DNA from: Zhongshania aquatica
GTDB lineage: Bacteria; Pseudomonadota; Gammaproteobacteria; Pseudomonadales; Spongiibacteraceae
DNA: 64,000 bases
NCBI RefSeq assembly: GCF_027257955.1
Contig: NZ_JANZNQ010000006.1
Coordinates: 1-64,000, forward strand
Reading direction: 5' to 3'
Shown in pieces: positions 1-64,000 of this stretch; position 1 is the stretch's first letter, and each line of letters begins with the position of its first letter. Below the pieces are notes generated by a model that saw only the letters and a list, made by a program, of their open reading frames with translations, was not told the DNA's origin and did not search any database. The translations under genes and the position numbers were made by a program.

Positions 1-48
1 CGCGGTGGCGTGCTTGGAGAGGGAAGTAATCCTTGAGTATTCATAATA

Positions 49-76
49 GGTGTCCACTTAAAATGAGGTGGACACC
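49..76. repeat. 9-bp perfect inverted repeat at the left edge
   Basis: GGTGTCCAC at 49-57 is mirrored by GTGGACACC at 68-76 around a 10-base AT-rich loop. No T-tract follows on either side, so a terminator is possible but not typical. Paired GTGTCCAC/GTGGACAC ends are also found at the tips of some insertion sequences. The repeat sits directly after the abrupt end of the neighbouring sensor gene, so it may mark a mobile-element junction. No transposase is visible in the 48 bases to its left. Confidence 0.5.
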
Positions 77-83
77 AAGGCTA

Positions 84-1001
84 CTAGCTTAAAATCGAAT
101 GGAAAGGTGAGTTCGCCGGACGGTTACGGCGAACTGGCATAATCATATTATAGTAAAGATAGATGAACACGATGCTCCATGACGCGGCTACGGCAAACAT
201 GGCTACGGTTAGCGTTGGGCTGAAGGTTTCGTCATCGAAGGCGCGTGGTGCAGTGTGAAAGCGAAGGGACATAATGGGCTGTTTGTCGTCACCTTCTACT
301 TCGCTGTAAAGGGTATCGATTGTGCTACGTTGACCCAGCGCTATATCGTATTTGTCTAACTCTTCATTTAATATTGTCGGGGAAATGATTTCAGCATCTA
401 GGCCGAGTTGTGCGGTGAAATCGGGGATCATTGTGTCGTTTAGGCGACGAACTGCAATGTAAATCGACGGTAGTTTTTTACTGTGCCAGTGCGCGCGTCC
501 GGCCGCATATACAATAGGCCCATCTGATGCAGACCTAAATAGGCCAGAAATAGCGCTGCGATTTGAAGAATCTAATTTTGGGAGTATGTGGGCGAGAATT
601 TCGTCTAGCGCCTGTTGTGGTGGTGGCGACCCATTGCGGTCGACAAACTCGCCTGCTTGTAATACTGCGTTAGCGCCACTTTCGTCTGAGAGAATAAAAT
701 AGTCTAAGTCTTCGTAGCCGCCAATCTTAGCTAAATGTTGAATCAGGGGTTGCCAGTTGATGGTGTCATCTAGCGATTCTAATAGGCCTGCCGCTTCGTA
801 AATACGTTTTATGCGACCCTCTAACACTAAGCGGTAGCGATCTAATGCCTGCTCGAAGCGCTGAATATCTTTCTGATCCGCTGCGTGCTCAATTTTTAGT
901 AGGTCTGGATTGAGAATGTAATTGCGGGCGAGCAGGGCGAGAACGAAAATAACTACCACGTTACCCACAATTGTTAGTAGTGCTCTTTTTAGAATGGTCA
1001 T
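84..1001 (-). CDS. Orphan CHASE4-like membrane sensor lacking an output domain
   Basis: 305 residues. A membrane helix lies at about residues 7-27. Next comes a periplasmic region of about 230 residues whose pattern (W-x-L ... DYFILSDESG ... GPIVYAAGRAHW ... IYIAVRR) resembles CHASE4 extracellular sensor domains. A second helix lies at about 267-288. Only some 17 residues (MPVRRNRPANSPFHSILS) follow it, where CHASE4 proteins normally continue into HAMP, GGDEF, EAL or kinase modules. The protein is therefore either a stand-alone sensor or, more likely, a gene cut at its 3' end. The inverted repeat at 49-76 lies just past the stop. No strong ribosome site precedes the ATG. The CHASE4 assignment rests on pattern only and the ligand is unknown. 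Confidence 0.55.
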   Translation of the reverse strand: MTILKRALLTIVGNVVVIFVLALLARNYILNPDLLKIEHAADQKDIQRFEQALDRYRLVLEGRIKRIYEAAGLLESLDDTINWQPLIQHLAKIGGYEDLDYFILSDESGANAVLQAGEFVDRNGSPPPQQALDEILAHILPKLDSSNRSAISGLFRSASDGPIVYAAGRAHWHSKKLPSIYIAVRRLNDTMIPDFTAQLGLDAEIISPTILNEELDKYDIALGQRSTIDTLYSEVEGDDKQPIMSLRFHTAPRAFDDETFSPTLTVAMFAVAASWSIVFIYLYYNMIMPVRRNRPANSPFHSILS

Positions 1002-1125
1002 TGCGACTTTTGTGAGGCCTCTACTTCCCTGCGAGTAGTTTTTATAGTAACTCGTATCGGAATAAGTGCAAAGCCTTGGTGGGGCTTATTTTGAGCGTTA
1101 GATCGTGTGCCGGGCGGGAATCTAT

Positions 1126-2514
1126 TCAAACAATGGTAATGTAGCCCATTAGACCGGTTTTCATGTGCTCAATTACATGGCAATGAAACATCCACTTGCC
1201 TGGATTATCCGCAACAAAGGCGATTTTGGCCCTCTCGTTTTTTTCTAGCAGAATGGTGTCGGTATGAAAGGGAGTGATGTCTTTTTTGTCGGACTCTAAC
1301 ACTGTAAATATCAAACCATGTAGGTGGATTGGGTGGTGGTGGGGCGTCGCATTGTGCAGTTCAAATATATAGCTTTTTCCTAGGGTGAGCTCGGCGAGCG
1401 GCTCTGGTAAATCTTGGTGGCTGTGATCGCTCCACGCGCGCCGGTTAATTAACCAAAAGTTGTGGTCTACTCCTCCCTTAGCGTCACTCGGGGATAATGC
1501 TCCGGCCCATTCAAAGACAAAGCTGAGCGATTCTGCACCGTTTAATTGCGGTGCCGGGATTGGGTTTTCTGGCAGGGCAGGAATGCCGATTTTTGGACTT
1601 CTTTTTGAGGTGGACGCCGCGGTTTTTAGTCGGCAGATTTCCACGCCAAAGCGGCCTTTCATATCGAATATGGGAATCTCAATACCGATTTCCTTTGGGC
1701 TAATTATGCCGACATCAAGGCGCATTCCCGCTCCCGTGGGGTGAACATCAAGAGGGATCGGGTTTACGATGGGGCTGCCGTCGATAGCAATAATTTGTGC
1801 ATCGGGATTTCTTAAACTTAAGTTGAACACCCGGGTGCTATCCATATTCAGAAAACGTAAACGCAGCCGCTCGCCAGCGGGCACTTCTATCGTAGGTTTT
1901 TGCTCACCGTTTACTGTTGCGATAGTGCCTAATGTGCCATCTCGAAAGGCCTCTCTAGGTATTGAAAGTTGCAAGTAGCTGCCGTCTTTTTTGAGTCGCC
2001 AATCTTTTAAACCCACGATGACGTCGTGATAGTCCTGAGGCTCTTCCTCCTCAACAATCAGCGCACCGACCAGACCTTTACCGAGTTGCTCAACACTATT
2101 CATGTGAGGGTGGTACCAAAATGTACCGGCATCGGGGCAGGTGAATTCATACAAGAAACTGCCGCCTGCGGCTACCGGCGCTTGGGTCAGAAAGGGGACG
2201 CCGTCCATGCTGTTTTCAATTCGAATGCCATGCCAGTGCACTGTTGTAGGTTCATCCATCTTATTGATGAACATGATGCGCAGTGATTTGCCTTGTTTGG
2301 CGCGGATGATCGGGGCTGGAAATTGACCGTTGAACCCTAGAATATCACTGTCGCCACCAGAGGCGATGCGGGCTTTTGCGGGTTCAGCGGTTAGTATGTA
2401 ATCGTACTCCGCATCGCGTGCTTTTTTGGCCGAGCCCATTGCCAAAGTAATCTTAGGCAAACTGGCACTGACAAGTCCAATGGCTCCTGACTTGATTACG
2501 GTTCTGCGTTTCAT
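1126..2514 (-). CDS. Periplasmic multicopper oxidase (laccase/CopA-like)
   Basis: 462 residues with a twin-arginine type leader (MKRRTVIKSG, hydrophobic stretch to about residue 26). All four copper signatures are visible: HWHG at 93-96, WYHPH at 133-137, HPIHLHG at 394-400 and the C-terminal HCHxxxHxxxxLM block at 444-456. This fits a three-cupredoxin-domain enzyme that oxidises metals or phenolics and reduces O2 to water. It is the last gene of a five-gene, probably Fur-controlled, iron-linked run, which suggests ferroxidase or cuprous-oxidase activity in iron uptake, though the substrate cannot be read from sequence. A GGAG lies five bases before the ATG. There is no methionine-rich insert of the CueO/PcoA kind. 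Confidence 0.85.
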   Translation of the reverse strand: MKRRTVIKSGAIGLVSASLPKITLAMGSAKKARDAEYDYILTAEPAKARIASGGDSDILGFNGQFPAPIIRAKQGKSLRIMFINKMDEPTTVHWHGIRIENSMDGVPFLTQAPVAAGGSFLYEFTCPDAGTFWYHPHMNSVEQLGKGLVGALIVEEEEPQDYHDVIVGLKDWRLKKDGSYLQLSIPREAFRDGTLGTIATVNGEQKPTIEVPAGERLRLRFLNMDSTRVFNLSLRNPDAQIIAIDGSPIVNPIPLDVHPTGAGMRLDVGIISPKEIGIEIPIFDMKGRFGVEICRLKTAASTSKRSPKIGIPALPENPIPAPQLNGAESLSFVFEWAGALSPSDAKGGVDHNFWLINRRAWSDHSHQDLPEPLAELTLGKSYIFELHNATPHHHPIHLHGLIFTVLESDKKDITPFHTDTILLEKNERAKIAFVADNPGKWMFHCHVIEHMKTGLMGYITIV

Positions 2515-2544
2515 ATTGTCTCCATTCGTGCGTATTGGGTTTAC

Positions 2545-3666
2545 TTAAACGCACAGGGTCAGATGATTGTCCCAGTGGGTGCCAGCGCTATAGGCGAGCG
2601 GTTTGAGTGTTTTGTTTCCTGGCACCAGAGCGAGAAGCTGGCCGTCACCGTTACTTAGAATAAACTGTTCGTAGGCTTGGTCGTAGATGGCACCAGCGCA
2701 GTCGCGGAGATTCCAGACCTGAGAAAGTGACAGGGATTGCAGATCCCATAGGCAGACAAGGTTATCCCGTGGGCAGCTAGTGACTCCCCATTTGCCGCGA
2801 TCGTCAATGCTCACGCTGGCGATATAGTCGCGCTTAAAATGTAGGGGTAATTCGCCAGTATCCAAGGTCTGTAGAGTTTGGCCGCGACGATGGTAAAACA
2901 CCAGTGGTTTGTCTGATGGCAACTGGCCTTGAAATTGGGCGCCCACTAAGACACTGCCGTCTGGGCTGATATCTAAATGCCGCAGGCTAAGTTGATAGTG
3001 CGGTGCCGCGACTTTTTCTACAATTTTACGTGACTCTATATCGAGGTAGTGCAGTGCTGGCGCTAAGGTTTCGGGGTTTAATGTTTGTCGGCCAGTGGCT
3101 GGCAGGGTCTTAATCCCACCGATTGCGATGACGATGGTTTTAGCGTCTGGCATCAAGGCTAACTCGTGGGGGCCTATCCCTTCGCAGTCGATGTGGCCGA
3201 CGCAGCGGTAATTGTTTTCGCAATCATAAATTCCGATACTTCCGGCGCCGTCGTTGTCGATATGGTTTTCAGTGGTGTACAGATAATGGCCATCCTTGCT
3301 TAGACAGCCATGACCGTAATAATGATAGCCTTCCTCGCTTTGGATGGTCAGCAATGCTGAACCCGTAGTGGCGTCGACGATATATAATTCACGGCCAGGC
3401 CGTCTTGAAAAAAATATTAGCTCTTGGCGCCGGCGATGGTAAGCACTGTCGTGACCACGATGGTTGATGGGCTGGGAATATTGCCAGCCATCATTTCGCC
3501 ACACGCCGATGCGATGACCATTGGCGTTGCTAGCGGCGCTCAGTACGGGGCTAAAGCCTCGCTTATTGCTGTTATCTCCCAGCCCGCTCGGTGCAGCAAG
3601 CAAGAGTCGTGGTGCAAAAAGAATCGCGCTACTGCCGAGCAAAAAATGACGTCGTTGCATACCCAT
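2545..3666 (-). CDS. DUF1513 family periplasmic beta-propeller-like protein
   Basis: 373 residues, beginning MGMQRRHFLLG, a Tat-like RR leader ending near AAPSG at about residue 27. The body has repeated blocks such as GHGCLSKDGHYLYTTEN, GPHELALMPD, LRHLDISPDG and SVSIDDRGKWGVTSCP, the pattern of DUF1513 (PF07433) proteins that are expected to fold as a propeller. The family is repeatedly found beside imelysins and DUF1111 cytochromes in iron-regulated clusters, as here. Its biochemical role is not established. The downstream multicopper oxidase starts 30 bp after it. A second in-frame ATG two codons later is equally possible as the start. Confidence 0.8.
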   Translation of the reverse strand: MGMQRRHFLLGSSAILFAPRLLLAAPSGLGDNSNKRGFSPVLSAASNANGHRIGVWRNDGWQYSQPINHRGHDSAYHRRRQELIFFSRRPGRELYIVDATTGSALLTIQSEEGYHYYGHGCLSKDGHYLYTTENHIDNDGAGSIGIYDCENNYRCVGHIDCEGIGPHELALMPDAKTIVIAIGGIKTLPATGRQTLNPETLAPALHYLDIESRKIVEKVAAPHYQLSLRHLDISPDGSVLVGAQFQGQLPSDKPLVFYHRRGQTLQTLDTGELPLHFKRDYIASVSIDDRGKWGVTSCPRDNLVCLWDLQSLSLSQVWNLRDCAGAIYDQAYEQFILSNGDGQLLALVPGNKTLKPLAYSAGTHWDNHLTLCV

Positions 3667-3689
3667 ACCACAATTTGTTTTGCGTTTAC

Positions 3690-4844
3690 TTAGTCGCCAT
3701 CCTTGGAATTAAAACCTAGGCTGACACCTAGGGCTGTCGGTAAGTCGTTTCTTAATACTGCGAGTAAATTTGCCAGTTCACTGTCAAAAGCGAGTATTGG
3801 TTGACGATGCTCGGGCTTATTCGCAATGCTGAATAGGCTGCCTTCGATAGCTGATGCGGCTGCAATGCAGCGTTTGAATCCGTCGTTTATTTTATCGCTT
3901 AGCGCACTCTGTTGTTTTACATCGCGCAAATAGTCATCAAGCCCGTAGGCCTCATTGGCGTTAAAAATATTTTTCAGTGCGTGTAAGTTGGTGATTATCG
4001 CTTGTTTCGAATACTGACTGCGCCACCACTCCAGCTGGTAGACCTGCGTTTGCAGTGGGTGGTTTTCTTCGCCATTCCCGCCGGTAGTAATGTCCAAGGG
4101 CCGCTCTAGCTTATCTCGTTTGATCAACTCAACGCCTGATACCAAGGTGTCTAGGAGGTAGCCAATAGCGATGTTGTCATCGGGGAATTCAGTGTTTTTC
4201 TCGCCGGTTTTACTAAACGTAGAAATATAGTTTCCACCGTCTGCGCGCCAGCTATTGTATAGACCACTGCTGACATTATTCAGGTGGTCACTGACTGCAA
4301 CAAGCAGTTCGCAGCGACGCTGCCCCTTTTCTCCGGTGTAACGCTCTAGCGTACCGGCTTTGGCGTCGAACAGGAGATACTCAAGGGATGATAGTCCTTG
4401 GACAACTACGCTGGCGTCGTCTACCCGCTGAGGTGTTATTACATCGCTCTCTTTGAGCAGGGCTTCAACTTTGCGAGCAATCAGGTTTTTCTTATCTGGC
4501 CAAAACTGAATTTTCCACGCTTGATTGTCGACCATCAAGGGACCGAACTGAATATTTTGCACAGTAGACCAGCCCAATACAGCTTCTCTCCAAGTTGACC
4601 GCACCGTCTCGAATTTCTGGTTATCTTCTGCTGCCTTGCAGTAGCTGGTGGCCGCCTTATTGAGTTTTTGGCTTGCAAGGCTGAAGGCTTGGTAACTGCT
4701 TATAATACTTTTATTGCCGGTTTCTATTAGTACTTTACTACTTGGTGGCGGGCTACATGCGGCTAATGTCGACAGGCTCGTCGCGATTATTATTGCGCGG
4801 AAGGTGCGCGCGCTAAGCATGGGTTTCATTGCTGTAGAAATCAT
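3690..4844 (-). CDS. Imelysin-family lipoprotein (peptidase M75 superfamily)
   Basis: 384 residues. The N-terminus carries a lipoprotein signal ending in LAAC at residues 27-30. The body is helical and imelysin-like (PF09375): YCKAAEDNQKFETVRSTWREAVLGW near 68-92 and GLSSLEYLLFDA near 150-161. Classical imelysins carry GxHxxE; here the histidine position is serine (GLSSLE), so any metal site differs from that of the partner imelysin at the start of the operon. The start overlaps the stop of the upstream di-haem gene as TAATG, which implies translational coupling. The likely role is in iron acquisition or iron sensing at a membrane. Having two different imelysins in one operon is typical of these clusters. 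Confidence 0.8.
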   Translation of the reverse strand: MISTAMKPMLSARTFRAIIIATSLSTLAACSPPPSSKVLIETGNKSIISSYQAFSLASQKLNKAATSYCKAAEDNQKFETVRSTWREAVLGWSTVQNIQFGPLMVDNQAWKIQFWPDKKNLIARKVEALLKESDVITPQRVDDASVVVQGLSSLEYLLFDAKAGTLERYTGEKGQRRCELLVAVSDHLNNVSSGLYNSWRADGGNYISTFSKTGEKNTEFPDDNIAIGYLLDTLVSGVELIKRDKLERPLDITTGGNGEENHPLQTQVYQLEWWRSQYSKQAIITNLHALKNIFNANEAYGLDDYLRDVKQQSALSDKINDGFKRCIAAASAIEGSLFSIANKPEHRQPILAFDSELANLLAVLRNDLPTALGVSLGFNSKDGD

Positions 4845-6289
4845 TACAGTGCCTTTAAAAAATGTAGGAGCACGGATAGCTCAGGTTCAGAAAGTTGGCT
4901 AAAGCTTGCTTTGCTCGCATTGGCTTCGCCGCCATGCCATAGTATCGCCTCGGTGATTGTTCTTGCCCTGCCATCGTGAAGTAGTCTCGTAGTGTCAGGG
5001 TTTTCGCTGCGTATTCCAAGTCCCCAAAGCGGAGCGGTTCGCCATTCATTGGCTGGCGTATGATCACTAGAACGAGCATCAGCAAGTGCGTTGCCCATAT
5101 CGTGAAGCAGTAGATCACTATAGGGGTAAATGGTTTCTGGTGTTGAGTGCACTAGCGCGGATGGTTTTATCACATTTACGTTATTAATAGAGGTTTTTGC
5201 CAGGTGTATTGTAAATGCCGGGGTGTGGCAGGCGGCGCAGCCTAGTTGATTGAATACTGCCAGCCCTTGCTGACTTAGTGCGTCATGGTTCGCTTCAGGC
5301 ACTGCCAAGTTGGCTATGTAATTTGTCACAGCAAGTAGTAGTTTATCGCTTATTTCCTGTTCTACATTATTTCCGGCGTTGGCATTGCAATTCGTGCAGA
5401 CTTCAAAAGGATGGATGGAGGAGGTAATACCCATGTCTTGGGAAAATGCCAAAGCAACCTGCTCGTATAAGCTCGTTTGACTTGCCTTCCAACCGAAGCG
5501 ACCCAGATGACGTGTGGAGGGGGCGGTTTCGCGAAAATTTGCGCGGCCGGAAATCCCATCGCCGTCAATATCATCAGGATCGCTATTGGTGAGAATGTCT
5601 TTCTCGCTAATATTGTCGAGCAATCCCATGCCGATTAGCGCGGGCGCGAGTCGCGCTGAAACGTGAACGTCAGAATGATCCTTAGTAGAGCGCTCATTGT
5701 CTGAGTTGTTAGTGGTAATCTTATATCGACGCTGATTTACGTCGTACCGATGGCCATTAGCCAGATTGATGTTGGTATTGGACGATGACCAGTTAATGGT
5801 ACCTTCTGGGTTGTTGCCCGGGGTTGCCATGTCCTGTAGTTGTTCTCCATACCCAGAAGACAATGCGCTGTTGTCGCTTAGCCTTAAAATAAGCCCCAGT
5901 CCTTTTTCTGGCATTTGGCCTTGGCCATTACGGACGTGGCATCCGATACAGCTATTTGCGTTAAATAGGGGGCCTAGGCCATCTCGCGAGGTCGTCGTGG
6001 CGGGGGCTGTTACCCACGCTTGGCTTGCGAAACTTTTACCCACGGCCCACTCAAGCTGTTGCTCGCCAGATAGGTTTGGTTGCGGACGTTGTAAGGCTTG
6101 GCGACCTCGGTTTGCGATGGTAAAACTGCCGCCGGACTTATTGCTAAGTGGGGGCGGATTTGCGTTGCCAATTTGCTGTTCGTTATTGATCTGAGGTGTG
6201 TTGATGTATTCGGTAGAACAGCCGCTAGTGAATACGGAGGTCACGAGCAGCACGGCAATAGCATATTGCCGTCGCTTGCTTTGACCCAC
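4844..6289 (-). CDS. Di-haem c-type cytochrome, DUF1111 family lipoprotein
   Basis: About 481 residues from a GTG start with an AGG ribosome site; a TTG 18 bases upstream would lengthen it to 487. The leader ends in TSGC, a lipobox, so it is probably an outer- or inner-membrane lipoprotein. Two CxxCH haem sites are visible, CIGCH near 114-118 and CAACH near 351-355, and a further CTNC lies near 298-301. The region NSDPDDIDGDGISGRANF and the C-terminal LLHDGRARTITEAILWHGGEA are hallmarks of the DUF1111 (putative thiol oxidoreductase, di-haem) family. Such proteins accompany imelysins in iron clusters and may carry out redox steps on iron or a partner protein. The upstream imelysin stop lies 19 bp before the GTG. 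Confidence 0.85.
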   Translation of the reverse strand: MGQSKRRQYAIAVLLVTSVFTSGCSTEYINTPQINNEQQIGNANPPPLSNKSGGSFTIANRGRQALQRPQPNLSGEQQLEWAVGKSFASQAWVTAPATTTSRDGLGPLFNANSCIGCHVRNGQGQMPEKGLGLILRLSDNSALSSGYGEQLQDMATPGNNPEGTINWSSSNTNINLANGHRYDVNQRRYKITTNNSDNERSTKDHSDVHVSARLAPALIGMGLLDNISEKDILTNSDPDDIDGDGISGRANFRETAPSTRHLGRFGWKASQTSLYEQVALAFSQDMGITSSIHPFEVCTNCNANAGNNVEQEISDKLLLAVTNYIANLAVPEANHDALSQQGLAVFNQLGCAACHTPAFTIHLAKTSINNVNVIKPSALVHSTPETIYPYSDLLLHDMGNALADARSSDHTPANEWRTAPLWGLGIRSENPDTTRLLHDGRARTITEAILWHGGEANASKASFSQLSEPELSVLLHFLKAL

Positions 6290-6307
6290 GTTACCTAAGA
6301 ATAGCAA

Positions 6308-7573
6308 TTATAGTCCAGTGGCCGTTGGGTCAATATTAATGGCTGCTGCGGATTGTTCAATGCCGCGTGTTTGATCGACTAGCGCGTTGAGAATATTTCC
6401 GAGTATTTCTTCGCCGCGCTTATTTCCCTCGGCTATCATCATGTCAAATTTCATTGGCTTGTCTTTGGCTTCTGCGGCATTGACTAATACCGTCAGCGCT
6501 GTCATCGTTTTGTCTAGTGCTTGCCGCGTGTTTTTGTCTACATCGGTATTGACGCTAGCAACAAGTTTACTTAACGACGGCCCCGTTAACAGGGTTCCGT
6601 CGAGTCGTTGGTACTGACCAAGGTAAATATTTTGGATTCCCAATCCGTCGTAGTAGTGCGACCAGTGTGTGTTGTCACTGAAGCAGTCGTGCTCATCTTC
6701 GGTTGAGTTTGCTTCAAGCGCTACTTTAATTCGTTCACCACCGAGCTCACCTAACGACAGGGAGCCGAGGCCGTAAAACATCCGCGCAATGATGGTGTCG
6801 TTGTCCATTGCCAGCAATTGGGCGCGGTAGTTATTGTCAACTCCCGGCGCCCACTGCTGACTCATGTATTGCAGGTCTTCGAGCAATACGGCAGTTGCTG
6901 CGCGTAGATAGTCTGCGCGACGATCGCAATTGCCGTGACTGCATTGCTCCGATTGGAGGTAGTCGGTATAGGGGCGCTCACCGGCTCCGGGCCCATGCCC
7001 ATTTAAATCCTGGCCCCAAAGCAAAAACTCAATGGCGTGGTAGCCTGTGGTGACATTGGCCGCAGATCCGCCAAGCTCATGAAGGTTGCGCAGTAATTCT
7101 TTATTTATTTGTGAGGCATCAACGGTATCGCTGCCTAAATTTAGCGTCGTATTGGCAATAATATTTAGATCGCCGCCTATATTGCCTAGCGCATAAAAGT
7201 AATCATCGTCGACATAGTCAATGATGCCTTCATCAAGCGGCCAGTTGTTTAGTTGTCCCTCCCAGTCGTCTACGATGGGGTTGCCAAACCGAAACGCTTC
7301 GCTTTGTAGATAGGCTTTACGTGCTAATTTCCATGCCGTTTGTGCTTCGACAAGTCCCTTTTGATCAGGCGCTTTTAAAAAGGCGTCAACCTTGCCTTGT
7401 AGCGCCTCAGCGCTTTTTTCTGCGTCACTGTAAATGGCGTAAGCGATGTCTGTGTAGTGCACGGCAACCGCGCGTTTCTCCATGGGACTCGGCATGTTAG
7501 GCGCAGCGAGTGCGTTTAATGTGAGAGTAGATAAGCCAATAATAAGTAATAGTTGACGTAACAGAATTGTCAT
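6308..7573 (-). CDS. Imelysin-family iron-regulated protein (IrpA-like)
   Basis: 421 residues with a cleavable signal peptide (about residues 1-24, ending NALAAP). The imelysin metal motif GxHxxE is intact as GYHAIE at 177-182, followed by FLLWGQDLNGHGPGAGERPYTDY, which is strongly characteristic of the IrpA branch. Imelysins are two-bundle helical proteins of the cell envelope linked to iron uptake in cyanobacteria and proteobacteria. This is the first gene of the operon running leftward, with GGAG seven bases before the ATG and a Fur-box-like promoter about 55-80 bp upstream. The M75 peptidase label is historical and proteolysis is doubtful. Confidence 0.88.
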   Translation of the reverse strand: MTILLRQLLLIIGLSTLTLNALAAPNMPSPMEKRAVAVHYTDIAYAIYSDAEKSAEALQGKVDAFLKAPDQKGLVEAQTAWKLARKAYLQSEAFRFGNPIVDDWEGQLNNWPLDEGIIDYVDDDYFYALGNIGGDLNIIANTTLNLGSDTVDASQINKELLRNLHELGGSAANVTTGYHAIEFLLWGQDLNGHGPGAGERPYTDYLQSEQCSHGNCDRRADYLRAATAVLLEDLQYMSQQWAPGVDNNYRAQLLAMDNDTIIARMFYGLGSLSLGELGGERIKVALEANSTEDEHDCFSDNTHWSHYYDGLGIQNIYLGQYQRLDGTLLTGPSLSKLVASVNTDVDKNTRQALDKTMTALTVLVNAAEAKDKPMKFDMMIAEGNKRGEEILGNILNALVDQTRGIEQSAAAINIDPTATGL

Positions 7574-7624
7574 GGAAAATCTCCGCAGAACTACAGCATT
7601 GCGGGCACAAAGCCGAGGGCCGAT

Positions 7625-7656
7625 ATTCTACTCGTTATTGATAATGATTCGCAATT
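7625..7656 (-). promoter_or_regulatory. Promoter with overlapping Fur box for the imelysin operon
   Basis: Read on the minus strand, TTGCGA (7654-7649) and TAGAAT (7630-7625) are separated by 18 bases, a good sigma-70 pair. A Fur-box-like 19-mer, TTGATAATGATTCGCAATT on the plus strand at 7638-7656, covers the -35 and half of the spacer. A Fur-Fe(II) dimer bound there would block RNA polymerase, so the operon should be induced by iron starvation. The site is read from sequence; regulation is inferred. Confidence 0.7.
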
Positions 7657-7749
7657 AAAACATGAAAAGCAGCGGCGTGCTAAGTCTGTGTATCTCTTTG
7701 CTTGAGCTTGCTGTGATAAACTTCGGGCTTTGTTTTGGAGACGTATCCG

Positions 7750-8616
7750 ATGGCCAACAATCCTCGCCGTTCAGTTCTGTATATGCCTGGCTCCAATGCC
7801 AGAGCTTTGGAAAAAGCGCGCAGTCTTGATGCCGATGTATTGATCTTAGATTTGGAAGACGCTGTTGCACCTGCGCAGAAAGTGCATGCGCGTGAGCAAG
7901 TGTTGGCGGCGGTGAAGGAGGGTGGCTATGGCCGTCGCGAGCTTGTCGTTCGTGTAAATGCCTTTGACACCGAGTGGGGGCGTCACGATATTGAGGCCTT
8001 TGCCCGTGCACCCATTTCGGCCTTATGTTTGCCAAAGGTTGAGTCGGCAGCGGAAATACATGCGGTTGTTCAGGTACTTCAGCAAGCGGGCGCCGATCCT
8101 AGCTTAAAATTATGGGCTATGGCAGAAACACCCCGTGGCATATTGGCGGTGGCTGAGATAGCCGGTGCGCATCCGCGGATGGACGGCATCGTGTTGGGCA
8201 CCTCTGATTTAGCTAAGGATCTTCGCGTTCCGCATACGCCCCAACGTTTAGGTATGTTGACCTCATTAGGCATGTGCGTGTTAGCCGCGCGCGCCCATGG
8301 TATTGATGTATTTGATGGTGTTCACTTAGATTTAGATGATGAACAAGGCTTGCTGCGTGCGTGTGAGCAAGGTGTGGAGCTCGGTTTTGACGGTAAAACA
8401 CTCATTCATCCCAAGCAAATTGATGTGACAAATCAGGTGTTCTCGCCCTCAGATGAAACCTTGGCTAGGGCAGAAAAAATTCGTCTAGCATGGGAAGTTG
8501 CCGAGGCAGAGGGTAAGGGTGTTGTGTTGGTTGATGGACGCTTAGTTGAATCTCTTCACGTTGAAGAGGCTGTGCGCTTGCTCGCCATGGCAAAGCAAAT
8601 CGCTGAACGTGACTAA
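7750..8616 (+). CDS. HpcH/HpaI-type CoA-ester lyase (CitE-like)
   Basis: 288 residues from the ATG at 7750, chosen because GGAG lies nine bases upstream; a TTG 15 bases earlier is in frame. The beginning RRSVLYMPGSNARALEKA and the segment LILDLEDAV are typical of CitE/malyl-CoA lyase TIM barrels. KVESAAEI, AMAETPRGI (with the metal-binding Glu), VLGTSDLAKDL and the C-terminal GFDGKTLIHPKQ complete the family pattern. These enzymes cleave or form beta-hydroxyacyl-CoA esters such as malyl-CoA, beta-methylmalyl-CoA or citramalyl-CoA using Mg2+. Which ester is used cannot be told. The gene stands alone, divergent from the iron operon and convergent with the YheT-like hydrolase, and lacks CitD/CitF partners. 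Confidence 0.82.
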   Translation: MANNPRRSVLYMPGSNARALEKARSLDADVLILDLEDAVAPAQKVHAREQVLAAVKEGGYGRRELVVRVNAFDTEWGRHDIEAFARAPISALCLPKVESAAEIHAVVQVLQQAGADPSLKLWAMAETPRGILAVAEIAGAHPRMDGIVLGTSDLAKDLRVPHTPQRLGMLTSLGMCVLAARAHGIDVFDGVHLDLDDEQGLLRACEQGVELGFDGKTLIHPKQIDVTNQVFSPSDETLARAEKIRLAWEVAEAEGKGVVLVDGRLVESLHVEEAVRLLAMAKQIAERD

Positions 8617-8664
8617 TACGGGGCAAACAATGTTCAGCGGCGGATTGCTTGTGCCGCTAGGGGG

Positions 8665-9678
8665 TTATTGTGTGACTGTGCTTGCTGAGGGATGGCCGCT
8701 AGGGAAGCGGCTTAAATTAATTATTTCAAGCACACGTTCGTCTAACCAACTTTCTAACTGATAATTTTTGACGAAGCCACAGTGTCCTCCATATTGCTTG
8801 GTTTCAATATGCAGATGTTCGTTGGTGGCCAGGCGTGCAAAGTCTTCAATCAAGATGATTGGGTCATCTTGGCTGGCGATGATGTGGGCTGGAGACGAGA
8901 GCGTATTCAGTACCTCACCCGCAATGCTGTAGGCCTTGAAATAGTCTTCGGGACTGGCAAACTCAGTATGGTTGGGTATGAAATAGTGATTCATATCCCG
9001 CAGAGTTTTAAGCTTCAACAGATTGTTTTTATAGCCTAGTTCAGGGTAAAGGCGAATTTTTTTCTGCAGGGATTTTTGCCACTTCCGAACAAAGTATTTC
9101 TCGTACACCCACCAGCCAGTTTCTAACGCTACCATGGTTTTTTCAGGATCGACGACGGGGCATATTGCCACGGTTTGCTTAATATTTAGGCCCATTTCCT
9201 GTGCCTTAGCGGCAATCCGTAGTGAAAAGTTCCCCCCAAGTGAAAACCCTGCTAGAAAATGCCATTCGTGGGGATAGGTTTTATGAATGTTTTGTATTGC
9301 ACCAATTACTTCTGACAGACGAGCTGAGTTGAATAGCTCTTTGTTGAGGTGGTGACTGGCACCATGGTCTCGCAGATTTAGTCTAAAAATATCATAGCCT
9401 GCATTATATAAAGCGCCGCCGGCTGAGAGCATATAACTTGACCGGGCATTACCTTCCCATCCATGTATTAGCGTGACAAGCCCCTTACTTCGCTTTGGCT
9501 GAGCTGAGTATTCGCCAAGTAGCTGATGGCCGTCGCCACAGTCTAGTATCACCGTTTTGCTGGCGTTTAGCATCGCACGTGCGCGAGGATAAATACGCAG
9601 ACGCCGTAAGCTGGTAGATGCAAGAATAGATTGCGCGTGGGGATTTTGTAAAAACCCTACTGGAGCGAAGTCACTCAT
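8665..9678 (-). CDS. YheT-like alpha/beta hydrolase (COG0429)
   Basis: 337 residues, cytoplasmic. The nucleophile elbow GFSLGG is at 144-149 with Ser146. The oxyanion motif HGWEGNARSSYM is at 72-83, the acid is in SQDDPII and the histidine is in GGHCGF. This arrangement, with NLRDHG after the second strand, is that of the YheT/ABHD1-3 group of hydrolases, which act on lipid or ester substrates. The natural substrate in bacteria is unclear. It is transcribed towards the CitE-like gene with a 48-bp gap. Confidence 0.8.
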   Translation of the reverse strand: MSDFAPVGFLQNPHAQSILASTSLRRLRIYPRARAMLNASKTVILDCGDGHQLLGEYSAQPKRSKGLVTLIHGWEGNARSSYMLSAGGALYNAGYDIFRLNLRDHGASHHLNKELFNSARLSEVIGAIQNIHKTYPHEWHFLAGFSLGGNFSLRIAAKAQEMGLNIKQTVAICPVVDPEKTMVALETGWWVYEKYFVRKWQKSLQKKIRLYPELGYKNNLLKLKTLRDMNHYFIPNHTEFASPEDYFKAYSIAGEVLNTLSSPAHIIASQDDPIILIEDFARLATNEHLHIETKQYGGHCGFVKNYQLESWLDERVLEIINLSRFPSGHPSASTVTQ

Positions 9679-9818
9679 GTGAATAGTTGATGTCCTGTGT
9701 TGCGGGTTCAGCTCATTGTTAAATAGTGTAAGTAGACAAACACACCTTCGCTTTTATGACCTACGTCGAATGGAGGATGTTCCCCACATAACCTAGACTG
9801 CGATTATCGGCAGCGAAT

Positions 9819-9847
9819 TTGAGGCATTGAATAGGCCTTTCTATAAT
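9819..9847 (+). promoter_or_regulatory. Sigma-70 promoter of the TonB receptor gene
   Basis: TTGAGG at 9819-9824 and a perfect TATAAT at 9842-9847 are separated by 17 bases. Transcription should begin near 9854, giving a leader of about 57 bases before the receptor ATG at 9911. Confidence 0.65.
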
Positions 9848-9853
9848 TACAAC

Positions 9854-9867
9854 GTCTTTTAAAAGAC
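9854..9867. promoter_or_regulatory. 14-bp perfect palindrome at the predicted transcription start
   Basis: GTCTTTTAAAAGAC at 9854-9867 is its own reverse complement and begins seven bases after the TATAAT box, at the expected +1. It could be a repressor operator, or it could simply fold in the leader RNA. No regulator gene is adjacent. Confidence 0.4.
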
Positions 9868-9910
9868 TGAAAATAACAATAATTGCGTCAGTATGACACG
9901 GGAGACAAAA

Positions 9911-12061
9911 ATGACCAATCTACGTCAATCCGCATTAGCTATGGCTATTGTGGGATCATGTCTGGCACCAACTATCAACGCTGAGGCGCTATCGGGCAAG
10001 GCACTGAGTTTAGAGGAGGTGTTGGTGACTGCTGAAAAGCGGGAAGAGTCCTTGCAGAACACCCCCATTTCAATATTGGCATTTTCTGCAGAAAAGCTAA
10101 GCCGGTTTGGGGTGACCGACTTAGGTGACATTAGTGGTTTAGCACCTAATGTTGAAATTACCCCTTTTCCCGTTAGCCGTAGTTCTCTCATTGTCTTTAT
10201 GCGAGGTGTGGGTAACAACGACAGCCAGTCAACCCAAGACCCGGCGGTGGGTGTCTACCTAGATGGCATATACATGGCCCGCAGTATTGGCCTTACTAGT
10301 GATGTCGCCGATTTAGAGCGTATAGAAGTGTTGCGAGGGCCTCAGGGAACTTTGTATGGCCGCAATACCACTGGTGGCGCAATTAATTTGATTACGGCTA
10401 AGCCTTCTGACGAGGCTGGTCTTTCCCAAACACTTAGCCGCGGCAACCGCAGCTATTGGAAATCTCTCACGAAGATAGAGTCAGGCAAGGTCGGTGATGT
10501 CGCCGCAAAACTTACCTTTATGCGCTCAGCACACGACGGCTGGGTAGATAATACTGGGTCGGGTAGAAACTTTGGGGCAGAGGATAAATCAGCTGGTCGT
10601 TTCGCGCTGCGCTGGGATGTCAGTGACACGATGTCTGTCGATTATGCCTACGATTTTTCTGATATAGACGGGCCGCAACAGTTTTATCAGCCTATTTCTG
10701 GGACGTCCCCAAATCCTGCCGCTCCTGCTAAAAGTGGTCGTTATAGCAGTGGTCAATGGTTTGGCGGCGTTGAGCCAAGCGAAACAGAAATTAGTGGGCA
10801 CAGTTTGATCGTTACAATGGACACGTCGGTTGGCGTATTTAAGTCGATTACGGCTTATCGAGAGCTCAATGAGTCGATCGTCCAAGACTACGCTGCCGGT
10901 GCGCCGGGCTTTCGTGTCAACGGTGGTGTCGATCAAGAGCAAATCTCGCAAGAGTTTCAGCTCGTTGGTAACTATGGTTCAGATATCAATTATGTGATGG
11001 GCCTTTATTATTTCTCGGAAGAGGATAATGAGATTGAAACCGATACCTTTGGCGGTTTTCCCTTGGAGAATAGGCAGATAATTTCGGAGAGTGAAGCGCA
11101 GGCAATTTATGGACAGGTAACGTGGTCACCTGAGTCCTTTGATCATCGTCTAGATATCACCTTGGGTGGCCGCTATACGACGGATGATCGCAAGGCGAAC
11201 AAAACAAGTATTACCTTTGTTAACGGTCCGCAGGCAGCTAGCGAAAGCTGGAGCCATTTTAACCCAAGTTTAACTATGGATTTTGCGTGGACGGACACGC
11301 TTAGCACCTACGGCAAAGTCGTTAGCGCCTATAAGTCGGGCGGATTTAATGTGCGCAGTACCGAAGCCGGCTTTCAGCCACCTTTCGATGAAGAAAATAT
11401 TATGTCCTACGAGATTGGACTGAAATCAACATGGCTTGATCGTCGGATAAGCTTCAACGCGGCTGCCTTCCATGCTGAATACACGGATATGCAGCTGCAG
11501 CAAATCACCAATAATGCCACGATATTTTTGACGGACGTGTTTAACGTTGGCGAGGCCGAGATTGACGGTTTTGAATTTGACTTGATGGCGGTGTTGATCG
11601 AGGGCTTAACTCTGCAAGCATCTTATGGTTACACAGACGCCGATTTTATTGAGTTTATTGATCAGCGGCCTGGGCAAGCTACTTTTGGTCAAGACGTGTC
11701 GGACAGAGCGGTGATGCCCTATGCGCCTGAGCAGTCATTTACCGTTGGTTTAGATTATGAGACCCCGATTAGCGTCGGCGTTTTGCAAGCCTCACTTGAT
11801 TATAGCTGGCGCGATGAGCGATATGGCACGGCATTCAATGATGATCTTCAGGGCTTCTTTTTAGACGATAACGGAGTAGTAAATGCACGTTTAGCTATTA
11901 CTGAGATTGGGGTAGGAGAGGCGAGTTTAGAAGTGGCGGCCTGGGGCCGTAATCTCGATAGCGAGGAGTACAAAGTTCATTCTATTAGCTTAGGCGCATA
12001 TCGCAGTGCCTATTTTGGTGAGCCTAAAAGTTATGGCGTTGATGTTACCTTGCGTTTCTGA
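9911..12061 (+). CDS. TonB-dependent outer-membrane receptor
   Basis: 716 residues from the ATG at 9911, preferred over the ATG at 9893 because GGAGAC sits seven bases upstream and a clean signal peptide follows (MTNLRQSALAMAIVGSCLAP, cleavage near AEA). A TonB-box-like LEEVLVTAEKREESLQNTPI opens the mature protein. The plug contains VGVYLDGIY and LRGPQGTLYGRNTTGGAIN, a signature of this receptor class. The barrel ends in aromatic LRF, as needed for BAM insertion. It is close to receptors annotated for undefined organic substrates in marine gammaproteobacteria; the substrate is unknown. The promoter lacks a Fur box, so iron regulation is unlikely. An NTF2-like gene follows after a terminator. 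Confidence 0.9.
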   Translation: MTNLRQSALAMAIVGSCLAPTINAEALSGKALSLEEVLVTAEKREESLQNTPISILAFSAEKLSRFGVTDLGDISGLAPNVEITPFPVSRSSLIVFMRGVGNNDSQSTQDPAVGVYLDGIYMARSIGLTSDVADLERIEVLRGPQGTLYGRNTTGGAINLITAKPSDEAGLSQTLSRGNRSYWKSLTKIESGKVGDVAAKLTFMRSAHDGWVDNTGSGRNFGAEDKSAGRFALRWDVSDTMSVDYAYDFSDIDGPQQFYQPISGTSPNPAAPAKSGRYSSGQWFGGVEPSETEISGHSLIVTMDTSVGVFKSITAYRELNESIVQDYAAGAPGFRVNGGVDQEQISQEFQLVGNYGSDINYVMGLYYFSEEDNEIETDTFGGFPLENRQIISESEAQAIYGQVTWSPESFDHRLDITLGGRYTTDDRKANKTSITFVNGPQAASESWSHFNPSLTMDFAWTDTLSTYGKVVSAYKSGGFNVRSTEAGFQPPFDEENIMSYEIGLKSTWLDRRISFNAAAFHAEYTDMQLQQITNNATIFLTDVFNVGEAEIDGFEFDLMAVLIEGLTLQASYGYTDADFIEFIDQRPGQATFGQDVSDRAVMPYAPEQSFTVGLDYETPISVGVLQASLDYSWRDERYGTAFNDDLQGFFLDDNGVVNARLAITEIGVGEASLEVAAWGRNLDSEEYKVHSISLGAYRSAYFGEPKSYGVDVTLRF

Positions 12062-12124
12062 TGCTTATTTTGTCAGATACTAGGTGCTTTGGGGTATTCC
12101 GCACCTAAACTAAAAATAGCGAGC

Positions 12125-12160
12125 GCCAGTATTAAGCTCTAAGTTATTACTGGCATTTTT
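12125..12160 (+). terminator. Probable terminator after the TonB receptor gene
   Basis: GCCAGTA (12125-12131) pairs with TACTGGC (12148-12154) over a 16-base loop and is followed by ATTTTT. An upstream weaker hairpin TAGGTGC/GCACCTA (12081-12107) has no T-run. The NTF2-like gene starts 26 bp later, so it is probably transcribed partly by read-through or from its own promoter. Confidence 0.55.
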
Positions 12161-12185
12161 GCTATAAGAGCAAAAAGGTAAAATT

Positions 12186-12593
12186 ATGAGTTATGCACAA
12201 TTGGCACTGGCCGCGAGTCGTTTGTCTGGACAGTTTGTTGAACAGGGGAATAAAGACGCCTGGTTGGCACTCTTTGCTGATGATGCCTGTGTTCAAGATC
12301 CCGTTGGCAAATCCCCTTTAGACCCTAGTGGTAAAGGCCATCTTGGTAAGGCCGCTATCTCCAACTTTTGGGATTTGGTTATCGCCACCGGAAATATTGA
12401 ATTTACTATTGTATCTTCGCATCCTGCCGGGGATGAGTGCGCGAATGTAGTGAAAATGGTCAATACACTGCCCGGAGATATCACGATGCAGGTAGATATG
12501 GTCGTTGTTTATGCTGCAAATTCGGCGGGTAAAATAACGTCGCTAAAAGCCTACTGGGATTTCGACGCGGTTCAGGAGCAATTTCGGTCTTGA
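12186..12593 (+). CDS. NTF2-like / SnoaL-like small cytoplasmic protein
   Basis: 135 residues with no signal peptide. The pattern of an N-terminal helix (SRLSGQFVEQGNKDAWLALFADDACVQDPVG) and then SPLDPSGKGHLGKAAISNFWDLVIA, with a beta-rich end finishing in LKAYWDFDAV, matches ketosteroid-isomerase-like NTF2 folds. Members are isomerases, hydratases or non-catalytic binding proteins, so the reaction cannot be assigned. AAAGG lies about eight bases before the ATG. Its place behind a TonB receptor suggests work on a compound imported by that receptor, which is inference only. Confidence 0.75.
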   Translation: MSYAQLALAASRLSGQFVEQGNKDAWLALFADDACVQDPVGKSPLDPSGKGHLGKAAISNFWDLVIATGNIEFTIVSSHPAGDECANVVKMVNTLPGDITMQVDMVVVYAANSAGKITSLKAYWDFDAVQEQFRS

Positions 12594-12939
12594 AAATGAT
12601 TGTGGTTCATCGGCAAATGATATCGCTTGTTTAAATAAGGCCAACTAGTCGTGATTTAGCGGCTAAATAGGCATATTGCCGGTATATTCTAGTTTGTTGT
12701 CTCTGATTGTTGTGTAAAATCCTTTTAGCCAGCCAAATTACGGCTGGCTTTTTGCTATTAGCGTCTTGGTTTTGGTAATGCTTTAGAGCTTATGCCACAC
12801 TAAGCTTGGAAATTTGTAGAAACTCCTTGTAAATTAAAGGGTTTGATGCGGGTTTTGATGTTATTGATCCATTACGATCTAACGAATGTATTTTGTTACG
12901 GTCTATACTATGAGCTACAAGGCTGTATGAGTAATTAGT
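12594..12939. other. Intergenic region between the NTF2-like and OmpA-domain genes
   Basis: 346 bases hold the terminator at 12727-12753 and otherwise AT-rich sequence. TATACT at 12904-12909 could be a -10 box for the OmpA gene, but no good -35 lies 16-18 bases upstream of it. No RNA gene or credible coding frame is seen. Confidence 0.5.
12727..12753 (+). terminator. Rho-independent terminator after the NTF2-like gene
   Basis: AGCCAGCC (12727-12734) and GGCTGGCT (12742-12749) form a perfect 8-bp stem with a 7-base loop, followed by a T-run to 12753. Confidence 0.85.
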
Positions 12940-13935
12940 TTGATTCCATTGGCGCGGTTCGTAAGTTGTATCCTGTCGTTCATAGTTTTTGCCATGGCGC
13001 CCGCCGCGCGTGCCCAAATAGTTAATGTTGAGATACTCGGCACATCGATAATAGCTCCCGTTACCGATGTGCTAGCAGACGTCAATCTGCTTGCAAGCGA
13101 TTCTGGGGGTATGAACGAATTGCTTGGTGTTGATCTTTTAGGATCTGATTCACTGCTGGGCGTTAGTGTTAGCGGACAAGATATTCTCTTGTTAGGCGCA
13201 CCAATCGCTGGCGGTGGAAGCGGGGCGGACGACTTAAGTGGTTTAAGTGGCCTCGTCGATGGTTCGCAGGGCGCGGTGCTAGAATTTCTTCAAGATACGG
13301 CGATGGGTGATATAAACCCAACCGTGTTGACTCTCTCGTTGCCTGGCTCTGATGGTGAGGGGTCGCAGGGGACCGCTGAGTTTGATGATAGTAAGGATAA
13401 CAAATCTCAGTCTGAATCAAATCAACTAAGTCAGATTTCTAGCGGAAAGGCTGATGCCTGCGAAGATAAAGATCGCGATAGCGTCTGTGATAGCGTGGAT
13501 CAATGTCTAAGCTCGCCTCTGGGTGCGATGGTACTGCCGACTGGTTGTCATTTTGATCGTACTAAACCCCTCGCATTGCAAGGTGTATCTTTTGCTGTAG
13601 GCACCGCAGAGATTACTGCGTCATCTACTAAGACGCTTCAAAGAGTGGTCCAAATGATCACGTTTATGCCAGATACAATGATTGAAGTAGGTGGTCATAC
13701 CGACGATGTTGGTAGCGATAGTGCGAATCAATATTTGTCTGAGAAACGCGCGCTTGCAGTTAAGGACTATCTTGTCGCTGCGGGTGTCCCTGAAAAACAA
13801 TTAGTCATAAAGGGATACGGTGAAACTCAAGCGGCGGCCTCAATTGAGGGCTTATCTGGACGAGCGTTGAGTGACGCTCGCAGCCAAAATCGGCGAGTGG
13901 AAGTACGTGTGCTCGGCGAATACCATCAGCCTTGA
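12940..13935 (+). CDS. Secreted OmpA-domain protein, in frame with the next gene
   Basis: 331 residues from a TTG start, the only in-frame start that gives a full signal peptide (MIPLARFVSCILSFIVFAMA, cleavage near ARA-QI). No clear ribosome site precedes it. Residues 26-170 are rich in Gly, Leu, Ser and Asp with repeated LLG/GSD units and no known domain. Residues 173-203 hold a cysteine-containing thrombospondin-type-3-like Ca2+ motif (DKDRDSVCDSVDQC). Residues about 205-330 are an OmpA peptidoglycan-binding domain (GGHTDDVGSD ... NRRVEVRV). The stop is a single TGA followed by C; the twelve codons after it are open and run straight into the transporter gene in the same frame. Confidence 0.8.
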   Translation: MIPLARFVSCILSFIVFAMAPAARAQIVNVEILGTSIIAPVTDVLADVNLLASDSGGMNELLGVDLLGSDSLLGVSVSGQDILLLGAPIAGGGSGADDLSGLSGLVDGSQGAVLEFLQDTAMGDINPTVLTLSLPGSDGEGSQGTAEFDDSKDNKSQSESNQLSQISSGKADACEDKDRDSVCDSVDQCLSSPLGAMVLPTGCHFDRTKPLALQGVSFAVGTAEITASSTKTLQRVVQMITFMPDTMIEVGGHTDDVGSDSANQYLSEKRALAVKDYLVAAGVPEKQLVIKGYGETQAAASIEGLSGRALSDARSQNRRVEVRVLGEYHQP

Positions 13936-13971
13936 CCTTCGGGCGACGATAATAGAATTTTTGGAGTAAAT

Positions 13972-15660
13972 ATGGCAATTGATCTACCCCCCATTATTCC
14001 CCCGCAGGCGTCGACTGCTGATCGAATTGAGCAGTACGCAGCGGTACAATCTGACTCGGTTATTGAAGTAAAAGTTGGTGGCTATGATCTGCGAATTTCT
14101 GGTAATCGTTATTTAAGCCGTGAACAAATTGATCTTGTTATGAGCCGAGTTAAAACTCCCGCTCAGGCTGTAAACGCACTGAATCAAGCGTATTACCAGC
14201 TCGGGCATCTTTTAGTTACGGTATATTTCGCACACCGTGATAAGACTATTTTTGCGCATGTCATCAATGGTCATTTGTCGGAAATTAAAGCCCCAGATAG
14301 CCTATATCCTTATTTTTCAAAATTGATTGGCGATGAGGATTTAAGCCGTACCGAATTTGAAACACAGAGAGTCTTGGCCGATCTCAAAAGTGAACGAGCC
14401 GGCTTAAATTATGCTGTTAGTTACCAACTTTCAGATGACCCTACGGCCTACACTATTGTGCTTACCGAGTCAGAAAAGGACGACCACGATGGCACCGATC
14501 TGAGCCTAAGTACTAATAATTTCGGCAACCGTTTTCTTGGCCGGTATTTTGCCAATGCTACTATAAAGCATGATTTTAGCTCAGGTATAGAAGCATCGTT
14601 ATCCTACGACCGAGCGCTAACAGCACTTGGCGAAGTGAATGGCGGTAAGTACTACAATGGGTATAGTTTTCGGATGAATTATCCGAGTAGCTTTGGATTG
14701 TATGGTATAGAAGCGCGCTATACAGAGTACGAAAGAGAAGCATTGGGGGTCGCTGCGGGGGGGAGTCCGGCTACTGCCGCCGCGTGTTCTATTCCTCTGG
14801 TGTGCGGATTAGCTAGCAATTTACTTGGGATAGATTTGGGCGGTGGCGCGACAAATGAAACCCTGCTGAATTTATATTCAGAGACCAGTAGTATTGCGAT
14901 TACCGGTGAGCAAGTAGTGAGTAGCGATTCGTTGCATCGCTTCACCGTGTCTGAACGCTTAGAAAAAGTAGATAGTGTTATTGATGTTAAAGACTTTGGT
15001 ACGGCTTTAGATGAGCCACAGACAAGCCTCGAGCTAGGGTTGAAATACAATAAGCTCCTACGGTTGTTTGGTGCCGGTACTCAAATTACTGCACAAGGTT
15101 TTGTAGAGGCGGGGCTAGCCTCTGATGCTGGTACGTTAGGCACTGACACTCGCGAGGGTGTGGTGGCAACGGGCCGGAGAACGAGTGAATTTCTGTTATT
15201 TAAGCCGCGTCTAGGTTTAAAATCCGCGGTGGGGAATTGGGCTACTTTTAACATAAATATCATTAGTCAATTTTCGGACGATCAGCAATTACCTCTTCAA
15301 CAACAGTTTTTTCTGGGCGGTGCTGCAGGTTTGCACGCATATTTGCCCGGCGTATTAGTTGGCGATTCGGGTACCTATACCAAGTTGTCTTTGGATAGTA
15401 ATGGCGTTCCTTTGTTTGGGCTCATGTTCAAGCCAGTACTTTTTGTGGAACATGGTCAGGTTTGGTTTGAAGATGCTGTTGGGCAAGCTGGTGATGTTCG
15501 CGCACTAGGAGATGCTGGCTTTAGTGTGAAAGCGGAACTGGGTAAACACTTTGTTACCGAAGTTTTAGCGGCGACTCCAATTTATGACGATAATCTTGAC
15601 GATGACGTTTTATCGGAGTTAGAGGTTAATTTTTTCTGGCGTTTGTCCGTTACTTTTTAA
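13972..15660 (+). CDS. Two-partner-secretion-type outer-membrane transporter (ShlB/FhaC-like)
   Basis: 562 residues. The start at 13972 is supported by TTGGAG six bases upstream, yet the N-terminus (MAIDLPPIIPPQASTADRIEQY) has no signal peptide and looks like the mature start of a TpsB protein. Residues about 25-160 resemble one or two POTRA domains (IEVKVGGYDLRISGNRYLSREQID ... AYYQLGHLLVTVYF). The remainder is a barrel of the ShlB/FhaC type, including the LPLQQQFFLGGAAGLHAYLPG region, and ends in aromatic VTF. An outer-membrane protein needs a Sec signal, so it may be made by TGA read-through from the preceding OmpA gene or by an unrecognised start. No large TpsA exoprotein gene is adjacent. 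Confidence 0.78.
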   Translation: MAIDLPPIIPPQASTADRIEQYAAVQSDSVIEVKVGGYDLRISGNRYLSREQIDLVMSRVKTPAQAVNALNQAYYQLGHLLVTVYFAHRDKTIFAHVINGHLSEIKAPDSLYPYFSKLIGDEDLSRTEFETQRVLADLKSERAGLNYAVSYQLSDDPTAYTIVLTESEKDDHDGTDLSLSTNNFGNRFLGRYFANATIKHDFSSGIEASLSYDRALTALGEVNGGKYYNGYSFRMNYPSSFGLYGIEARYTEYEREALGVAAGGSPATAAACSIPLVCGLASNLLGIDLGGGATNETLLNLYSETSSIAITGEQVVSSDSLHRFTVSERLEKVDSVIDVKDFGTALDEPQTSLELGLKYNKLLRLFGAGTQITAQGFVEAGLASDAGTLGTDTREGVVATGRRTSEFLLFKPRLGLKSAVGNWATFNINIISQFSDDQQLPLQQQFFLGGAAGLHAYLPGVLVGDSGTYTKLSLDSNGVPLFGLMFKPVLFVEHGQVWFEDAVGQAGDVRALGDAGFSVKAELGKHFVTEVLAATPIYDDNLDDDVLSELEVNFFWRLSVTF

Positions 15661-15702
15661 AAGACTTTTATTTGGTTGAATATTTTTTTGTTTTGTCTTA
15701 TC

Positions 15703-15729
15703 AAAGCAGCCATATTGGCTGCTTTTTTA
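15703..15729 (+). terminator. Rho-independent terminator after the TpsB-like gene
   Basis: AAAGCAGCCA (15703-15712) and TGGCTGCTTT (15716-15725) form a perfect 10-bp stem with a 3-base loop and a T-tail. Confidence 0.9.
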
Positions 15730-15801
15730 TTTATTAAAATTGCATCTATGCGGGCGCGAGAAGTAGTAGCCTTTTGTGGTTTTTTCTATGGGGCTGATCA
15801 A

Positions 15802-15833
15802 GCTAACTTTATGTAATGGTATATAAAGTTAGC
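15802..15833. repeat. 11-bp perfect inverted repeat in the intergenic region
   Basis: GCTAACTTTAT (15802-15812) is mirrored by ATAAAGTTAGC (15823-15833) around a 10-base loop. No T-run follows, and it lies about 90 bp before a small reading frame. It could be an operator or an RNA hairpin; its function is unknown. Confidence 0.5.
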
Positions 15834-15920
15834 GAACCTAGTCGTCTGGTGTTGAGTATCGGTTTGATTCAGAGAATATAACAGTCAAATAAATGAACAG
15901 CCGTTCTTGAAGGAAGCTCG

Positions 15921-16124
15921 ATGATAAATCGTAATGTAAGTGAGCTTGCAATATCTGCTGTAGTCCTGGTATCTGGTATGCCTGCGACACCTACTCTGCG
16001 GTTGGGCGGATGGTTATCAGGTTTGGATTTAATGCCAGTGGCTCGTCTTGATGCTATTCTTGCTGGAGACCTTCCATCCTTTGATGCGCTACCAGAAGAT
16101 ATCCTCGCGATTATTCCAATCTAA
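15921..16124 (+). CDS. Small hypothetical protein with a good ribosome site
   Basis: 67 residues, not recognised. AAGGAAG ends five bases before the ATG, which is the main support for translation. The sequence begins polar, has a hydrophobic patch (ISAVVLVSGMPATP, about residues 12-25) and ends in acidic and hydrophobic residues (LPEDILAIIPI). It could be a short secreted or membrane-associated peptide, or a fragment. It lies downstream of the TpsB-like gene and convergent with the histidine kinase; about 220 bases after it hold nothing recognisable. Confidence 0.4.
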   Translation: MINRNVSELAISAVVLVSGMPATPTLRLGGWLSGLDLMPVARLDAILAGDLPSFDALPEDILAIIPI

Positions 16125-16343
16125 GAGTGTGTATTCCTATTAGTGAGCTACGATTTATTTAGTTAATTTTAAGAGTCGGAGACGTACCCTCTGGCTTTGT
16201 TGCTTTAACTGCCCAAAAGTATGTTCCATATTAAATAGGTTTTAGACTTACTCAACAGCCTGTTTTCGGTTCCAAGTGGAAACTATTAAGAACATTAACG
16301 TTTACAAGCTAGTTAATCATGACTCGAGCAAAATATCTCGCCA

Positions 16344-17675
16344 CTACTTCGGTAGTGATAATTCGACACATGCACCGCCTAGATCAGAGTCATTAAAGCG
16401 GATGCTGCCTTCGTAGCTATCGATAATGTCTCCAACTATCGCAAGACCGAGACCCTGGCCTTGACCATATTGATCACCACGTATTCCTCGCTTTAAGAGG
16501 CGCTCCCTGAATTCTTCGGATATCCCGGGGCCGTCATCATTGATGTAAATCTTAGATGTGCTGCTATTATTTTCACCACTAATTACTATTCTATGTTTAC
16601 AGGCTTTGCTGGCGTTATCGAGTAAATTACCGAAGAGCTCCATGGCATCCTGTTCATCAATTGCGACTACCTGTTGTTCGTCGAGCAATAGTTGAAATTG
16701 TAGTGATTTGTCGCGGTACACTTTTTCCAAGGTATTGCACAGTCTTTGTAATAGTGGATATAGCAGAATACGACCACTAAGGTTCTGTTTGCCGCTACTT
16801 ACTGCCCGTTTCAGTTGGTAGTTGATTATATTGTCCATGCGATCAATCTGTTCAATTACTGCCGCGTCTTTATTGTTGCTACCTTTGAGAATGGCGAGGG
16901 GTGTTTTTAAGCTGTGGGCGAGGTCGGCCAATGTATTTCGGTAGCGTTCACGCTGCTTTTTTTCTTTATCTAAAAGTTGGTTTAAATTTCGCGTTATTCC
17001 CTTTAATTCACGAGGATAATCGGGTTGGAGTTTGCTCGTATCACCACTTTCAAGGCGTTTTAAGTCTGTAGCTAAGTCACGTAATGGGCGGAGTCCCCAG
17101 TATAAAATTAGTGCTGTGACTAATAGGGAGATGGAGAGTACAAGGCCTAGCCAAAGCGTAAGCTGATTTTGGAATTTTTTGCGCTCGTTGATGACTGACG
17201 TCTGGCTTGAATACAGAGAAAAGATAAGCGGGATTTCGCGATCGTCTTCAGTCTCCCATACAGCGTGGTATTGAAATACAAAGAAAGGCTCTTTATAAAC
17301 TTGGATTTCGCTAAATAATTCTTGGCCGCCGCGGGGCGAATTTTCGGGCATAGGCAGCGGAATTGTCTCGCTAGATACTGACTGCCAAAGCGGTGTGCCA
17401 TTGCGAAGGCGAACCTGTGCGTAGAGACCAGATCTAAACTGCCAAAATCTCGGTTCTTTTAAACGGTCGCCCATATCGACCGATCCATTTTGCCATTCCA
17501 TTGCGCCGAGTAGACCAAAAAATTGCAGTCTTAGTTGGTCTTGCTCTGCACTGATTAAGCTCGTTGTATGCGCGCGATCGATCGCGATTCCTGTCGCAGC
17601 TAAAAGCAACGCCATCATGCTAAGGCTGGCTATAATAAGTCGCTTAGTGATTGACGTTGAACTATGCGTTCTCAT
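16344..17675 (-). CDS. PhoQ-like membrane sensor histidine kinase
   Basis: 443 residues from an ATG one base after the regulator stop (TGAAATG), which I prefer to a TTG 27 bases upstream. Two membrane helices, about 10-32 and 170-193, flank a periplasmic sensor of some 135 residues. A HAMP-like segment (LRPLRDLATDLKRLESGD) leads to the H-box DLAHSLKTPLA with the phosphorylated His near 254. Then come the N-box (ELFGNLLDNASKAC), DDGPGIS and the G2 box GQGQGLGLAIV. This order and the LAHSLKTPLA form are characteristic of PhoQ-type kinases that sense cations, cationic peptides or envelope conditions. It is transcribed with the response regulator. Confidence 0.9.
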   Translation of the reverse strand: MRTHSSTSITKRLIIASLSMMALLLAATGIAIDRAHTTSLISAEQDQLRLQFFGLLGAMEWQNGSVDMGDRLKEPRFWQFRSGLYAQVRLRNGTPLWQSVSSETIPLPMPENSPRGGQELFSEIQVYKEPFFVFQYHAVWETEDDREIPLIFSLYSSQTSVINERKKFQNQLTLWLGLVLSISLLVTALILYWGLRPLRDLATDLKRLESGDTSKLQPDYPRELKGITRNLNQLLDKEKKQRERYRNTLADLAHSLKTPLAILKGSNNKDAAVIEQIDRMDNIINYQLKRAVSSGKQNLSGRILLYPLLQRLCNTLEKVYRDKSLQFQLLLDEQQVVAIDEQDAMELFGNLLDNASKACKHRIVISGENNSSTSKIYINDDGPGISEEFRERLLKRGIRGDQYGQGQGLGLAIVGDIIDSYEGSIRFNDSDLGGACVELSLPK

Positions 17676-17676
17676 T

Positions 17677-18360
17677 TCAGTGCCGGGTTTCACTAAGCTC
17701 AAAACGGTAGCCTCGACCGCGAAGTGTCGAGATAGGTTTTAGTGAGTTTTCCGGATCGATTTTTTTGCGAAGGCGGGCAATAAATACTTCTATAACGTTG
17801 CTATCGCGATCGAAATCTTGATCGTAAAGGTGTTCGGTAAGATCCGTTTTCGAGACCACTTGTCCACTGCGCATGGCGAGGTACTCTAGGGCATTGTACT
17901 CGTACGCGGTCAGATCAACCGGGTTGCTATTAACTAATGCGCGTTTGGCGCCGGTGTCTATGGTGATACATCCAAATTGCAGTTGAGGGCTGGCGAAACC
18001 GGCGGAGCGTCTAATTAAAGCATTGGCACGCGCCATGACTTCTTCTATTTGAAAAGGTTTCGCCACGTAGTCGTCTGCTCCAGCTTCAAGGCCTTCGACT
18101 TTATCTTGCCAGCGGTCGCGGGCAGTGAGGATTAATACGGGAAACTTTCGACCTTCTTTGCGCCACTGTTTGATAACCTGAATGCCGTCGATACCTGGCA
18201 GTCCAAGGTCAACAATGGCTAAGTCGTAAGGGTTTTCTTGCCCCAGATAAAGCCCTTCTGGTCCGTCGGCGGCGGTGTCGCAGGCATAGCCAGCGCGCTC
18301 AAAATTGCTACGTAATTGCTCTAGCAACAGGCTTTCATCTTCGATTAGCAAAATACGCAT
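17677..18360 (-). CDS. PhoP/OmpR-family response regulator
   Basis: 227 residues from the ATG giving MRILLIEDESLLLEQL. A GTG twelve bases upstream is also in frame and overlaps the PepSY stop as TGAGTG. The receiver has the acidic pair at 7-8, Asp51 in AIVDLGLPG, Thr in LTARD and Lys in AKPF. The C-terminal winged helix ends with NVIEVFIARLRKKID and TLRGRGYRF, as in OmpR/PhoP regulators. It is coupled on both sides, to the PepSY protein before it and the kinase after it, which suggests that the PepSY and glycine-zipper proteins belong to the same envelope-stress circuit. Confidence 0.92.
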   Translation of the reverse strand: MRILLIEDESLLLEQLRSNFERAGYACDTAADGPEGLYLGQENPYDLAIVDLGLPGIDGIQVIKQWRKEGRKFPVLILTARDRWQDKVEGLEAGADDYVAKPFQIEEVMARANALIRRSAGFASPQLQFGCITIDTGAKRALVNSNPVDLTAYEYNALEYLAMRSGQVVSKTDLTEHLYDQDFDRDSNVIEVFIARLRKKIDPENSLKPISTLRGRGYRFELSETRH

Positions 18361-18372
18361 GGTAGATATCAC

Positions 18373-18693
18373 TCAATCGTTAATAATGACATTTTTTATT
18401 TTGCCGTTGTCTTGCAGTATGCGCACACTATAAGCGCTGCCATTACCGCTAGAGATTTTTTTTGCACCAACTGCTCTTCCACCATAGCGCTGCTCCGCGA
18501 TAGAAATCGCTTCATTGACACTCAATTTGCTTCGCGTGTCCAATCGCTGCTCAGGAGCGCGGCGCTCGGGCATATTAATTCTTCCACCGGTCAAATTACC
18601 TAGCGGGTTTGCATTACTATGTGCGGCACAGCTAGCCACTGCAGCCAACAGCAGTATTCGTAATGACAAACTAATTTGCGAAGTAAGTTTCAT
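18373..18693 (-). CDS. Small periplasmic PepSY-domain protein
   Basis: 106 residues from the ATG preceded by GGGAG; an in-frame upstream start adds five residues. A signal peptide or lipoprotein-like leader (LRILLLAAVASCAAHSNA) is followed by a proline/arginine-rich linker and one PepSY unit, KLSVNEAISIAEQRYGGRAVGAKKI ending in KNVIIND. PepSY domains often inhibit proteases or modulate sensors. Genes of this form sit directly upstream of PhoP/PhoQ-like pairs in many proteobacteria, and here the stop overlaps a possible regulator start. A role as a modulator or target of the sensor is plausible but unproven. Confidence 0.75.
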   Translation of the reverse strand: MKLTSQISLSLRILLLAAVASCAAHSNANPLGNLTGGRINMPERRAPEQRLDTRSKLSVNEAISIAEQRYGGRAVGAKKISSGNGSAYSVRILQDNGKIKNVIIND

Positions 18694-18714
18694 AGAACTC
18701 CCAAACAACCATTT

Positions 18715-19224
18715 TTAGCCACGGGGCGTGACATTTACTTCAATTTCAATCTCCCTGCCCGGATTATAAGGCAAGCGAGTGTGGTAAATCTCTCCCTGGT
18801 AGCGATAGCTTACATTATAGCCAACGACTTCATCTCGCCATTCTTGTCGATGTTGTACTTCACAGCGGTCTACGGTTTCGTAGTGTCCGGTGTTGCGCTG
18901 ACGGGAAATGTCTGCAGCGACAGTTGCACCGAGTACGGCGCCTACGACAGTGCCAACCCGTTTGTTACTTTTGTGGTGGCCTAGTTCATTGCCTAGGGCT
19001 CCACCAATAATGGCACCGAAAATTGGTGCGGAACTGCTACGTTGGTGAGTCACGGTTTCCTGCCAGCACTCTTCAACGGGATTACTATAAGAAACGCGTT
19101 CATAAATAGGCTGTACATTAGTGACCCGTGCAAATTGTGTACTGCTATAGCTATTGCCGCGATGGTCTGCCAATGCCGCACTGGAACAGGCGATAATCAG
19201 CGGGATAACTGCGTACTTGAACAT
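18715..19224 (-). CDS. Glycine-zipper 2TM envelope protein (17-kDa antigen/SlyB-like)
   Basis: 169 residues with a signal peptide ending AALA-DHRG. A glycine-zipper pair GAIIGGALGNELGHHKSNKR and VGTVVGAVLGATVAADISR lies at about 68-108, typical of the 2TM domain of SlyB, PcP and rickettsial 17-kDa antigens. A basic, tyrosine-rich C-terminal part (YNVSYRYQGEIYHTRLPYNPG) follows. No lipobox is present, so unlike SlyB it is probably not lipidated. CCGGAG lies eight bases before the ATG. SlyB itself is a PhoP target in enterics, so its place in front of PhoPQ-like genes is suggestive. Confidence 0.8.
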   Translation of the reverse strand: MFKYAVIPLIIACSSAALADHRGNSYSSTQFARVTNVQPIYERVSYSNPVEECWQETVTHQRSSSAPIFGAIIGGALGNELGHHKSNKRVGTVVGAVLGATVAADISRQRNTGHYETVDRCEVQHRQEWRDEVVGYNVSYRYQGEIYHTRLPYNPGREIEIEVNVTPRG

Positions 19225-19333
19225 AGCTTATACTCCGGTTCTATTGGTAGTATCTAGCATACGGCCACTTGTCTTAACTAAAGCTGAACGATATGTTGCT
19301 GACGTTAATTTTAATAAGAGTAAGGAGAAATTG

Positions 19334-19957
19334 GTGAAATTATATACCTATGCAGCGGCACCTAATCCTCGTCGTGTGGGATTATTGATGAAGTACAAGG
19401 GTATTGAGCTAGACACCCAAGAAATAGACCTTATGGCGAAGGAACAATTTTCACCGGCTTTTAGCGCAGTAAACCCCAGATTAACGCTACCTACACTGGT
19501 TCTCGACGATGGCACTACGTTGTCAGAAACTATTGCTATTTGCGTTTACTTAGACGAGCTATATCCAGATAAACCGGTGTTTGGCAAAACGAGTCTAGAG
19601 CGCGCGCAGATTATCGGATATTGCCACAGAATCTTTTTCGACGGTTTCACTGCTGTGGCTGAAGTACTCAGAAATAAAGGGGACGCGTTCAAAGATAGTC
19701 CCATTCCAGGGCCTTTGAAAATGCCACAAATCACCGAACTTGTGGAGCGTGGTAATTTACGTATTGGCGCATTCCACGAAGCCATGAATGCAGAGCTTGC
19801 CGGTAAACAGTTCTTGGTGGGTGATACAATGTCACAGGCTGATATCGACCTCTATGTCGTTCTTGGCTTTTGTGGTTGGGTTCGACGCGCAATTCCTGAA
19901 AGCTGCTCGATCCTTCAGGACTGGTTTAATAGCATGAAACTAGCACTTGGCGAGTAA
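19334..19957 (+). CDS. Glutathione S-transferase family protein
   Basis: 207 residues from a GTG at 19334 preceded by AAGGAG at six bases; the frame is open further upstream but overlaps the divergent glycine-zipper gene. The thioredoxin-like N-terminal domain starts KLYTYAAAPNPRRVGLLMKYKG and has NPRLTLPTLVLDDGTTLSETIAIC with the conserved Pro and the glutathione-binding Glu-Thr/Ser pair. The C-terminal helical domain contains FLVGDTMSQADIDLYV, the N-capping box of GSTs. It probably conjugates or reduces electrophiles in the cytoplasm; class and substrate are not clear. Confidence 0.85.
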   Translation: MKLYTYAAAPNPRRVGLLMKYKGIELDTQEIDLMAKEQFSPAFSAVNPRLTLPTLVLDDGTTLSETIAICVYLDELYPDKPVFGKTSLERAQIIGYCHRIFFDGFTAVAEVLRNKGDAFKDSPIPGPLKMPQITELVERGNLRIGAFHEAMNAELAGKQFLVGDTMSQADIDLYVVLGFCGWVRRAIPESCSILQDWFNSMKLALGE

Positions 19958-19970
19958 ATCTCGGTGAGCT

Positions 19971-20003
19971 AAAAGGGCAAAATCACTATGATTTTGCCCT
20001 TTT
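19971..20003. terminator. Bidirectional terminator
   Basis: A 14-bp perfect stem (19971-19984 with 19990-20003) has a 5-base loop and A/T runs on both ends. It serves the GST gene on the plus strand and the convergent His-rich gene on the minus strand. Confidence 0.92.
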
Positions 20004-20005
20004 AG

Positions 20006-20323
20006 TTAAATACCAAGAAAAACCTTCACTCGCGTATTAAACGCCGGTTTGTAATAGTGACCGCAGTAGCGGTTATGTTCATGACGAACATAGTATCGGT
20101 CATTGTGGCGATCATGGTAATAGCTGCTGTAATGTCCTGAGTAGTGGCGACCGTGGTCGTCCTTGTAGTATTTTCTATCGTGTTTTTTGTGGCCGTGTTT
20201 ATAGGCTTTACCGTGGCTTTGATAGCGGTTATCGAATTGTTTTTTGCCGTAGTGGTCCGCGTATGCTCCGCTAGTGGCGAGACCGAGACTGGCGAGTAGA
20301 ATTAAGGTTTTTGTAAATTTCAT
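20006..20323 (-). CDS. Small secreted His/Tyr-rich protein
   Basis: 105 residues from the ATG preceded by AAGGAG; an upstream in-frame start would add 31 residues and hide the signal peptide. The leader MKFTKTLILLASLGLATSGA ends at AYA-D. The mature part is dominated by His, Tyr, Lys, Asp and Arg (for example HGHKKHDRKYYKDDHGRHY) with one Cys, suggesting divalent-metal binding or a structural envelope role. No family is recognised with confidence; low-complexity proteins of this sort are common. It ends at a shared terminator. Confidence 0.65.
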   Translation of the reverse strand: MKFTKTLILLASLGLATSGAYADHYGKKQFDNRYQSHGKAYKHGHKKHDRKYYKDDHGRHYSGHYSSYYHDRHNDRYYVRHEHNRYCGHYYKPAFNTRVKVFLGI

Positions 20324-20457
20324 GGTGATGCTCCTTGTGTTGAATACGGTGCAATCATCGCATTGCTTGGCTGAACGACTCCTGAACGCCAGAGTATTTG
20401 TAAATATTGCGTCCATACATAATAATAGCGATACTATAAAAACAGGGTGCGTACGAC

Positions 20458-22497
20458 ATGAGTGATAGTTTCTTCAATCACCGGGTTTCGATATTTCTAT
20501 TTCTTTTTTGCTTCCTTGATTGTGCCAATGCTAAAGCCGATGAGGCGCTTGACATCAATATCGCTGGTCCGAGTTCTGCGCCTATGGACTCCCGCGAGCC
20601 CTGCCATAGCCACACGGCTAAACGGCAGGTTTTTTGGGGTGACACCCACGTGCACACTAAATACTCCTTAGATGCCAGCACACAGGGTACGCGTACCTCG
20701 CCCGCAGATGCCTACCGTTTTGCTCAGGGAGCGAAAATTGGAGTCCAGCCTTGGACTGCTGATGGCAAACCACTGCGTCATTTGCGTTTAGATCGGCCCT
20801 TGGATTTTGCCGTTGTGACTGATCACGCAGAGTTATTTGGCGAAGTGGAAATATGCCAAACCCCGTCTATGTCGGGCTACGATAGTTGGCAGTGTAAAAT
20901 CTACCGAAATATCCCCCGTGCCGCGTTTTTCTTGTTTAATACTCAGTCTTCTCGCGCTAAGCGCTTAGGTATGTGTGGTGATGATGGCGAGCTTTGCCGG
21001 GCTGCTGGGCTGCGTCCTTGGCAAGAAATTCAACAGGCGGCGGAGGCGGCTTATGATCGCTCTGGGGGCTGCGAATTTACCAGTTTTGTAGCCTATGAAT
21101 GGACCGGAGCATCCGCTAATTTAGCCAACTTACATCGCAATATAATATTTAAAAATAAACAGGTTCCCGCCTTGCCGCTGAGTTTTGTCGACACACCGTC
21201 TGCACCCTTGCTGTGGGATGCGCTTGATCGTGATTGTGTCAATGCGGGAACGGGATGCGAGGTGTTGGTAATACCCCATAACTCGAATCTTAGTGATGGT
21301 TATATGTTCAGTTTAGCTCGCGATGATGGAACATTAATTACGACAGAAGATGCTAAGCAGCGCGCTCGCTTAGAGCGATTAGTTGAGGTAATGCAGCACA
21401 AAGGTAGTTCAGAATGCTTCTACGACCCGCTAAACAGCGCTGATGAATTATGCGGTTTTGAACAATTACCTTACAGTAGCTTTACCGATAAATTTGCCGG
21501 CAAAATTTTGCCTTTTATGAGTAAGCCAGCGGGAAAAGATGCAGGATTTATTCGTGATGTGTTGCGTGATGGAATGGAACAGAAACAAAAGTTAGGCGTA
21601 AATCCATTCAAACTGGGGTTTATTGCTAGTTCAGATACACATATAGGTGCAGCAGGTGCCGTAGCTGAAAAAGGCTTTTTAGGGCACGGTGGTGCGGGCG
21701 TGCCGGTTGGCGATGAAGTGCCGGAAGGTCTGCCAGATGATTTGGAATTTAATCCCGGCGGTTTAGCGGCGGTGTGGGCGGAAGAAAATAGTCGCGACTC
21801 ATTGTTTGACGCGATGCAGCGCAGAGAAACCTATGGGACTAGTGGTCCCCGCATAATACTCCGTTTCTTTGGTGGAGATGATTCTTTGCCTAATGATATA
21901 TGCGAGCGGCAAGATTACGTTGCGCAGGGCTATGAGCATGGCGTGCCAATGGGAAGTGATTTAAATCTATCGGCTGTTGCAACATCTCCAGTGTTTACCG
22001 TTTTCGCAAAAATGGATGGTGGCAGTACAGCGCACCCAGGTATGCCTCTCCAGCGAATTCAAATCATCAAGGGGAGCGTAGATGAAGACGGCAATCGCAA
22101 TGAGCGCGTGATTGATATTGCGGGTGACGCGGGTAATGGAGCCGGTGTTGATATACAGACCTGCGAGACTTATGGTCCTGGGCAGGCGCAGTTATGTGGA
22201 CGTTGGCAGGATCCGCAATTTAATCCTGCAGAGCATGCTTACTACTATGCGCGTGTTTTGGAAAATCCGAGTTGTCGCTGGAGCCAACAGATCTGTGTAG
22301 CGGCAAAGATCGATTGCGACAAGCCTGACACAATTAAAAAGGGGTATGAACAGTGTTGCTCAGCTGAGCATCGCCCAGTCATTCAGGAGCGGGCGTGGTC
22401 GTCGCCCATTTGGTACTCGCCGACGCGCGAAACCGCCTTTGAAACGAATGGAGTCGGGCTTGACGCGGCTCGCACAGGGAAAGAATCAACCCTGTGA
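20458..22497 (+). CDS. DUF3604 family exported protein (PHP-like)
   Basis: 679 residues with an N-terminal signal (IFLFLFCFLDCANAKA, about residues 12-27). The opening FWGDTHVHTKYSLDA, DFAVVTDHAE, VIPHNSN and IASSDTHIG motifs supply histidines and aspartates in the order seen in DUF3604 (PF12228) and PHP-type phosphoesterases. Several cysteine pairs in the C-terminal part suggest a periplasmic, disulfide-bonded enzyme. The substrate is not known. The gene overlaps the next by four bases (GTGA) and forms a three-gene unit with a parvulin-type isomerase and a HupE/UreJ-like membrane protein, an arrangement I recall from other marine proteobacteria. Confidence 0.82.
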   Translation: MSDSFFNHRVSIFLFLFCFLDCANAKADEALDINIAGPSSAPMDSREPCHSHTAKRQVFWGDTHVHTKYSLDASTQGTRTSPADAYRFAQGAKIGVQPWTADGKPLRHLRLDRPLDFAVVTDHAELFGEVEICQTPSMSGYDSWQCKIYRNIPRAAFFLFNTQSSRAKRLGMCGDDGELCRAAGLRPWQEIQQAAEAAYDRSGGCEFTSFVAYEWTGASANLANLHRNIIFKNKQVPALPLSFVDTPSAPLLWDALDRDCVNAGTGCEVLVIPHNSNLSDGYMFSLARDDGTLITTEDAKQRARLERLVEVMQHKGSSECFYDPLNSADELCGFEQLPYSSFTDKFAGKILPFMSKPAGKDAGFIRDVLRDGMEQKQKLGVNPFKLGFIASSDTHIGAAGAVAEKGFLGHGGAGVPVGDEVPEGLPDDLEFNPGGLAAVWAEENSRDSLFDAMQRRETYGTSGPRIILRFFGGDDSLPNDICERQDYVAQGYEHGVPMGSDLNLSAVATSPVFTVFAKMDGGSTAHPGMPLQRIQIIKGSVDEDGNRNERVIDIAGDAGNGAGVDIQTCETYGPGQAQLCGRWQDPQFNPAEHAYYYARVLENPSCRWSQQICVAAKIDCDKPDTIKKGYEQCCSAEHRPVIQERAWSSPIWYSPTRETAFETNGVGLDAARTGKESTL

Positions 22498-23444
22498 AGC
22501 GCTTCGTTTCCTCACGACTTTTACATTTTTTTAGTATTGGTCTCGTCATTTATTTTCTGATTAATGCCTACAGTCGTCAGCAGCAGCGCTATGTTTTGTG
22601 TCTGACGGACTCAAAGCTCAATGTTTTAGCCGAGGATTGGGCGAAAAATACGGGCAGGGCAGTGCGGCCAGATGAACTCGCGCATTTAGCGGATGCTGCC
22701 TTGGACGAACAAATTTTGGTTAAAGAGGCGATGCTGCAGGGCTTACATAAATCGGATCCTGTCATTCTTCAACGCTTATTGCGGGACGCTGATTTCCTTG
22801 GTGTCGAAGGTAATGCTAAAGACAAAATTGAAGCTGTGTTGTCCTTGGATATAGCGGCGAGCGATGAGGTTGTTCGTCGGCGTTTGATTCAAGTTTTACA
22901 ATATAATGTATGGAGTTCAGAGAAGGATAACCCGCCAACAGACGCTGATTTAAAGACAATATACTCCCAGCATAAAGAGCTTGGGGTTATTCCTCGGCGT
23001 ATTAGCTTTGAACATGTGTATTTCAATACTCAAGATAATAAGCCGAGCGCCGGTGATGTCATTGTCGATGATGCGAACGCGAGAGCGGCACGCCGCGTAC
23101 AACTGGGCGTTGAAAGCGTTGATCAAGGTGATGTCTTTTTAAGTGGCAATGAGTTTTTCAATATGACTCCCCTTGCGATAACGTCAATATTTGGCGAAGA
23201 ATTTAGTCAATCCCTGAGCGACGGTGATCTACCCCTTGGGAAATGGTCCGGGCCACTAGAATCCCAATTTGGCTCGCACGCGGTACGTATACTCTCTCGC
23301 GAAGACGCGTATCGACTTTCTTTTTTAAGTTTGCGTTCGGAGCTTGAAGATATTTGGCAAGAGGAAACTAAAGCAAAACGTTGGGAGCAGTATGTACAAC
23401 AATTGCGTGGCCGCTATCGAGAGGTGTGTCATGCGAATAAGTAG
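22494..23444 (+). CDS. Membrane-anchored parvulin-type peptidyl-prolyl isomerase
   Basis: 316 residues from a GTG inside the stop of the DUF3604 gene. One membrane helix (about 8-23) anchors a periplasmic part. Residues about 45-160 are SurA-like helical (DEQILVKEAMLQGLHKSDPVILQRLL), and the C-terminal half holds a diverged PpiC domain (VFLSGNEFFNMTPLAITSIFGEEFSQSL ... GKWSGPLESQFGSHAVRI). Canonical parvulin active-site residues are only partly visible, so it may act mainly as a chaperone for its neighbours. The HupE/UreJ-like gene starts 14 bases before its stop. Confidence 0.72.
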   Translation: MKRFVSSRLLHFFSIGLVIYFLINAYSRQQQRYVLCLTDSKLNVLAEDWAKNTGRAVRPDELAHLADAALDEQILVKEAMLQGLHKSDPVILQRLLRDADFLGVEGNAKDKIEAVLSLDIAASDEVVRRRLIQVLQYNVWSSEKDNPPTDADLKTIYSQHKELGVIPRRISFEHVYFNTQDNKPSAGDVIVDDANARAARRVQLGVESVDQGDVFLSGNEFFNMTPLAITSIFGEEFSQSLSDGDLPLGKWSGPLESQFGSHAVRILSREDAYRLSFLSLRSELEDIWQEETKAKRWEQYVQQLRGRYREVCHANK

Positions 23445-24456
23445 TGTTTTTCTGCTATGTCTCTGTATTTGCAGTAGTGTGAGCGCCCATAAGCTCGCGC
23501 CATCTTTACTAGAACTTACTGAATTGCCGGGCGGCGTCATTGGGCTTATGTGGCGAACACCGCTTGTGGCGTCGAAGCCTCCTGACGTTGTCTTACCGGC
23601 ATCGTGTGAAACGATGGGAAGCCTTGATAAATCTATTAATGCCACTGCGGCGGAACAGCGCTATTCACTGCTGTGTTCAAAATCAACATCAGATTTAGAG
23701 TTCGCATTAAGTGGCTTGTCAGCATCGCGCTCAGCCGCTTTAGTGAGATGGTATGGTCTTGATGGCGAAGAGCAGCAACAGTTATTAGCTGCTGACGAGG
23801 ATACATTCTCACCACAAAACCGAGATGGCAGAGGATTGCCAATCCTGCAGTTTACGGGGCTTGGTGTTAAGCATATTTTAATTGGTGCTGATCACCTTTT
23901 ATTTGTTCTTGGTTTACTACTGGTGGCGAAAAATCGTTACCGCCTATTTGTTTGGATTAGCGCTTTTACCGTTGGGCATAGCGTGACTCTGCTGTTGGTG
24001 AGCATTGGTGTTATTCCGCGCTGGCCAGCGCTGACTGAGTGGCTTATCGCGGCGAGCGTATTGATTATGGCGCTATGGGCTGAAAGGAATAACGATAAAT
24101 ATAGCGGTAAGCTAAGCAGTAAACGATTTACTCTGCTTATTGGTGTTTTCGGATTATTACATGGTTTAGGTTTTGCCTCGGTACTTGAGGAGCTTAGTGT
24201 GCCGTCGGGCGAGATGTTGCCTGCGCTTCTGGGCTTTAATATTGGAATTGAGTTAGGTCAGATACTTTTTATAACGGTAGTGCTTTGTGCGGTTATACTC
24301 GCAAATCGCCTACTGCAGATGTGGCCACACGCCCAACTACGCTGCGCAGTGCTAGCGAGATTGGTGGCAGTGTATTTGATGGGTTCGATTGCGAGTTTCT
24401 GGATGATAGATCGTGGCCTTATTTTACTAGAGGCCACGTTTCTAGGTGTGTACTGA
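23431..24456 (+). CDS. HupE/UreJ_2 family membrane protein
   Basis: 341 residues from the ATG at 23431 with GAGAGG upstream; the open frame extends further but is non-coding there. A signal sequence (ISSVFLLCLCICSSVSAHKL) precedes an extracytoplasmic domain of about 120 residues. Some six or seven membrane helices then follow, with the family signature GVKHILIGADHLLFVLGLLL, FTVGHSVTL and LHGLGFAS, whose histidines may bind Ni or another metal. HupE and UreJ relatives are Ni permeases; this long version with an N-terminal domain is a distinct group of unknown substrate. Overlap with the isomerase implies co-translation. Confidence 0.82.
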   Translation: MRISSVFLLCLCICSSVSAHKLAPSLLELTELPGGVIGLMWRTPLVASKPPDVVLPASCETMGSLDKSINATAAEQRYSLLCSKSTSDLEFALSGLSASRSAALVRWYGLDGEEQQQLLAADEDTFSPQNRDGRGLPILQFTGLGVKHILIGADHLLFVLGLLLVAKNRYRLFVWISAFTVGHSVTLLLVSIGVIPRWPALTEWLIAASVLIMALWAERNNDKYSGKLSSKRFTLLIGVFGLLHGLGFASVLEELSVPSGEMLPALLGFNIGIELGQILFITVVLCAVILANRLLQMWPHAQLRCAVLARLVAVYLMGSIASFWMIDRGLILLEATFLGVY

Positions 24457-24460
24457 TTAT

Positions 24461-25291
24461 TTATTCAGTTTGTGGCTCTGGTAAGTCGGTGTCTACTGCA
24501 GTTTTAGTTTTTTCTGGTTCTTTTCCAGGATAGTGCTTCATTGTGATTAAAGGGTGAAACGCGATTTCAATGCCTTCTTCAATATTATTGCTACGACTGA
24601 GTATTTTTTTCCGCCTAACAAAGCCCTTGTCGGATTTTCGGGTATCAATACCATGTAAGGTGTCGATACCGCCTCGGCTAGAGAACAGCGGTTTGCCCTG
24701 AGTGGTATAAATTGTGACGACGAGAGACGCACCCTTAATAATCTGTGTCCAATTGAAGTCAGTTGGTACGCTTGATGTAGCTCCCTCTGTGGCGGGCTCC
24801 CTCGTTACGCCATACCAGCGCGCATAGTGTTTCATGCCTGGGCTATGTTGCACGTCGTGCTCGATCAGATCGGTAAACACAACCCCATCGATGTCTTTCT
24901 GAGCACTTAAGCTTTCTAGGGTTGCAGCCATCACCTTTTGCCAACCCTCTGAATCAACTTTACCTGTAGTAGGGTCATAGAAGTTGCCGTAGGTTAGTAA
25001 AGCTTGTTGCCAAGCATTATTAAATAGGTGGTTTGGCGCGATACTTATACCATTTGATTTTAAATAGTCTTCTACTAGACCGTCTACCTTGTCAACACTA
25101 TCGCGCAACACAGAGCGGGTCGGGGCACCACTAACATTGACAGTGGCTATAATGACTTTCTTTATTGGTTTTTGTTTGATGTCTTCGCGACTGATAAAAT
25201 AGTCATATGTTGTCGGATTGTAGTCTGTTGAACTACAGCCGGTCGTCACTACAGCGCCGATTAGCGCCAAGATAAGTAGATAAAGTCGCAC
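24461..25291 (-). CDS. Uncharacterised lipoprotein
   Basis: 276 residues from a GTG preceded by AAGGGG; an upstream frame adds 14 unlikely residues. The leader RLYLLILALIGAVVTTGCSS has a clear lipobox. The mature protein has alternating strands and helices (KKVIIATVNVSG, VDGLVEDYLKSNGI, DGVVFTDLIEHDV, GASLVVTIYTTQGKPLFSSRGGID) reminiscent of lipoproteins that make a GNA1162- or TolB-N-like fold, but no family is identified. It is convergent with the HupE/UreJ-like gene four bases away and divergent from the YbfF-like hydrolase. Confidence 0.65.
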   Translation of the reverse strand: MRLYLLILALIGAVVTTGCSSTDYNPTTYDYFISREDIKQKPIKKVIIATVNVSGAPTRSVLRDSVDKVDGLVEDYLKSNGISIAPNHLFNNAWQQALLTYGNFYDPTTGKVDSEGWQKVMAATLESLSAQKDIDGVVFTDLIEHDVQHSPGMKHYARWYGVTREPATEGATSSVPTDFNWTQIIKGASLVVTIYTTQGKPLFSSRGGIDTLHGIDTRKSDKGFVRRKKILSRSNNIEEGIEIAFHPLITMKHYPGKEPEKTKTAVDTDLPEPQTE

Positions 25292-25342
25292 AATAACCCC
25301 TTTTTTATATAAAAAGCCTGTGCATTCTAGCAACGGCTATAG

Positions 25343-26149
25343 ATGATGAGAAGCAAACATATGCCCAGAGCAGTGAGATTACATACAGAAGTCAGCGGTA
25401 GCGGTGACACCAGTGTTATTTTATTACACGGCCTATTCGGTTCAGCCAGCAATTTACTCTCAGTGGCGCGGAGTTTGGAGAACCATTTTACCGTAGTACG
25501 CATGGATTTACGTAATCACGGTAAATCTGCTCACAGCGACCAGATGGATATTCCCGTTATGGCTGAAGACGTACTAGCCGCCATGGACGAACTAAAAATT
25601 GCAAAGGCCCACCTGCTTGGTCACTCCTTAGGTGGAAAAGTTGCGATGCAAGTTGCAATTGTCCATCCGGAGCGCGTTATACGCTTAGTCGTTGCTGATA
25701 TTGCGCCGGTTCGTTACGGTCGCGGGCATGACAATATCATCACTGCCTTGCTTGGTCTTGAATTACGCTCCCTTGAAAACCGTGGGCAGGCTGATGAGGC
25801 GTTAAAGAAAGACATTCCTGAAATTGAAATTAGGCAGTTTCTACTTAAAAATTTGATGCGCGACGGAAAGGATGGCTGGGCATGGCGAATGAATTTAGCT
25901 GTTATAGCAGAGCTTTATGATAATTTGCGAGATGCACCGTCTTCGGAGCCATTCAATGGGCCGACACTCTTTATTCGAGGCGAACGCTCGGGCTATATTC
26001 GTGACGAGAACCGAGCGCCGATGATGCGTCAATTTCAGGATATGTATTTTGAAACCATCGCCAATGCGGGGCACTGGTTGCACGCTGAATACCCGGCAAT
26101 ATTTAACGGCTTAGTAAATGAGTTTTTACGGAGTGACGAGGCAGCCTAA
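25343..26149 (+). CDS. YbfF-like alpha/beta hydrolase (esterase)
   Basis: 268 residues, cytoplasmic. The motifs LLHGLFGSASNLLSVARSL, MDLRNHGKSAHSDQM, the nucleophile elbow GHSLGG and the C-terminal NAGHWLHAEYP match the YbfF/ABHD11 family of thioester and ester hydrolases (acyl-CoA substrates reported for E. coli YbfF). Three in-frame ATGs exist at 25343, 25346 and 25361; none has a strong ribosome site, so the start could be 18 bases later. It stands as a single gene. Confidence 0.85.
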   Translation: MMRSKHMPRAVRLHTEVSGSGDTSVILLHGLFGSASNLLSVARSLENHFTVVRMDLRNHGKSAHSDQMDIPVMAEDVLAAMDELKIAKAHLLGHSLGGKVAMQVAIVHPERVIRLVVADIAPVRYGRGHDNIITALLGLELRSLENRGQADEALKKDIPEIEIRQFLLKNLMRDGKDGWAWRMNLAVIAELYDNLRDAPSSEPFNGPTLFIRGERSGYIRDENRAPMMRQFQDMYFETIANAGHWLHAEYPAIFNGLVNEFLRSDEAA

Positions 26150-26250
26150 AGAGCGGCGAACCAAATAATAATTGCGCAGCAAATTTTAGTGGTTGACCAA
26201 TATTGATTGTCACATCGCTATGTTAAAACGGCGGGAAACGAGGAGCTGAC

Positions 26251-27117
26251 ATGATTAGCACGATTACCGAAACGCTATTTTCTGAACCGCCAAGAGAAAC
26301 TTTATATCACTACACGTCCCTAAGTGGGGTGCTTGGCATTATTGGTAGCCGAACGCTGTGGGCGAGTGATATTCGCTATATGAACGATTCGGCGGAGCTG
26401 CGTCATACCGCCGATCTCGTCGCCAATGAAGTGTCTAAGCGGATTAATGAGGGTCACCTTCGGCCGCAATTGTTGACTAGCTTTTTAGACTGGGTGAGAA
26501 ATCGCATTACCAACGGTCACATTCTGTTTGGTGCGTCATTTCGTTCGAATGGGAATTTGTTAAGTCAGTGGCGTGGCTATAGTTCGGTAGGCAAGGGGGC
26601 TAGTTTGGGCTTTAACCCAAATTCCATTGTCAGGTGTGCCACTCAGCAGCAGTTTAAGATGGGGCGATGCATATACGATCGCGTCGAACAGCAATTGCTA
26701 ATTTCACAGGTTATGGATGCTGTGGAGGTGTTGGCGACAGGGTTTGAAGATAATGTTGAAAGTGACGTTTATCATCAGCTTTTTGAGCACCTAGAAAGCG
26801 ATTTATTGCGCTTGGCGGCCATTCTTAAGCATCCCTCCTTTGAAGAGGAGCAAGAGTGGCGGTTGGTATCGCCGGTGATATCGGATTATCGCCAAGCGGC
26901 GGTAAATTTTCGCGAGGGCCGCAGTATGTTGGTGCCGTATATGAGTTTTTCCTTGGTCGCCGACGATACTGATGCTGTTGACCTTGATCACGTTTACTTG
27001 GGGCCCACGCCCAATATCAGTTTGTCGATGAACTCGATGAAAATGTGTTTAGTTAAGAACGGTATCCGGCCAGTCAATGGCATTGAATATTGTCAGATTC
27101 CGTATAGACAAAATTAG
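26251..27117 (+). CDS. DUF2971 domain protein
   Basis: 288 residues, cytoplasmic, with GAGGAG before the ATG. The N-terminal LYHYTSLSGVLGIIGSRTLWASDIRYMNDSAEL and the later FGASFRSNGNLLSQWRGYSSVGKGASLGF are diagnostic of DUF2971, a family whose fold recalls ADP-ribosyltransferase-like toxins (HYTS, an Asn-Asp-Ser segment and EEQEWRLV). Members occur both in housekeeping contexts and near defence genes; no partner of either sort is next to it here. Function is unknown. Confidence 0.75.
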   Translation: MISTITETLFSEPPRETLYHYTSLSGVLGIIGSRTLWASDIRYMNDSAELRHTADLVANEVSKRINEGHLRPQLLTSFLDWVRNRITNGHILFGASFRSNGNLLSQWRGYSSVGKGASLGFNPNSIVRCATQQQFKMGRCIYDRVEQQLLISQVMDAVEVLATGFEDNVESDVYHQLFEHLESDLLRLAAILKHPSFEEEQEWRLVSPVISDYRQAAVNFREGRSMLVPYMSFSLVADDTDAVDLDHVYLGPTPNISLSMNSMKMCLVKNGIRPVNGIEYCQIPYRQN

Positions 27118-27131
27118 AGCAGTTCAACGTA

Positions 27132-28733
27132 TCAGTTGCCATTCTCTCCCAAAATAAAGTCGGCGCAGCGCTCGCCGATAAGTACTGCGGTGGCATTGGT
27201 ATTACCTGAAATAAGCGTGGGCATGATTGACGCGTCGGCTACCCGCAAACCCTCTATGCCGTGCACCTTTAAACGATCGTCGACCACTGCCATATCGTCG
27301 TTGCCCATTTTGCATGTGCCCACGGGGTGATAGACCGACTCGCCAGTGTTGCGGATGAATTCTAGTAGTTCATCATCGCTTTGTACTTCTGGTCCCGGAA
27401 CTAGTTCTTCTCGACGATATGCATCGAAGACTGGTGCCTCAAAGATGGCGCGTGTTTTACGTACTGCGGCTATCATTTTTTTGCGGTCGTCTTCTTCCGC
27501 TAGATAATTGTGCAATAGCGCTGGAGCGTCGGTCGGGTCATTGCTGCGAATATGGACGTGTCCCCGGCTTTTGGGGCGCAGATAACACACCGTAGCGGTG
27601 GTGCCCGGAACGGTCTGCATGCGGCCGCTTTCGTCTTGGGTGCCGGCGGCTGGGGTGAAATGAATTTGCGCATCGGCACGATCCACGCTGGGATCAGTTT
27701 TAAAGAACACGCCTACCTGTGACGCCGGGTGTACCAACATGCCTCGTCGTTGAAACGCCAATTTAGCAAATGTGCCCACCATTGCTAAGGGCTTGCTGTC
27801 TTCATAGAACGTTTTTAAACCTACGAAGGAACGCTGGGTATTAACGGTTAGATGGTCTTGTAGGTTTTCACCCACACCCGCTAGCGGAGTGTGAACTTTG
27901 ATACCGTGCTTACTAAGTATCTCGGGGTTGCCGACGCCGGACAGTTCTAGTAACTGCGGAGAATTAACGGTGCCACCGCAGAGAATGATCTCCTTTCGGC
28001 AGTTGACGGTTATTTGCGCTTTATTTTGAAGGTAGCGCAGTGCAGATGCACGATTTCCCTGAAATTCAATACGACATGCCAAGGCGTTCGTGGCGACTGT
28101 TAGGTTGGCGCGCGTCATTGCCGGTTTAAGGTAGGTTTTTGCGGTACTTTGTCGTAAACCATTGCGAATGTTCACCTGAAAGAAGCCCGCTCCCTCTTGG
28201 TTTTCGCCGTTAAAGTCGTCATTCGCCGGAATGCCAGATTCCGTGGCGGCCTGTATATACATATTCGCTAAGTCGTATTTGTCACCAACATTGTCCACCC
28301 AGAGTTGGCCATTGCTGCCATGATATTTGCTATCGCCATTGGTGTTGTGTTCGCAGCGCTTAAAAATGGGCAGTAGATCGTCATAAGACCAATCTCGATT
28401 ACCTAATTTTGCCCAATTGTCATAGTCCTCGCGTTGACCACGAATATATACCATGCCATTAATTGAACTTGAGCCACCTAGCAACTTACCGCGTGGCTGG
28501 TCAATACAGCGATTGTTCATGTGCGGTTCTGGCTCACTTTTATAGCACCAGCTGAATTGCGGGTTTTTCATGGTAAACGCGAAACCGAGGGGAATATGCA
28601 CCATAGGGTGGCTGTCTTTGCCGCCAGCTTCCAGTAGCAGTACGGTATGTTCACCACTTGCCGATAGGCGGTTGGCCAAGGCGCAGCCCGCCGATCCAGC
28701 GCCAACAATGATGTAATCATAGTGAGTAGTCAT
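27132..28733 (-). CDS. GMC-family FAD-dependent alcohol dehydrogenase (BetA/AlkJ-like)
   Basis: 533 residues. The FAD-binding GAGSAG lies at 11-16 and the ADP-ribose contact follows in LLLEAGG. PRGKLLGGSSSINGMVYIRGQREDYD and SPQLLELSGVGNPEIL are the two GMC signatures. The C-terminal GESVYHPVGTCKMG and NTNATAVLIGER carry the catalytic His and the second base. This matches bacterial GMC enzymes that oxidise alcohols (AlkJ, PegA) or choline and pass electrons to the respiratory chain. No betaine aldehyde dehydrogenase or BetI neighbour is present, so an aliphatic alcohol substrate is more likely than choline. Confidence 0.88.
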   Translation of the reverse strand: MTTHYDYIIVGAGSAGCALANRLSASGEHTVLLLEAGGKDSHPMVHIPLGFAFTMKNPQFSWCYKSEPEPHMNNRCIDQPRGKLLGGSSSINGMVYIRGQREDYDNWAKLGNRDWSYDDLLPIFKRCEHNTNGDSKYHGSNGQLWVDNVGDKYDLANMYIQAATESGIPANDDFNGENQEGAGFFQVNIRNGLRQSTAKTYLKPAMTRANLTVATNALACRIEFQGNRASALRYLQNKAQITVNCRKEIILCGGTVNSPQLLELSGVGNPEILSKHGIKVHTPLAGVGENLQDHLTVNTQRSFVGLKTFYEDSKPLAMVGTFAKLAFQRRGMLVHPASQVGVFFKTDPSVDRADAQIHFTPAAGTQDESGRMQTVPGTTATVCYLRPKSRGHVHIRSNDPTDAPALLHNYLAEEDDRKKMIAAVRKTRAIFEAPVFDAYRREELVPGPEVQSDDELLEFIRNTGESVYHPVGTCKMGNDDMAVVDDRLKVHGIEGLRVADASIMPTLISGNTNATAVLIGERCADFILGENGN

Positions 28734-28831
28734 GCTAATTTTCCGCGTTAACCCAGTTTGCTGTTGGTGACTTTTACAGTGGGTGTATTGTTATTAGCTG
28801 TACAATACGATTTGGCGGTATTAGATGTAAG

Positions 28832-29620
28832 TTATAATTTTGTAACCTTTTTCTCACGCCACTCCATGGGAAGTGCTTCTTGCCAATTAAAGCGGGCGAG
28901 GAGACCAGAAAAGCATGAGTCTACAGGTGCGTTTATACATAGATTTTTACCGCTGATTGGGTGCAGGAACGACTGCTGTGCCGCGTGCAATAGTAGGCGA
29001 GGGCACTCAAGTTGGTCTGCAAAGAAGCGATTGTGGCGACCTCGGCCGTATTTGGCATCACCGATAATCGGATGGGAAATGTGCTTTAAATGGCGTCGTA
29101 ATTGGTGGCGACGTCCCGTATGTGGCTGTAACTGAATCAGGGAGTAGCGGGACTGAGCATAGGTCTCAATCTCCACATCTAACTCAAATTTGTCCAATAG
29201 GCGGAAATCGGTAATTGCTGACTGCGCTTCAGCGGCTTTGCTCTTGACGATACGCTGGTCTGTTACTTCAGTTAAAGGGTGGTCTATATGGCCTTCCGTT
29301 GCACAATGTCCCCGGACAACGGCGATATAGGATTTAGCTATTCGCTGTTGGCTAAAGGTATTTCCTAGTTCACTGGCTACGTTGGCACTTAAGCCAAAGA
29401 GTAAAACCCCAGAAGTTGGCTTGTCTAAACGGTGTGCGGGATAGACATACTGGCCTATCTGATCTCGCAGCAGTTGTATTGCAAATCGTGTTTCATGCCT
29501 GTCGATTGGGCTGCGGTGAACCAGTAGGCCTGAAGGCTTATTGATAGCGACGATGTCATCGTCTTGGTAAAGAATATCGAGGGTCTCAACGCCGTCAATC
29601 TGTTGCTTGGTTGTGTCCAT
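28832..29620 (-). CDS. truC: tRNA pseudouridine synthase C
   Basis: 262 residues of the RluA superfamily. The catalytic motif AHRLDKPTSG puts the nucleophilic Asp at 66. ILYQDDDIVAINKPSGLLVHRSPID and LQPHTGRRHQLRRHLKHISHPIIGDAKYG are the flanking conserved blocks. The length and the HRSPIDRHET segment suit TruC, which makes pseudouridine 65 in certain tRNAs, rather than RluA, RluC or RluD, because no S4 domain is present. It is a single gene. Confidence 0.85.
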   Translation of the reverse strand: MDTTKQQIDGVETLDILYQDDDIVAINKPSGLLVHRSPIDRHETRFAIQLLRDQIGQYVYPAHRLDKPTSGVLLFGLSANVASELGNTFSQQRIAKSYIAVVRGHCATEGHIDHPLTEVTDQRIVKSKAAEAQSAITDFRLLDKFELDVEIETYAQSRYSLIQLQPHTGRRHQLRRHLKHISHPIIGDAKYGRGRHNRFFADQLECPRLLLHAAQQSFLHPISGKNLCINAPVDSCFSGLLARFNWQEALPMEWREKKVTKL

Positions 29621-29758
29621 TTTATAATAGGGCCTTAGATGAAGACTTTGTCATATTCACACTCTGATCTTGTTTGAGAATTACTGCCGGTGTTAGATTC
29701 GCCGCTATACACATAATTAGTCGTACTTGTTGGTAGTCGGTTTTTTTGGAGAGTTCGC

Positions 29759-30262
29759 GTGGCACAAAAGTACCCCTGTAAAATCGTCGATATGACATTC
29801 TTTGATTCTGCCCCTTTTCGCTATGTCGCAGAGGTTGAGGTGAATGTTAGCGCGGCGGATGTATTTGCGTCCTTCGAAAATGCCGACGATTGGCCGCGTT
29901 GGGCTATGCCTATTCAAAAAGTAGAGTGGACCGCGCCCAAGCCCTTCGGCATTGGCACCACCCGAACCGTCAGTATGGTCGGCGGTCTCGTTGGTTACGA
30001 GGAGTTTATCGCTTGGGAGCGCGGGCGGGAAATGGCTTTTTGTTTTACCCACGGCAGTAAGGACAATATCGAGTCGTTCGCAGAGCGATATGAAGTTGAT
30101 GCATTAGAGGAGAAGCGTTGCCGTGTTCGTTGGACAATGGCGATGAAACCAAAAGGGTTTAGTAAGTACTTCTTGCCGGTGTTTAGTCCGGTAATGCATT
30201 TAAGCGTAAAGATGATGCTACGTAAGTTTGCGCGCTTGGTAGAGGGCCGTACTTGCTGTTAG
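29759..30262 (+). CDS. SRPBCC (START/polyketide cyclase-like) protein
   Basis: 167 residues from a GTG preceded by GGAGAG. The helix-grip pattern is visible: VNVSAADVFASFENADDWPRWAMPIQKVEW, then GIGTTRTVSMVGG, EEFIAWERGREMAFCFTHGS and a long C-terminal helix (MKMMLRKFARLVEG-like). The fold binds hydrophobic ligands in a deep pocket; the ligand is not predictable. It is convergent with the YtfJ gene. Confidence 0.75.
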   Translation: MAQKYPCKIVDMTFFDSAPFRYVAEVEVNVSAADVFASFENADDWPRWAMPIQKVEWTAPKPFGIGTTRTVSMVGGLVGYEEFIAWERGREMAFCFTHGSKDNIESFAERYEVDALEEKRCRVRWTMAMKPKGFSKYFLPVFSPVMHLSVKMMLRKFARLVEGRTCC

Positions 30263-30297
30263 ATGGTAACAAATAGCGGCCCATTTTGATTTAAGCC

Positions 30298-30867
30298 CTA
30301 GCTTTTGCTTTTGGCAATTTCTTCATCTAAAAGCGTCATAATCGTGTCGATATCTGCGGCGCTAAGCTTCCCTTCTTTTATGTATCGAATCTTTCCTTCA
30401 TCGTCGACAAGGATGAATGACACAGTACCTGTGCTCAATGTCCACGCCTTAATCCCCGCTCCCTTTTCGTCGGCAACAAGTATGGCCTCAGGGTGCTCAC
30501 GTTTATTCTTGCTAAGTTCGCTGCTAATCAGCCCTGACGTTCCCCAAAGTGCATCATTCAGATTGATTATACTGATTGACTGAAAGCTACCGGGTTCAAA
30601 TTCACGCGCATTAAGACGTTTTTTTAAAGGGGCTATTATTCCGTCGGATGACATTCTGGCAGCGGTATGAAAAATGAGAGCCGGAGAGCCGAGGGCAATT
30701 TGTGATGTTGACCACGGTTTATGACTAATTTTCTCACCATTTAGCACCAGTTCACCTTTGCTTGGCACAGTAAAATTAGGGAGTGTGCCGCCGACTTCGA
30801 TGGCGTTGCAAAAGGCCGAGAGCCCAATAAGTGAAAAAGCTAATGTGATTTTTTTTAAAGTTATCAT
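30298..30867 (-). CDS. ytfJ: YtfJ family periplasmic thioredoxin-like protein
   Basis: 189 residues with a signal peptide ending AFCNA-IEVG. The mature protein has the family blocks GGTLPNFTVPSKGELVL, FHTAARMSSDG, INLNDALWGTSGLI and VSFILVDDEGKIRYIKEGKL, which form a thioredoxin-like fold without the CxxC pair. YtfJ is widespread in gammaproteobacteria, but its activity is unknown. Confidence 0.82.
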   Translation of the reverse strand: MITLKKITLAFSLIGLSAFCNAIEVGGTLPNFTVPSKGELVLNGEKISHKPWSTSQIALGSPALIFHTAARMSSDGIIAPLKKRLNAREFEPGSFQSISIINLNDALWGTSGLISSELSKNKREHPEAILVADEKGAGIKAWTLSTGTVSFILVDDEGKIRYIKEGKLSAADIDTIMTLLDEEIAKSKS

Positions 30868-31025
30868 GTAGCACGTACCTGAATTATTAAGTCGAGTAAA
30901 AGCGAACTAAGAATACCATAGGCTTTGCGATGCAAATATGACGCTTATTTCATCTTTGCGTCACTACCATAATACCCCGCAAAGTTTACAGGACCTTGAT
31001 GAACGGTAACTGAACGGCGAACTAG

Positions 31026-31436
31026 TTATGCACCAATATGCATAATAATGTTGCGCTCGGCGGGTGCATGGCGATGCTCCCAAAGGTAGATTCCCTGCCA
31101 ATTTCCCAGAGCAAGCTGGCCTTTTATAATTGGAATCGACAGAGACGTTGCGGTTAATGTGGCTTTGATATGTGCGGGCATATCGTCGTTGCCCTCAAGC
31201 GTATGGGTGTATAGCGGGTCGTGTTCGGGTACTAAGCGATTCAGCCATTGTTCCAAATCTCGACGGGCACTGTCATCGTAATTTTCTTGTATCAGTAGGC
31301 TGGCAGAGGTGTGCTGAATATATAAGGTGCACAGGCCATCTTGCTGAGGGAGTAACTCAGAAATTTTGTTAGTGATTGCATCTGTAATGCTATGTAAACC
31401 TTGGCCATTTACAGAAAAAGAGAACTGTTTAATCAT
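31026..31436 (-). CDS. yjbQ: YjbQ / UPF0047 family protein
   Basis: 136 residues. The pattern GLHSITDAI, GLCTLYIQHTSASLLIQENYDDSARRDLEQWLNRLVP, HTLEGNDDMPAHIKA and LGNWQGIYLWEHRHAPAERNI is the complete UPF0047 signature, with conserved His residues and a Glu/Asp cluster thought to form a metal site. The E. coli homologue has weak thiamine-phosphate synthase activity, whose biological meaning is uncertain. It is the third gene of a run bioA, K+ channel, yjbQ. Confidence 0.88.
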   Translation of the reverse strand: MIKQFSFSVNGQGLHSITDAITNKISELLPQQDGLCTLYIQHTSASLLIQENYDDSARRDLEQWLNRLVPEHDPLYTHTLEGNDDMPAHIKATLTATSLSIPIIKGQLALGNWQGIYLWEHRHAPAERNIIMHIGA

Positions 31437-31457
31437 TGTGTGAATTCCGTGCTTTTC

Positions 31458-32276
31458 CTAATTTGGCGGTGGCAACTTTTCACCGCAATGATGGCAGAAT
31501 GAAGACTCTTTTCCGTGGCCAAATTTTTCGCAACTATTACATTGCCGGTTATTCATGCTTCTCTGACTTTCCTGTATTAGTTCGGCGCTAAGAATACCCG
31601 TTGGTATTGCAATGATGGCGTAGCTAGTAATCATTGCTAGCGCAGCGATAAATTGCCCCAAAGGTGTGTGTGGTGCTATATCGCCGTAACCGACGGTCGT
31701 CACCGTTACAATTGCCCAATACATACTTCTAGGTAGGCTGGTAAATCCGTTTTCTGGACCTTCAATTAAGTACATTAGTGCGCCGAAGACGACGATCAGA
31801 GTCAGCACAGAAACTAAAAATACTGATATCTTTCTTCGGGAGGAAATCAGTGAGCGAATAAGCACATTGGCTTCGCTCATATAGTGAAATAATTTAAAAA
31901 CTCTAAATACGCGAAGTACACGAAATATCCGAATCACTAATAGATGCTGTGCGCCCGGTATAAAAAGAGAAAGGTAAGTTGGCAGTGTGGCAAGTAGGTC
32001 GACAAGTCCGTAGAAGCTGAGGATATACGCGCGTCTATTGGGAGAACAATATATGCGGGCGATATACTCTAAGGTAAATAATATTGTGAATACTATTTCG
32101 GCAATAAAAAGCCAGTCGCCAAATCGCTCATGTATTGATGCAACCGAATCTACAAATAATGCAGTGACACTGGTTAATATGATAAAAATTAGAAAAATAT
32201 CGAAATTTCTGCCGGGACCTGGTTCGGTGCCGAATATCACTTCGTAGAGGCGCGCCTTCAAACTCGGCTTAGCCAT
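31458..32276 (-). CDS. Voltage-gated-type potassium channel with C-terminal zinc ribbon
   Basis: 272 residues. Four voltage-sensor helices precede a pore. S4 carries regularly spaced arginines in VIRIFRVLRVFRVFKLF (114-130). The selectivity filter is TVTTVGYGD at 191-199, specific for K+. After S6 the tail holds two CxxC pairs (246-249 and 261-264), a zinc-ribbon-like element, where many channels have RCK or cyclic-nucleotide domains. AAGGGG precedes the ATG. It lies 4 bp downstream of bioA, which looks like simple co-transcription. Confidence 0.88.
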   Translation of the reverse strand: MAKPSLKARLYEVIFGTEPGPGRNFDIFLIFIILTSVTALFVDSVASIHERFGDWLFIAEIVFTILFTLEYIARIYCSPNRRAYILSFYGLVDLLATLPTYLSLFIPGAQHLLVIRIFRVLRVFRVFKLFHYMSEANVLIRSLISSRRKISVFLVSVLTLIVVFGALMYLIEGPENGFTSLPRSMYWAIVTVTTVGYGDIAPHTPLGQFIAALAMITSYAIIAIPTGILSAELIQESQRSMNNRQCNSCEKFGHGKESSFCHHCGEKLPPPN

Positions 32277-32280
32277 CCCC

Positions 32281-33582
32281 TTACTCCTCTTCGGCTACAG
32301 CGGCGACAATTTGTTGACAAAGATAGCGTAAATCGTCGTTGCTGATAATGTAGGGAGGCATGGTGTAAACCAGCTTACCAAAGGGCCGCATCCAAATACC
32401 TTTGTCGATAAAGCGCGATTGAATACTGCACATGTTGACGCTTTCTTTAAGTTCAATCACACCAATTGCACCAAGGCAGCGAACATCGGCAACAGAATTT
32501 AACTGTGTGGCAGATGCTAGTTCAGTCTTGAGAATACCTTCAATTCTTTCAATATTGGCCTGCCAGTCGTCTGCTAGTAAAAGATCGATACTGGCGTTAG
32601 CGATGCTACACGCCAATGGATTACCCATAAATGTGGGACCATGCATGAACACACCGGCTTCGCCGTTGCAGATGCCTTCGGCGATGCGATCACTACATAG
32701 GGTCGCCGCAAGGGAAAGATAGCCGCCAGTAAGCGCTTTACCAACGCACATTATGTCCGGGCTTATGTCGGCGTGTTCGCAGGCGAATAACTTTCCTGTT
32801 CGGCCAAAGCCAGTGGCGATTTCATCGTGAATCAGCAGAATATCGAACTCGTCACACAGGGCACGGAGACGCCTTAGGTAATCTCCACCGTAGAATTTCA
32901 TTCCTCCCGCACCCTGAACAATCGGTTCAACGATGACGGCAGCCAACTCATGGTGGTGTTTTTCTAATAAACTTTTGAGCTCAGCCATGTCTTCGTCGCT
33001 CGCGTTATTACCAAACGCTGTGCGAGGTGATTCGACGAATAAATGTGACGGCAAGACTTTATTAAATAGGTGGTGCATACCGGTTACCGGGTCACAGGTT
33101 GCCATCGCGCCGAAGGTGTCGCCGTGATAGCCATTGCGAAGTGCTAATAGCCGTGTTTTATTTTGTTTGCCAATGGAATACCAGTATTGCAGCGCCATCT
33201 TGATGGCAACTTCTACCGCGACCGAGCCAGAGTCGGAAATAAAAACTTTTGTCAGCGGCGTAGGGGTTAAATCAACTAAGCGTTTACCTAGGGACGCCGC
33301 TGCGGGGTGGGTGATGCCGCCAAACATGACGTGAGACATGTCTGCTAGCTGGGATGTCGCGGCGGCGTTGAGTGCAGGATGATTGTAGCCGTGAATGGCA
33401 GACCACCAAGATGACATGCCGTCAATGAGCTCTGTACCGTCGGCTAGGGTAAGTCTCACCCCTTTTGCCGCGACCACCGGCACCATCGGCGCGGGCGTTA
33501 ACATTGACGAATAGGGGTGCCAAATATGATCCTTGTCCCATTGCAGCCATTGTTCAGTGGTGGCGTTGCGGTAATCAGACAT
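32281..33582 (-). CDS. bioA: Adenosylmethionine-8-amino-7-oxononanoate aminotransferase
   Basis: 433 residues from the ATG with GGAG seven bases upstream; the open frame offers another start 36 bases earlier without a site. The N-terminal WDKDHIWHPYSSM is specific to BioA, the third step of biotin synthesis, which moves an amino group from SAM to KAPA with PLP. DSGSVAVEVAIKMALQYW, LIHDEIATGFGRTGKLFACEHA and VGKALTGG with the PLP-binding Lys are present. No other bio gene is in the window; the next gene on the same strand is a K+ channel. Confidence 0.92.
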   Translation of the reverse strand: MSDYRNATTEQWLQWDKDHIWHPYSSMLTPAPMVPVVAAKGVRLTLADGTELIDGMSSWWSAIHGYNHPALNAAATSQLADMSHVMFGGITHPAAASLGKRLVDLTPTPLTKVFISDSGSVAVEVAIKMALQYWYSIGKQNKTRLLALRNGYHGDTFGAMATCDPVTGMHHLFNKVLPSHLFVESPRTAFGNNASDEDMAELKSLLEKHHHELAAVIVEPIVQGAGGMKFYGGDYLRRLRALCDEFDILLIHDEIATGFGRTGKLFACEHADISPDIMCVGKALTGGYLSLAATLCSDRIAEGICNGEAGVFMHGPTFMGNPLACSIANASIDLLLADDWQANIERIEGILKTELASATQLNSVADVRCLGAIGVIELKESVNMCSIQSRFIDKGIWMRPFGKLVYTMPPYIISNDDLRYLCQQIVAAVAEEE

Positions 33583-33839
33583 TATTATCTCCATGTGAAT
33601 GCTCGTCATTTTAAGCACTTAAGAGCCATAACACGAGTTTAGTAGAAATCTTTGCTTAATCAGGCGGCAGACCTTAGCGTTATCGGGGCACTATATAACT
33701 TGAATATTTGTGTTGGTAACAGAACCCCCATAAAAATGTCATTATAGGGTGGTGTTGATACGTGCTAATACCGCGATAGATTTGCAAAAAGAAGACACCG
33801 TTGACGCGCCACGTCATGTTTAAGACTAAAGGAGTGGAT

Positions 33840-35204
33840 ATGAGCGAGAGCAGAATAGAGCACGACAGCATGGGTGATGTGGTTGTGCCGAAAAGTGCAA
33901 AATTCGGTGCGCAAACCCAGCGTGCGATTGAGAACTTCGCGATCAGTGATCTTCGTTTTTCGAAGGAATTTATTGCGGCTATTGTGCGTGTGAAGCGTTG
34001 CGCTGCAATGGTTAATCGTGAAGAGGAGCTGCTTTCTGAGCCATTATTTCAAGCTATAACCAGCGCAGCAGACCAAGTATTGGCCGGCGAATTTAGTGAT
34101 CAGTTTCCCCTTGATGTTTTTCAAACGGGTTCGGGCACAAGTACCAATATGAACGTCAATGAGGTGTTGGCGAATGTGGCCTCAGAGATAAGTGGCTTAG
34201 AAGTTAGTGCTAATGACCACGTCAATATGAGTCAAAGCAGTAATGATGTCATCCCAACCGCCATTCATATAAGCGCGGCTTTGGCGATACACGCTCAGCT
34301 CCTACCGGCTATAGAACACTTAGAAGCCTGCATTCGAGAAAAAGCGAGCAGCGTTGATAGAGTCATAAAAACGGGTCGTACTCATTTGATGGATGCGATG
34401 CCCTTAACATTGGGGCAGGAGCTTGGCGCATGGGCGGAACAGGTGCACAAGGCGGGAAAGCGCCTGCTCGAGGCGCAACATCAGCTATGTTATTTAGCTC
34501 AGGGTGGCACCGCGGTGGGTACCGGGGTAAATGCGCCGGATCTTTTTGCTGAAAAGTTTTGTGCGGCAATCAGTATTGATACCGGCTTGGGTTTTTTACC
34601 AAATCCCTCATTGTTTGAAGCCTTGTCGTCTCAAGATGCTGCGGTATCGGTGTCAGGGCAGCTCAAAACGTTGGCGGTGTCGCTGATAAAGATTTGCAAT
34701 GATTTGCGCTGGATGAATAGCGGGCCATTGACGGGTTTAGGTGAAATCCGATTGCCTGCTCTGCAGCCGGGCAGCAGTATTATGCCGGGCAAAGTGAATC
34801 CGGTAATTCCCGAAGCCGTCGCGATGGCTGCTGCTCAAGTCATCGGTAACGACGCCTGTATAACGGTTGCAGGGCAATCGGGCAATTTTCAGTTAAACGT
34901 GATGCTCCCGGTGATTGCCTACAATTTACTGCAAAGTATTAGCGTGATGGCGAATTCCTGTCGCTCATTGGCTGACCAAGCAATATCGGGTTTCGAGATT
35001 AATGAGTTTTCGTTGGCCGAGAGCGTGGCTAAAAATCCTATACTGGTCACCGCTCTGAACCCTGTTATTGGTTACCTTGCTTCGGCAGAAATTGCTAAGA
35101 AAGCCTACGCGGATCAGCGGCCAGTGATTGACGTTGCCGAAGAATTGACTGATTTAAGCAGAGAGGAGCTGAGTAAGTTATTGGATCCGTTAAAACTAGT
35201 GTGA
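33840..35204 (+). CDS. fumC: Class II fumarate hydratase
   Basis: 454 residues from the ATG preceded by AAAGGAG. Signatures include FQTGSGTSTNMNVNEV, NDHVNMSQSSNDVIPTA, KTGRTHLMDAMPLTLGQE and the superfamily signature GSSIMPGKVNPV. It interconverts fumarate and malate in the TCA cycle without an iron-sulfur cluster. The full expected length is present. Fur or superoxide control, common for fumC, could not be seen in the 250-bp upstream gap. Confidence 0.93.
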   Translation: MSESRIEHDSMGDVVVPKSAKFGAQTQRAIENFAISDLRFSKEFIAAIVRVKRCAAMVNREEELLSEPLFQAITSAADQVLAGEFSDQFPLDVFQTGSGTSTNMNVNEVLANVASEISGLEVSANDHVNMSQSSNDVIPTAIHISAALAIHAQLLPAIEHLEACIREKASSVDRVIKTGRTHLMDAMPLTLGQELGAWAEQVHKAGKRLLEAQHQLCYLAQGGTAVGTGVNAPDLFAEKFCAAISIDTGLGFLPNPSLFEALSSQDAAVSVSGQLKTLAVSLIKICNDLRWMNSGPLTGLGEIRLPALQPGSSIMPGKVNPVIPEAVAMAAAQVIGNDACITVAGQSGNFQLNVMLPVIAYNLLQSISVMANSCRSLADQAISGFEINEFSLAESVAKNPILVTALNPVIGYLASAEIAKKAYADQRPVIDVAEELTDLSREELSKLLDPLKLV

Positions 35205-35232
35205 ACTCAGCCTTAGGTGTTCTCGATTTACA

Positions 35233-35697
35233 TTAATGCTTAACTGTTTCAAAGCATAAAAATCGTTGTGCGTGATCAGCACTTGGCAGCAAACACTGAC
35301 CATATTTTCCGAAAATTACGTAGCGATTTTTGGCGATAAAATCATAGCCGTAATCCCGCAGAACACCAGGTATCAGCACAAAAATACGGAGAATTCGCCA
35401 TGGGTAAGGCATCGCTGCCATGATCTGAAGAAAGGCGGCGCTTTTCTGGAAGACGTGGCCGTTTTCTAGGTAATACATGCTGTCGTAGTGATCGCTAGGC
35501 TGATCGGCGTCGCGTAGCTGGTAATACGTCATAATCGCGGCACCTTCGTCGGATTGCACTGCGCAAAGTTTGAAGTGTCTGGATTTATCAAATCGAATGA
35601 TAAATCGGCTCCATGCGTGGCATAGCTTGCATACCCCATCAAAGAGAATGACGTTGTTTGCCTCTTTTATAAATTGTTCTTTATTGCTAAGAGTCAT
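35233..35697 (-). CDS. DCC-family thiol-disulfide oxidoreductase-like protein (DUF393)
   Basis: 154 residues. ILFDGVCKLCHAWSRFIIRFDKS shows the family motif DxxCxxC near residues 19-25; QSDEGAAIM and YYLENGHVFQKSAAFLQIM follow, ending in RDYGYDFIAKNRYVIFGKYGQCLLP. DUF393 proteins are thought to have a thioredoxin-like fold. The role is unknown, and the gene is flanked by convergent fumC and co-directional tesA. Confidence 0.82.
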   Translation of the reverse strand: MTLSNKEQFIKEANNVILFDGVCKLCHAWSRFIIRFDKSRHFKLCAVQSDEGAAIMTYYQLRDADQPSDHYDSMYYLENGHVFQKSAAFLQIMAAMPYPWRILRIFVLIPGVLRDYGYDFIAKNRYVIFGKYGQCLLPSADHAQRFLCFETVKH

Positions 35698-35743
35698 TTC
35701 ATCGTTCTATGTGGGTATGACCGTTGCTCGAACTTACAAAAAC

Positions 35744-36403
35744 TTAATCCAGCATTGCTCGCAGTGAAGGTAATACGTTCTGTACTATCAGGGGCTGGGC
35801 ATTCGCGGTGGGGTGAATGCCATCACTTTGCATGAGCTCGTTATTGCCGGCAACAGATTCTAGTAAAAAAGGTACCAGTGGAAGATCATTTTCCTTTGCG
35901 AGCAGCGTGTAATTTTCTTCAAAGGCTCTGGTGTATGGCTTACCGTAGTTTGGCGGTATTTTCATGCCGATCAGCAAAACTTGTGCACCGGCATCAGAAC
36001 TGAGTGTGATCAAGTTTTGAAGGTTCTTGCGTATGCTGGGCACAGGATAACCGCGCAGTCCGTCGTTGCCGCCGAGTTCGATGATAACGATGTGGGGCTG
36101 ATGTTCTTTGAGTAAGGCCGGTAGTCTGTTAAGGCCACCGGCGGTGGTTTCACCGCTAACGCTGGCGTTGATAAGCGTCGCTTGATCAGCGATTTCTTTT
36201 TGTAAGAGCGGAACCCAGCCCTCGTGCTGGCGCATTCCGTACGCTGCGCTAACACTGTCGCCCAGAACGAGAATTTTGCAGTCAGGTACAAGCTCTGCAT
36301 ATGCAATATTGCTGCTGCACAGTAGGCTAAAAACACCAATAAATACCGTTAGACGTCGCAGTACTAGATGTCGCATAGACAATAATTGGGAAGTAAATTT
36401 CAT
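35744..36403 (-). CDS. tesA: Periplasmic GDSL esterase/lysophospholipase TesA
   Basis: About 219 residues from the ATG at 36403; starts at 36406 and 36376 are also possible, the last giving a typical signal peptide (FIGVFSLLCSSNIAYA). The four SGNH blocks are present: LVLGDSVSAAYGM with Ser, NASVSGETTAGGL, ELGGNDGLRGY and SDGIHPTANAQ with the Asp/His. The enzyme hydrolyses acyl-thioesters and lysophospholipids in the periplasm. Its start region overlaps the start of the divergent ABC ATPase gene, as in the conserved tesA/ybbA/ybbP arrangement of enterics and pseudomonads. Confidence 0.9.
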   Translation of the reverse strand: MKFTSQLLSMRHLVLRRLTVFIGVFSLLCSSNIAYAELVPDCKILVLGDSVSAAYGMRQHEGWVPLLQKEIADQATLINASVSGETTAGGLNRLPALLKEHQPHIVIIELGGNDGLRGYPVPSIRKNLQNLITLSSDAGAQVLLIGMKIPPNYGKPYTRAFEENYTLLAKENDLPLVPFLLESVAGNNELMQSDGIHPTANAQPLIVQNVLPSLRAMLD

Positions 36404-36404
36404 C

Positions 36405-37091
36405 ATGATTCGTGTCAATAATCTCTGTAAAACGGTTGTCACTGGCGGACAGCAATTAGACATACTGAAAGGGATCAGCTTTGAAATCAAGGCGGGCGAG
36501 AGCGTGGCGATTGTTGGCGCCTCTGGCGCGGGCAAGTCGACGCTACTTGGTTTGCTCGCTGGGCTCGACAATGCGAGTAGTGGTGAGATCTATTTGCACG
36601 ATGAAAATATCAGTTTAATGAATGAAGATGAGCGCGCTTCACTGCGTGCGCGGCATGTGGGTTTTGTATTTCAGTCATTTCAACTACTGCCAGGTCTTAC
36701 CGCGCTAGAAAATGTCATGCTGCCCCTTGAGTTGGCTGGGCATCGTTCGCCCGCTGCGGCGGCCCAAGTTTTCCTAGATAAAGTAGGTTTAAAGGATCGC
36801 GGCGCTCACTACCCCAGAGTTCTCTCTGGTGGCGAGCAGCAGCGTGTTGCCTTGGCCAGAGCATTTGCCGTTGAACCCGATATATTATTTGCCGATGAGC
36901 CGACGGGTAATTTGGACGAACATACAGGTCAACGTATCGTTGATTTACTGTTTGAACTCAATAGTCAGAGTAAAACAACCTTGGTGTTGGTCACCCATGA
37001 AGCCGGTTTGGCTCATCGTTGTGAACGAATCTTAGTTATGCACGACGGTCAGCTGAGTGAAGAGCCAGTGAGCGCGAGTACCACCCTATGA
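36405..37091 (+). CDS. ybbA: ABC transporter ATPase YbbA
   Basis: 228 residues. Walker [11 protein letters not shown]-loop [21 protein letters not shown], signature [14 protein letters not shown], Walker [13 protein letters not shown] and the H-loop VTHE are all intact. It belongs to the LolD/MacB-type class and pairs with the FtsX-like permease that follows with a 4-base overlap (ATGA). The ATG lies inside the tesA start region on the other strand. The complex is thought to move or extract lipophilic molecules at the inner membrane. Confidence 0.92.
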
Positions 37092-39583
37092 TCGTTCGCG
37101 GTATACGGCATTTGATGCGAGCGTGGCGCGGTGGCGAGCTAGGCCTGCTCGGTTTTTCATTGGCGTTGGCGGTGGCAATTGTCACCGGTATTGCCGGATT
37201 CTCAGATCGCTTAAGTCGTAATATGGAGCAGCAAAGTCACCATTTTCTGGCAGCTGACCGAGTATTAAAGACGGCGCGCACGGTTCCCGACGAGTGGATT
37301 GCTGAGGCCAAGAAGCGTGACCTGCGCACCGCCGTGGTCGCGAGCTTTCGGTCTATGGTCTACGCCGGTGATGCCATGCAGCTGGCATCTATAAAAGCGG
37401 TAACAGATGGCTATCCGCTTATCGGAGAACTCGGAGTCAGTGATGTACTGTTTGGCATGCCACAAGCGCGCACAACCGGCCCACAGCCAGGTGAAATGTG
37501 GCTGGATTCACGTCTATATGCGCTCCTAAATTTGCAGATAGGCGATACCGCGGCTGTCGGTGATAAGGAATTTACTGCCGGTAGAGCGCTGATCAGCGAA
37601 CCCGATCAGGGCGGCATGAACGACATGTTGGCGCCCCGCGGGATGATCAATTATGCCGATCTGGCCGCCACTGACGTGGTGCAGCCCGGAAGTTTAGTGA
37701 CCTACCGCTATTTATTTGCCGGTACTGAGCAACAGCTTGAGAGTTACGAGGTTTGGCTCAGGCCTCGCTTAGAAGACGGCCAGCGCTGGCAGGGTGTTCG
37801 TGACGGCCAGCCCGCGATGGCAACAACCATTAAGCGAGCAGAGGGCTATTTACTACTTGCGGCAAGCCTCGGTGTAGCCTTAGCTGGTGCAGCAATCGCG
37901 TTGGCGGCGAGGCGTTATGGTGAGCGGAACACCGACAATGTCGCCATTATGAAAGCCCTTGGCGCAAGCCGTAAGCAGGTACTCATCCACTATGGTACGC
38001 AGCTTGGTTTGCTTTGCATTGGCGCAATTGTTGTCGGCGGCATGGGTGGGCAAGGGTTGCAGTGGGCATTGTTCACGAGTCTTAAAGAACTACTAACGGT
38101 GGACGTCCCAGGGGCCAGTTGGCGTCCGTTTATGGTCGGCGCGGTAACCGCATTTGGCTGCACGGCGGTATTTGCTATGCCGCCGGTATTTCGGCTCAGC
38201 AAGGTCTCGCCGATGCGTGTGTTACGACGCGCAGGTGATGATGAAAGCGCGGGATTACTTGTTAGTGCGCTGACCGGTATCGGTGGTATTGGGCTATTAA
38301 TGTGGTGGTATAGCGAAGATCTTTTACTTAGCTCGGCAGTATTAGCTGCGGCACTGGTCATTGGTGTGCTGGCTAGCGTTTTAGTGCTGTATTTAATTTC
38401 ATTTGCGCGCCGTGTTCTTATTAATCGGTCTGGAAGCGCTCTTCGTCTAGCGCTAGCGGCAATGTATCGGCGTCGGTTTGGCAATGCGTTTCAGGTTGCC
38501 AGTTTTGCACTGTCACTTATGGCGCTGACGTGCTTGGGGCTTCTTCGTACGTCCTTGCTCGAAGATTGGCAGCTGCAGTTGCCCACTGATGCACCAAATC
38601 ATTTTTTGATTAATATACAACCCTCCGAGATTACACCCCTGAGTAGCTTCTTTGACGAGCACAAACTAAAAGACGCCGGATTATTTCCCATGGTAAGGGG
38701 GAGATTGACCCATATCGATCAGCAAAAAGTGTCGGAGATAAAAGATGTCGATGCTGAGAGCGGGAGTATTAATAGGGAATTGAATTTGAGTTGGGCAAAG
38801 GATTTGCCTGATGATAATCAATTGCTGTCCGGTCTCTGGTGGTCAGAGATTGAGTCTGAAAACACCGATAAAATACCGGTATCGATAGAGTCTGAGCTTG
38901 CTGAGAAACTCCATATTAAATTAGGTACGGAGTTGGAATTCAATATTGGCGGCCAATTGCTCAGCGCGAAAGTGACGAGTATACGCAGCTTAGATTGGGC
39001 CAGTATGCGACCTAATTTTTATTTTATCTTTCCGCCTAGTACTTTAGATAATTACGCGGGGAGCTATATCACCAGTTTCTATTTACCAGCGGATCAGAAA
39101 GCTCTACTAGGCGAACTACTCAGGCAGTTCCCGACCTTTACGTTAATTGAAATCGACGCGGTTATTCAGCAAATGACCCTTGTAGTGGGGCAGGTAAGCT
39201 CCGCGATTGGTTTAGTATTAATTTTGGTGGTTTTCTGCGCGCTACTTGTCGGTATCGCCAATGTACAAGCTAGCCTTGATAGCCGGCTACAAGAGAACGC
39301 GATTTTACGAACACTAGGTGCCAGTAAGAAATTAATGATCAGCGGCTTAATGATTGAGTTCGCCGCGGTGGGCTTGCTGGCCGGTTTGCTGGCAGCGGCG
39401 GGGAGTAATGTCGCGTTATTAGGTCTTCAGTACTGGGTTCTGGATATGGATGTGGTTTTCCACGGCATGGTTTTTATTATTGCGCCCTTGATTGGCGTGG
39501 TAACGATGTGTCTTCTCGCATGGATTTCCTGTCGTAAATTGGTCAACAAGCCGCCACTAGTCGTGCTGCGGCAAACACTGTAG
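37088..39583 (+). CDS. ybbP: FtsX-like ABC permease YbbP
   Basis: 831 residues. A first membrane helix (about 16-36) is followed by a periplasmic domain of some 220 residues, then FtsX-type triplets of helices near 255-370, a middle pair near 385-440, and a second FtsX block near 700-815 (SSAIGLVLILVVFCALLVGIANVQASL, LGASKKLMISGLMIEFAAVGLLAG). This two-module layout with about ten helices is that of YbbP, partner of YbbA. Overlap with ybbA shows co-translation. An inverted repeat lies after its stop. Confidence 0.9.
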   Translation: MIVRGIRHLMRAWRGGELGLLGFSLALAVAIVTGIAGFSDRLSRNMEQQSHHFLAADRVLKTARTVPDEWIAEAKKRDLRTAVVASFRSMVYAGDAMQLASIKAVTDGYPLIGELGVSDVLFGMPQARTTGPQPGEMWLDSRLYALLNLQIGDTAAVGDKEFTAGRALISEPDQGGMNDMLAPRGMINYADLAATDVVQPGSLVTYRYLFAGTEQQLESYEVWLRPRLEDGQRWQGVRDGQPAMATTIKRAEGYLLLAASLGVALAGAAIALAARRYGERNTDNVAIMKALGASRKQVLIHYGTQLGLLCIGAIVVGGMGGQGLQWALFTSLKELLTVDVPGASWRPFMVGAVTAFGCTAVFAMPPVFRLSKVSPMRVLRRAGDDESAGLLVSALTGIGGIGLLMWWYSEDLLLSSAVLAAALVIGVLASVLVLYLISFARRVLINRSGSALRLALAAMYRRRFGNAFQVASFALSLMALTCLGLLRTSLLEDWQLQLPTDAPNHFLINIQPSEITPLSSFFDEHKLKDAGLFPMVRGRLTHIDQQKVSEIKDVDAESGSINRELNLSWAKDLPDDNQLLSGLWWSEIESENTDKIPVSIESELAEKLHIKLGTELEFNIGGQLLSAKVTSIRSLDWASMRPNFYFIFPPSTLDNYAGSYITSFYLPADQKALLGELLRQFPTFTLIEIDAVIQQMTLVVGQVSSAIGLVLILVVFCALLVGIANVQASLDSRLQENAILRTLGASKKLMISGLMIEFAAVGLLAGLLAAAGSNVALLGLQYWVLDMDVVFHGMVFIIAPLIGVVTMCLLAWISCRKLVNKPPLVVLRQTL

Positions 39584-39587
39584 CGGT

Positions 39588-39620
39588 TAACGTCACTTAA
39601 ATTAAGTTTAAGCGACGTTA
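39588..39620. terminator. Hairpin between convergent ybbP and the TetR gene
   Basis: TAACGTCACTTAAA (39588-39601) pairs with TTTAAGCGACGTTA (39607-39620) with one mismatch and a 5-base loop. It lies between two convergent genes. T-runs are weak on both sides, so termination is probable rather than certain. Confidence 0.55.
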
Positions 39621-39623
39621 GTG

Positions 39624-40304
39624 TTATTCAGTTGGTTCTGGCGGGTACGGTGTTAGTGTTGTTGGCAGTTGCGAGATTTCGGTGGGATCGGTACAAAACC
39701 CGGCGATCATCATGCGCAGTGATTTTTCAGCTTGTAAATCCAAATCGCGATGGTAACCATAGGTATCGCCATGATCGAGCATCAGCGTTGCAACACCGTG
39801 AACCGCCGCCCACACCGTATGCGCCATAGACGCGACATCATCTAGCTCTCGCAATACGCCTGTTTTGTAGCCGCGCTCAACACTCGCACGAACCTTATAA
39901 ATAGCTTCACGACCCATCGCAAATAGCTCGGGGTAGTCATTTCGTGGTTGTAATACGGGGCCGAACATCAGGTGGAATAACTCGGTGTGTGTTTTGGCGA
40001 ACTGAACATAGCCTAGACCAAAATATAATAGGCTCAAATCAGCACGAGGCTCGCGTTCGCTCGGCAGACAAAATTCGAAGAAACGGCTAAAGCCTTCTGT
40101 CGCCAGCGCGGCCAACAGTGCGTTCTTATCTTTGAAATGACGATAGGGCGCGGTTTGCGAAACGCCAATCTCTCTGGCCAATGCGCGCAAGCTAAGTTCA
40201 CCGATGCCATCACTGATTAGATGCTTTACGGCAAGGTTCATCAACTCTTGGCGTAGGTTGCCATGGTGATAGCTAGTGGGTGTTGTTGGTATAGTCATAG
40301 TCAT
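39624..40304 (-). CDS. TetR/AcrR-family regulator
   Basis: 226 residues from the ATG at 40304; nearby alternative ATGs shift it by a few codons. The helix-turn-helix is ELSLRALAREIGVSQTAPYRHFKDKNALLAALA, beginning about residue 35. The C-terminal ligand-binding half has FGLGYVQFAKTHTELFHLMFGP and AHTVWAAVHGVATLMLDHGD, the WHG/TetR_C_33 type. A likely target is its own region or the SDR gene 250 bp away and divergent, but no operator is obvious. Confidence 0.85.
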   Translation of the reverse strand: MTMTIPTTPTSYHHGNLRQELMNLAVKHLISDGIGELSLRALAREIGVSQTAPYRHFKDKNALLAALATEGFSRFFEFCLPSEREPRADLSLLYFGLGYVQFAKTHTELFHLMFGPVLQPRNDYPELFAMGREAIYKVRASVERGYKTGVLRELDDVASMAHTVWAAVHGVATLMLDHGDTYGYHRDLDLQAEKSLRMMIAGFCTDPTEISQLPTTLTPYPPEPTE

Positions 40305-40556
40305 GGTTTTTCGTCTGTCATCTCGATGCAATGTTGACAGCGATTATATCGGGTGTCATGTGTTATTTCGGATTTTTGCCGGCTGACCGACAAAGCAGCG
40401 CTATTTTAGCCAATTTATAGCCGAACGTCGCCTTATTGACAGAGACTGGCGCGGTTTCTGAGTAAATTCTGCTTTTATTTGTGATAATGAAGCTTAACAC
40501 GGCATTAGGTGTGGCAAGGCGATTTTGCTTTGCTCCGCAAGTTGCAAGAGGTATGT

Positions 40557-41348
40557 ATGGATTTGAATGTAAGCAACAAGGTGTTTTTAGTTGCTGGTGC
40601 GAGCAAGGGCTTAGGTTATGCCATTGCAGAACAGCTCGCCTTAAATGGCGCATCGGTAGCCATCGCGAGTCGTGACTCATACGCAATTCAGGCGGCGGCA
40701 TCAGGCTTGTCTTCGGCAACAGGCGCAAAAGTACGTGGCTACAGCATGGACGCCAGCGATGCCGACAGTATTATTAATTGGGTTTCCCAGGCCAGTAACG
40801 ATTTTGGTCGAATCGATGGTTTAGTGGTAAACGCTGGCGGACCACCGCCGGGTCAGTTTGATATTTTTAGTGATGAGGACTGGCAAGCTGCATTTCAGCT
40901 TACACTGATGAGTGCAGTCAGAATGATTCGTGAGTGCTTGCCCCACTTGCGCAAAGCGGGTGGCGGAGCCATTTTGACCCTAACTTCATCCTCGGTTAAA
41001 GAGCCTATCGATTTCCTGCTGTTATCAAACGTGATGCGCTCAGGGGTAACGAGCCTGGCCAAGAGTTTGTCGCGGCAGTTAGCGTCAGAAAATATTCGCG
41101 TTAATAATTTAGTGCCGGGATTAATTGCGACAGATCGTATGGTGAACCTAGATACCGCGCAAGCGAGTGCGAAGGGGATAAGCTTTGACGAGCAACGCGC
41201 CGCTAGCCAAGCCTTGATACCAATGGGACGTTATGGTGACCCCACTGAATTTGGCAAGGCGGGGGTTTTTCTGCTGTCAGATGCGGCCAGTTATATTACC
41301 GGCGCGACCCTTGTTGCCGATGGCGGCACTATGAAGACTGTTTGGTAA
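40557..41348 (+). CDS. SDR-family protein with an atypical active site
   Basis: 263 residues from the ATG with AAGAGG upstream. The Rossmann motif GASKGLG is at 14-20, followed by YSMDASD, VNAGGPPPG and the serine block LTLTSSSVKEP. Where classical SDRs have YxxxK the sequence reads FLLLSNVMRSGV, so catalytic Tyr and Lys seem replaced by Leu/Ser and Arg. The C-terminal VPGLIATDRMV and ITGATLVADGG are normal. A known SDR subfamily annotated as 3-oxoacyl-ACP-reductase-like carries the same LSNxxRxG variation, so it may use another mechanism or have lost reductase activity. It lies divergent from a TetR regulator. Confidence 0.8.
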   Translation: MDLNVSNKVFLVAGASKGLGYAIAEQLALNGASVAIASRDSYAIQAAASGLSSATGAKVRGYSMDASDADSIINWVSQASNDFGRIDGLVVNAGGPPPGQFDIFSDEDWQAAFQLTLMSAVRMIRECLPHLRKAGGGAILTLTSSSVKEPIDFLLLSNVMRSGVTSLAKSLSRQLASENIRVNNLVPGLIATDRMVNLDTAQASAKGISFDEQRAASQALIPMGRYGDPTEFGKAGVFLLSDAASYITGATLVADGGTMKTVW

Positions 41349-41417
41349 GTTGCTAGTCTGCCAATGGCGGCTAAACCGGAAACTCAGTACAAAACGGTAG
41401 GGGCGGCGAAATAGATC

Positions 41418-44400
41418 CTACTGTTCGCCGTGCTCTACTTTATACAGCAGGTCAATGCTTTGAGCTTTTCCAGACTGAGCCTTCAGACCTAAATTCTTGC
41501 TGAGGGAGTAGTCGAGCTGCACACTGCCAGCAGGGGTAAATAGGTTTTGCACATAGCTAATGAAAAGTTCAGGCGTGAGGTATTTCCCCACCACCAGCGA
41601 ACTATCTTCGTAGCTATCGCCGCCTTGTAAGCTGATCACATCGACACCAAAGGTGTTCTGTAAGGTGTTGGTAATTCCCCTGCTTTGTGAAATACCCAAG
41701 GCTGTTGCTGCATTCATTACTTGATTCGCGTCTGACTTGTTCATATCAGACGGTGCTTTGCCAGTGATTAGAATTGCCATCACATCTGTGGGCGGTAGTG
41801 CGGGGTCAGAGAACAGCTCGCTGCGAATATCTTGTGCAAAACCGCCAATATTGACGCCGACCGTCGCGCTTTTAGTTTCCCTCACGGCCGTAATATTAAG
41901 ACCGGGGTTATCAAGTGGGCCTTGAAATATAAGGAGCCCACGCTGCACATTTAATTTTTGGCCGTAGGCTTCGTAAACGCCGTCGTAAAGCGACAAAGAG
42001 CCGAAGGCTTGTGTGGCCGCATCCGATTTTTGTGTAACTTTTAATTCGCCACCCAAACGTGTACTCAGTCCGTAACCCTTAAACGCAAAACTATCATTGA
42101 GAGTGATCTGCACGCGGGTGTCGATTGGCCTTGATGGATTGGCATTCCGCTCGACGCGCGAGTTTACAATTTGTTCGTCTGGGGAAACACCCACCGCCTG
42201 TTCCGGCAGCGTTTTAAGGGTAAAGTTACCCTTTGGAATAGCTAAGGTTCCGCGTATTTTTATCAGTTCTGGTGTCAGGCTTGCGCTAATGTCAGGAGAG
42301 ATCAGTACGAAGGCATCGCTTCTATCTAACGCGGTAATGTTTTCGCCGCTGATACGAATGTCGCCGGTTACTCCGGCGTTGCCACCGAGCGTACCCTGGC
42401 CGTTGATGGCCAAAATACCGTCTCCAGAGCGAATGTGGCTGTTTAGTTGCCATGGGCCGCGGCTATCAAAATTAATATTGGCATTGGCGTCTTTTAGGGA
42501 CAGTCCAAGTTCTGGTAATTCCATTTTGACGTCGCTTAAACTCAGTTTGCCGTCGGCTATCGGTGCCGATATTTGCCCAGCAGTGATAATGTTTGCGCTT
42601 AACTCGCCGTCTAATTTTTCTAGTTGAGGGAAGAGTCCACCTATCCAGCGAAGATTGCTGAAACCGCCGTTGATAGACCCTGTTAGCTCGCTGCTGGCTG
42701 TGAGTCCGCTGGTATTGATATTTGCTTTTATACTGCCGACATCATCGATATTAAATAGCGCGTTCGCCTTTAATTTATTGTGCTCGATATTCGCCTTTGT
42801 GCTTAATGTTGCCAGATACTCGACCGCGTCTTGTTCTTCGTTTGCCTGATACGCGATACGAATTGGCCCGCTGCCGAGATCGAGTTCACCGTTGAGATCG
42901 TCGCTTTTACCGCTGATTGAAAAGCGGCTATTTAATGTCCCTGTGATAGTGGCGCCCGCAGGTAATCCCGCCGCAAATCGATTGAGTGAAAAGGAGTCTA
43001 TGTGCCCGTCGGCACGAATGCTGCCATTGTCTAAGTTTGCGTTGCCGTAAATTCGGGTATCGTTTTGCGTTAAGCAAAAGTTTGCCAGCGTGACCTTGTT
43101 GGGGCCAAGGTCAATTTTACTGTCTTTTTCTAGTTGCCACGGTCCACTCACGGCGCTATCTAGCGCGAGGGACTTGATGGTGCTTAGCCAGCGATATTTT
43201 GTGGCTGTTTGCTGCAGTGCACCGGTTATTGCGACGTCGAGGTGTTTATCTCCATCAATTAAACCAATTACCAATTGATGTTGTTGAATGCTTCCTTTTG
43301 CATGCAAATTTAGCGCTGCATTGTTTAATACTGAGGCCGAGATGCCTGAACTTTCAAGGTCGAGTTTAATTGCGGCGGCGGTATCGGTTTCTAAGTCTAT
43401 CTGCGCTGCTGCAATACTGTAGTTCTGGTACTGTAGTTTACTTAGCGCAACATCGGCTTTTATTTCAGGTGAACGACCTTCGTCAAAAAACGTAGTGATT
43501 GCACTACCCTTCAACATACCTGTTGAGCTTATCCCGCCATGAAGTTGGGGTAAAATCTGTTCGAGTTTAGGGGCGTTTAATACCCAATTAAACTCACTTT
43601 TGTCGAGCAATTTCCCGTCTGCAGCTAGGGTGTTGTCGCCAAGTTGAAGGTTTAGTTTGTCAAATGTCTGGCCTTTGTCATTTACGGTAACTGTTCCGCT
43701 ACCTGAGACGGTTTTATCTGCAATATGGCCAGACAAAGTAGCAATATTTATAGCGGCCTGGTAGGTCTGGTTCTGCCAATACCCTGTGGTACTTAGGTCA
43801 ATTGATAATTTGACAGGCCAGTCTGGAGTCAGAGAAGTAGTGTCAACATCGTCGGCGGCTAATTTGAGTTGCCAGCTCACTTTTTCCGCTTGGCTTTGCG
43901 TTGGATGACTCAGTAAAGCATTCGCATTAAATTCGCCTGCGAGGCTTAATTTTCCTGCGTCAGTTTGTAAGTTGAAGCTACTTAGGACGATGGCGAGCTT
44001 ATCACCGCGCAGTGTTAATTCAACATCGGCGGGTTTCGCAAGCACACCATCGACGATCGATTGCGTTTTCGACGTATTGTTTGAGTACTTTTCGTTCTCC
44101 GAAGGCATTGTCGAGACGAGTTGGCTGTGGAGATTTAACGCGTAATTTTGCCAAGTACCCTGCAATCGAAACTGGCCCTCTGTGCTTGTTAGATTGATAT
44201 TTTTGTGCGCCTCGGCTGAGTTTTTCGCTGGGTCATTTACAGGCAGTGCAAGCACCAGTTTTTGCCAGTCAAAGTTAGCGTCTAGCCGGATTTTTTCAAT
44301 ATCGACGGAGGCTTGTGATGGCTCATACCAGTCGGAAATGTCGATGTCGCCATCAATTTCTGAGGGCCGGGTAAGTTTATGACTCAGTCGCAAGTGTGCG

Positions 44401-45119
44401 AGGTCGCCTTTAATTTTGGCTGCACCGCTTGATACTGGCTGATTTGGTAGGCGTAATGACCAATCTAGGTTTAATCGCATTTGGTAGGGTGGGCGATTGT
44501 TTAGCTTGCCGCTAAGTTTTGCCGAATATTCCGAAGCTTTAATCTCTAATTTGGCAATGTTCGTGTTTATTAAACCGCTGTGTGCGGACAGTGAAATAGC
44601 ATCGATGGATTGGATGCTGTCACCTTGGCGAATAGTTACCCCACTTATTTTCGCGTCTTTTAGTGAGACGGGAATCGGCAGACGGAGTGAGGGCCACGGA
44701 GACGGCGGCGAGGTTTCCTTTGCTGAATCTGGCGCAGCATGAATATCGATGTTCAGACTGTCAATATGCAGCTTGGAAATCAAAAACTCGCCACCGAGTA
44801 TGCCCCATAAGCTCCAGTGACTATTTATTGACGCGATACTGATGTCAGCACTATCTAGTGGTAGGTGTAGATCTTTTAATTGAATACCAGTGGCGAGGGT
44901 GCCGCTATATTCTGAGAATGTTGCCTGCGGAGACACAAATGACAAACTTCGACTTAACAGCCAATCGCTGCCGCGTTGCGTGTCGAGGGTAAAGTAGAGC
45001 GCGGCGATCAGCGTGACTATCAAAAGGACTACGCTGAAAACACCTCGAACAATCCAGCGGCCTAGCAGGCGCAATTGCTGTGTTGGCGGTCTTGATGTTT
45101 TGTCCTTGTGCAGACTCAT
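41418..45119 (-). CDS. tamB: Translocation and assembly module protein TamB
   Basis: 1233 residues. One N-terminal membrane helix (about 22-45) is followed by a very long, repetitive beta-rich periplasmic stretch (AsmA-like and taco-like beta-helix) and the conserved C-terminal DUF490/TamB domain (FKGYGLSTRLGGELKV, GQKLNVQRGLLIFQGPLDNPGLNITAVRE, LPPTDVMAILITGKAPSDMN). TamB spans the periplasm and, with TamA, supports outer-membrane protein assembly and lipid transport. It overlaps tamA by four bases (ATGA). The length is usual. Confidence 0.93.
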   Translation of the reverse strand: MSLHKDKTSRPPTQQLRLLGRWIVRGVFSVVLLIVTLIAALYFTLDTQRGSDWLLSRSLSFVSPQATFSEYSGTLATGIQLKDLHLPLDSADISIASINSHWSLWGILGGEFLISKLHIDSLNIDIHAAPDSAKETSPPSPWPSLRLPIPVSLKDAKISGVTIRQGDSIQSIDAISLSAHSGLINTNIAKLEIKASEYSAKLSGKLNNRPPYQMRLNLDWSLRLPNQPVSSGAAKIKGDLAHLRLSHKLTRPSEIDGDIDISDWYEPSQASVDIEKIRLDANFDWQKLVLALPVNDPAKNSAEAHKNINLTSTEGQFRLQGTWQNYALNLHSQLVSTMPSENEKYSNNTSKTQSIVDGVLAKPADVELTLRGDKLAIVLSSFNLQTDAGKLSLAGEFNANALLSHPTQSQAEKVSWQLKLAADDVDTTSLTPDWPVKLSIDLSTTGYWQNQTYQAAINIATLSGHIADKTVSGSGTVTVNDKGQTFDKLNLQLGDNTLAADGKLLDKSEFNWVLNAPKLEQILPQLHGGISSTGMLKGSAITTFFDEGRSPEIKADVALSKLQYQNYSIAAAQIDLETDTAAAIKLDLESSGISASVLNNAALNLHAKGSIQQHQLVIGLIDGDKHLDVAITGALQQTATKYRWLSTIKSLALDSAVSGPWQLEKDSKIDLGPNKVTLANFCLTQNDTRIYGNANLDNGSIRADGHIDSFSLNRFAAGLPAGATITGTLNSRFSISGKSDDLNGELDLGSGPIRIAYQANEEQDAVEYLATLSTKANIEHNKLKANALFNIDDVGSIKANINTSGLTASSELTGSINGGFSNLRWIGGLFPQLEKLDGELSANIITAGQISAPIADGKLSLSDVKMELPELGLSLKDANANINFDSRGPWQLNSHIRSGDGILAINGQGTLGGNAGVTGDIRISGENITALDRSDAFVLISPDISASLTPELIKIRGTLAIPKGNFTLKTLPEQAVGVSPDEQIVNSRVERNANPSRPIDTRVQITLNDSFAFKGYGLSTRLGGELKVTQKSDAATQAFGSLSLYDGVYEAYGQKLNVQRGLLIFQGPLDNPGLNITAVRETKSATVGVNIGGFAQDIRSELFSDPALPPTDVMAILITGKAPSDMNKSDANQVMNAATALGISQSRGITNTLQNTFGVDVISLQGGDSYEDSSLVVGKYLTPELFISYVQNLFTPAGSVQLDYSLSKNLGLKAQSGKAQSIDLLYKVEHGEQ

Positions 45120-46918
45120 AGATCTGGTCCCATAGACAGATGGAAGCGGAAGCCGCCGTCTTTCAGCGGAAAACCAAAATCAACACGAATTGGACCAATG
45201 GGTGAAAACCAGCGCAAGCCTAGGCCTGCACTGCTATAGAAGGTGAAGTCATTGGTGTCAAATGCGTTACCGGCGTCGTAAAATGTGGCGAGGGCAAATT
45301 CGCCCCACACCTTATGGTCGTATTCAATACTGCCGGTTAACCTATGTTTGCCGCCTTCAACTTCGCCGTCACTATTCTCTGGGCCCAAGGACTCATAGGC
45401 AAAGCCGCGCACGCTGTTGTCGCCACCGGCAAAAAATCGCAAGGACGCGGGTAACTCAGAAAAGTCATTTAATGCGGTTAAGCCGAGCCCGCCGCGACTG
45501 ATAAGACGGCCACCGAGCAGGGGCAGTATTACTTTGCCGTCTAGCTCTACTTGCGCGAGACTAACATTCGATACCACTCCGTCGAGTGCGCCGCGCGCCG
45601 CCGCGCTTATACGCCAGCCTTGGGTTGGATAGCGTCGATCATTGGCTTTGCTGCGCGCGTAAGCGATACCCGGCATAAGCAATGTTGATGAATTACTGTC
45701 GCCAGCGATGTCAAAATTTTCGCGGAGAAATTTCAAACTTAGGGTTTGCAACCAGCCATTGTCGGTCAGCGAGATAAGGGCAACTTCGGCTCTGTAGCTG
45801 GTACTTTCTGATGTGTCCGTGTCTTTGCGTTGCACACCGGTAGACCACACGGTTTTATCACTGAGCGGCTTTTCGCCGGGTTGCGAATATTGGTAGCCAA
45901 GATTCGATAGCACCGGAGAATATTGGCTGGTGATTTGATAGGTGTCACCGTCGTCGTTTATGCGCCGATTATTTAGGCCATAGCTAATACGAGGGCCAGT
46001 GTCGGTCGAAGCTCCAATACCTGCAGTGGTTTCATACTGTTTTTTGTGGGTGAAAGTAATATTGGTCGCGACGGTATTGGTGCTGGGGTCTGGATTTTCT
46101 TGGTCGACGTTTACAGAAGAGAAGTAGTTACTGCTCACCAAGTTATTTTGCAGAGTAATGAGTTTATCTGTTTCAAATGGATCGCTGCTTTGAAAGGGTA
46201 AATAGCGTTTTAACAAGGCATCATTCAGCAGTGAAGGGCCGAAGTTTATCGCGCCAAAGTGGTAGCGAGCTCCGCTTTGAAAAATGATGCTAATCGCGGC
46301 GGTATTGGTATCAGTGTTTACCTCCAGTTTATGATCAGTGAATTTACCGTCGAAATAGCCAGCATTTCGCGCCCGTTGGCTAATCTGTTTTTTGATGTCT
46401 TCGTAGTCGCTATGCAATAACTTTTCGCCGACTTTTGTGGGTAGTTTAGCTAGGTAGTCCTTGAATACGGGATCTTCGCTGCCGTCACCGTCAATGCGAA
46501 CGTCTAGCTTCGCAATTTTGGTCGCTGGACCGGGGTTTAGCGCTAAGTGGAGTTGCCAGCATTCGTAGGTTGTCTCTTTTTTGATGAGATTGAGTGGATT
46601 AACCGCGGACACGATGCCGTTGTTGTTTCCTTGGGCTGTTATCTCTTTCTTGGATTTTGTTAGTGTCCATTTGCCGTGGTAGTAACCGAGTGCGCGCAGT
46701 GCTTCAGATATCTTATCGTCGCTGTTCCGAAGGCGGTTGCGTAGTTTTAATTCAGATAGCTGACAGCTAATGTCGGTAACAACAAAATGCGCGCGAATAT
46801 TTTCTTGGAGTTTTGCATTGCCGCCGCTAATAGACAGGCTTGGTGTTTCATCTGCCAACGTATTGATGCAAATGCAAAATAATAACAAAGCAATTAGCGG
46901 GTGGGCCCGTTTAAACAT
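45116..46918 (-). CDS. tamA: Translocation and assembly module outer-membrane protein TamA
   Basis: 600 residues with a signal peptide ending TLADE. Three POTRA domains (for example the GYYHGKW region and KIAKLDVRIDG, then GARYHFGAINF) lead to an Omp85 barrel with GRLISRGGLGLTALND, RFFAGGDNSVRGFAYESLGP (the lid-loop RGF motif) and a C-terminal GPIRVDFGFPL ... FHLSMGPDL. The pair tamA-tamB is a conserved operon. It is the first gene of the unit; a 250-bp gap without recognised features separates it from the divergent MFS gene. Confidence 0.93.
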   Translation of the reverse strand: MFKRAHPLIALLLFCICINTLADETPSLSISGGNAKLQENIRAHFVVTDISCQLSELKLRNRLRNSDDKISEALRALGYYHGKWTLTKSKKEITAQGNNNGIVSAVNPLNLIKKETTYECWQLHLALNPGPATKIAKLDVRIDGDGSEDPVFKDYLAKLPTKVGEKLLHSDYEDIKKQISQRARNAGYFDGKFTDHKLEVNTDTNTAAISIIFQSGARYHFGAINFGPSLLNDALLKRYLPFQSSDPFETDKLITLQNNLVSSNYFSSVNVDQENPDPSTNTVATNITFTHKKQYETTAGIGASTDTGPRISYGLNNRRINDDGDTYQITSQYSPVLSNLGYQYSQPGEKPLSDKTVWSTGVQRKDTDTSESTSYRAEVALISLTDNGWLQTLSLKFLRENFDIAGDSNSSTLLMPGIAYARSKANDRRYPTQGWRISAAARGALDGVVSNVSLAQVELDGKVILPLLGGRLISRGGLGLTALNDFSELPASLRFFAGGDNSVRGFAYESLGPENSDGEVEGGKHRLTGSIEYDHKVWGEFALATFYDAGNAFDTNDFTFYSSAGLGLRWFSPIGPIRVDFGFPLKDGGFRFHLSMGPDL

Positions 46919-47167
46919 AAATCCTGAACGCGTTGCGAGGTGGCGGTGGATAGGTGTACTTACCTGATATTAGCGATTATGCCTCGCTTGATTTTTACTA
47001 GCTACTTTAAAGTTGATAACTTCAAGTGAGTGGCTGCCCATATAATCTGGGATAGTCCCGCACATGACTAACGGCTGCTGCTAGAATGCACACCCTGGCG
47101 CGTTGTCGTAATGGAAATGAGCTAAAGTTCATATGATGTTTGGTCACACAAGTTACAAGGTTTGTTT

Positions 47168-48481
47168 ATGAGGCGGTTATTGATGCCATTGGCGGCTTTG
47201 CTGCTGTCCGATGCCCTATTGCTCGTTGGGCATGGATTAATGCTCACCTTGCTGCCTCTGCGCGCTGAAATTGAGCAATTTACCGCTACCCAAACAGGTT
47301 TGACCGCATCTACCTATTTTGTTGGTTTTGTTATTAGCTGTTTGGTCACGCCGCATATCGTGCGTCGGGTAGGGCATATACGCAGTTTTGCGGTATTAGC
47401 GACGATATTTTCTGCGGTGGTTTTGCTGTTTCACGGTTTACCCAGTTTTGTTGCTTGGTTGGTGCTGCGCTTTGTGGTGGGTTTCTGTATTTCCGGTTTG
47501 TACATGGTTATAGAAAGCTGGCTCAATGACCGCGCAACTCGCGAGACACGGGGTACGATACTGTCGCTGTATACCGTCATCAACTTAAGTATGATCATTG
47601 TTGGTCAGCAAATGCTAAATTTTGCTGACCCATCGGGACCCGTATTGTTTGGTTTGGCGGCGATTTTATTGTCACTTGCGATAGTGCCGGTCTGCTTAAC
47701 AGCGACCTTGGCGCCAACGCCAATGCCGGTTGTAAAGCTCAATTTTCGACGGCTTTGGCAATTGTCTCATGTCGGTATGGAGGGGGCGATTACTAGTGGT
47801 CTTGTCACCGGCGCCTTTTGGGCATTGGGGCCAGTGTATGCACGCGGTCTAGGTTTAGATACCTCCGAGCTAACCCTGTTTATGAGCGGTGCTGTACTAG
47901 GCGGCGCTTTGTTCCAATTGCCCTTGGGGCGTTTATCCGATCGCTATGATCGGCGCTTGGTATTGTATTTTAACTGTCTCGCGGGCGCTGCTGTATCGAT
48001 GGTTTTAGTCTTTGTCCCAGCTATCGGCAACTTGCTGTTACTGTTGTCGGTGCTGTGGGGTGGGGCGGTAATGACCATGTATTCAATTTGCTTGGCGCAT
48101 ACGTCTGACAATGCCGAGGCCAGTGATTTTGTGTTAATAGGGAGCGGTATTTTATTTTTGTTTGGTTGTAGTTCGGCATTGGGGGCACCATTGGCCTCGA
48201 TCTTTATGTCGCTACTTGGTCCACCGGGGTTATTTGTTTTTTCGGCGGTATGTTTGCTTGGGTTTACCTTGGGAATTTCGATTCGTCGAAAATCCCATGT
48301 TTTGCCTCTTGTCGATTCAACGGAACCATTTGTTCCGGTCTCGGTTACTTCGCCAATGATATTTGAGCTGGATCCGCGAACAGAAGACTCAGATGCAGAG
48401 CAGGCAGCGGCTGGTGAGCAGGAAGAGAGGTCAGACGGTGACGCGAAAGTTGTTGAGGTGATTGACCCTATTGAAGGCTAA
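47168..48481 (+). CDS. YcaD-like major facilitator transporter
   Basis: 437 residues from the ATG at 47168 with AAGG seven bases upstream; a TTG two codons earlier is in frame. Twelve membrane helices are apparent. The A-like loop reads LGRLSDRYDRRLVL near the middle. YVGFVISCLVTP-type helices, IESWLNDRATRETRGTILSLYTV and TSDNAEASDFVLIGSGILFLFG match the YcaD group. A cytoplasmic tail of about 50 acidic residues (EDSDAEQAAAGEQEERSDGD) is an addition. The substrate is unknown. Confidence 0.85.
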   Translation: MRRLLMPLAALLLSDALLLVGHGLMLTLLPLRAEIEQFTATQTGLTASTYFVGFVISCLVTPHIVRRVGHIRSFAVLATIFSAVVLLFHGLPSFVAWLVLRFVVGFCISGLYMVIESWLNDRATRETRGTILSLYTVINLSMIIVGQQMLNFADPSGPVLFGLAAILLSLAIVPVCLTATLAPTPMPVVKLNFRRLWQLSHVGMEGAITSGLVTGAFWALGPVYARGLGLDTSELTLFMSGAVLGGALFQLPLGRLSDRYDRRLVLYFNCLAGAAVSMVLVFVPAIGNLLLLLSVLWGGAVMTMYSICLAHTSDNAEASDFVLIGSGILFLFGCSSALGAPLASIFMSLLGPPGLFVFSAVCLLGFTLGISIRRKSHVLPLVDSTEPFVPVSVTSPMIFELDPRTEDSDAEQAAAGEQEERSDGDAKVVEVIDPIEG

Positions 48482-48507
48482 TAAGGTCAATCAACTTCGG
48501 GTACTGT

Positions 48508-49173
48508 TTAGTTGATGAATTGCACCAAATCATCGAGAGTGGCGCGATCTATAGTGACGTTGTTGATTTGTGCTCCCACGTCTTCGTAGCCAAAGGACAA
48601 TCCGCAGATAATACCGTTGCCTTCGGGAATGTTCGCTATTTTAAAGACTTCGTCGGGATAAAACGCCAACGCACCTTGAGGGCAACTAGCTAAGCCGTGT
48701 TCAACTAACACCAGCATTAATGTTTGCAGATAAATGCCCACGTCTAGGGCGTTGACCGGCCCCAGATTGGCAGGCATTGATATAAAGGCGACATGCGGGG
48801 CATCAAAAAACTCCCAGTTTTTCATCATCAGAGCAAAACGCTTGTCTTTCTCGTGACGCTCAATACCCATGGTGCCGTAGTAGTCCATTGCACATTGATA
48901 TTGGCGGTCTTTATAGACCCCTGTGAGGTTTTGGTCCCCTGGTGCGAAAGCGGGCGACGGTGCCTTGCCGGCACTCATTTCGGCAAACATGGCAGCTTGT
49001 AAATCTTTTCTGGCCTGACCAGACACCACCACGGTATGCCAAGGCTGGGTATTGCAGTTCGACGGGGCGAAGCGGGCCTGATCGAAAATTTTCTTAAGAA
49101 GCTCCGGTGCAACGGGGTCTGGTTTGTAACCGCGTATGGAACGGCGAGTTTTTACAGCGTCGGAGACGTTCAT
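48508..49173 (-). CDS. Nitroreductase-family flavoprotein
   Basis: 221 residues. The N-terminal KTRRSIRGYKPDPVAPELL, RFAPSNCNTQPWHTVVVSGQARKDL, LVEHGLASCPQGALAFYPDEV and the final GICGLSFGYED are standard for oxygen-insensitive FMN-dependent nitroreductases that use NAD(P)H. The physiological substrate is uncertain. It is co-directional with mdh, but a terminator at 49288-49313 lies between them, so it is probably transcribed on its own. Confidence 0.88.
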   Translation of the reverse strand: MNVSDAVKTRRSIRGYKPDPVAPELLKKIFDQARFAPSNCNTQPWHTVVVSGQARKDLQAAMFAEMSAGKAPSPAFAPGDQNLTGVYKDRQYQCAMDYYGTMGIERHEKDKRFALMMKNWEFFDAPHVAFISMPANLGPVNALDVGIYLQTLMLVLVEHGLASCPQGALAFYPDEVFKIANIPEGNGIICGLSFGYEDVGAQINNVTIDRATLDDLVQFIN

Positions 49174-49287
49174 TTGAGGCTTTCCTAGTCATTTTAAAGA
49201 GCTAAAAGGTAAATGATTTTAGCCGAGTAGTCATTGGGGGGCTGAAAAATAGTACTTATTTGGTGGTGCACAAATTCTATAGGCAAT

Positions 49288-49313
49288 AAAAAGGCGACTG
49301 AGGCCGCCTTTTT
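49288..49313 (-). terminator. Terminator of malate dehydrogenase gene
   Basis: AAAAAGGCG (49288-49296) and CGCCTTTTT (49305-49313) form a 9-bp stem with an 8-base loop; read on the minus strand it ends in TTTTTATT. It follows the mdh stop by about 25 bp. Confidence 0.88.
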
Positions 49314-49336
49314 ATCAACTACTAAGAACTGAGTTC

Positions 49337-50317
49337 TTATGGCAGAAGGTGTTTTACACCATCACGCTCTTCGGCAAGTTCTTGCTCAGTGGCTTGCATT
49401 TTGCCACGGCTAAAGTCGTTTATCTCTAAGCCTTGAACGATTTCCCACTCGCCATCTTTGCAGCGGCAAGGGAAAGAGTAGATCAGGCCTTCTTGAATGC
49501 CGTAGCTACCATCGCTATATACGCCCATAGAAACCCAGTCGTCACCAGTTGTACCTAGTGCCCAGCTGCGCATGTGGCCGCTAGCGGCATTGGCTGCAGA
49601 TGCGGCAGAAGATGCGCCACGCGCTTTAATAATGGCTGCGCCGCGTTGCTGTACTGTTGGGATGAAATCAGCTTCTAGCCACGCTTGGTCAACTAGGTCG
49701 CTGGCGGTTTGGCCAGATACTTTAGCGTTGAACAGATCTGGGTACTGGGTCGCTGAGTGATTGCCCCAGATTGTCATGTTGGTCACGTCGTTGACTGTCT
49801 TGCCAGTTTTAATGGCGATCTGAGTCATGGCGCGGTTGTGATCTAAACGGGTCATCGCTGTGAAGTTGCGCGCTGGAATAGATGGCGCATTGCGCTGAGT
49901 GATCAGTGCATTGGTGTTTGCTGGGTTGCCGACAACCAATACTTTGATGTTCTTGCTAGCGTTTTGATCAATCGCTTTGCCTTGAACAGAGAAAATAGCA
50001 GCGTTCGCTTCAAGCAGATCTTTACGTTCCATGCCTGGGCCACGTGGACGGGCGCCAACAAGCAGTGCGTAGTCCGCATCTTTGAAGCCAACATTTGGAT
50101 CATCAGTACATACAACGCCAGCGAGCAGCGGGAATGCACAGTCTTCTAATTCCATACGCACGCCTTGCAGGGCGTCCATGGCTGGAGTGATATCAAGTAA
50201 GTGCAGAATAACGGGTTGATCGTCGCCCAGCATAGCGCCGGATGCGATACGGAAAAGAAGTGCGTAGCCAATTTGGCCGGCTGCACCGGTAACGGTGACG
50301 CGAACTGGTTGTTTCAT
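49337..50317 (-). CDS. mdh: Malate dehydrogenase
   Basis: 326 residues from the ATG with AAGGGA upstream; the longer open frame is non-coding. The NAD-binding [19 protein letters not shown], the substrate loop [25 protein letters not shown], the catalytic TRLDHNRAM and [11 protein letters not shown] (proton-relay His) are all present. The length and [11 protein letters not shown] form match the cytosolic-type MDH of many gammaproteobacteria rather than the E. coli type. It supplies oxaloacetate in the TCA cycle, together with fumC elsewhere in the window. Confidence 0.94.
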
Positions 50318-50614
50318 TGGGCGATTCCCTTTCTGATGTTGGTCTGATTTTTGAGCGGGTGCGATCGGACGTGGATTACACAGTCCAACATGCACCCGTG
50401 CCGGGGTCTGGCCGTGTACGAGACACCTCATGCCAGCAGATTTTGGCGGGCTAATGATAGTCATCTCCGTCGCGGATTGCCAGCGCTGGAGGCCGCAAAG
50501 GCCAAATACAGGCCAAGATGCGCTTTTGGGTGGGCTACTGAGTGCGAGTTTGTGGCCGCTGAGAGCACGTTTCTATATAATGCGCGACCCAGTTCACCAA
50601 TTGATTCGTCCCTT

Positions 50615-51520
50615 ATGTCCAGCTCACCGAAACTTGAATTCAATAAACTTCAAAAACGTTTGCGCCGTCACACCGGGCAGGCAATTGAAGACTACAAGAT
50701 GATCGAAGAGGGCGATCGGATTATGGTGTGTCTATCGGGTGGTAAAGATAGCTATACCATGCTCGATATACTGATGAATCTACAAAAGAGCGCGCCGGTT
50801 AAATTTGAACTGGTTGCGGTCAATATGGACCAGAAACAACCGGGCTATCCCGAGCATATTTTACCTGGGTATCTTGATGCTCTGGGTATTGAGTATTACA
50901 TCGTCAACAAAGACACCTATTCCATCGTCAAACAGAAGATCCCAGAAGGTAAAACCACCTGTGGGCTATGTTCGCGTTTACGTCGCGGCACCTTGTATGC
51001 CTTTGCCGAGGAAATTGGCGCGACCAAAATTGCATTGGGCCACCATAAAGACGATATCGTACAAACGCTGTTTTTGAATATGTTTTACGGCTCTCGTTTA
51101 TCGGGTATGCCACCAAAGCTGCTTTCTGATGACAAGCGAAACATCGTTATTCGTCCGCTGGCATACTGCCGCGAGAGTGATATCGAAGCATTTTCGGCGC
51201 ATAAACAGTTCCCGATTATCCCCTGTAACCTCTGTGGCTCGCAGGAAAATTTACAGCGCCAGAATATTCGCAAAATGCTGATGGATTGGGAAAAGGTCGA
51301 CGGCAGCCGGATTGAGAAGATATTTTCGTCCATGCAAAATATTGCACCATCCCAGATGGCTGATCCTAATTTATTTGATTTTGCGTCGCTGACCATAGAT
51401 CGCTCGGGCGAACGTAAAGAGTACGAGTTTGATTCTACTCAAACTATCGATGCGGGTGGCGTGCCGGCGACGGCCCCGGCTTCATCTGCTGATTTTATCG
51501 AGTTGGTTCAGCTGAGCTAG
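50615..51520 (+). CDS. ttcA: tRNA 2-thiocytidine synthetase TtcA
   Basis: 301 residues from the ATG at 50615; the frame is open for 264 bases upstream but that part is unlike any TtcA. The ATP-PPase P-loop SGGKDS lies at 41-46. Cys116 and Cys119 (CGLC) plus Cys204/Cys207 (CNLC) give the cysteines that hold the iron-sulfur cluster. [11 protein letters not shown] and [10 protein letters not shown] are further TtcA blocks. The enzyme makes s2C32 in tRNA. It is divergent from mdh and is the last ordinary gene before the C-ring locus. Confidence 0.92.
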
Positions 51521-51865
51521 GGTGAGCCCTCGTTGCATAGCTGGGCATTTGCAAGATACTTTGCGCTGAAGCAGGCGGTGCTTGTATCGTTTCCAAATTT
51601 AATTCTTTTGTGGCATCCCCGCGTCGACTCTATTCATAAGGGTTTCATTTCTTTCACTTTGGCTATTGGGTCGATGCTGGCCTGATTTCTGCTATATCAC
51701 TGCTAATTGGCCTAAATAGGCGCCACGTCTGACTATTCGCCATTGATTCTAGGTGTGCTCGTCAAAATAATGACTATTATTGGGCGTGGATGAATCATAT
51801 TTGACGTGGCGTCATTAAATTGACAGGTATTCGCTGGTGCTCTCTGTGAGCGAGGTTAGTCAGCT
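51521..51865. other. Intergenic region before the C-ring-like locus
   Basis: 345 bases with no coding frame recognised. A perfect -35-like TTGACA at 51820-51825 and TTGACG at 51801-51806 are present without a good -10 at the correct distance. No FliA-type or sigma-54 (TGGC-N9-TTGC) site was seen, which would be expected for a flagellar unit. A short interrupted repeat GCCTA-AA-TAGGC lies at 51710-51721. Confidence 0.5.
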
Positions 51866-52546
51866 GTGGGACAGGGTGTGGAACAACAAAATTCTTCAAT
51901 AACAGTACTTAAAGGCGTCGTCGTTTTGATGGCGCTGTGCTTGCTCGCCGGTTTGGTATTGGGGGGCGAATTAATATGGCAGCAGCTGCGCGTCAGCGAT
52001 GAGGCAGAAATAGTCGGAGCGGCGACGGATCTACGCAGCCAGCGTGAAGACTACCTTGAACGCAAAGTGCTGGTTTTGGCGTCATCGTTTATGGATGTGG
52101 CGGATTTGCGCGTAAGCGTACAAACGTCGAATGGTAGCGACGGCCGCGAACTTAAAACCGTGTTTGCTATTGTTAATAGCGATGTCCGAAATTCTGAAAC
52201 TGAACAATTCTTAAATACTGCTATTAGGTCCGGTTTGGCGCTAAACGACGCGCTTGGTGATCAATTAACGGTGCAATTTCATGCCTTTCAAGTCCCTCAA
52301 ACTAATAAGAATTTTCTGTTTGTTCTTGAAATTAAGCACCGACTTTATCTGGTCCTAGGTTTGCTCTTATTTGGCACCGTGGGACTGACGTTTTCATTCC
52401 ATCGTTACCGACAATCGCGTGTGACTGATTTGCAGTTAGATGGTGATTATCGCGATCAGTTAACGCGTTTTAAAAGCATTGCTGACGAAGAGCCTAGCCG
52501 TGTAGCCAGTGTTTTAAGTGAGTGGTTAAACGGAGCACCTAGTTGA
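51866..52546 (+). CDS. Miniature FliF: single ring-building domain with FliG-binding tail
   Basis: 226 residues from a GTG; a second GTG at 51878 is possible. Membrane helices lie at about 14-36 and 159-178. The domain between them (about 61-143) matches the third ring-building motif of FliF: YLERKVLVLASSFMDVADLRVSV, then ETEQFLNTAIRSGLALNDALGDQLTVQFHAF, the usual form being EEL-x-LVKxAVGFDxxRGDxVxVxNxPF. The tail at 201-223 (RFKSIADEEPSRVASVLSEW) resembles the FliF peptide that binds the FliG N-terminus (DxPExVAxVIRxWL). Ordinary FliF is some 550 residues with RBM1, RBM2 and RBM3, so about 300 residues are missing. The FliG gene overlaps its stop. I infer an inner-membrane ring or anchor for the C-ring proteins downstream. 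Confidence 0.75.
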   Translation: MGQGVEQQNSSITVLKGVVVLMALCLLAGLVLGGELIWQQLRVSDEAEIVGAATDLRSQREDYLERKVLVLASSFMDVADLRVSVQTSNGSDGRELKTVFAIVNSDVRNSETEQFLNTAIRSGLALNDALGDQLTVQFHAFQVPQTNKNFLFVLEIKHRLYLVLGLLLFGTVGLTFSFHRYRQSRVTDLQLDGDYRDQLTRFKSIADEEPSRVASVLSEWLNGAPS

Positions 52547-53541
52547 TGGCGACATCGTTGCATTTGTCAGATGCTGAGCAGGCCGCAGCGCTAATTATGT
52601 CCTTAGATAAAGAGCAGGCCGCAGCGGTGATTCGTGCTCTTCCACCAGCTGATGTTCATCGCTTAGCGGCAGTGATGAGCGGTATGGATGCGCCAAGTAG
52701 TACAGAATTTAATCAGGTGTTGACGCGTTTTCATCGCGATGTGAAAACCTTTTCGGGTGTGAAACCCAAGGCCAGCGAGGCAGTGCTCAGTTTGCTTGAG
52801 GAGGCGCTGGGTGAAGAGCGTGCTCATTTGCTCGGTGAGCGCTTGGCGTTGCACGGCCAATCTCAGCATATCGGTAAATTAAAGTGGTTGGAGGCGGCGA
52901 CGATTGTAGAGATTATTCGTCGCGAGCACCCCCAAATTCAGGCCGTAGTTATTGCCTGTTTGGAGCCTGCGCAGGGTAGTCAGGTACTGTTAGCATTTGA
53001 AGAGTCCCGGCGTCTGGATTTGTTAGCGAGGCTGTCTGGATTAACAAAGTTAACGCCTGCAGCACTTGAAGAATTAGATTACCTACTGGAACAGTATTTT
53101 ACAGAAGTCGGAAGACCGCTTGGGAGAGCGATGACAGGGGACTCGCTAGCTGCGGCATTGCTGAACGAAATGGATGTGAGCGTGGAAAGCAGTCTGCTTA
53201 ATGGGCTAAGAGCCACGCAGCCTGATCACGCGGCGCGCGTGGAAGAGTTGATGTTCGGTTTTGCACAGATAAATCATTTGTCGGATCAGGATCTTGTTAT
53301 TTTACTTCGGCAGCTTACGCCTGAGATTCTTGCGCCCGCGATGGCGGAGACGGGCGCGCAGCTACGGCGACGATTTATAAGCTTGATCAGCGATGAGCAA
53401 AAGCAGGGTTTGAAGTTATTACTCGGGCGATATACGCAAGCTGAATGCGCTGCTGCACAAGCAGAAATAGTTATGGTTGCTAAACAAATGGCTGCGGTTG
53501 GTGAAATTATTCTCGATGCGCGCAAAATTGATGTATTTTGA
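52546..53541 (+). CDS. fliG: FliG-like switch protein
   Basis: 331 residues, normal FliG length. The ATG overlaps the mini-FliF stop as TGATG (a TTG three bases earlier is in frame). The N-terminal domain (LSDAEQAAALIMSLDKEQAAAVIRAL) suits FliF binding. The middle domain has EHPQ at 127-130, the FliM-binding motif. The C-terminal domain starts MFGFAQINHLSDQDLVILLRQL at 236-257 and ends in AEIVMVAKQMAAVGEII. In motor FliGs the matching stretch reads MFxFEDLVxLDDRxIQxLLREVD; here several charged positions are neutral (DDR to SDQ, the later D to T), so contact with MotA may be lost. The order FliF-FliG is the usual flagellar one. Confidence 0.88.
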   Translation: MATSLHLSDAEQAAALIMSLDKEQAAAVIRALPPADVHRLAAVMSGMDAPSSTEFNQVLTRFHRDVKTFSGVKPKASEAVLSLLEEALGEERAHLLGERLALHGQSQHIGKLKWLEAATIVEIIRREHPQIQAVVIACLEPAQGSQVLLAFEESRRLDLLARLSGLTKLTPAALEELDYLLEQYFTEVGRPLGRAMTGDSLAAALLNEMDVSVESSLLNGLRATQPDHAARVEELMFGFAQINHLSDQDLVILLRQLTPEILAPAMAETGAQLRRRFISLISDEQKQGLKLLLGRYTQAECAAAQAEIVMVAKQMAAVGEIILDARKIDVF

Positions 53542-53638
53542 TGAGTATCTTTGGCGCGGCTTAGATTAAACTGGGTTACAAGTGTTATCGCGCTAATGTG
53601 TTTCTTTAATTAATTTTTAAACAAGGACGTTTAAGATC

Positions 53639-53983
53639 ATGTCGGCTTTGAATATATCCTTACTCGAAGAACTCCGTGGCTTCATGGAAGATGACGTCAT
53701 TACCTTGATAGATGAATTTGAAATTGATACCCGCGAGCGCTTAGAAAGCATAGGCCAGGCTATCGAAAATCAAGACGCCGAAAAACTACGCACGATGGCG
53801 CACACGATGAAGGGGGGCGCTGCGTCGCTGGGCGCAGACAATCTCTCCCAGCACTTTCGCGGCCTGGAACTGCGTGGACGCGATGCCAGTTTTCAAGATA
53901 TTCAGCAAGATTTTAGCAACGCCCAGCGCTGTTTCACTGAAGCAATGATGTTAATACGTAAATGGTTGGCTGAGGGAAAATAA
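53639..53983 (+). CDS. Stand-alone histidine phosphotransfer (Hpt) protein
   Basis: 114 residues, all helical. The phosphorylation motif AHTMKGGAASLGA puts the His at 55, followed by FRGLELRGRD, typical of Hpt four-helix bundles. It lies 97 bp after fliG, with AAGGACG before the ATG. In Pseudomonas-type flagellar clusters an Hpt gene occurs between fliJ and fliK, that is between fliG and fliM, so its place here is the ancestral one. A partner could be the CheY-like receiver downstream; no hybrid kinase is nearby. Confidence 0.85.
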   Translation: MSALNISLLEELRGFMEDDVITLIDEFEIDTRERLESIGQAIENQDAEKLRTMAHTMKGGAASLGADNLSQHFRGLELRGRDASFQDIQQDFSNAQRCFTEAMMLIRKWLAEGK

Positions 53984-54103
53984 CACATGTCAATTTATTG
54001 ACGTAAAACCCTTCTCCTAAGTATATGATATTTATAGTAATAGTTTTGGCCTAAGTCTTGCTGTAAGCACGTGTATTCCTTTTTAAGTGCTGGTCTGGGC
54101 CTA

Positions 54104-55057
54104 ATGGTGAAAGAGTTACTTTCTCAAGCAGAAATCGATGCCTTATTGGCAAATGTGCAAGCACAAACGCCAAGGCAAGATCGCGCTAACTCTGTTGCCG
54201 CCCGCTCCTTCGATTTAGCGAGCAGACGGCAACTAACAAAGCGCCAGCTTCCTGGCTTAGAACAAATTAATAAGCGTTTTGCTGAGTACTTCCGCGAGAG
54301 CGTTTCTGATGTCTTGGGCCAAGGGGTTGATGTTGCGGCTATAGATCTGCAATTCCAAGCTTACAGCGAATATTTACACTCTTTGTACGTACCTACCTCT
54401 CTTAATATTATGCGCTTGCACCCTCTGAAAGGTGCGGCAATGCTAGTCTTTGATGCGCGCCTTGTGTTTCGTTTGGTCGATATGTTTTTTGGTGGCAGCG
54501 GTAGCCAAGGTCATGCTGATGGTCGTGATTTTAGCAAGGTAGAACGCCGTGTCATTACTCGGCTTATTGAGCGTGCTCATCTGGACTATGATCGGGCGTG
54601 GCGCTTGACGAGCACTATCAAGAGTGAAGCGTTGTCAATGGAAGTGAATCCTGCGATGGCCGGTATCGCCGGTCAGGCAGAGACGATAGTGGTTTGCCGT
54701 TTTCAGATTGAATTAGATAGCGGTGGCGGCGGTGAATTTGATATTGCATTGCCACTCACCATGCTAGAGCCGGTAATGGATTTGCTCAGTAAAAATGCGT
54801 CTTCAGAGCAGTTAAGTAGCAACACCCATTGGCAGGCTACGCTTGGTTTGTCTCTGTTGGATACCAAGGTTAGCACTCGCTGCACACTAGCAGAGCCAAT
54901 GATGACCTTAGGGCAAGTGGCTAACTTGCAGGTCGGTGATGTCATTCCTATTAGCAACCGTCAGCCGTCGGTGTTAAAGGCATCTGGTGTGACCATGGCG
55001 CGGGGGCAATTGGGGGTTGTGGATGGCTATCTCACATTAAAGATTATTGATGAGTAG
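54104..55057 (+). CDS. fliM: FliM flagellar switch protein
   Basis: 317 residues from the ATG at 54104; the open frame has an earlier GTG, but FliM proteins start just before the CheY-binding peptide. That peptide is intact: LSQAEIDALL at residues 5-14. The middle CheC-like domain carries LIERAHLDYDRAW and the FFGGSGSQGHADGRDFSKVERR loop, equivalent to the GGxG segment that contacts FliG. The C-terminal SpoA domain (TLGQVANLQVGDVIPI ... GQLGVVDGYLTLKI) would pair with FliN. All regions needed for a C-ring subunit and for response to a CheY are present, although no motor genes are near. Confidence 0.92.
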   Translation: MVKELLSQAEIDALLANVQAQTPRQDRANSVAARSFDLASRRQLTKRQLPGLEQINKRFAEYFRESVSDVLGQGVDVAAIDLQFQAYSEYLHSLYVPTSLNIMRLHPLKGAAMLVFDARLVFRLVDMFFGGSGSQGHADGRDFSKVERRVITRLIERAHLDYDRAWRLTSTIKSEALSMEVNPAMAGIAGQAETIVVCRFQIELDSGGGGEFDIALPLTMLEPVMDLLSKNASSEQLSSNTHWQATLGLSLLDTKVSTRCTLAEPMMTLGQVANLQVGDVIPISNRQPSVLKASGVTMARGQLGVVDGYLTLKIIDE

Positions 55058-55117
55058 CATTTTGAGCCCTATGCGTTTTGTACAAACAAATAAATGATGC
55101 GGTAATGAGATTGAACT

Positions 55118-55531
55118 ATGGATAAACAAGATGAACTCCGCCGTCAGCGCCAAGCATTAAAGGAAGAGATGGAGGCGGCCGACAAGGGTGAGCTTCAAGG
55201 TGCTAGGCAAACCGGCGTTAAGCGCATGCCAGAGGGCGCATCTGCCAGACTTCGTGAGCGAGGGGCGACTGGGCCGGATTTGTCGATGGTGATGGATATT
55301 CCTGTGCGGCTTACCCTGGAGGTAGGCGGAAGTAATATGCCTATTCGCGATTTACTGCAATTACATCAGGGCGCTATTGTCGAGCTCGATCGGAAGGCGG
55401 GTGAGCCATTAGATGTATTAGTAAATGGTACATTGATCGCGCGTGGTGAAGTGGTAGTGATTGAAGACAAACTAGGAATTCGACTGACCGAGGTGGTTAG
55501 CCAGGCTGAGCGATTAAAGTCCTTGAGTTAA
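55118..55531 (+). CDS. fliN: FliN flagellar switch protein
   Basis: 137 residues. A charged N-terminal tail of about 50 residues leads to the SpoA domain LSMVMDIPVRLTLEVGGSNM, IRDLLQLHQGAIVELDRKAGEPLDVLVNGTLIARGEVVVIEDKLGIRLTEV, nearly identical in pattern to canonical FliN. It forms the base of the C-ring with FliM. In ordinary flagellar loci fliO, fliP, fliQ and fliR follow directly; here an unrelated membrane protein gene and flhG follow. The spacing to fliM is 60 bp. Confidence 0.94.
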   Translation: MDKQDELRRQRQALKEEMEAADKGELQGARQTGVKRMPEGASARLRERGATGPDLSMVMDIPVRLTLEVGGSNMPIRDLLQLHQGAIVELDRKAGEPLDVLVNGTLIARGEVVVIEDKLGIRLTEVVSQAERLKSLS

Positions 55532-55602
55532 GCAAGGTTAAACCCTAATAACGATTTATCTAGGTGTGTCAAAATCGGGAACAGCTCGGAGATAAAAAGA
55601 AT

Positions 55603-56169
55603 ATGAAACGTCGGCTGGTATTTTTAAGTCGCCAACAGGCGAGTCTTCTTGAAATTGCAGATATGCTCAAACAACCACATCTGCAAGGTTGGCGCTTGCG
55701 AGTGTTTACCCGTGCTATTGGCGATGTTCAGCGCATGGGCTTGCCCGTTGCATCGCCATTGATGTTGACCAATATGATGGGCGGTGCGTGGCGGGGCGGT
55801 TTTTGGGGGACTGCTTTGGGCTTGCTGCTGTTTCTAATTGTTATGCCTCTGTTTGATATAGAGGAGGGACTAGTTAGAAACATTATTCTGTATTCTTTGC
55901 CGACTATGCTGTTGTTTTTTGGCGCGTGGGAGGGCGGATTGCTCGGTCTAATGCAAGACAACGATGCCTTGGCAGATTATCAAGACGCTGCTGCGGAGGG
56001 ATTATTTGTTCTATTGGTGGATGTTCAAGACGTTGATCAGCGCTTGTTAAAAAAGATTATGGCTATGTGTGATGCTGAACAAATCGGCGAACACACGCAG
56101 CGTATGTGGGGCTTTCCTTGGCGCGAGAATATTTACGTCAAGGCTGAAGAATTGGCGGTTGTGGCATGA
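55603..56169 (+). CDS. Unrecognised two-helix membrane protein between fliN and flhG
   Basis: 188 residues from the ATG with GGAG upstream; the open frame offers a GTG 39 bases earlier. Residues 1-45 and 128-155 look like cytoplasmic alpha/beta segments (RLVFLSRQQASLLEIADML; AAEGLFVLLVDVQDVDQRLLKKIM). Two membrane helices at about 63-84 and 93-117 are rich in GxxxG pairs (GGAWRGGFWG and GAWEGGLLG). The layout is like DUF1269/YflT-type stress membrane proteins with a glycine-zipper hairpin, but I cannot assign a family. It overlaps flhG by four bases (ATGA), so it belongs to the same translation unit. It takes the place where the export genes fliOPQR-flhBA-flhF normally lie. Confidence 0.7.
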   Translation: MKRRLVFLSRQQASLLEIADMLKQPHLQGWRLRVFTRAIGDVQRMGLPVASPLMLTNMMGGAWRGGFWGTALGLLLFLIVMPLFDIEEGLVRNIILYSLPTMLLFFGAWEGGLLGLMQDNDALADYQDAAAEGLFVLLVDVQDVDQRLLKKIMAMCDAEQIGEHTQRMWGFPWRENIYVKAEELAVVA

Positions 56170-57005
56170 CGCGCGCTATTCAGGTGATCGCGGTTAGCGG
56201 TGGCAAAGGGGGGGTGGGCAAAACCAACGTTGCTATAAATCTGAGTGTTGGATTAGCTGAGTTGGGTTCCCGTGTCGTGCTGTTGGACGCCGATTTTAGC
56301 TTGGCAAATGTCGATGTGCTGCTAGGTTTAAAGGCATCCGACACCATTGAGCAAGTGCTTGATGGCAGCTGTTCGTTGCAAGATATCATGCTGACTGGGC
56401 CAGCGGGTATTAAGATTATTCCCGCTTCTTCGGGCACTCGCCGTCTAAGTATGCTCAGCTCACTAGAGCATGCCGGGCTTATCCGTGCTTTTAGTGATAT
56501 TTCAAATCAATTGGATGTTTTGGTGGTCGACACCGCCGCGGGAATTTCAGACTCGGTGGTCAATTTTCTTAGCGCTGCCCACGAAGTATTGATGGTGGTT
56601 TGTAACGAGCCTAGCTCTATCACGGATGCCTATGCCTTAATCAAATTACTCAATCGAGACTTTGGCCGAAGTCGTTTCCGTATTGTCGCCAATATGGTGG
56701 CTGACGAGCACGAGGGGCGCCAATTGTTTGATAGCTTGAGCGCCGTCTGTGGTCGGTTTTTAGATGTCGCATTAATCTATGCGGGCACAGTGCCTTTTGA
56801 TACAGCGCTTCGTGAATCTGTGCGTCAGCAAGTGCCGGTGATAACGGCGGCGCCAAGCAGCGGCTCAGCGCGCGCGCTGCGAGAGTTAGCCAAACACGCC
56901 CATACATGGCCTTTGCCTGCCAAGTCCCAAGGACATTTGGTGTTTTTTGTTGAACGGTTGTTGGCGAGTAACCGCATTAGCGCCGGTGAGGTAGCTGATA
57001 ATTGA
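56166..57005 (+). CDS. flhG: FlhG/FleN-type MinD-like ATPase
   Basis: 279 residues. The deviant Walker A GGKGGVGKT is at 12-20, with LLDADFSLANVDVLLGL, DTAAGISDSVVNFL and CNEPSSITDAYALIKLL, all diagnostic of FlhG (FleN, YlxH). The N-terminal DQAxxLR activator peptide that stimulates FlhF is absent, and there is no flhF gene. FlhG is known to bind FliM/FliN and help C-ring assembly and flagellar number control; that job could still apply to the mini-locus. The C-terminal helix LVFFVERLLASN may be the membrane-targeting helix. CheY starts one base within its stop (TGATG). Confidence 0.9.
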   Translation: MTRAIQVIAVSGGKGGVGKTNVAINLSVGLAELGSRVVLLDADFSLANVDVLLGLKASDTIEQVLDGSCSLQDIMLTGPAGIKIIPASSGTRRLSMLSSLEHAGLIRAFSDISNQLDVLVVDTAAGISDSVVNFLSAAHEVLMVVCNEPSSITDAYALIKLLNRDFGRSRFRIVANMVADEHEGRQLFDSLSAVCGRFLDVALIYAGTVPFDTALRESVRQQVPVITAAPSSGSARALRELAKHAHTWPLPAKSQGHLVFFVERLLASNRISAGEVADN

Positions 57006-57478
57006 TGAGTGATCAAGAACTAGAAGGCCTATCGCCCAACCCGTTTAGTGGCGGCCATGGGGAGCTTGACCCGGTCTCAGCTAGGGCGTGTACCCCCGGC
57101 GAGATGCGCATATTAGTTGTTGAAGGTTTTTCAACAATGAGACGAATTATCCGCAATTTACTTGCCGATTTAGGTTATCGCTACGTAAGTGAAGCCGAAG
57201 ATGGCTTGGCTGCGCTGCCGATGCTGCACAATCAGCGATTTGATTTTGTTATTACCGATTTCGTAATGCAGCGGATGTCGGGCTTGGATTTGCTTCGTGC
57301 GATAAGGGCCGACGCGAATTTGGCGCACATCCCGGTTTTAATGATTACGGCTGACGCGGAGCGCGAACAGATCATTCAGGCGGCTGAGGCGGGTGTAAAT
57401 GGCTATATTGTTAAGCCGTTTACGGCGGCAACCTTGGAAAACAAAATTCTCACTATAGTTAAAACCATGAGCTCATAA
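57005..57478 (+). CDS. CheY-like receiver with altered acidic pair and N-terminal extension
   Basis: 157 residues, about 30 longer than CheY owing to an N-terminal tail with SPNPFSGGHGELDP. From residue 34 it is plainly the motor CheY: ILVVEGFSTMRRIIRNLLADLGY, ITDFVMQRMSGLDLLRAIRAD, ITADAEREQIIQAAEAGVNGYIVKPFTAATLENKI. The phospho-acceptor Asp85, Thr115 and Lys137 remain. The usual Asp-Asp pair that holds Mg2+ is Glu40-Gly41, and the WNMP after the Asp is FVMQ. Loss of one metal carboxylate should weaken phosphorylation, so it may act without it or be permanently in one state. It is coupled to flhG. Confidence 0.88.
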   Translation: MSDQELEGLSPNPFSGGHGELDPVSARACTPGEMRILVVEGFSTMRRIIRNLLADLGYRYVSEAEDGLAALPMLHNQRFDFVITDFVMQRMSGLDLLRAIRADANLAHIPVLMITADAEREQIIQAAEAGVNGYIVKPFTAATLENKILTIVKTMSS

Positions 57479-57623
57479 AACTCAGATCTTTACTCTACTT
57501 AACGACATAGTTTAATTACTTAGTCTGTGCGCTTATGTTTCTGGAATGTGACCGAGCCTGCAGCATGAGGTTTATTCATCGTGGATAATATGTATCTAGG
57601 TATGTCTATTGTCGGGTTAAAGT

Positions 57624-58502
57624 GTGAACGAGCAAGAACACGAAGGTATATTGGCGATTTTCCTTGCAGAAGCAGAGGAGATTGCTCATCACCTGACAGA
57701 ACAGTTTGCGGAATTACGCTACGGCTATGATGGTCAACGGATACTTGACGATATACACCGCGGTTTTCATACCCTGTATGGTGGAGCCACTGTTTTAAAG
57801 CTAGATCAGCTTGCCGAATGTGCGTTATTAGCGGAACGGGTAATGGACCGAGTGCGCCATCGGCGTGTATCGATGAACCCTAGTCTGGTGTCTTTATTTG
57901 TATCCGCTATCGGCGCAATCGAGTTAATGTTGGCACGACATATAAATCATCAGCAAGTGAGTCCGATTGATGATGATTTAAAAGTCCGCTTAATTCGCGC
58001 CGGTGATAGAAATAGTAAGCCCACCGCAGCGAATAATCCTATAGATCCGCTCAGCGATCCCATGGGGGTGTTTTTTGATGGCCGCTTACGGCCGCGAGAC
58101 AAGCATTTATCAAGTTTGGCTCCCTCTGTTTTGCAGTACGAGAGCGGCAGCTTTAGGCCGATAGTTGGGCAGGCACCTGAAAATGGGGTTGTCAGTGCGC
58201 AGGCTGATAGCGATGCTGACGTAGCACAAAATTCCTCTACTCCCCGTTATTTCGAATCCGGTAATACCGCGATGTCGACACTCACGCGCCAATCGTTTTC
58301 TGAGCTAAGTAGTTCCTCAATGCCGGTGCCGGCGGTGGCCGAGAATGGCGAACTAGGCAGTTTGGTGGCTGAGCTAGCGTGGGTAAGAAAGCGCTTAATG
58401 AAGTTTCATGGCAAGGGTTACTCTTCCGAATTAGATAAAGCGCTCGCGTATTTAGATTTGGTTGCCCAGGATTTTGAAAGTTTCCATCAAGACTCCGAGT
58501 AA
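57624..58502 (+). CDS. Kinase-less CheA-like protein (P1 and P3 only)
   Basis: 292 residues from a GTG. Residues 1-105 form a P1/Hpt-like domain with the His at 49 in GFHTLYGGATVLKL; the normal motif is HTLKGG, so Lys is Tyr here. A long low-complexity linker (about 125-240) follows. Residues 242-288 (GELGSLVAELAWVRKRLMKFHGKGYSSELDKALAYLDLVAQDF) resemble the CheA dimerisation domain P3. The ATP-binding P4 and CheW-like P5 are absent and no frame for them exists before ccmA. The product could be a dimeric phosphate acceptor or a scaffold for the CheY-like protein. Confidence 0.7.
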   Translation: MNEQEHEGILAIFLAEAEEIAHHLTEQFAELRYGYDGQRILDDIHRGFHTLYGGATVLKLDQLAECALLAERVMDRVRHRRVSMNPSLVSLFVSAIGAIELMLARHINHQQVSPIDDDLKVRLIRAGDRNSKPTAANNPIDPLSDPMGVFFDGRLRPRDKHLSSLAPSVLQYESGSFRPIVGQAPENGVVSAQADSDADVAQNSSTPRYFESGNTAMSTLTRQSFSELSSSSMPVPAVAENGELGSLVAELAWVRKRLMKFHGKGYSSELDKALAYLDLVAQDFESFHQDSE

Positions 58503-58682
58503 TCAACTTGAGGCCAATGAGGTCATAAAGTACGAATGCCCTGTATGACTGATGCCTATTTGCGCTAGCAATCTTCTGCACATCTCGTTTTCAGCACTAA
58601 AATTCTGTGACTTCGTATATACTTGGCGGCGATTTTTACGCATGTCGTCGGCATGCCATAACGATTAGAACGGGGAGTGGTT

Positions 58683-59321
58683 TTGGCGGCACCGGGTCTG
58701 CAAGTTAATCAGCTATTCAGTGAACGAGATGATCGGGTACTGTTTTCAGATTTGTGCTTTCAGCTCAATGCCGGACAACTTGTGCAAATAGCCGGACCAA
58801 ATGGCAGTGGCAAGACCAGTTTACTGCGAATTTTGGCCGGCTTGTCGAGCCGTTATGAGGGCGAGGTGCTGTGGCAGGGTAAATCACTACAACGGCATCG
58901 TCATGATTACCTCAGTCAGCTGCTCTATATCGGCCACGGCGCCGGGATTAAAGCAGTTTTGAGCCCACTTGAAAACTTGCGGTGGTCCTGCGCACTGCGG
59001 GGAATGTCTCATTGTGATACCTCTATTATGGCCGCCTTGGATAAGGTCGGCTTGCGCGGATTTGAGGAACAAGCCTGTCATTCATTATCTGCGGGGCAGC
59101 AGCGTCGGGTAAACCTCGCGCGATTATTTTGCATTCCTGCCAGTCTTTGGGTACTTGATGAGCCGTTTACCGCGATAGATCAACGGGGGGTCGCGGAAAT
59201 AGAGCAATGGCTTGCAGATTTTGTACATGACGGCGGCGCAGTATTACTGACGACGCATCACAGCCTCAATTTTTCCCATGAGTTTACGATTCTTAATCTG
59301 GGGGACTACGCCAATGCCTAG
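58683..59321 (+). CDS. ccmA: Cytochrome c maturation ABC ATPase CcmA
   Basis: 212 residues from a TTG, with GGGGAG five bases upstream; a GTG at 58677 overlaps that site and is less likely. Walker A GPNGSGKTS is at 38-46, the signature is LSAGQQRRVNLARL and Walker B is LWVLDEPFTAID. Together with CcmB, CcmC and CcmD it drives release of haem-loaded CcmE. The ccmB start overlaps its end by eight bases. In pseudomonads ccmA also follows the chemotaxis genes. Confidence 0.94.
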   Translation: MAAPGLQVNQLFSERDDRVLFSDLCFQLNAGQLVQIAGPNGSGKTSLLRILAGLSSRYEGEVLWQGKSLQRHRHDYLSQLLYIGHGAGIKAVLSPLENLRWSCALRGMSHCDTSIMAALDKVGLRGFEEQACHSLSAGQQRRVNLARLFCIPASLWVLDEPFTAIDQRGVAEIEQWLADFVHDGGAVLLTTHHSLNFSHEFTILNLGDYANA

Positions 59322-60000
59322 TGCCGGATTATTGAGCTTGATCTTGGCGGTATTACAGCGGGATGTTATAGCGTCTTTGCGCCGTGGAAGTGAGTGGTCT
59401 AATCCCTTGGTATTTTATGTCATGGTCTGCGCCTTGTTTCCCTTGGGAATAGGTCCACAGCCAGAGCGTCTTGCAGAGCTGGCACCGGGCATTCTATGGG
59501 TGGTGGCCTTGTTAGCGTCATTGCTCGCCACTGATAGTTTGTTTCGCGGTGATTTCGATGACGGAACATTGGAGCAGATGCTGCTAACTCATCAATCGCT
59601 CTATCCTCAGGTATTGGCGAAAACCTTGGCGCACTGGATGATGACCGGATTGCCGCTGAGCGTATTGTCTCCGATTTTAGGCGTGCTTTTGCAATTACCT
59701 CCAGCGGGTATGTTGCCGCTGATGGCGAGTTTGGTATTAGGCACAATGGTGCTGAGTTTTATTGGAGCAATAGGCGCCGCACTGACTGTAGGGCTGCGTA
59801 AAGGCGGTTTGTTGTTATCGCTGATTGTCTTGCCGCTCTATATTCCCGTGCTTATTTTTGGCAGTAGTGTAGTAAAAACAGCGATCGATGGCGGCCCGTA
59901 TATGCCCCAATTAGCCATGTTGGCGGTGTTTTTTTTGGTGGCTTTGGCATTGTCGCCGTTGGCGATCTGCGGAGCGTTGCGAATCAGCGTCGACCAGTAG
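59314..60000 (+). CDS. ccmB: Haem exporter membrane subunit CcmB
   Basis: 228 residues from the ATG at 59314, inside the end of ccmA. Six membrane helices are apparent. ALFPLGIGPQPERLAELAPGILWVVALLASLLATDSLFRGDFDDGTLEQMLL is the CcmB signature, and the GKS-free loop LRKGGLLLSLIVLPLYIPVLIFG follows. It is the permease of the CcmAB ABC complex. A 143-bp gap to ccmC holds a hairpin. Confidence 0.93.
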   Translation: MPSAGLLSLILAVLQRDVIASLRRGSEWSNPLVFYVMVCALFPLGIGPQPERLAELAPGILWVVALLASLLATDSLFRGDFDDGTLEQMLLTHQSLYPQVLAKTLAHWMMTGLPLSVLSPILGVLLQLPPAGMLPLMASLVLGTMVLSFIGAIGAALTVGLRKGGLLLSLIVLPLYIPVLIFGSSVVKTAIDGGPYMPQLAMLAVFFLVALALSPLAICGALRISVDQ

Positions 60001-60094
60001 GCCTTAGGTCTATTTGGTAAGTTTCTTGTCCTGTTTAAAGAGTTGAGGGATTTTCTGAATTCCCATCAAACTGGGGTATACTGCCCGGCCTTTG

Positions 60095-60111
60095 CACCGA
60101 GCTACTCGGTG
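60095..60111 (+). repeat. Short perfect hairpin in the ccmC leader
   Basis: CACCGAG (60095-60101) and CTCGGTG (60105-60111) form a 7-bp stem with a 3-base loop, 33 bp before the ccmC start and followed by a T-rich stretch. TATACT at 60077-60082 just upstream could be a -10 box without a good -35. It may reduce or tune transcription into ccmC; this is speculative. Confidence 0.35.
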
Positions 60112-60143
60112 TCTGTTTAGTTTCTTTTAAAGGGAATGTTGCC

Positions 60144-60893
60144 GTGTCAATTAGCTCAACCTTCCATAAGTGGGGTTCACCGCGCTGGTTTTACCAGTTT
60201 AGCGGGCGGTTATTGCCGTGGTTAGCAGGCTTATCGCTGCTGCTATTGTTGGGCGGTTGCATTTGGGGCTTGGCGTTTGTGCCCGCGGATTATAAGCAGG
60301 GTAATAGTTTTCGGATTATTTATATTCATGTTCCCGCGTCCGCTGTTGCCATGGGTGCATATGTGACCATGGCAGTTGCCGGGGCAATTCATCTGATCTG
60401 GCGAATGAAGCTAGCCGCCATGGTGATGAAGGCAATTGCACCTATTGGTGCGTCCCTTACATTTTTAGCTTTATTAACCGGCGCGGTCTGGGGTAAGCCT
60501 ACCTGGGGTACTTGGTGGGTGTGGGATGCGCGGATCACCTCGGTATTAATTCTATTCTTTTTATATTTAGGGATTATCGCGCTGCATCAAGCCTTTGAAA
60601 ACCGAGATGCAGCCGCTAAGGCATGTGCTGTGCTTGCGATCGTCGGTGCGGTGAACATCCCTATCATTTATTGGTCAGTAGAGTGGTGGTATAGCCTGCA
60701 TCAGCCGGCGAGTATTAGTTTTACCGGCGAGTCTACTATCCATCCAACGATGCTGCGTCCGCTGATGGCGACATTGAGTGGTATGTATTTGTTTTTTGCT
60801 TGGGTGTTATTGCTCTTTACCCGTGCCGAGATTCTTGATCGCGAAAGAAATACTCGCTGGGTACAAGATATTGTGTGTGGAGAGGCGCGCTAA
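60144..60893 (+). CDS. ccmC: Haem-handling protein CcmC
   Basis: 249 residues from a GTG with AAGGGA upstream. Six membrane helices flank the tryptophan-rich WGTWWVWDARITSVL motif; conserved haem-ligand histidines occur in YIHVPASAVAMGAY and ESTIHPTMLRPL. CcmC presents haem to CcmE in the periplasm. The ccmD start follows its stop immediately. Confidence 0.95.
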   Translation: MSISSTFHKWGSPRWFYQFSGRLLPWLAGLSLLLLLGGCIWGLAFVPADYKQGNSFRIIYIHVPASAVAMGAYVTMAVAGAIHLIWRMKLAAMVMKAIAPIGASLTFLALLTGAVWGKPTWGTWWVWDARITSVLILFFLYLGIIALHQAFENRDAAAKACAVLAIVGAVNIPIIYWSVEWWYSLHQPASISFTGESTIHPTMLRPLMATLSGMYLFFAWVLLLFTRAEILDRERNTRWVQDIVCGEAR

Positions 60894-61085
60894 ATGTATT
60901 TTGACACCTTCAGCGAATTACTCAATATGAGTGGCCACGGCAGCTACGTTTGGTTTTCCTACGGGGTCAGTGTTGTTGTGCTCGGTAGTTTAATTTTTGT
61001 GGCGCGCCGTCGTCGCAAGCAAACTGAACAGCATATTCGCGCAATCGTTCGTCGAAAACAGGAATCCTCGTCGACTATAAAGTAA
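60894..61085 (+). CDS. ccmD: CcmD small membrane protein
   Basis: 63 residues. One membrane helix (about 18-37, VWFSYGVSVVVLGSLIFVA) follows the conserved MSGHGSYVW, and a basic cytoplasmic tail RRRRKQTEQHIRAIVRRKQ follows it. CcmD holds CcmABC together for CcmE release. It starts directly after the ccmC stop. Confidence 0.92.
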   Translation: MYFDTFSELLNMSGHGSYVWFSYGVSVVVLGSLIFVARRRRKQTEQHIRAIVRRKQESSSTIK

Positions 61086-61134
61086 AGGCTGCTCGCTTTA
61101 GCTTAAGTGACAGCACCGTGATAAAGAGATTGTT

Positions 61135-61602
61135 ATGGCTATGCATCCCCAGCGCAAACAGCGCCTTATTATCGTTATATTTATTCTCGTGATTGCGGGC
61201 CTAGCCGCTGGACTGTTGGGATATGCCCTAAAAGAAAATATTAATTTGTTTTACCCGCCTGCAGAAATTGTCTCTGGTAAAGCGCCGGTCGGTAAGGCAA
61301 TTCGAGCAGGTGGCATGGTTCAGGAAGGCAGCGTGCAGCGTGCCAGCGACAGCTTAAAGACGCGGTTTGTGGTCACCGATTTTAGCGCGGTAGTTACCGT
61401 AGAATACGAGGGCATTTTGCCGGATTTATTTGCCGAAGGTGAGGGTGTTGTGGCGTCAGGTAAGCTGGGTGAAGATGGCGTTTTTTACGCAACTGAAGTG
61501 CTGGCAAAGCATGATGAAACCTATATGCCCCCTGAAGTTAGCGACGCGCTGGAAAAAGCGGCAGCCAAAAGAGCTGAGCAACAAGAGAAGGGTGAATTGT
61601 GA
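61135..61602 (+). CDS. ccmE: Periplasmic haem chaperone CcmE
   Basis: 155 residues with one N-terminal membrane anchor (about 11-31). The OB-fold region [14 protein letters not shown] and [26 protein letters not shown] leads to [14 protein letters not shown], in which His126 binds haem covalently and Tyr130 is the axial ligand. The charged C-terminal tail is usual. It overlaps ccmF by four bases. Confidence 0.95.
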
Positions 61603-63581
61603 TAGTTGAATATGGTCACTTTGCGTTAATTCTCGGTTTTTGTTTTGCATTAGCTTTGGCTATTCTGCCGCTGTGGGGCGTTTATCGCGGTGATCAGTTA
61701 GCTATGCGCTCCAGTCGCTATTTGAGCTTTGCGCAGTGTTTTTTTACCAGTATTGCGACCGCTAGTTTAGTTTATGCATTTTTAAGCGATGATTTTTCGG
61801 TAAATATTGTTGCCATGCAATCAAATACTTTGTTGCCGCCGGCGTATAAATTCAGCGCGCTATGGGGCGGTCACGAAGGTTCTTTACTACTTTGGTTGCA
61901 GGTTCTGACATTGTGGACGGTTGCTGTAGCTATATTTTCGCGTCAACTCCCCCTAGATATTCTCGCCCGTGTGCTGTCAGTAATGGGGATGATCGCGGTT
62001 GGTTTCTTTAGCTTTTCTCTGTTCACTTCTAATCCCTTCGCTCGCGATCTTTTAAACACCCCAAGTGATGGTCAGGATTTAAACCCCTTGTTACAAGACC
62101 CGGGAATGGTGATTCACCCACCGATGTTATACATCGGCTATGTAGGATTCTCTGTGGCTTTTGCATTCGCGATTGCGGCTCTGATGAGCGGTCGCATGGA
62201 TGCCAGTTGGGCGCGTTGGTCGCGACCATGGACAAATACCGCTTGGCTGTTTTTGACCGTGGGTATTGCCCTTGGTAGCTGGTGGGCCTATTACGAACTT
62301 GGTTGGGGCGGTTGGTGGTTTTGGGATCCCGTTGAAAATGCGTCGTTTATGCCTTGGCTGGTCGGTACTGCGCTAATACATTCTTTGGCGGTGACTGAAA
62401 AGCGTGGCGTCTTTAAAAGCTGGACTTTGTTGCTCGCCATTTTTACATTTTCGCTTAGCTTGCTCGGAACCTTCCTCGTGCGTTCGGGTGTGTTGACATC
62501 AGTGCATGCTTTTGCTGCAGACCCAACGCGAGGGATGTTTATTCTCGGATTCTTGGTGATTGTGGTTGGCGGCTCATTGACCCTATATGCCTTTCGCGCA
62601 CCTGCAAATAAGTCTGCTTCTAACTTCACCTGGCTGTCGAGAGAAGCCTTATTGCTGGTCAACAATATTTTATTGCTGGTTGCGGCGATGACTGTGCTGT
62701 TGGGTACTTTGTTTCCATTGGTAATGGACTTTGCTGGTTTGGGTAAATACTCGGTGGGACCGCCGTATTTTAATGCCATTTTCGTTCCTCTAATGTGTTT
62801 ATTGGCCTTAATTTTGGGCATCGGGCCATCGTCTCAGTGGAAACGGACCAAGTCAGGCTCGTGGGTGTCGTCCTTGATTGCGGCCTTTGTGAGTAGCGTT
62901 GCACTAGGATTTTTATTGCCGAATTGGTTCGGTGACGGTTTCCATATTGGTGCCACCATTGGTGTCTTATTGGCCGCGTGGATTGTGTTAAGTAGCGCCG
63001 CTAATTTGAGAACCAAAGTACGCAATGCGCCAAGCTTAGCGCTTGGGCTAAGACGGTTGACGCCGTCGTATTACGGAATGTTATTCGCTCATATTGGCTT
63101 TGCGTGTAGCGTGCTCGGCGTAGCGATGGTGACGAGCTTTAATCACGAGCAAGATATTCGAATGGCAGTGGGCGAGCGCACCGCCAGCGTGAACGCCTAC
63201 GAAGTTAGCTTTGATTCAATCCAGTCAATAACTGGACCTAATTATCAGGGACAGCGGGGTAGCTTTACCCTTTGGCAAGACGGCAAATTTATTGCCGAAA
63301 TGCATCCTGAAAAGCGTCGCTACCACGCGCGTAGCGGCCAAGTCATGACCGAGGCCGCTATTGATGCTGGCCTTATGCGGGATGTGTATATCGCCTTGGG
63401 TGAGCCTGTGGGTAAAGACGCTTGGGCGGTTCGTATTCACGTTAAGCCTTTTATTCGTTGGATTTGGTTAGGTGCGTTGTTAATGGCCTTTGGCGGTTTT
63501 CTTGCCATTTGTGACAAGCGTTATCGACCATCAAAGACTTCTGTCACTAGCGAAAAGGAAGAGCACAGTGCAACGACTTAA
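61599..63581 (+). CDS. ccmF: Cytochrome c haem lyase subunit CcmF
   Basis: 660 residues from a GTG overlapping the ccmE stop. About 15 membrane helices are apparent. [29 protein letters not shown] and the tryptophan-rich [19 protein letters not shown] with [10 protein letters not shown] are characteristic. CcmF takes haem from CcmE and, with CcmH, attaches it to apocytochromes. The ccmG gene starts 14 bases before its stop. Confidence 0.95.
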
Positions 63582-64000
63582 GCTATTTTTGCCCCTTTTA
63601 GTCTTTATTATTTTAGCGGCGGTTTTCTTTGGCGTGGAACGTCGCGTGCAGAGCGGAGACTATGCGCCGACCGATTTGCCATCGGCACTTATTGATAAGC
63701 CGTTACCCGAATTTTCTGAGCCGTCGCTAAGTGATGGCCGAATCATCGATAAGGCGCAGATCGTCGGCGAGATGTTCTTGCTGAATGTGTGGGCGACCTG
63801 GTGTCCTACCTGCCATTTTGAACATCCCTTTTTGTTACAACTCGCGGCAGCGGGCATGAATATTGTCAGTGTTGATTACAAAGACGATGCGGATGGGGCC
63901 AAACGTTGGTTAGCGCAAAAAGGGGATCCGTACTCGCTAACTCTGTTCGATGAAGATGGTTCCTTCGGGCTAGACCTCGGTGTAACGGGCGCACCGGAAA
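63568..64000 (+). CDS. ccmG: Thioredoxin-like CcmG/DsbE, 3' end beyond window
   Basis: A partial gene; about 144 residues are visible from a GTG with AAGGAAG upstream, overlapping ccmF by 14 bases. A membrane anchor (LFLPLLVFIILAAVFFGVE) precedes the thioredoxin fold with active site WCPTC in NVWATWCPTCHFEHP and the cis-proline region GVTGAPE at the window end. It reduces the CxxCH cysteines of apocytochromes before haem attachment. The gene was too incomplete to appear as a full frame; ccmH should follow outside. Confidence 0.92.
   Translation, partial: MQRLKLFLPLLVFIILAAVFFGVERRVQSGDYAPTDLPSALIDKPLPEFSEPSLSDGRIIDKAQIVGEMFLLNVWATWCPTCHFEHPFLLQLAAAGMNIVSVDYKDDADGAKRWLAQKGDPYSLTLFDEDGSFGLDLGVTGAPE

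Follow-up and report, generated by a model that had tools for sequence, protein, structure and literature searches.

A conserved second set of flagellar switch proteins ahead of ccmA in Zhongshania aquatica, possibly a membrane platform rather than a motor

We analysed a 64,000-nucleotide stretch of the Zhongshania aquatica genome (the window), in which nine co-directional open frames run along the forward strand from 51866 to 58502, as the first-pass annotation had described. They encode a mini-FliF (51866..52546), FliG2 (52543..53541), an Hpt protein (53639..53983), FliM2 (54071..55057), FliN2 (55118..55531), a small membrane protein (55564..56169), FlhG2 (56166..57005), CheY2 (57002..57478) and a CheA remnant (57624..58502). 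Pfam calls across the block are the N, M and C domains of FliG, Hpt, FliM with FliMN_C, a further FliMN_C, a ParA/MinD-type protein, a receiver and another Hpt. The frames are intact and three junctions overlap (GTTGATGG, GCATGACG and TTGATGAG). In the window, the interval from ttcA to ccmA contains no gene for export, rod, hook, filament or stator, and the block occupies the same ttcA-ccmA position in all 19 relatives fetched, where the module genes are the only listed frames of at least 90 amino acids between those two markers. The set is a second, divergent one besides the FliF, FliG, FliM, FliN and FlhG of a complete flagellar cluster elsewhere in the genome, which are given the suffix 1 here.

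FliM2 was found in 20 of the 21 genomes of the family, at identities down to 38% and in open frames of about full length; the sole exception (G003, 70% complete) carries FlhA, neither type of FliM and no clear ccmA. Most computable dN/dS values for the block genes fall between 0.01 and 0.15, with 0.18–0.33 for mini-FliF, several pairs yielding no value because their synonymous sites are saturated. The genes are real and under purifying selection, and the spread of FliM2 through 20 genomes together with the dN/dS values rules out chance frames; taken with the shared placement, this conservation is more than chance. A type III injectisome set of SctQ type was considered and not adopted, since export genes are absent and the NCBIfam models for FliM (240 bits against a cut-off of 220) and FliN (114 against 84) exceed their thresholds; FliG scores below its own (133.5 against 226.7).

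The mini-FliF, of 226 amino acids, is modelled as a transmembrane helix, one ring-building-type domain (a-b-b-a-b), a second transmembrane helix and a FliG-binding tail. Its relationship to FliF is supported by alignment to FliF1 (hhalign E 5.7e-9), by Foldseek, where the S-ring FliF of Salmonella heads the list (E 3.4e-4, TM-scores 0.30/0.42), and by weak YscJ_FliF_C matches, with E 0.001 at best, in 5 of 15 relatives, but the protein has no significant Pfam match of its own. The AF2 model, of moderate confidence (pLDDT 79, pTM 0.43), suggests an RBM3-type fold followed by the C-terminal FliG-binding tail; with a single such domain, the full RBM1-RBM2-RBM3 and collar layout is not seen. Eight of 20 genomes have the FliF remnant joined to FliG2 as a fusion, and in some species the remnant is reduced to the tail. 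A mini-FliF profile matched 188 of 390 genomes of the order, outside the family mostly through the C-terminal portion of long FliF frames, and none of the matches listed there spans the whole model.

The motifs by which neighbouring switch proteins bind one another survive, as had been noted from the first reading: EHPQ in FliG2 and [LM]SQxE[IV]DALL in FliM2 (LLSQAEIDALL in the window), each in 20 of 20 genomes. This canonical CheY/FlhG motif, present in every FliM2, is found in none of 16 working FliM1 proteins, the FliM1 of G001 and G002 keeping EEIDALM; it occurs in 64 of 69 other gammaproteobacteria, a comparison set partly biased in that some loci were fetched by a motif-holding pattern and some rows are cut at the N-terminus. 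The 20 FliM2 sequences form a clade distinct from FliM1, and a GG-x-G stretch is seen in most of their alignment rows. FliN2 is assigned by both Pfam and NCBIfam and shares 65% identity with FliN1 over 78 residues. At the positions that we take to be stator-facing in E. coli FliG residue numbering, FliG2 has replaced K264, R281, D288 and D289 in all 20 genomes (K264 by R in three) and R297 in 19, in an alignment that crosses a deletion here, whereas FliG1 keeps charge at all five positions in 11 of 11. The locus thus holds FliG, FliM and FliN homologs with their mutual docking motifs, and has neither the stator-facing charges of the FliG C-terminal domain nor a cognate export gate, rod or hook. 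The second set looks unable to make torque and is thus probably a platform for signalling at the membrane, not a motor.

The remaining genes are of signalling type, apart from the small membrane protein, which belongs to no Pfam family; its AF2 model (pLDDT 84) reads as a ferredoxin-like domain split by a transmembrane hairpin, and Foldseek gives chain D of alternative complex III as a weak match (E 0.01, TM about 0.3). The Hpt protein, a Pfam assignment, keeps its phospho-accepting His in all 18 genomes in which it is present. CheY2 carries an N-terminal extension and, as read by eye, has its phospho-Asp in 18 of 20 genomes (lost in G013 and G018), while the second acidic-pocket residue is missing in 9 of 20, the window among them, and has been lost in the window's clade; phospho-signalling may therefore be weak in the genomes with these losses, and in G013 both CheY2 and P1 are without phospho-sites. 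The label 'CheA P1–P3' given earlier to the last frame is borne out by HMM for P1 alone, an Hpt domain: a search of the 292-residue remnant returned only Hpt, finding neither a P4 kinase nor a P5 domain, and a C-terminal LVxEL stretch in its tail aligns by eye with the CheA of contig C30. FlhG2 is a FleN-type MinD ATPase.

A sigma-54-type −24/−12 site, TGGCCTGATTTCTGC (GG-N10-GC), lies ahead of the operon at 51678..51692 on the forward strand. It was found with a loose regular expression, which matches the ttcA-operon gap in 18 of 18 genomes of the window's genus and in neither G001 nor G002, the two usable genomes of the other genus. Pattern matches to the FleQ box, given without strand, follow at 51761..51774 (GTCAAAATAATGAC) and, 50 nt from it, at 51811..51824 (GTCATTAAATTGAC); a third, an exact consensus (GTCAATTTATTGAC), stands ahead of FliM2 at 53989..54002. 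With a tight pattern the two upstream boxes recur in 16 of the 17 other genomes of the genus and one recurs in G013, where the second is visible in the sequence; the box before FliM2 is at the same place in 11 of the 17. Judged from these letters, the promoter-like site and the boxes would place the operon among those of FleQ-FleN sigma-54 type. The site, the boxes, the stand-alone FleQ described next and the kinship in gene order to a polar cluster were all absent from the first-pass annotation.

The strict box, GTCAWWWWWWTGAC, occurs at four places in the 4.49 Mb genome, three at the operon and one before a stand-alone FleQ homolog, and a reversed-pattern control gives three places; FleQ boxes are also poor predictors in P. 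fluorescens, going by the available sections of PMC6120874, so only the placement and conservation of the boxes are striking. All 18 genomes of the genus have this FleQ, its own gene preceded by boxes (strict in 15, loose in 3), and boxes, FleQ and FlhG2 co-occur in all 18. Of the 12 working-cluster rows in the scan that gave these counts, one (L286) is a neighbouring frame. The c-di-GMP motif of FleQ is LFRS, which was not seen in the stand-alone protein of the window genome. Both G001 and G002 are without FlhG2 and boxes, and a stand-alone FleQ was not found in them at E <= 1e-90, a strict cut-off at which a more diverged copy could be present in either. The core (FliG2, FliM2, FliN2, CheY2 and P1) survives in these two genomes, so any feedback through FlhG2 would not be essential to it. 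No box was found on the one strand scanned of fifteen 20-kb pieces around FliM1 of working clusters, nor in the 100 kb read of contig C14; four outgroup stretches of native-type cluster (160 kb) contain one box in total, within ccm, so the boxes do not visibly characterise that cluster elsewhere.

The organism itself is not 'without a flagellum', as had been claimed. Contig C14 holds a complete flagellar cluster in the order flgN-flgM-flgA-flgBCDEFGHIJKL-fliC-...-fliEFGHIJKLMNOPQR-flhBA-flhF-flhG-fliA (many of the names read by eye from translations). A complete flagellar set elsewhere in the genome thus exists, but it does not use the window proteins as its only switch, having switch proteins of its own. 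FlhA is present in 21 of 21 family genomes, contig C30 carries a separate chemotaxis cluster with CheA and two short CheY proteins, and the MotA_ExbB domain gives seven matches in the genome.

The gene order of the window is that of the order's polar flagellar and chemotaxis cluster, stripped, ahead of ccmA. A Pseudomonas-like member of the same order (G348) has fliF-fliG-...-hpt (a weak match)-...-fliM-fliN-...-flhG-fliA-cheY-...-cheA-...-ccmABCEF, and the polar clusters of two others (G047 and G083) likewise end at ccm; the shared order and the ccm position are best read as a native locus stripped in place. In the FlhG tree FlhG2 groups with the native FlhG of the order (split 98/98) and FlhG1 with other gammaproteobacteria, while AU tests of groups named after a first quick tree gave p 0.055 when FlhG1 and FlhG2 were made a single clade and p 0.079 when FlhG1 was placed among the order's rows. 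The FliM trees have long branches, and FliG identity goes the opposite way, FliG1 being closer to other gammaproteobacteria than FliG2. Among 274 genomes of the class, the FliM1 relatives listed outside its own genome are 22–30% identical. The trees tentatively point to the working flagellum as the later arrival.

We therefore favour, at about even chances, a history in which the native polar locus was stripped to its switch and signalling parts and kept as a self-controlled operon once the cell had come to rely on the second, complete cluster. The stand-alone FleQ would turn on the sigma-54 promoter ahead of mini-FliF; mini-FliF would anchor FliG2, which would recruit FliM2 and FliN2 into a membrane-bound C-ring-like platform unable to take torque from stators. 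CheY2 and FlhG2 would dock on the N-terminal motif of FliM2, and any FlhG2 that FliM2 leaves free would attach to FleQ and silence the operon, so that the amount of platform would be self-limiting; in S. putrefaciens, FlrA and FliM share a site on FlhG (PMC11236974), in line with such a circuit. The output could be docking or sequestration of CheY2, P1 and Hpt at this hub, tuning signalling while another motor drives swimming. That the old ring, once the flagellum had been replaced, became in this way a stand-alone, torque-incompetent C-ring organelle, a CheY-docking membrane scaffold kept in limited amounts by a FleQ-FlhG circuit of its own, is a tentative proposal to which we give slightly less than even odds. 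The initial proposal of a conserved, membrane-anchored, C-ring-like assembly that lacks the means of building or turning a filament agrees with the lost torque residues and absent export genes; polar marking and division control, its suggested roles, found no support.

Co-occurrence of the two FliM types in 20 of 21 family genomes, all that have either, could also mean that FliM2 and FliN2, or the whole set, join or adjoin the C14 motor as a mosaic C-ring, supplying the CheY control lost by FliM1. The distribution of the CheY motif (0 of 16 FliM1, two keeping EEIDALM, against 20 of 20 FliM2) and the FliN1–FliN2 identity noted above fit such an arrangement. We consider it unlikely, because the set owns an anchor and a FliG without stator-facing residues, the chemotaxis cluster on C30 has two short CheY proteins of its own, and the absence of boxes from the working-cluster pieces read implies that the two sets are probably not co-regulated by the stand-alone FleQ.

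Alternatively, the ring might be only the sensor of a device that titrates FleQ and FlhG2, the real output being regulation of genes for surface attachment or exopolysaccharide. The set does have its own FleQ and FlhG2, its tandem boxes resemble those reported at P. aeruginosa biofilm genes in the accessible part of PMC10723142, and FliM and FlrA share a common site on FlhG in S. putrefaciens, according to the portion of PMC11236974 available. Set against this, strict boxes occur nowhere in the genome but at the operon and ahead of fleQ, which leaves no further target in sight under the strict pattern, and the core persists in G001 and G002 as described. We regard the titration reading as improbable.

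A gene order most simply read as deletion in place, a mini-FliF worn down to its tail in some species and the joint loss of phospho-sites in G013 would suit a decaying remnant kept by chance, a very improbable account given about full-length FliM2 frames in 20 genomes, mostly low dN/dS (mini-FliF up to 0.33) and a conserved motif and promoter. A second rotary motor without a filament, driven by a MotAB-like stator, is scarcely credible: seven MotA_ExbB matches could provide one, but the stator-facing residues of FliG2 are replaced and the locus has no stator gene.

We return to the favoured platform and its nearest relatives. With the Pseudomonas-type polar cluster (fliF...cheA...ccm) it shares gene order, the position before ccmA and homologous FliG, Hpt (weak), FliM, FliN, FlhG, CheY and CheA parts, but export, rod, hook, FlhF, sigma-28 and the CheA kinase domain are missing, FliF is cut down, the FliG torque residues are replaced and a small membrane protein is added. 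The FlhF-FlhG-FliM-FlrA assembly switch of Shewanella putrefaciens, as covered by the accessible text of PMC11236974 and PMC12826062, similarly brings a FleQ/FlrA-type regulator together with FlhG and the motif of FliM, whereas here there is no cognate flagellum, FlhF is confined to the other cluster and the interactions are predicted. In Campylobacter jejuni C-ring proteins act through FlhG beyond rotation, in non-motility roles, but in a ring that is part of the cell's flagella and not a separate set (available part of PMC6946799). Borrelia likewise has two FliG paralogs per cell, one the torque part and the other needed for flagellar synthesis (PMC7225975, in the sections accessible), while here a whole second switch set has a FliG2 without torque residues. 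Cle proteins of Caulobacter are CheY-like motor binders beside the chemotactic CheY, with no separate ring in the part of PMC5677366 available.

No description of such a system was found in the literature searched. If real, the organelle would be a C-ring that neither secretes nor rotates: nature would have split the switch into a signalling half and a motor half, and something besides rotation or export would account for keeping the ring. FliF-FliG fusions with a shrinking FliF, a working FliM without the motif, and strict FleQ boxes confined to the operon and the gene for FleQ itself allow the parts played by FliM, FlhG and FleQ to be tested one at a time.

Nine intact, co-directional frames are all present at 51866–58502, as the first-pass annotation had described. 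Pfam profiles match all three domains of FliG, Hpt, FliM, FliN, a MinD/ParA ATPase, a receiver and a second Hpt domain (the P1 part of a CheA remnant), with no significant Pfam family for mini-FliF or for a small membrane protein. The model of the latter (55564–56169) shows a TM hairpin interrupting a ferredoxin-like domain and weakly resembles chain D of alternative complex III (E 0.01). The same annotation's description of this locus as lacking a flagellum fails for the genome, where a complete flagellar cluster runs from flgN/flgM through fliA on contig C14. That cluster has its own FliF, FliG, FliM, FliN, FlhF and FlhG (many genes named by eye), and the two FliG_C matches in the genome fall one in the window and the other on C14, so that the window set is a second switch set (suffix 2, the C14 proteins taking suffix 1). 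The two sets share 25% identity in FliG, 28% in FliM, 49% in FlhG and 65% over 78 residues in FliN. CheA and CheW homologs were found on contigs C30 and C63, and there are seven MotA_ExbB matches. The working cluster is seemingly split in three relatives (L225, L226 and L228 of G007, G004 and G017), where flhA does not come next after flhB as it does in the other fetched pieces.

Profile and model comparisons indicate that mini-FliF is a cut-down FliF despite having no significant family. In hhalign, the profile of its family matches FliF over positions 330–540 (E 5.7e-9), and 5 of 15 relatives weakly match YscJ_FliF_C (best E 0.001). The AF2 model (pLDDT 79, pTM 0.43) has two TM helices with an a-b-b-a-b domain between them and a tail after the second; against the PDB it matches S-ring chains of Salmonella FliF best (E 3.4e-4, TM-scores 0.30/0.42), followed by OsmC-type folds (E 1e-3 to 1e-2). 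By eye, 12 of 20 genomes have mini-FliF as a gene by itself and the other eight have a remnant fused to FliG2 (L047–L050, L053–L056), the FliF part of these natural fusions ranging from a full anchor through a TM hairpin to a bare tail.

In all 19 fetched relatives, ttcA and ccmA flank the block. Counting the window, FliG2, FliM2, FliN2, CheY2 and P1 occur in 20/20 genomes, and Hpt, FlhG2 and the membrane protein in 18/20 each. Both FliM types are present in 20 of 21 family genomes, the exception (G003) being 70% complete, and each type forms one clade with similar internal branching. Where dN/dS could be computed between near relatives, it is mostly 0.01–0.15, with values up to 0.29 in some very close pairs and 0.18–0.33 for mini-FliF.

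Residues for torque and for signalling have fared differently. At the places of E. coli FliG K264, R281, D288 and D289, FliG2 is altered in 20/20 genomes (K264 to R in three), and at R297 in 19/20, in an alignment that spans a deletion across this region; in E. coli these charged residues face the stator. Charge is kept at all five places in FliG1 (11/11) and likewise in 15 other gammaproteobacteria. EHPQ persists in every FliG2 (20/20). The N-terminal motif [LM]SQxE[IV]DALL is present in FliM2 (20/20), absent from FliM1 (0/16) and found in 64/69 other gammaproteobacteria, a partly biased comparison set; FliM1 of G001 and G002, the usable genomes of the family's other genus, still has EEIDALM. 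By eye, the phospho-accepting His is kept in P1 (19/20) and Hpt (18/18) and the phospho-Asp in CheY2 (18/20); the second acidic residue of CheY2 is missing in 9/20 genomes, including the window copy. G013 (L053) has lost the phospho-Asp of CheY2 together with the His of P1.

The polar cluster of G348, a Pseudomonas-like member of the order, reads fliF-fliG-...-hpt-...-fliM-fliN-...-flhA-flhF-flhG-fliA-cheY-...-cheA-...-ccmABCEF, its fliF/fliG start being observed in this genome alone. The window operon has the same gene order with the remainder deleted. Clusters in G047 and G083 also end at ccm; G222 has the cluster, with ccm not found within the 40 kb read. FliM from 14 other gammaproteobacterial loci is 37–41% identical to FliM2 and 23–26% to FliM1, FlhG (long matches) 55–60% to FlhG2 and 51–55% to FlhG1, and cluster CheY, where inside the stretch read, 56–63% to CheY2. 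FliG runs in the opposite direction (38–45% to FliG1, 30–33% to FliG2). In the FlhG tree, FlhG2 joins (98/98) ten rows from Pseudomonas and from further species within or related to the order, and FlhG1 groups with six other gammaproteobacteria; quick trees place FlhA1 and FliG1 near such gammaproteobacteria too. AU tests on groups chosen after a first quick tree gave p 0.055 for FlhG1 and FlhG2 as one clade and p 0.079 for FlhG1 with the ten order rows. Together, gene order, identities and trees make an acquired flagellum and a stripped native locus likely, short of proof. A chemotaxis cluster on C30 (L238:2352–14459; by eye, CheB, MCP, CheR, CheD-like, CheW, CheA and two short CheY) differs from the ccm-adjoining one of the order genomes read, which suggests that chemotaxis was replaced too.

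A sigma-54-like GG-N10-GC site lies 5' of the operon in 18/18 genomes of the genus (loose regex). Two tandem palindromes, 39–52 nt apart, follow it in 16 of 17 relatives by a tight pattern, which finds one in G013, and a third precedes FliM2 in the window and 11 of 17 relatives. These are predicted sites matching the FleQ box, given as GTCAAT-N2-ATTGAC in the available text of PMC10723142 and PMC6120874, the latter also calling the motif a poor predictor. Allowing up to two mismatches, GTCAATNNATTGAC is found 10 times in the window, against an expectation of 2.5. The strict box GTCAWWWWWWTGAC has four sites across the 4.49-Mb genome (reversed-pattern control, three): three in the operon and one directly 5' of a 452-aa protein (C10, L262:9655–11013) whose top PDB match is FleQ (8p53, E 4.6e-120). 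This stand-alone FleQ has the GAFTGA loop; LFRS, the c-di-GMP motif of FleQ, was not seen in it. The protein was found in 18/18 genomes of the genus, and boxes precede its gene in each (strict in 15, loose in 3). Boxes numbered zero in 12 rows of activators adjoining the working flagellum and in fifteen 20-kb pieces around FliM1, scanned on one strand. Four outgroup stretches (160 kb) held a single box, inside ccm, and strict boxes therefore look like a feature of the family's operon, not of the polar cluster elsewhere. In G001 and G002 the core of the set persists, boxes and FlhG2 are absent, and a search at E ≤ 1e-90 did not recover the stand-alone FleQ; because this joint absence is one evolutionary contrast, the pattern is weak as statistics.

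In the available text of PMC11236974, FlhG of S. putrefaciens has a site common to FliM and the FleQ relative FlrA. By analogy, FleQ would switch the operon on, mini-FliF, FliG2, FliM2 and FliN2 would build a membrane platform, and FlhG2 released from FliM2 would stop FleQ. Since the FliM2 motif outlives FlhG2 in G001 and G002, its likeliest lasting partner is CheY2 (20/20), and we infer CheY docking or sequestration as the platform's output. A mosaic motor is a serious rival to such a platform. No such system was found in the literature searched, subscription journals being mostly outside its coverage; the individual parts are already known, and what appears new is their combination, in which a torque-dead ring goes with CheY, FlhG and a dedicated FleQ but has no cognate flagellum. 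Elsewhere in the window, 41418–46918 holds an ordinary pair resembling, by eye, TamB and TamA.
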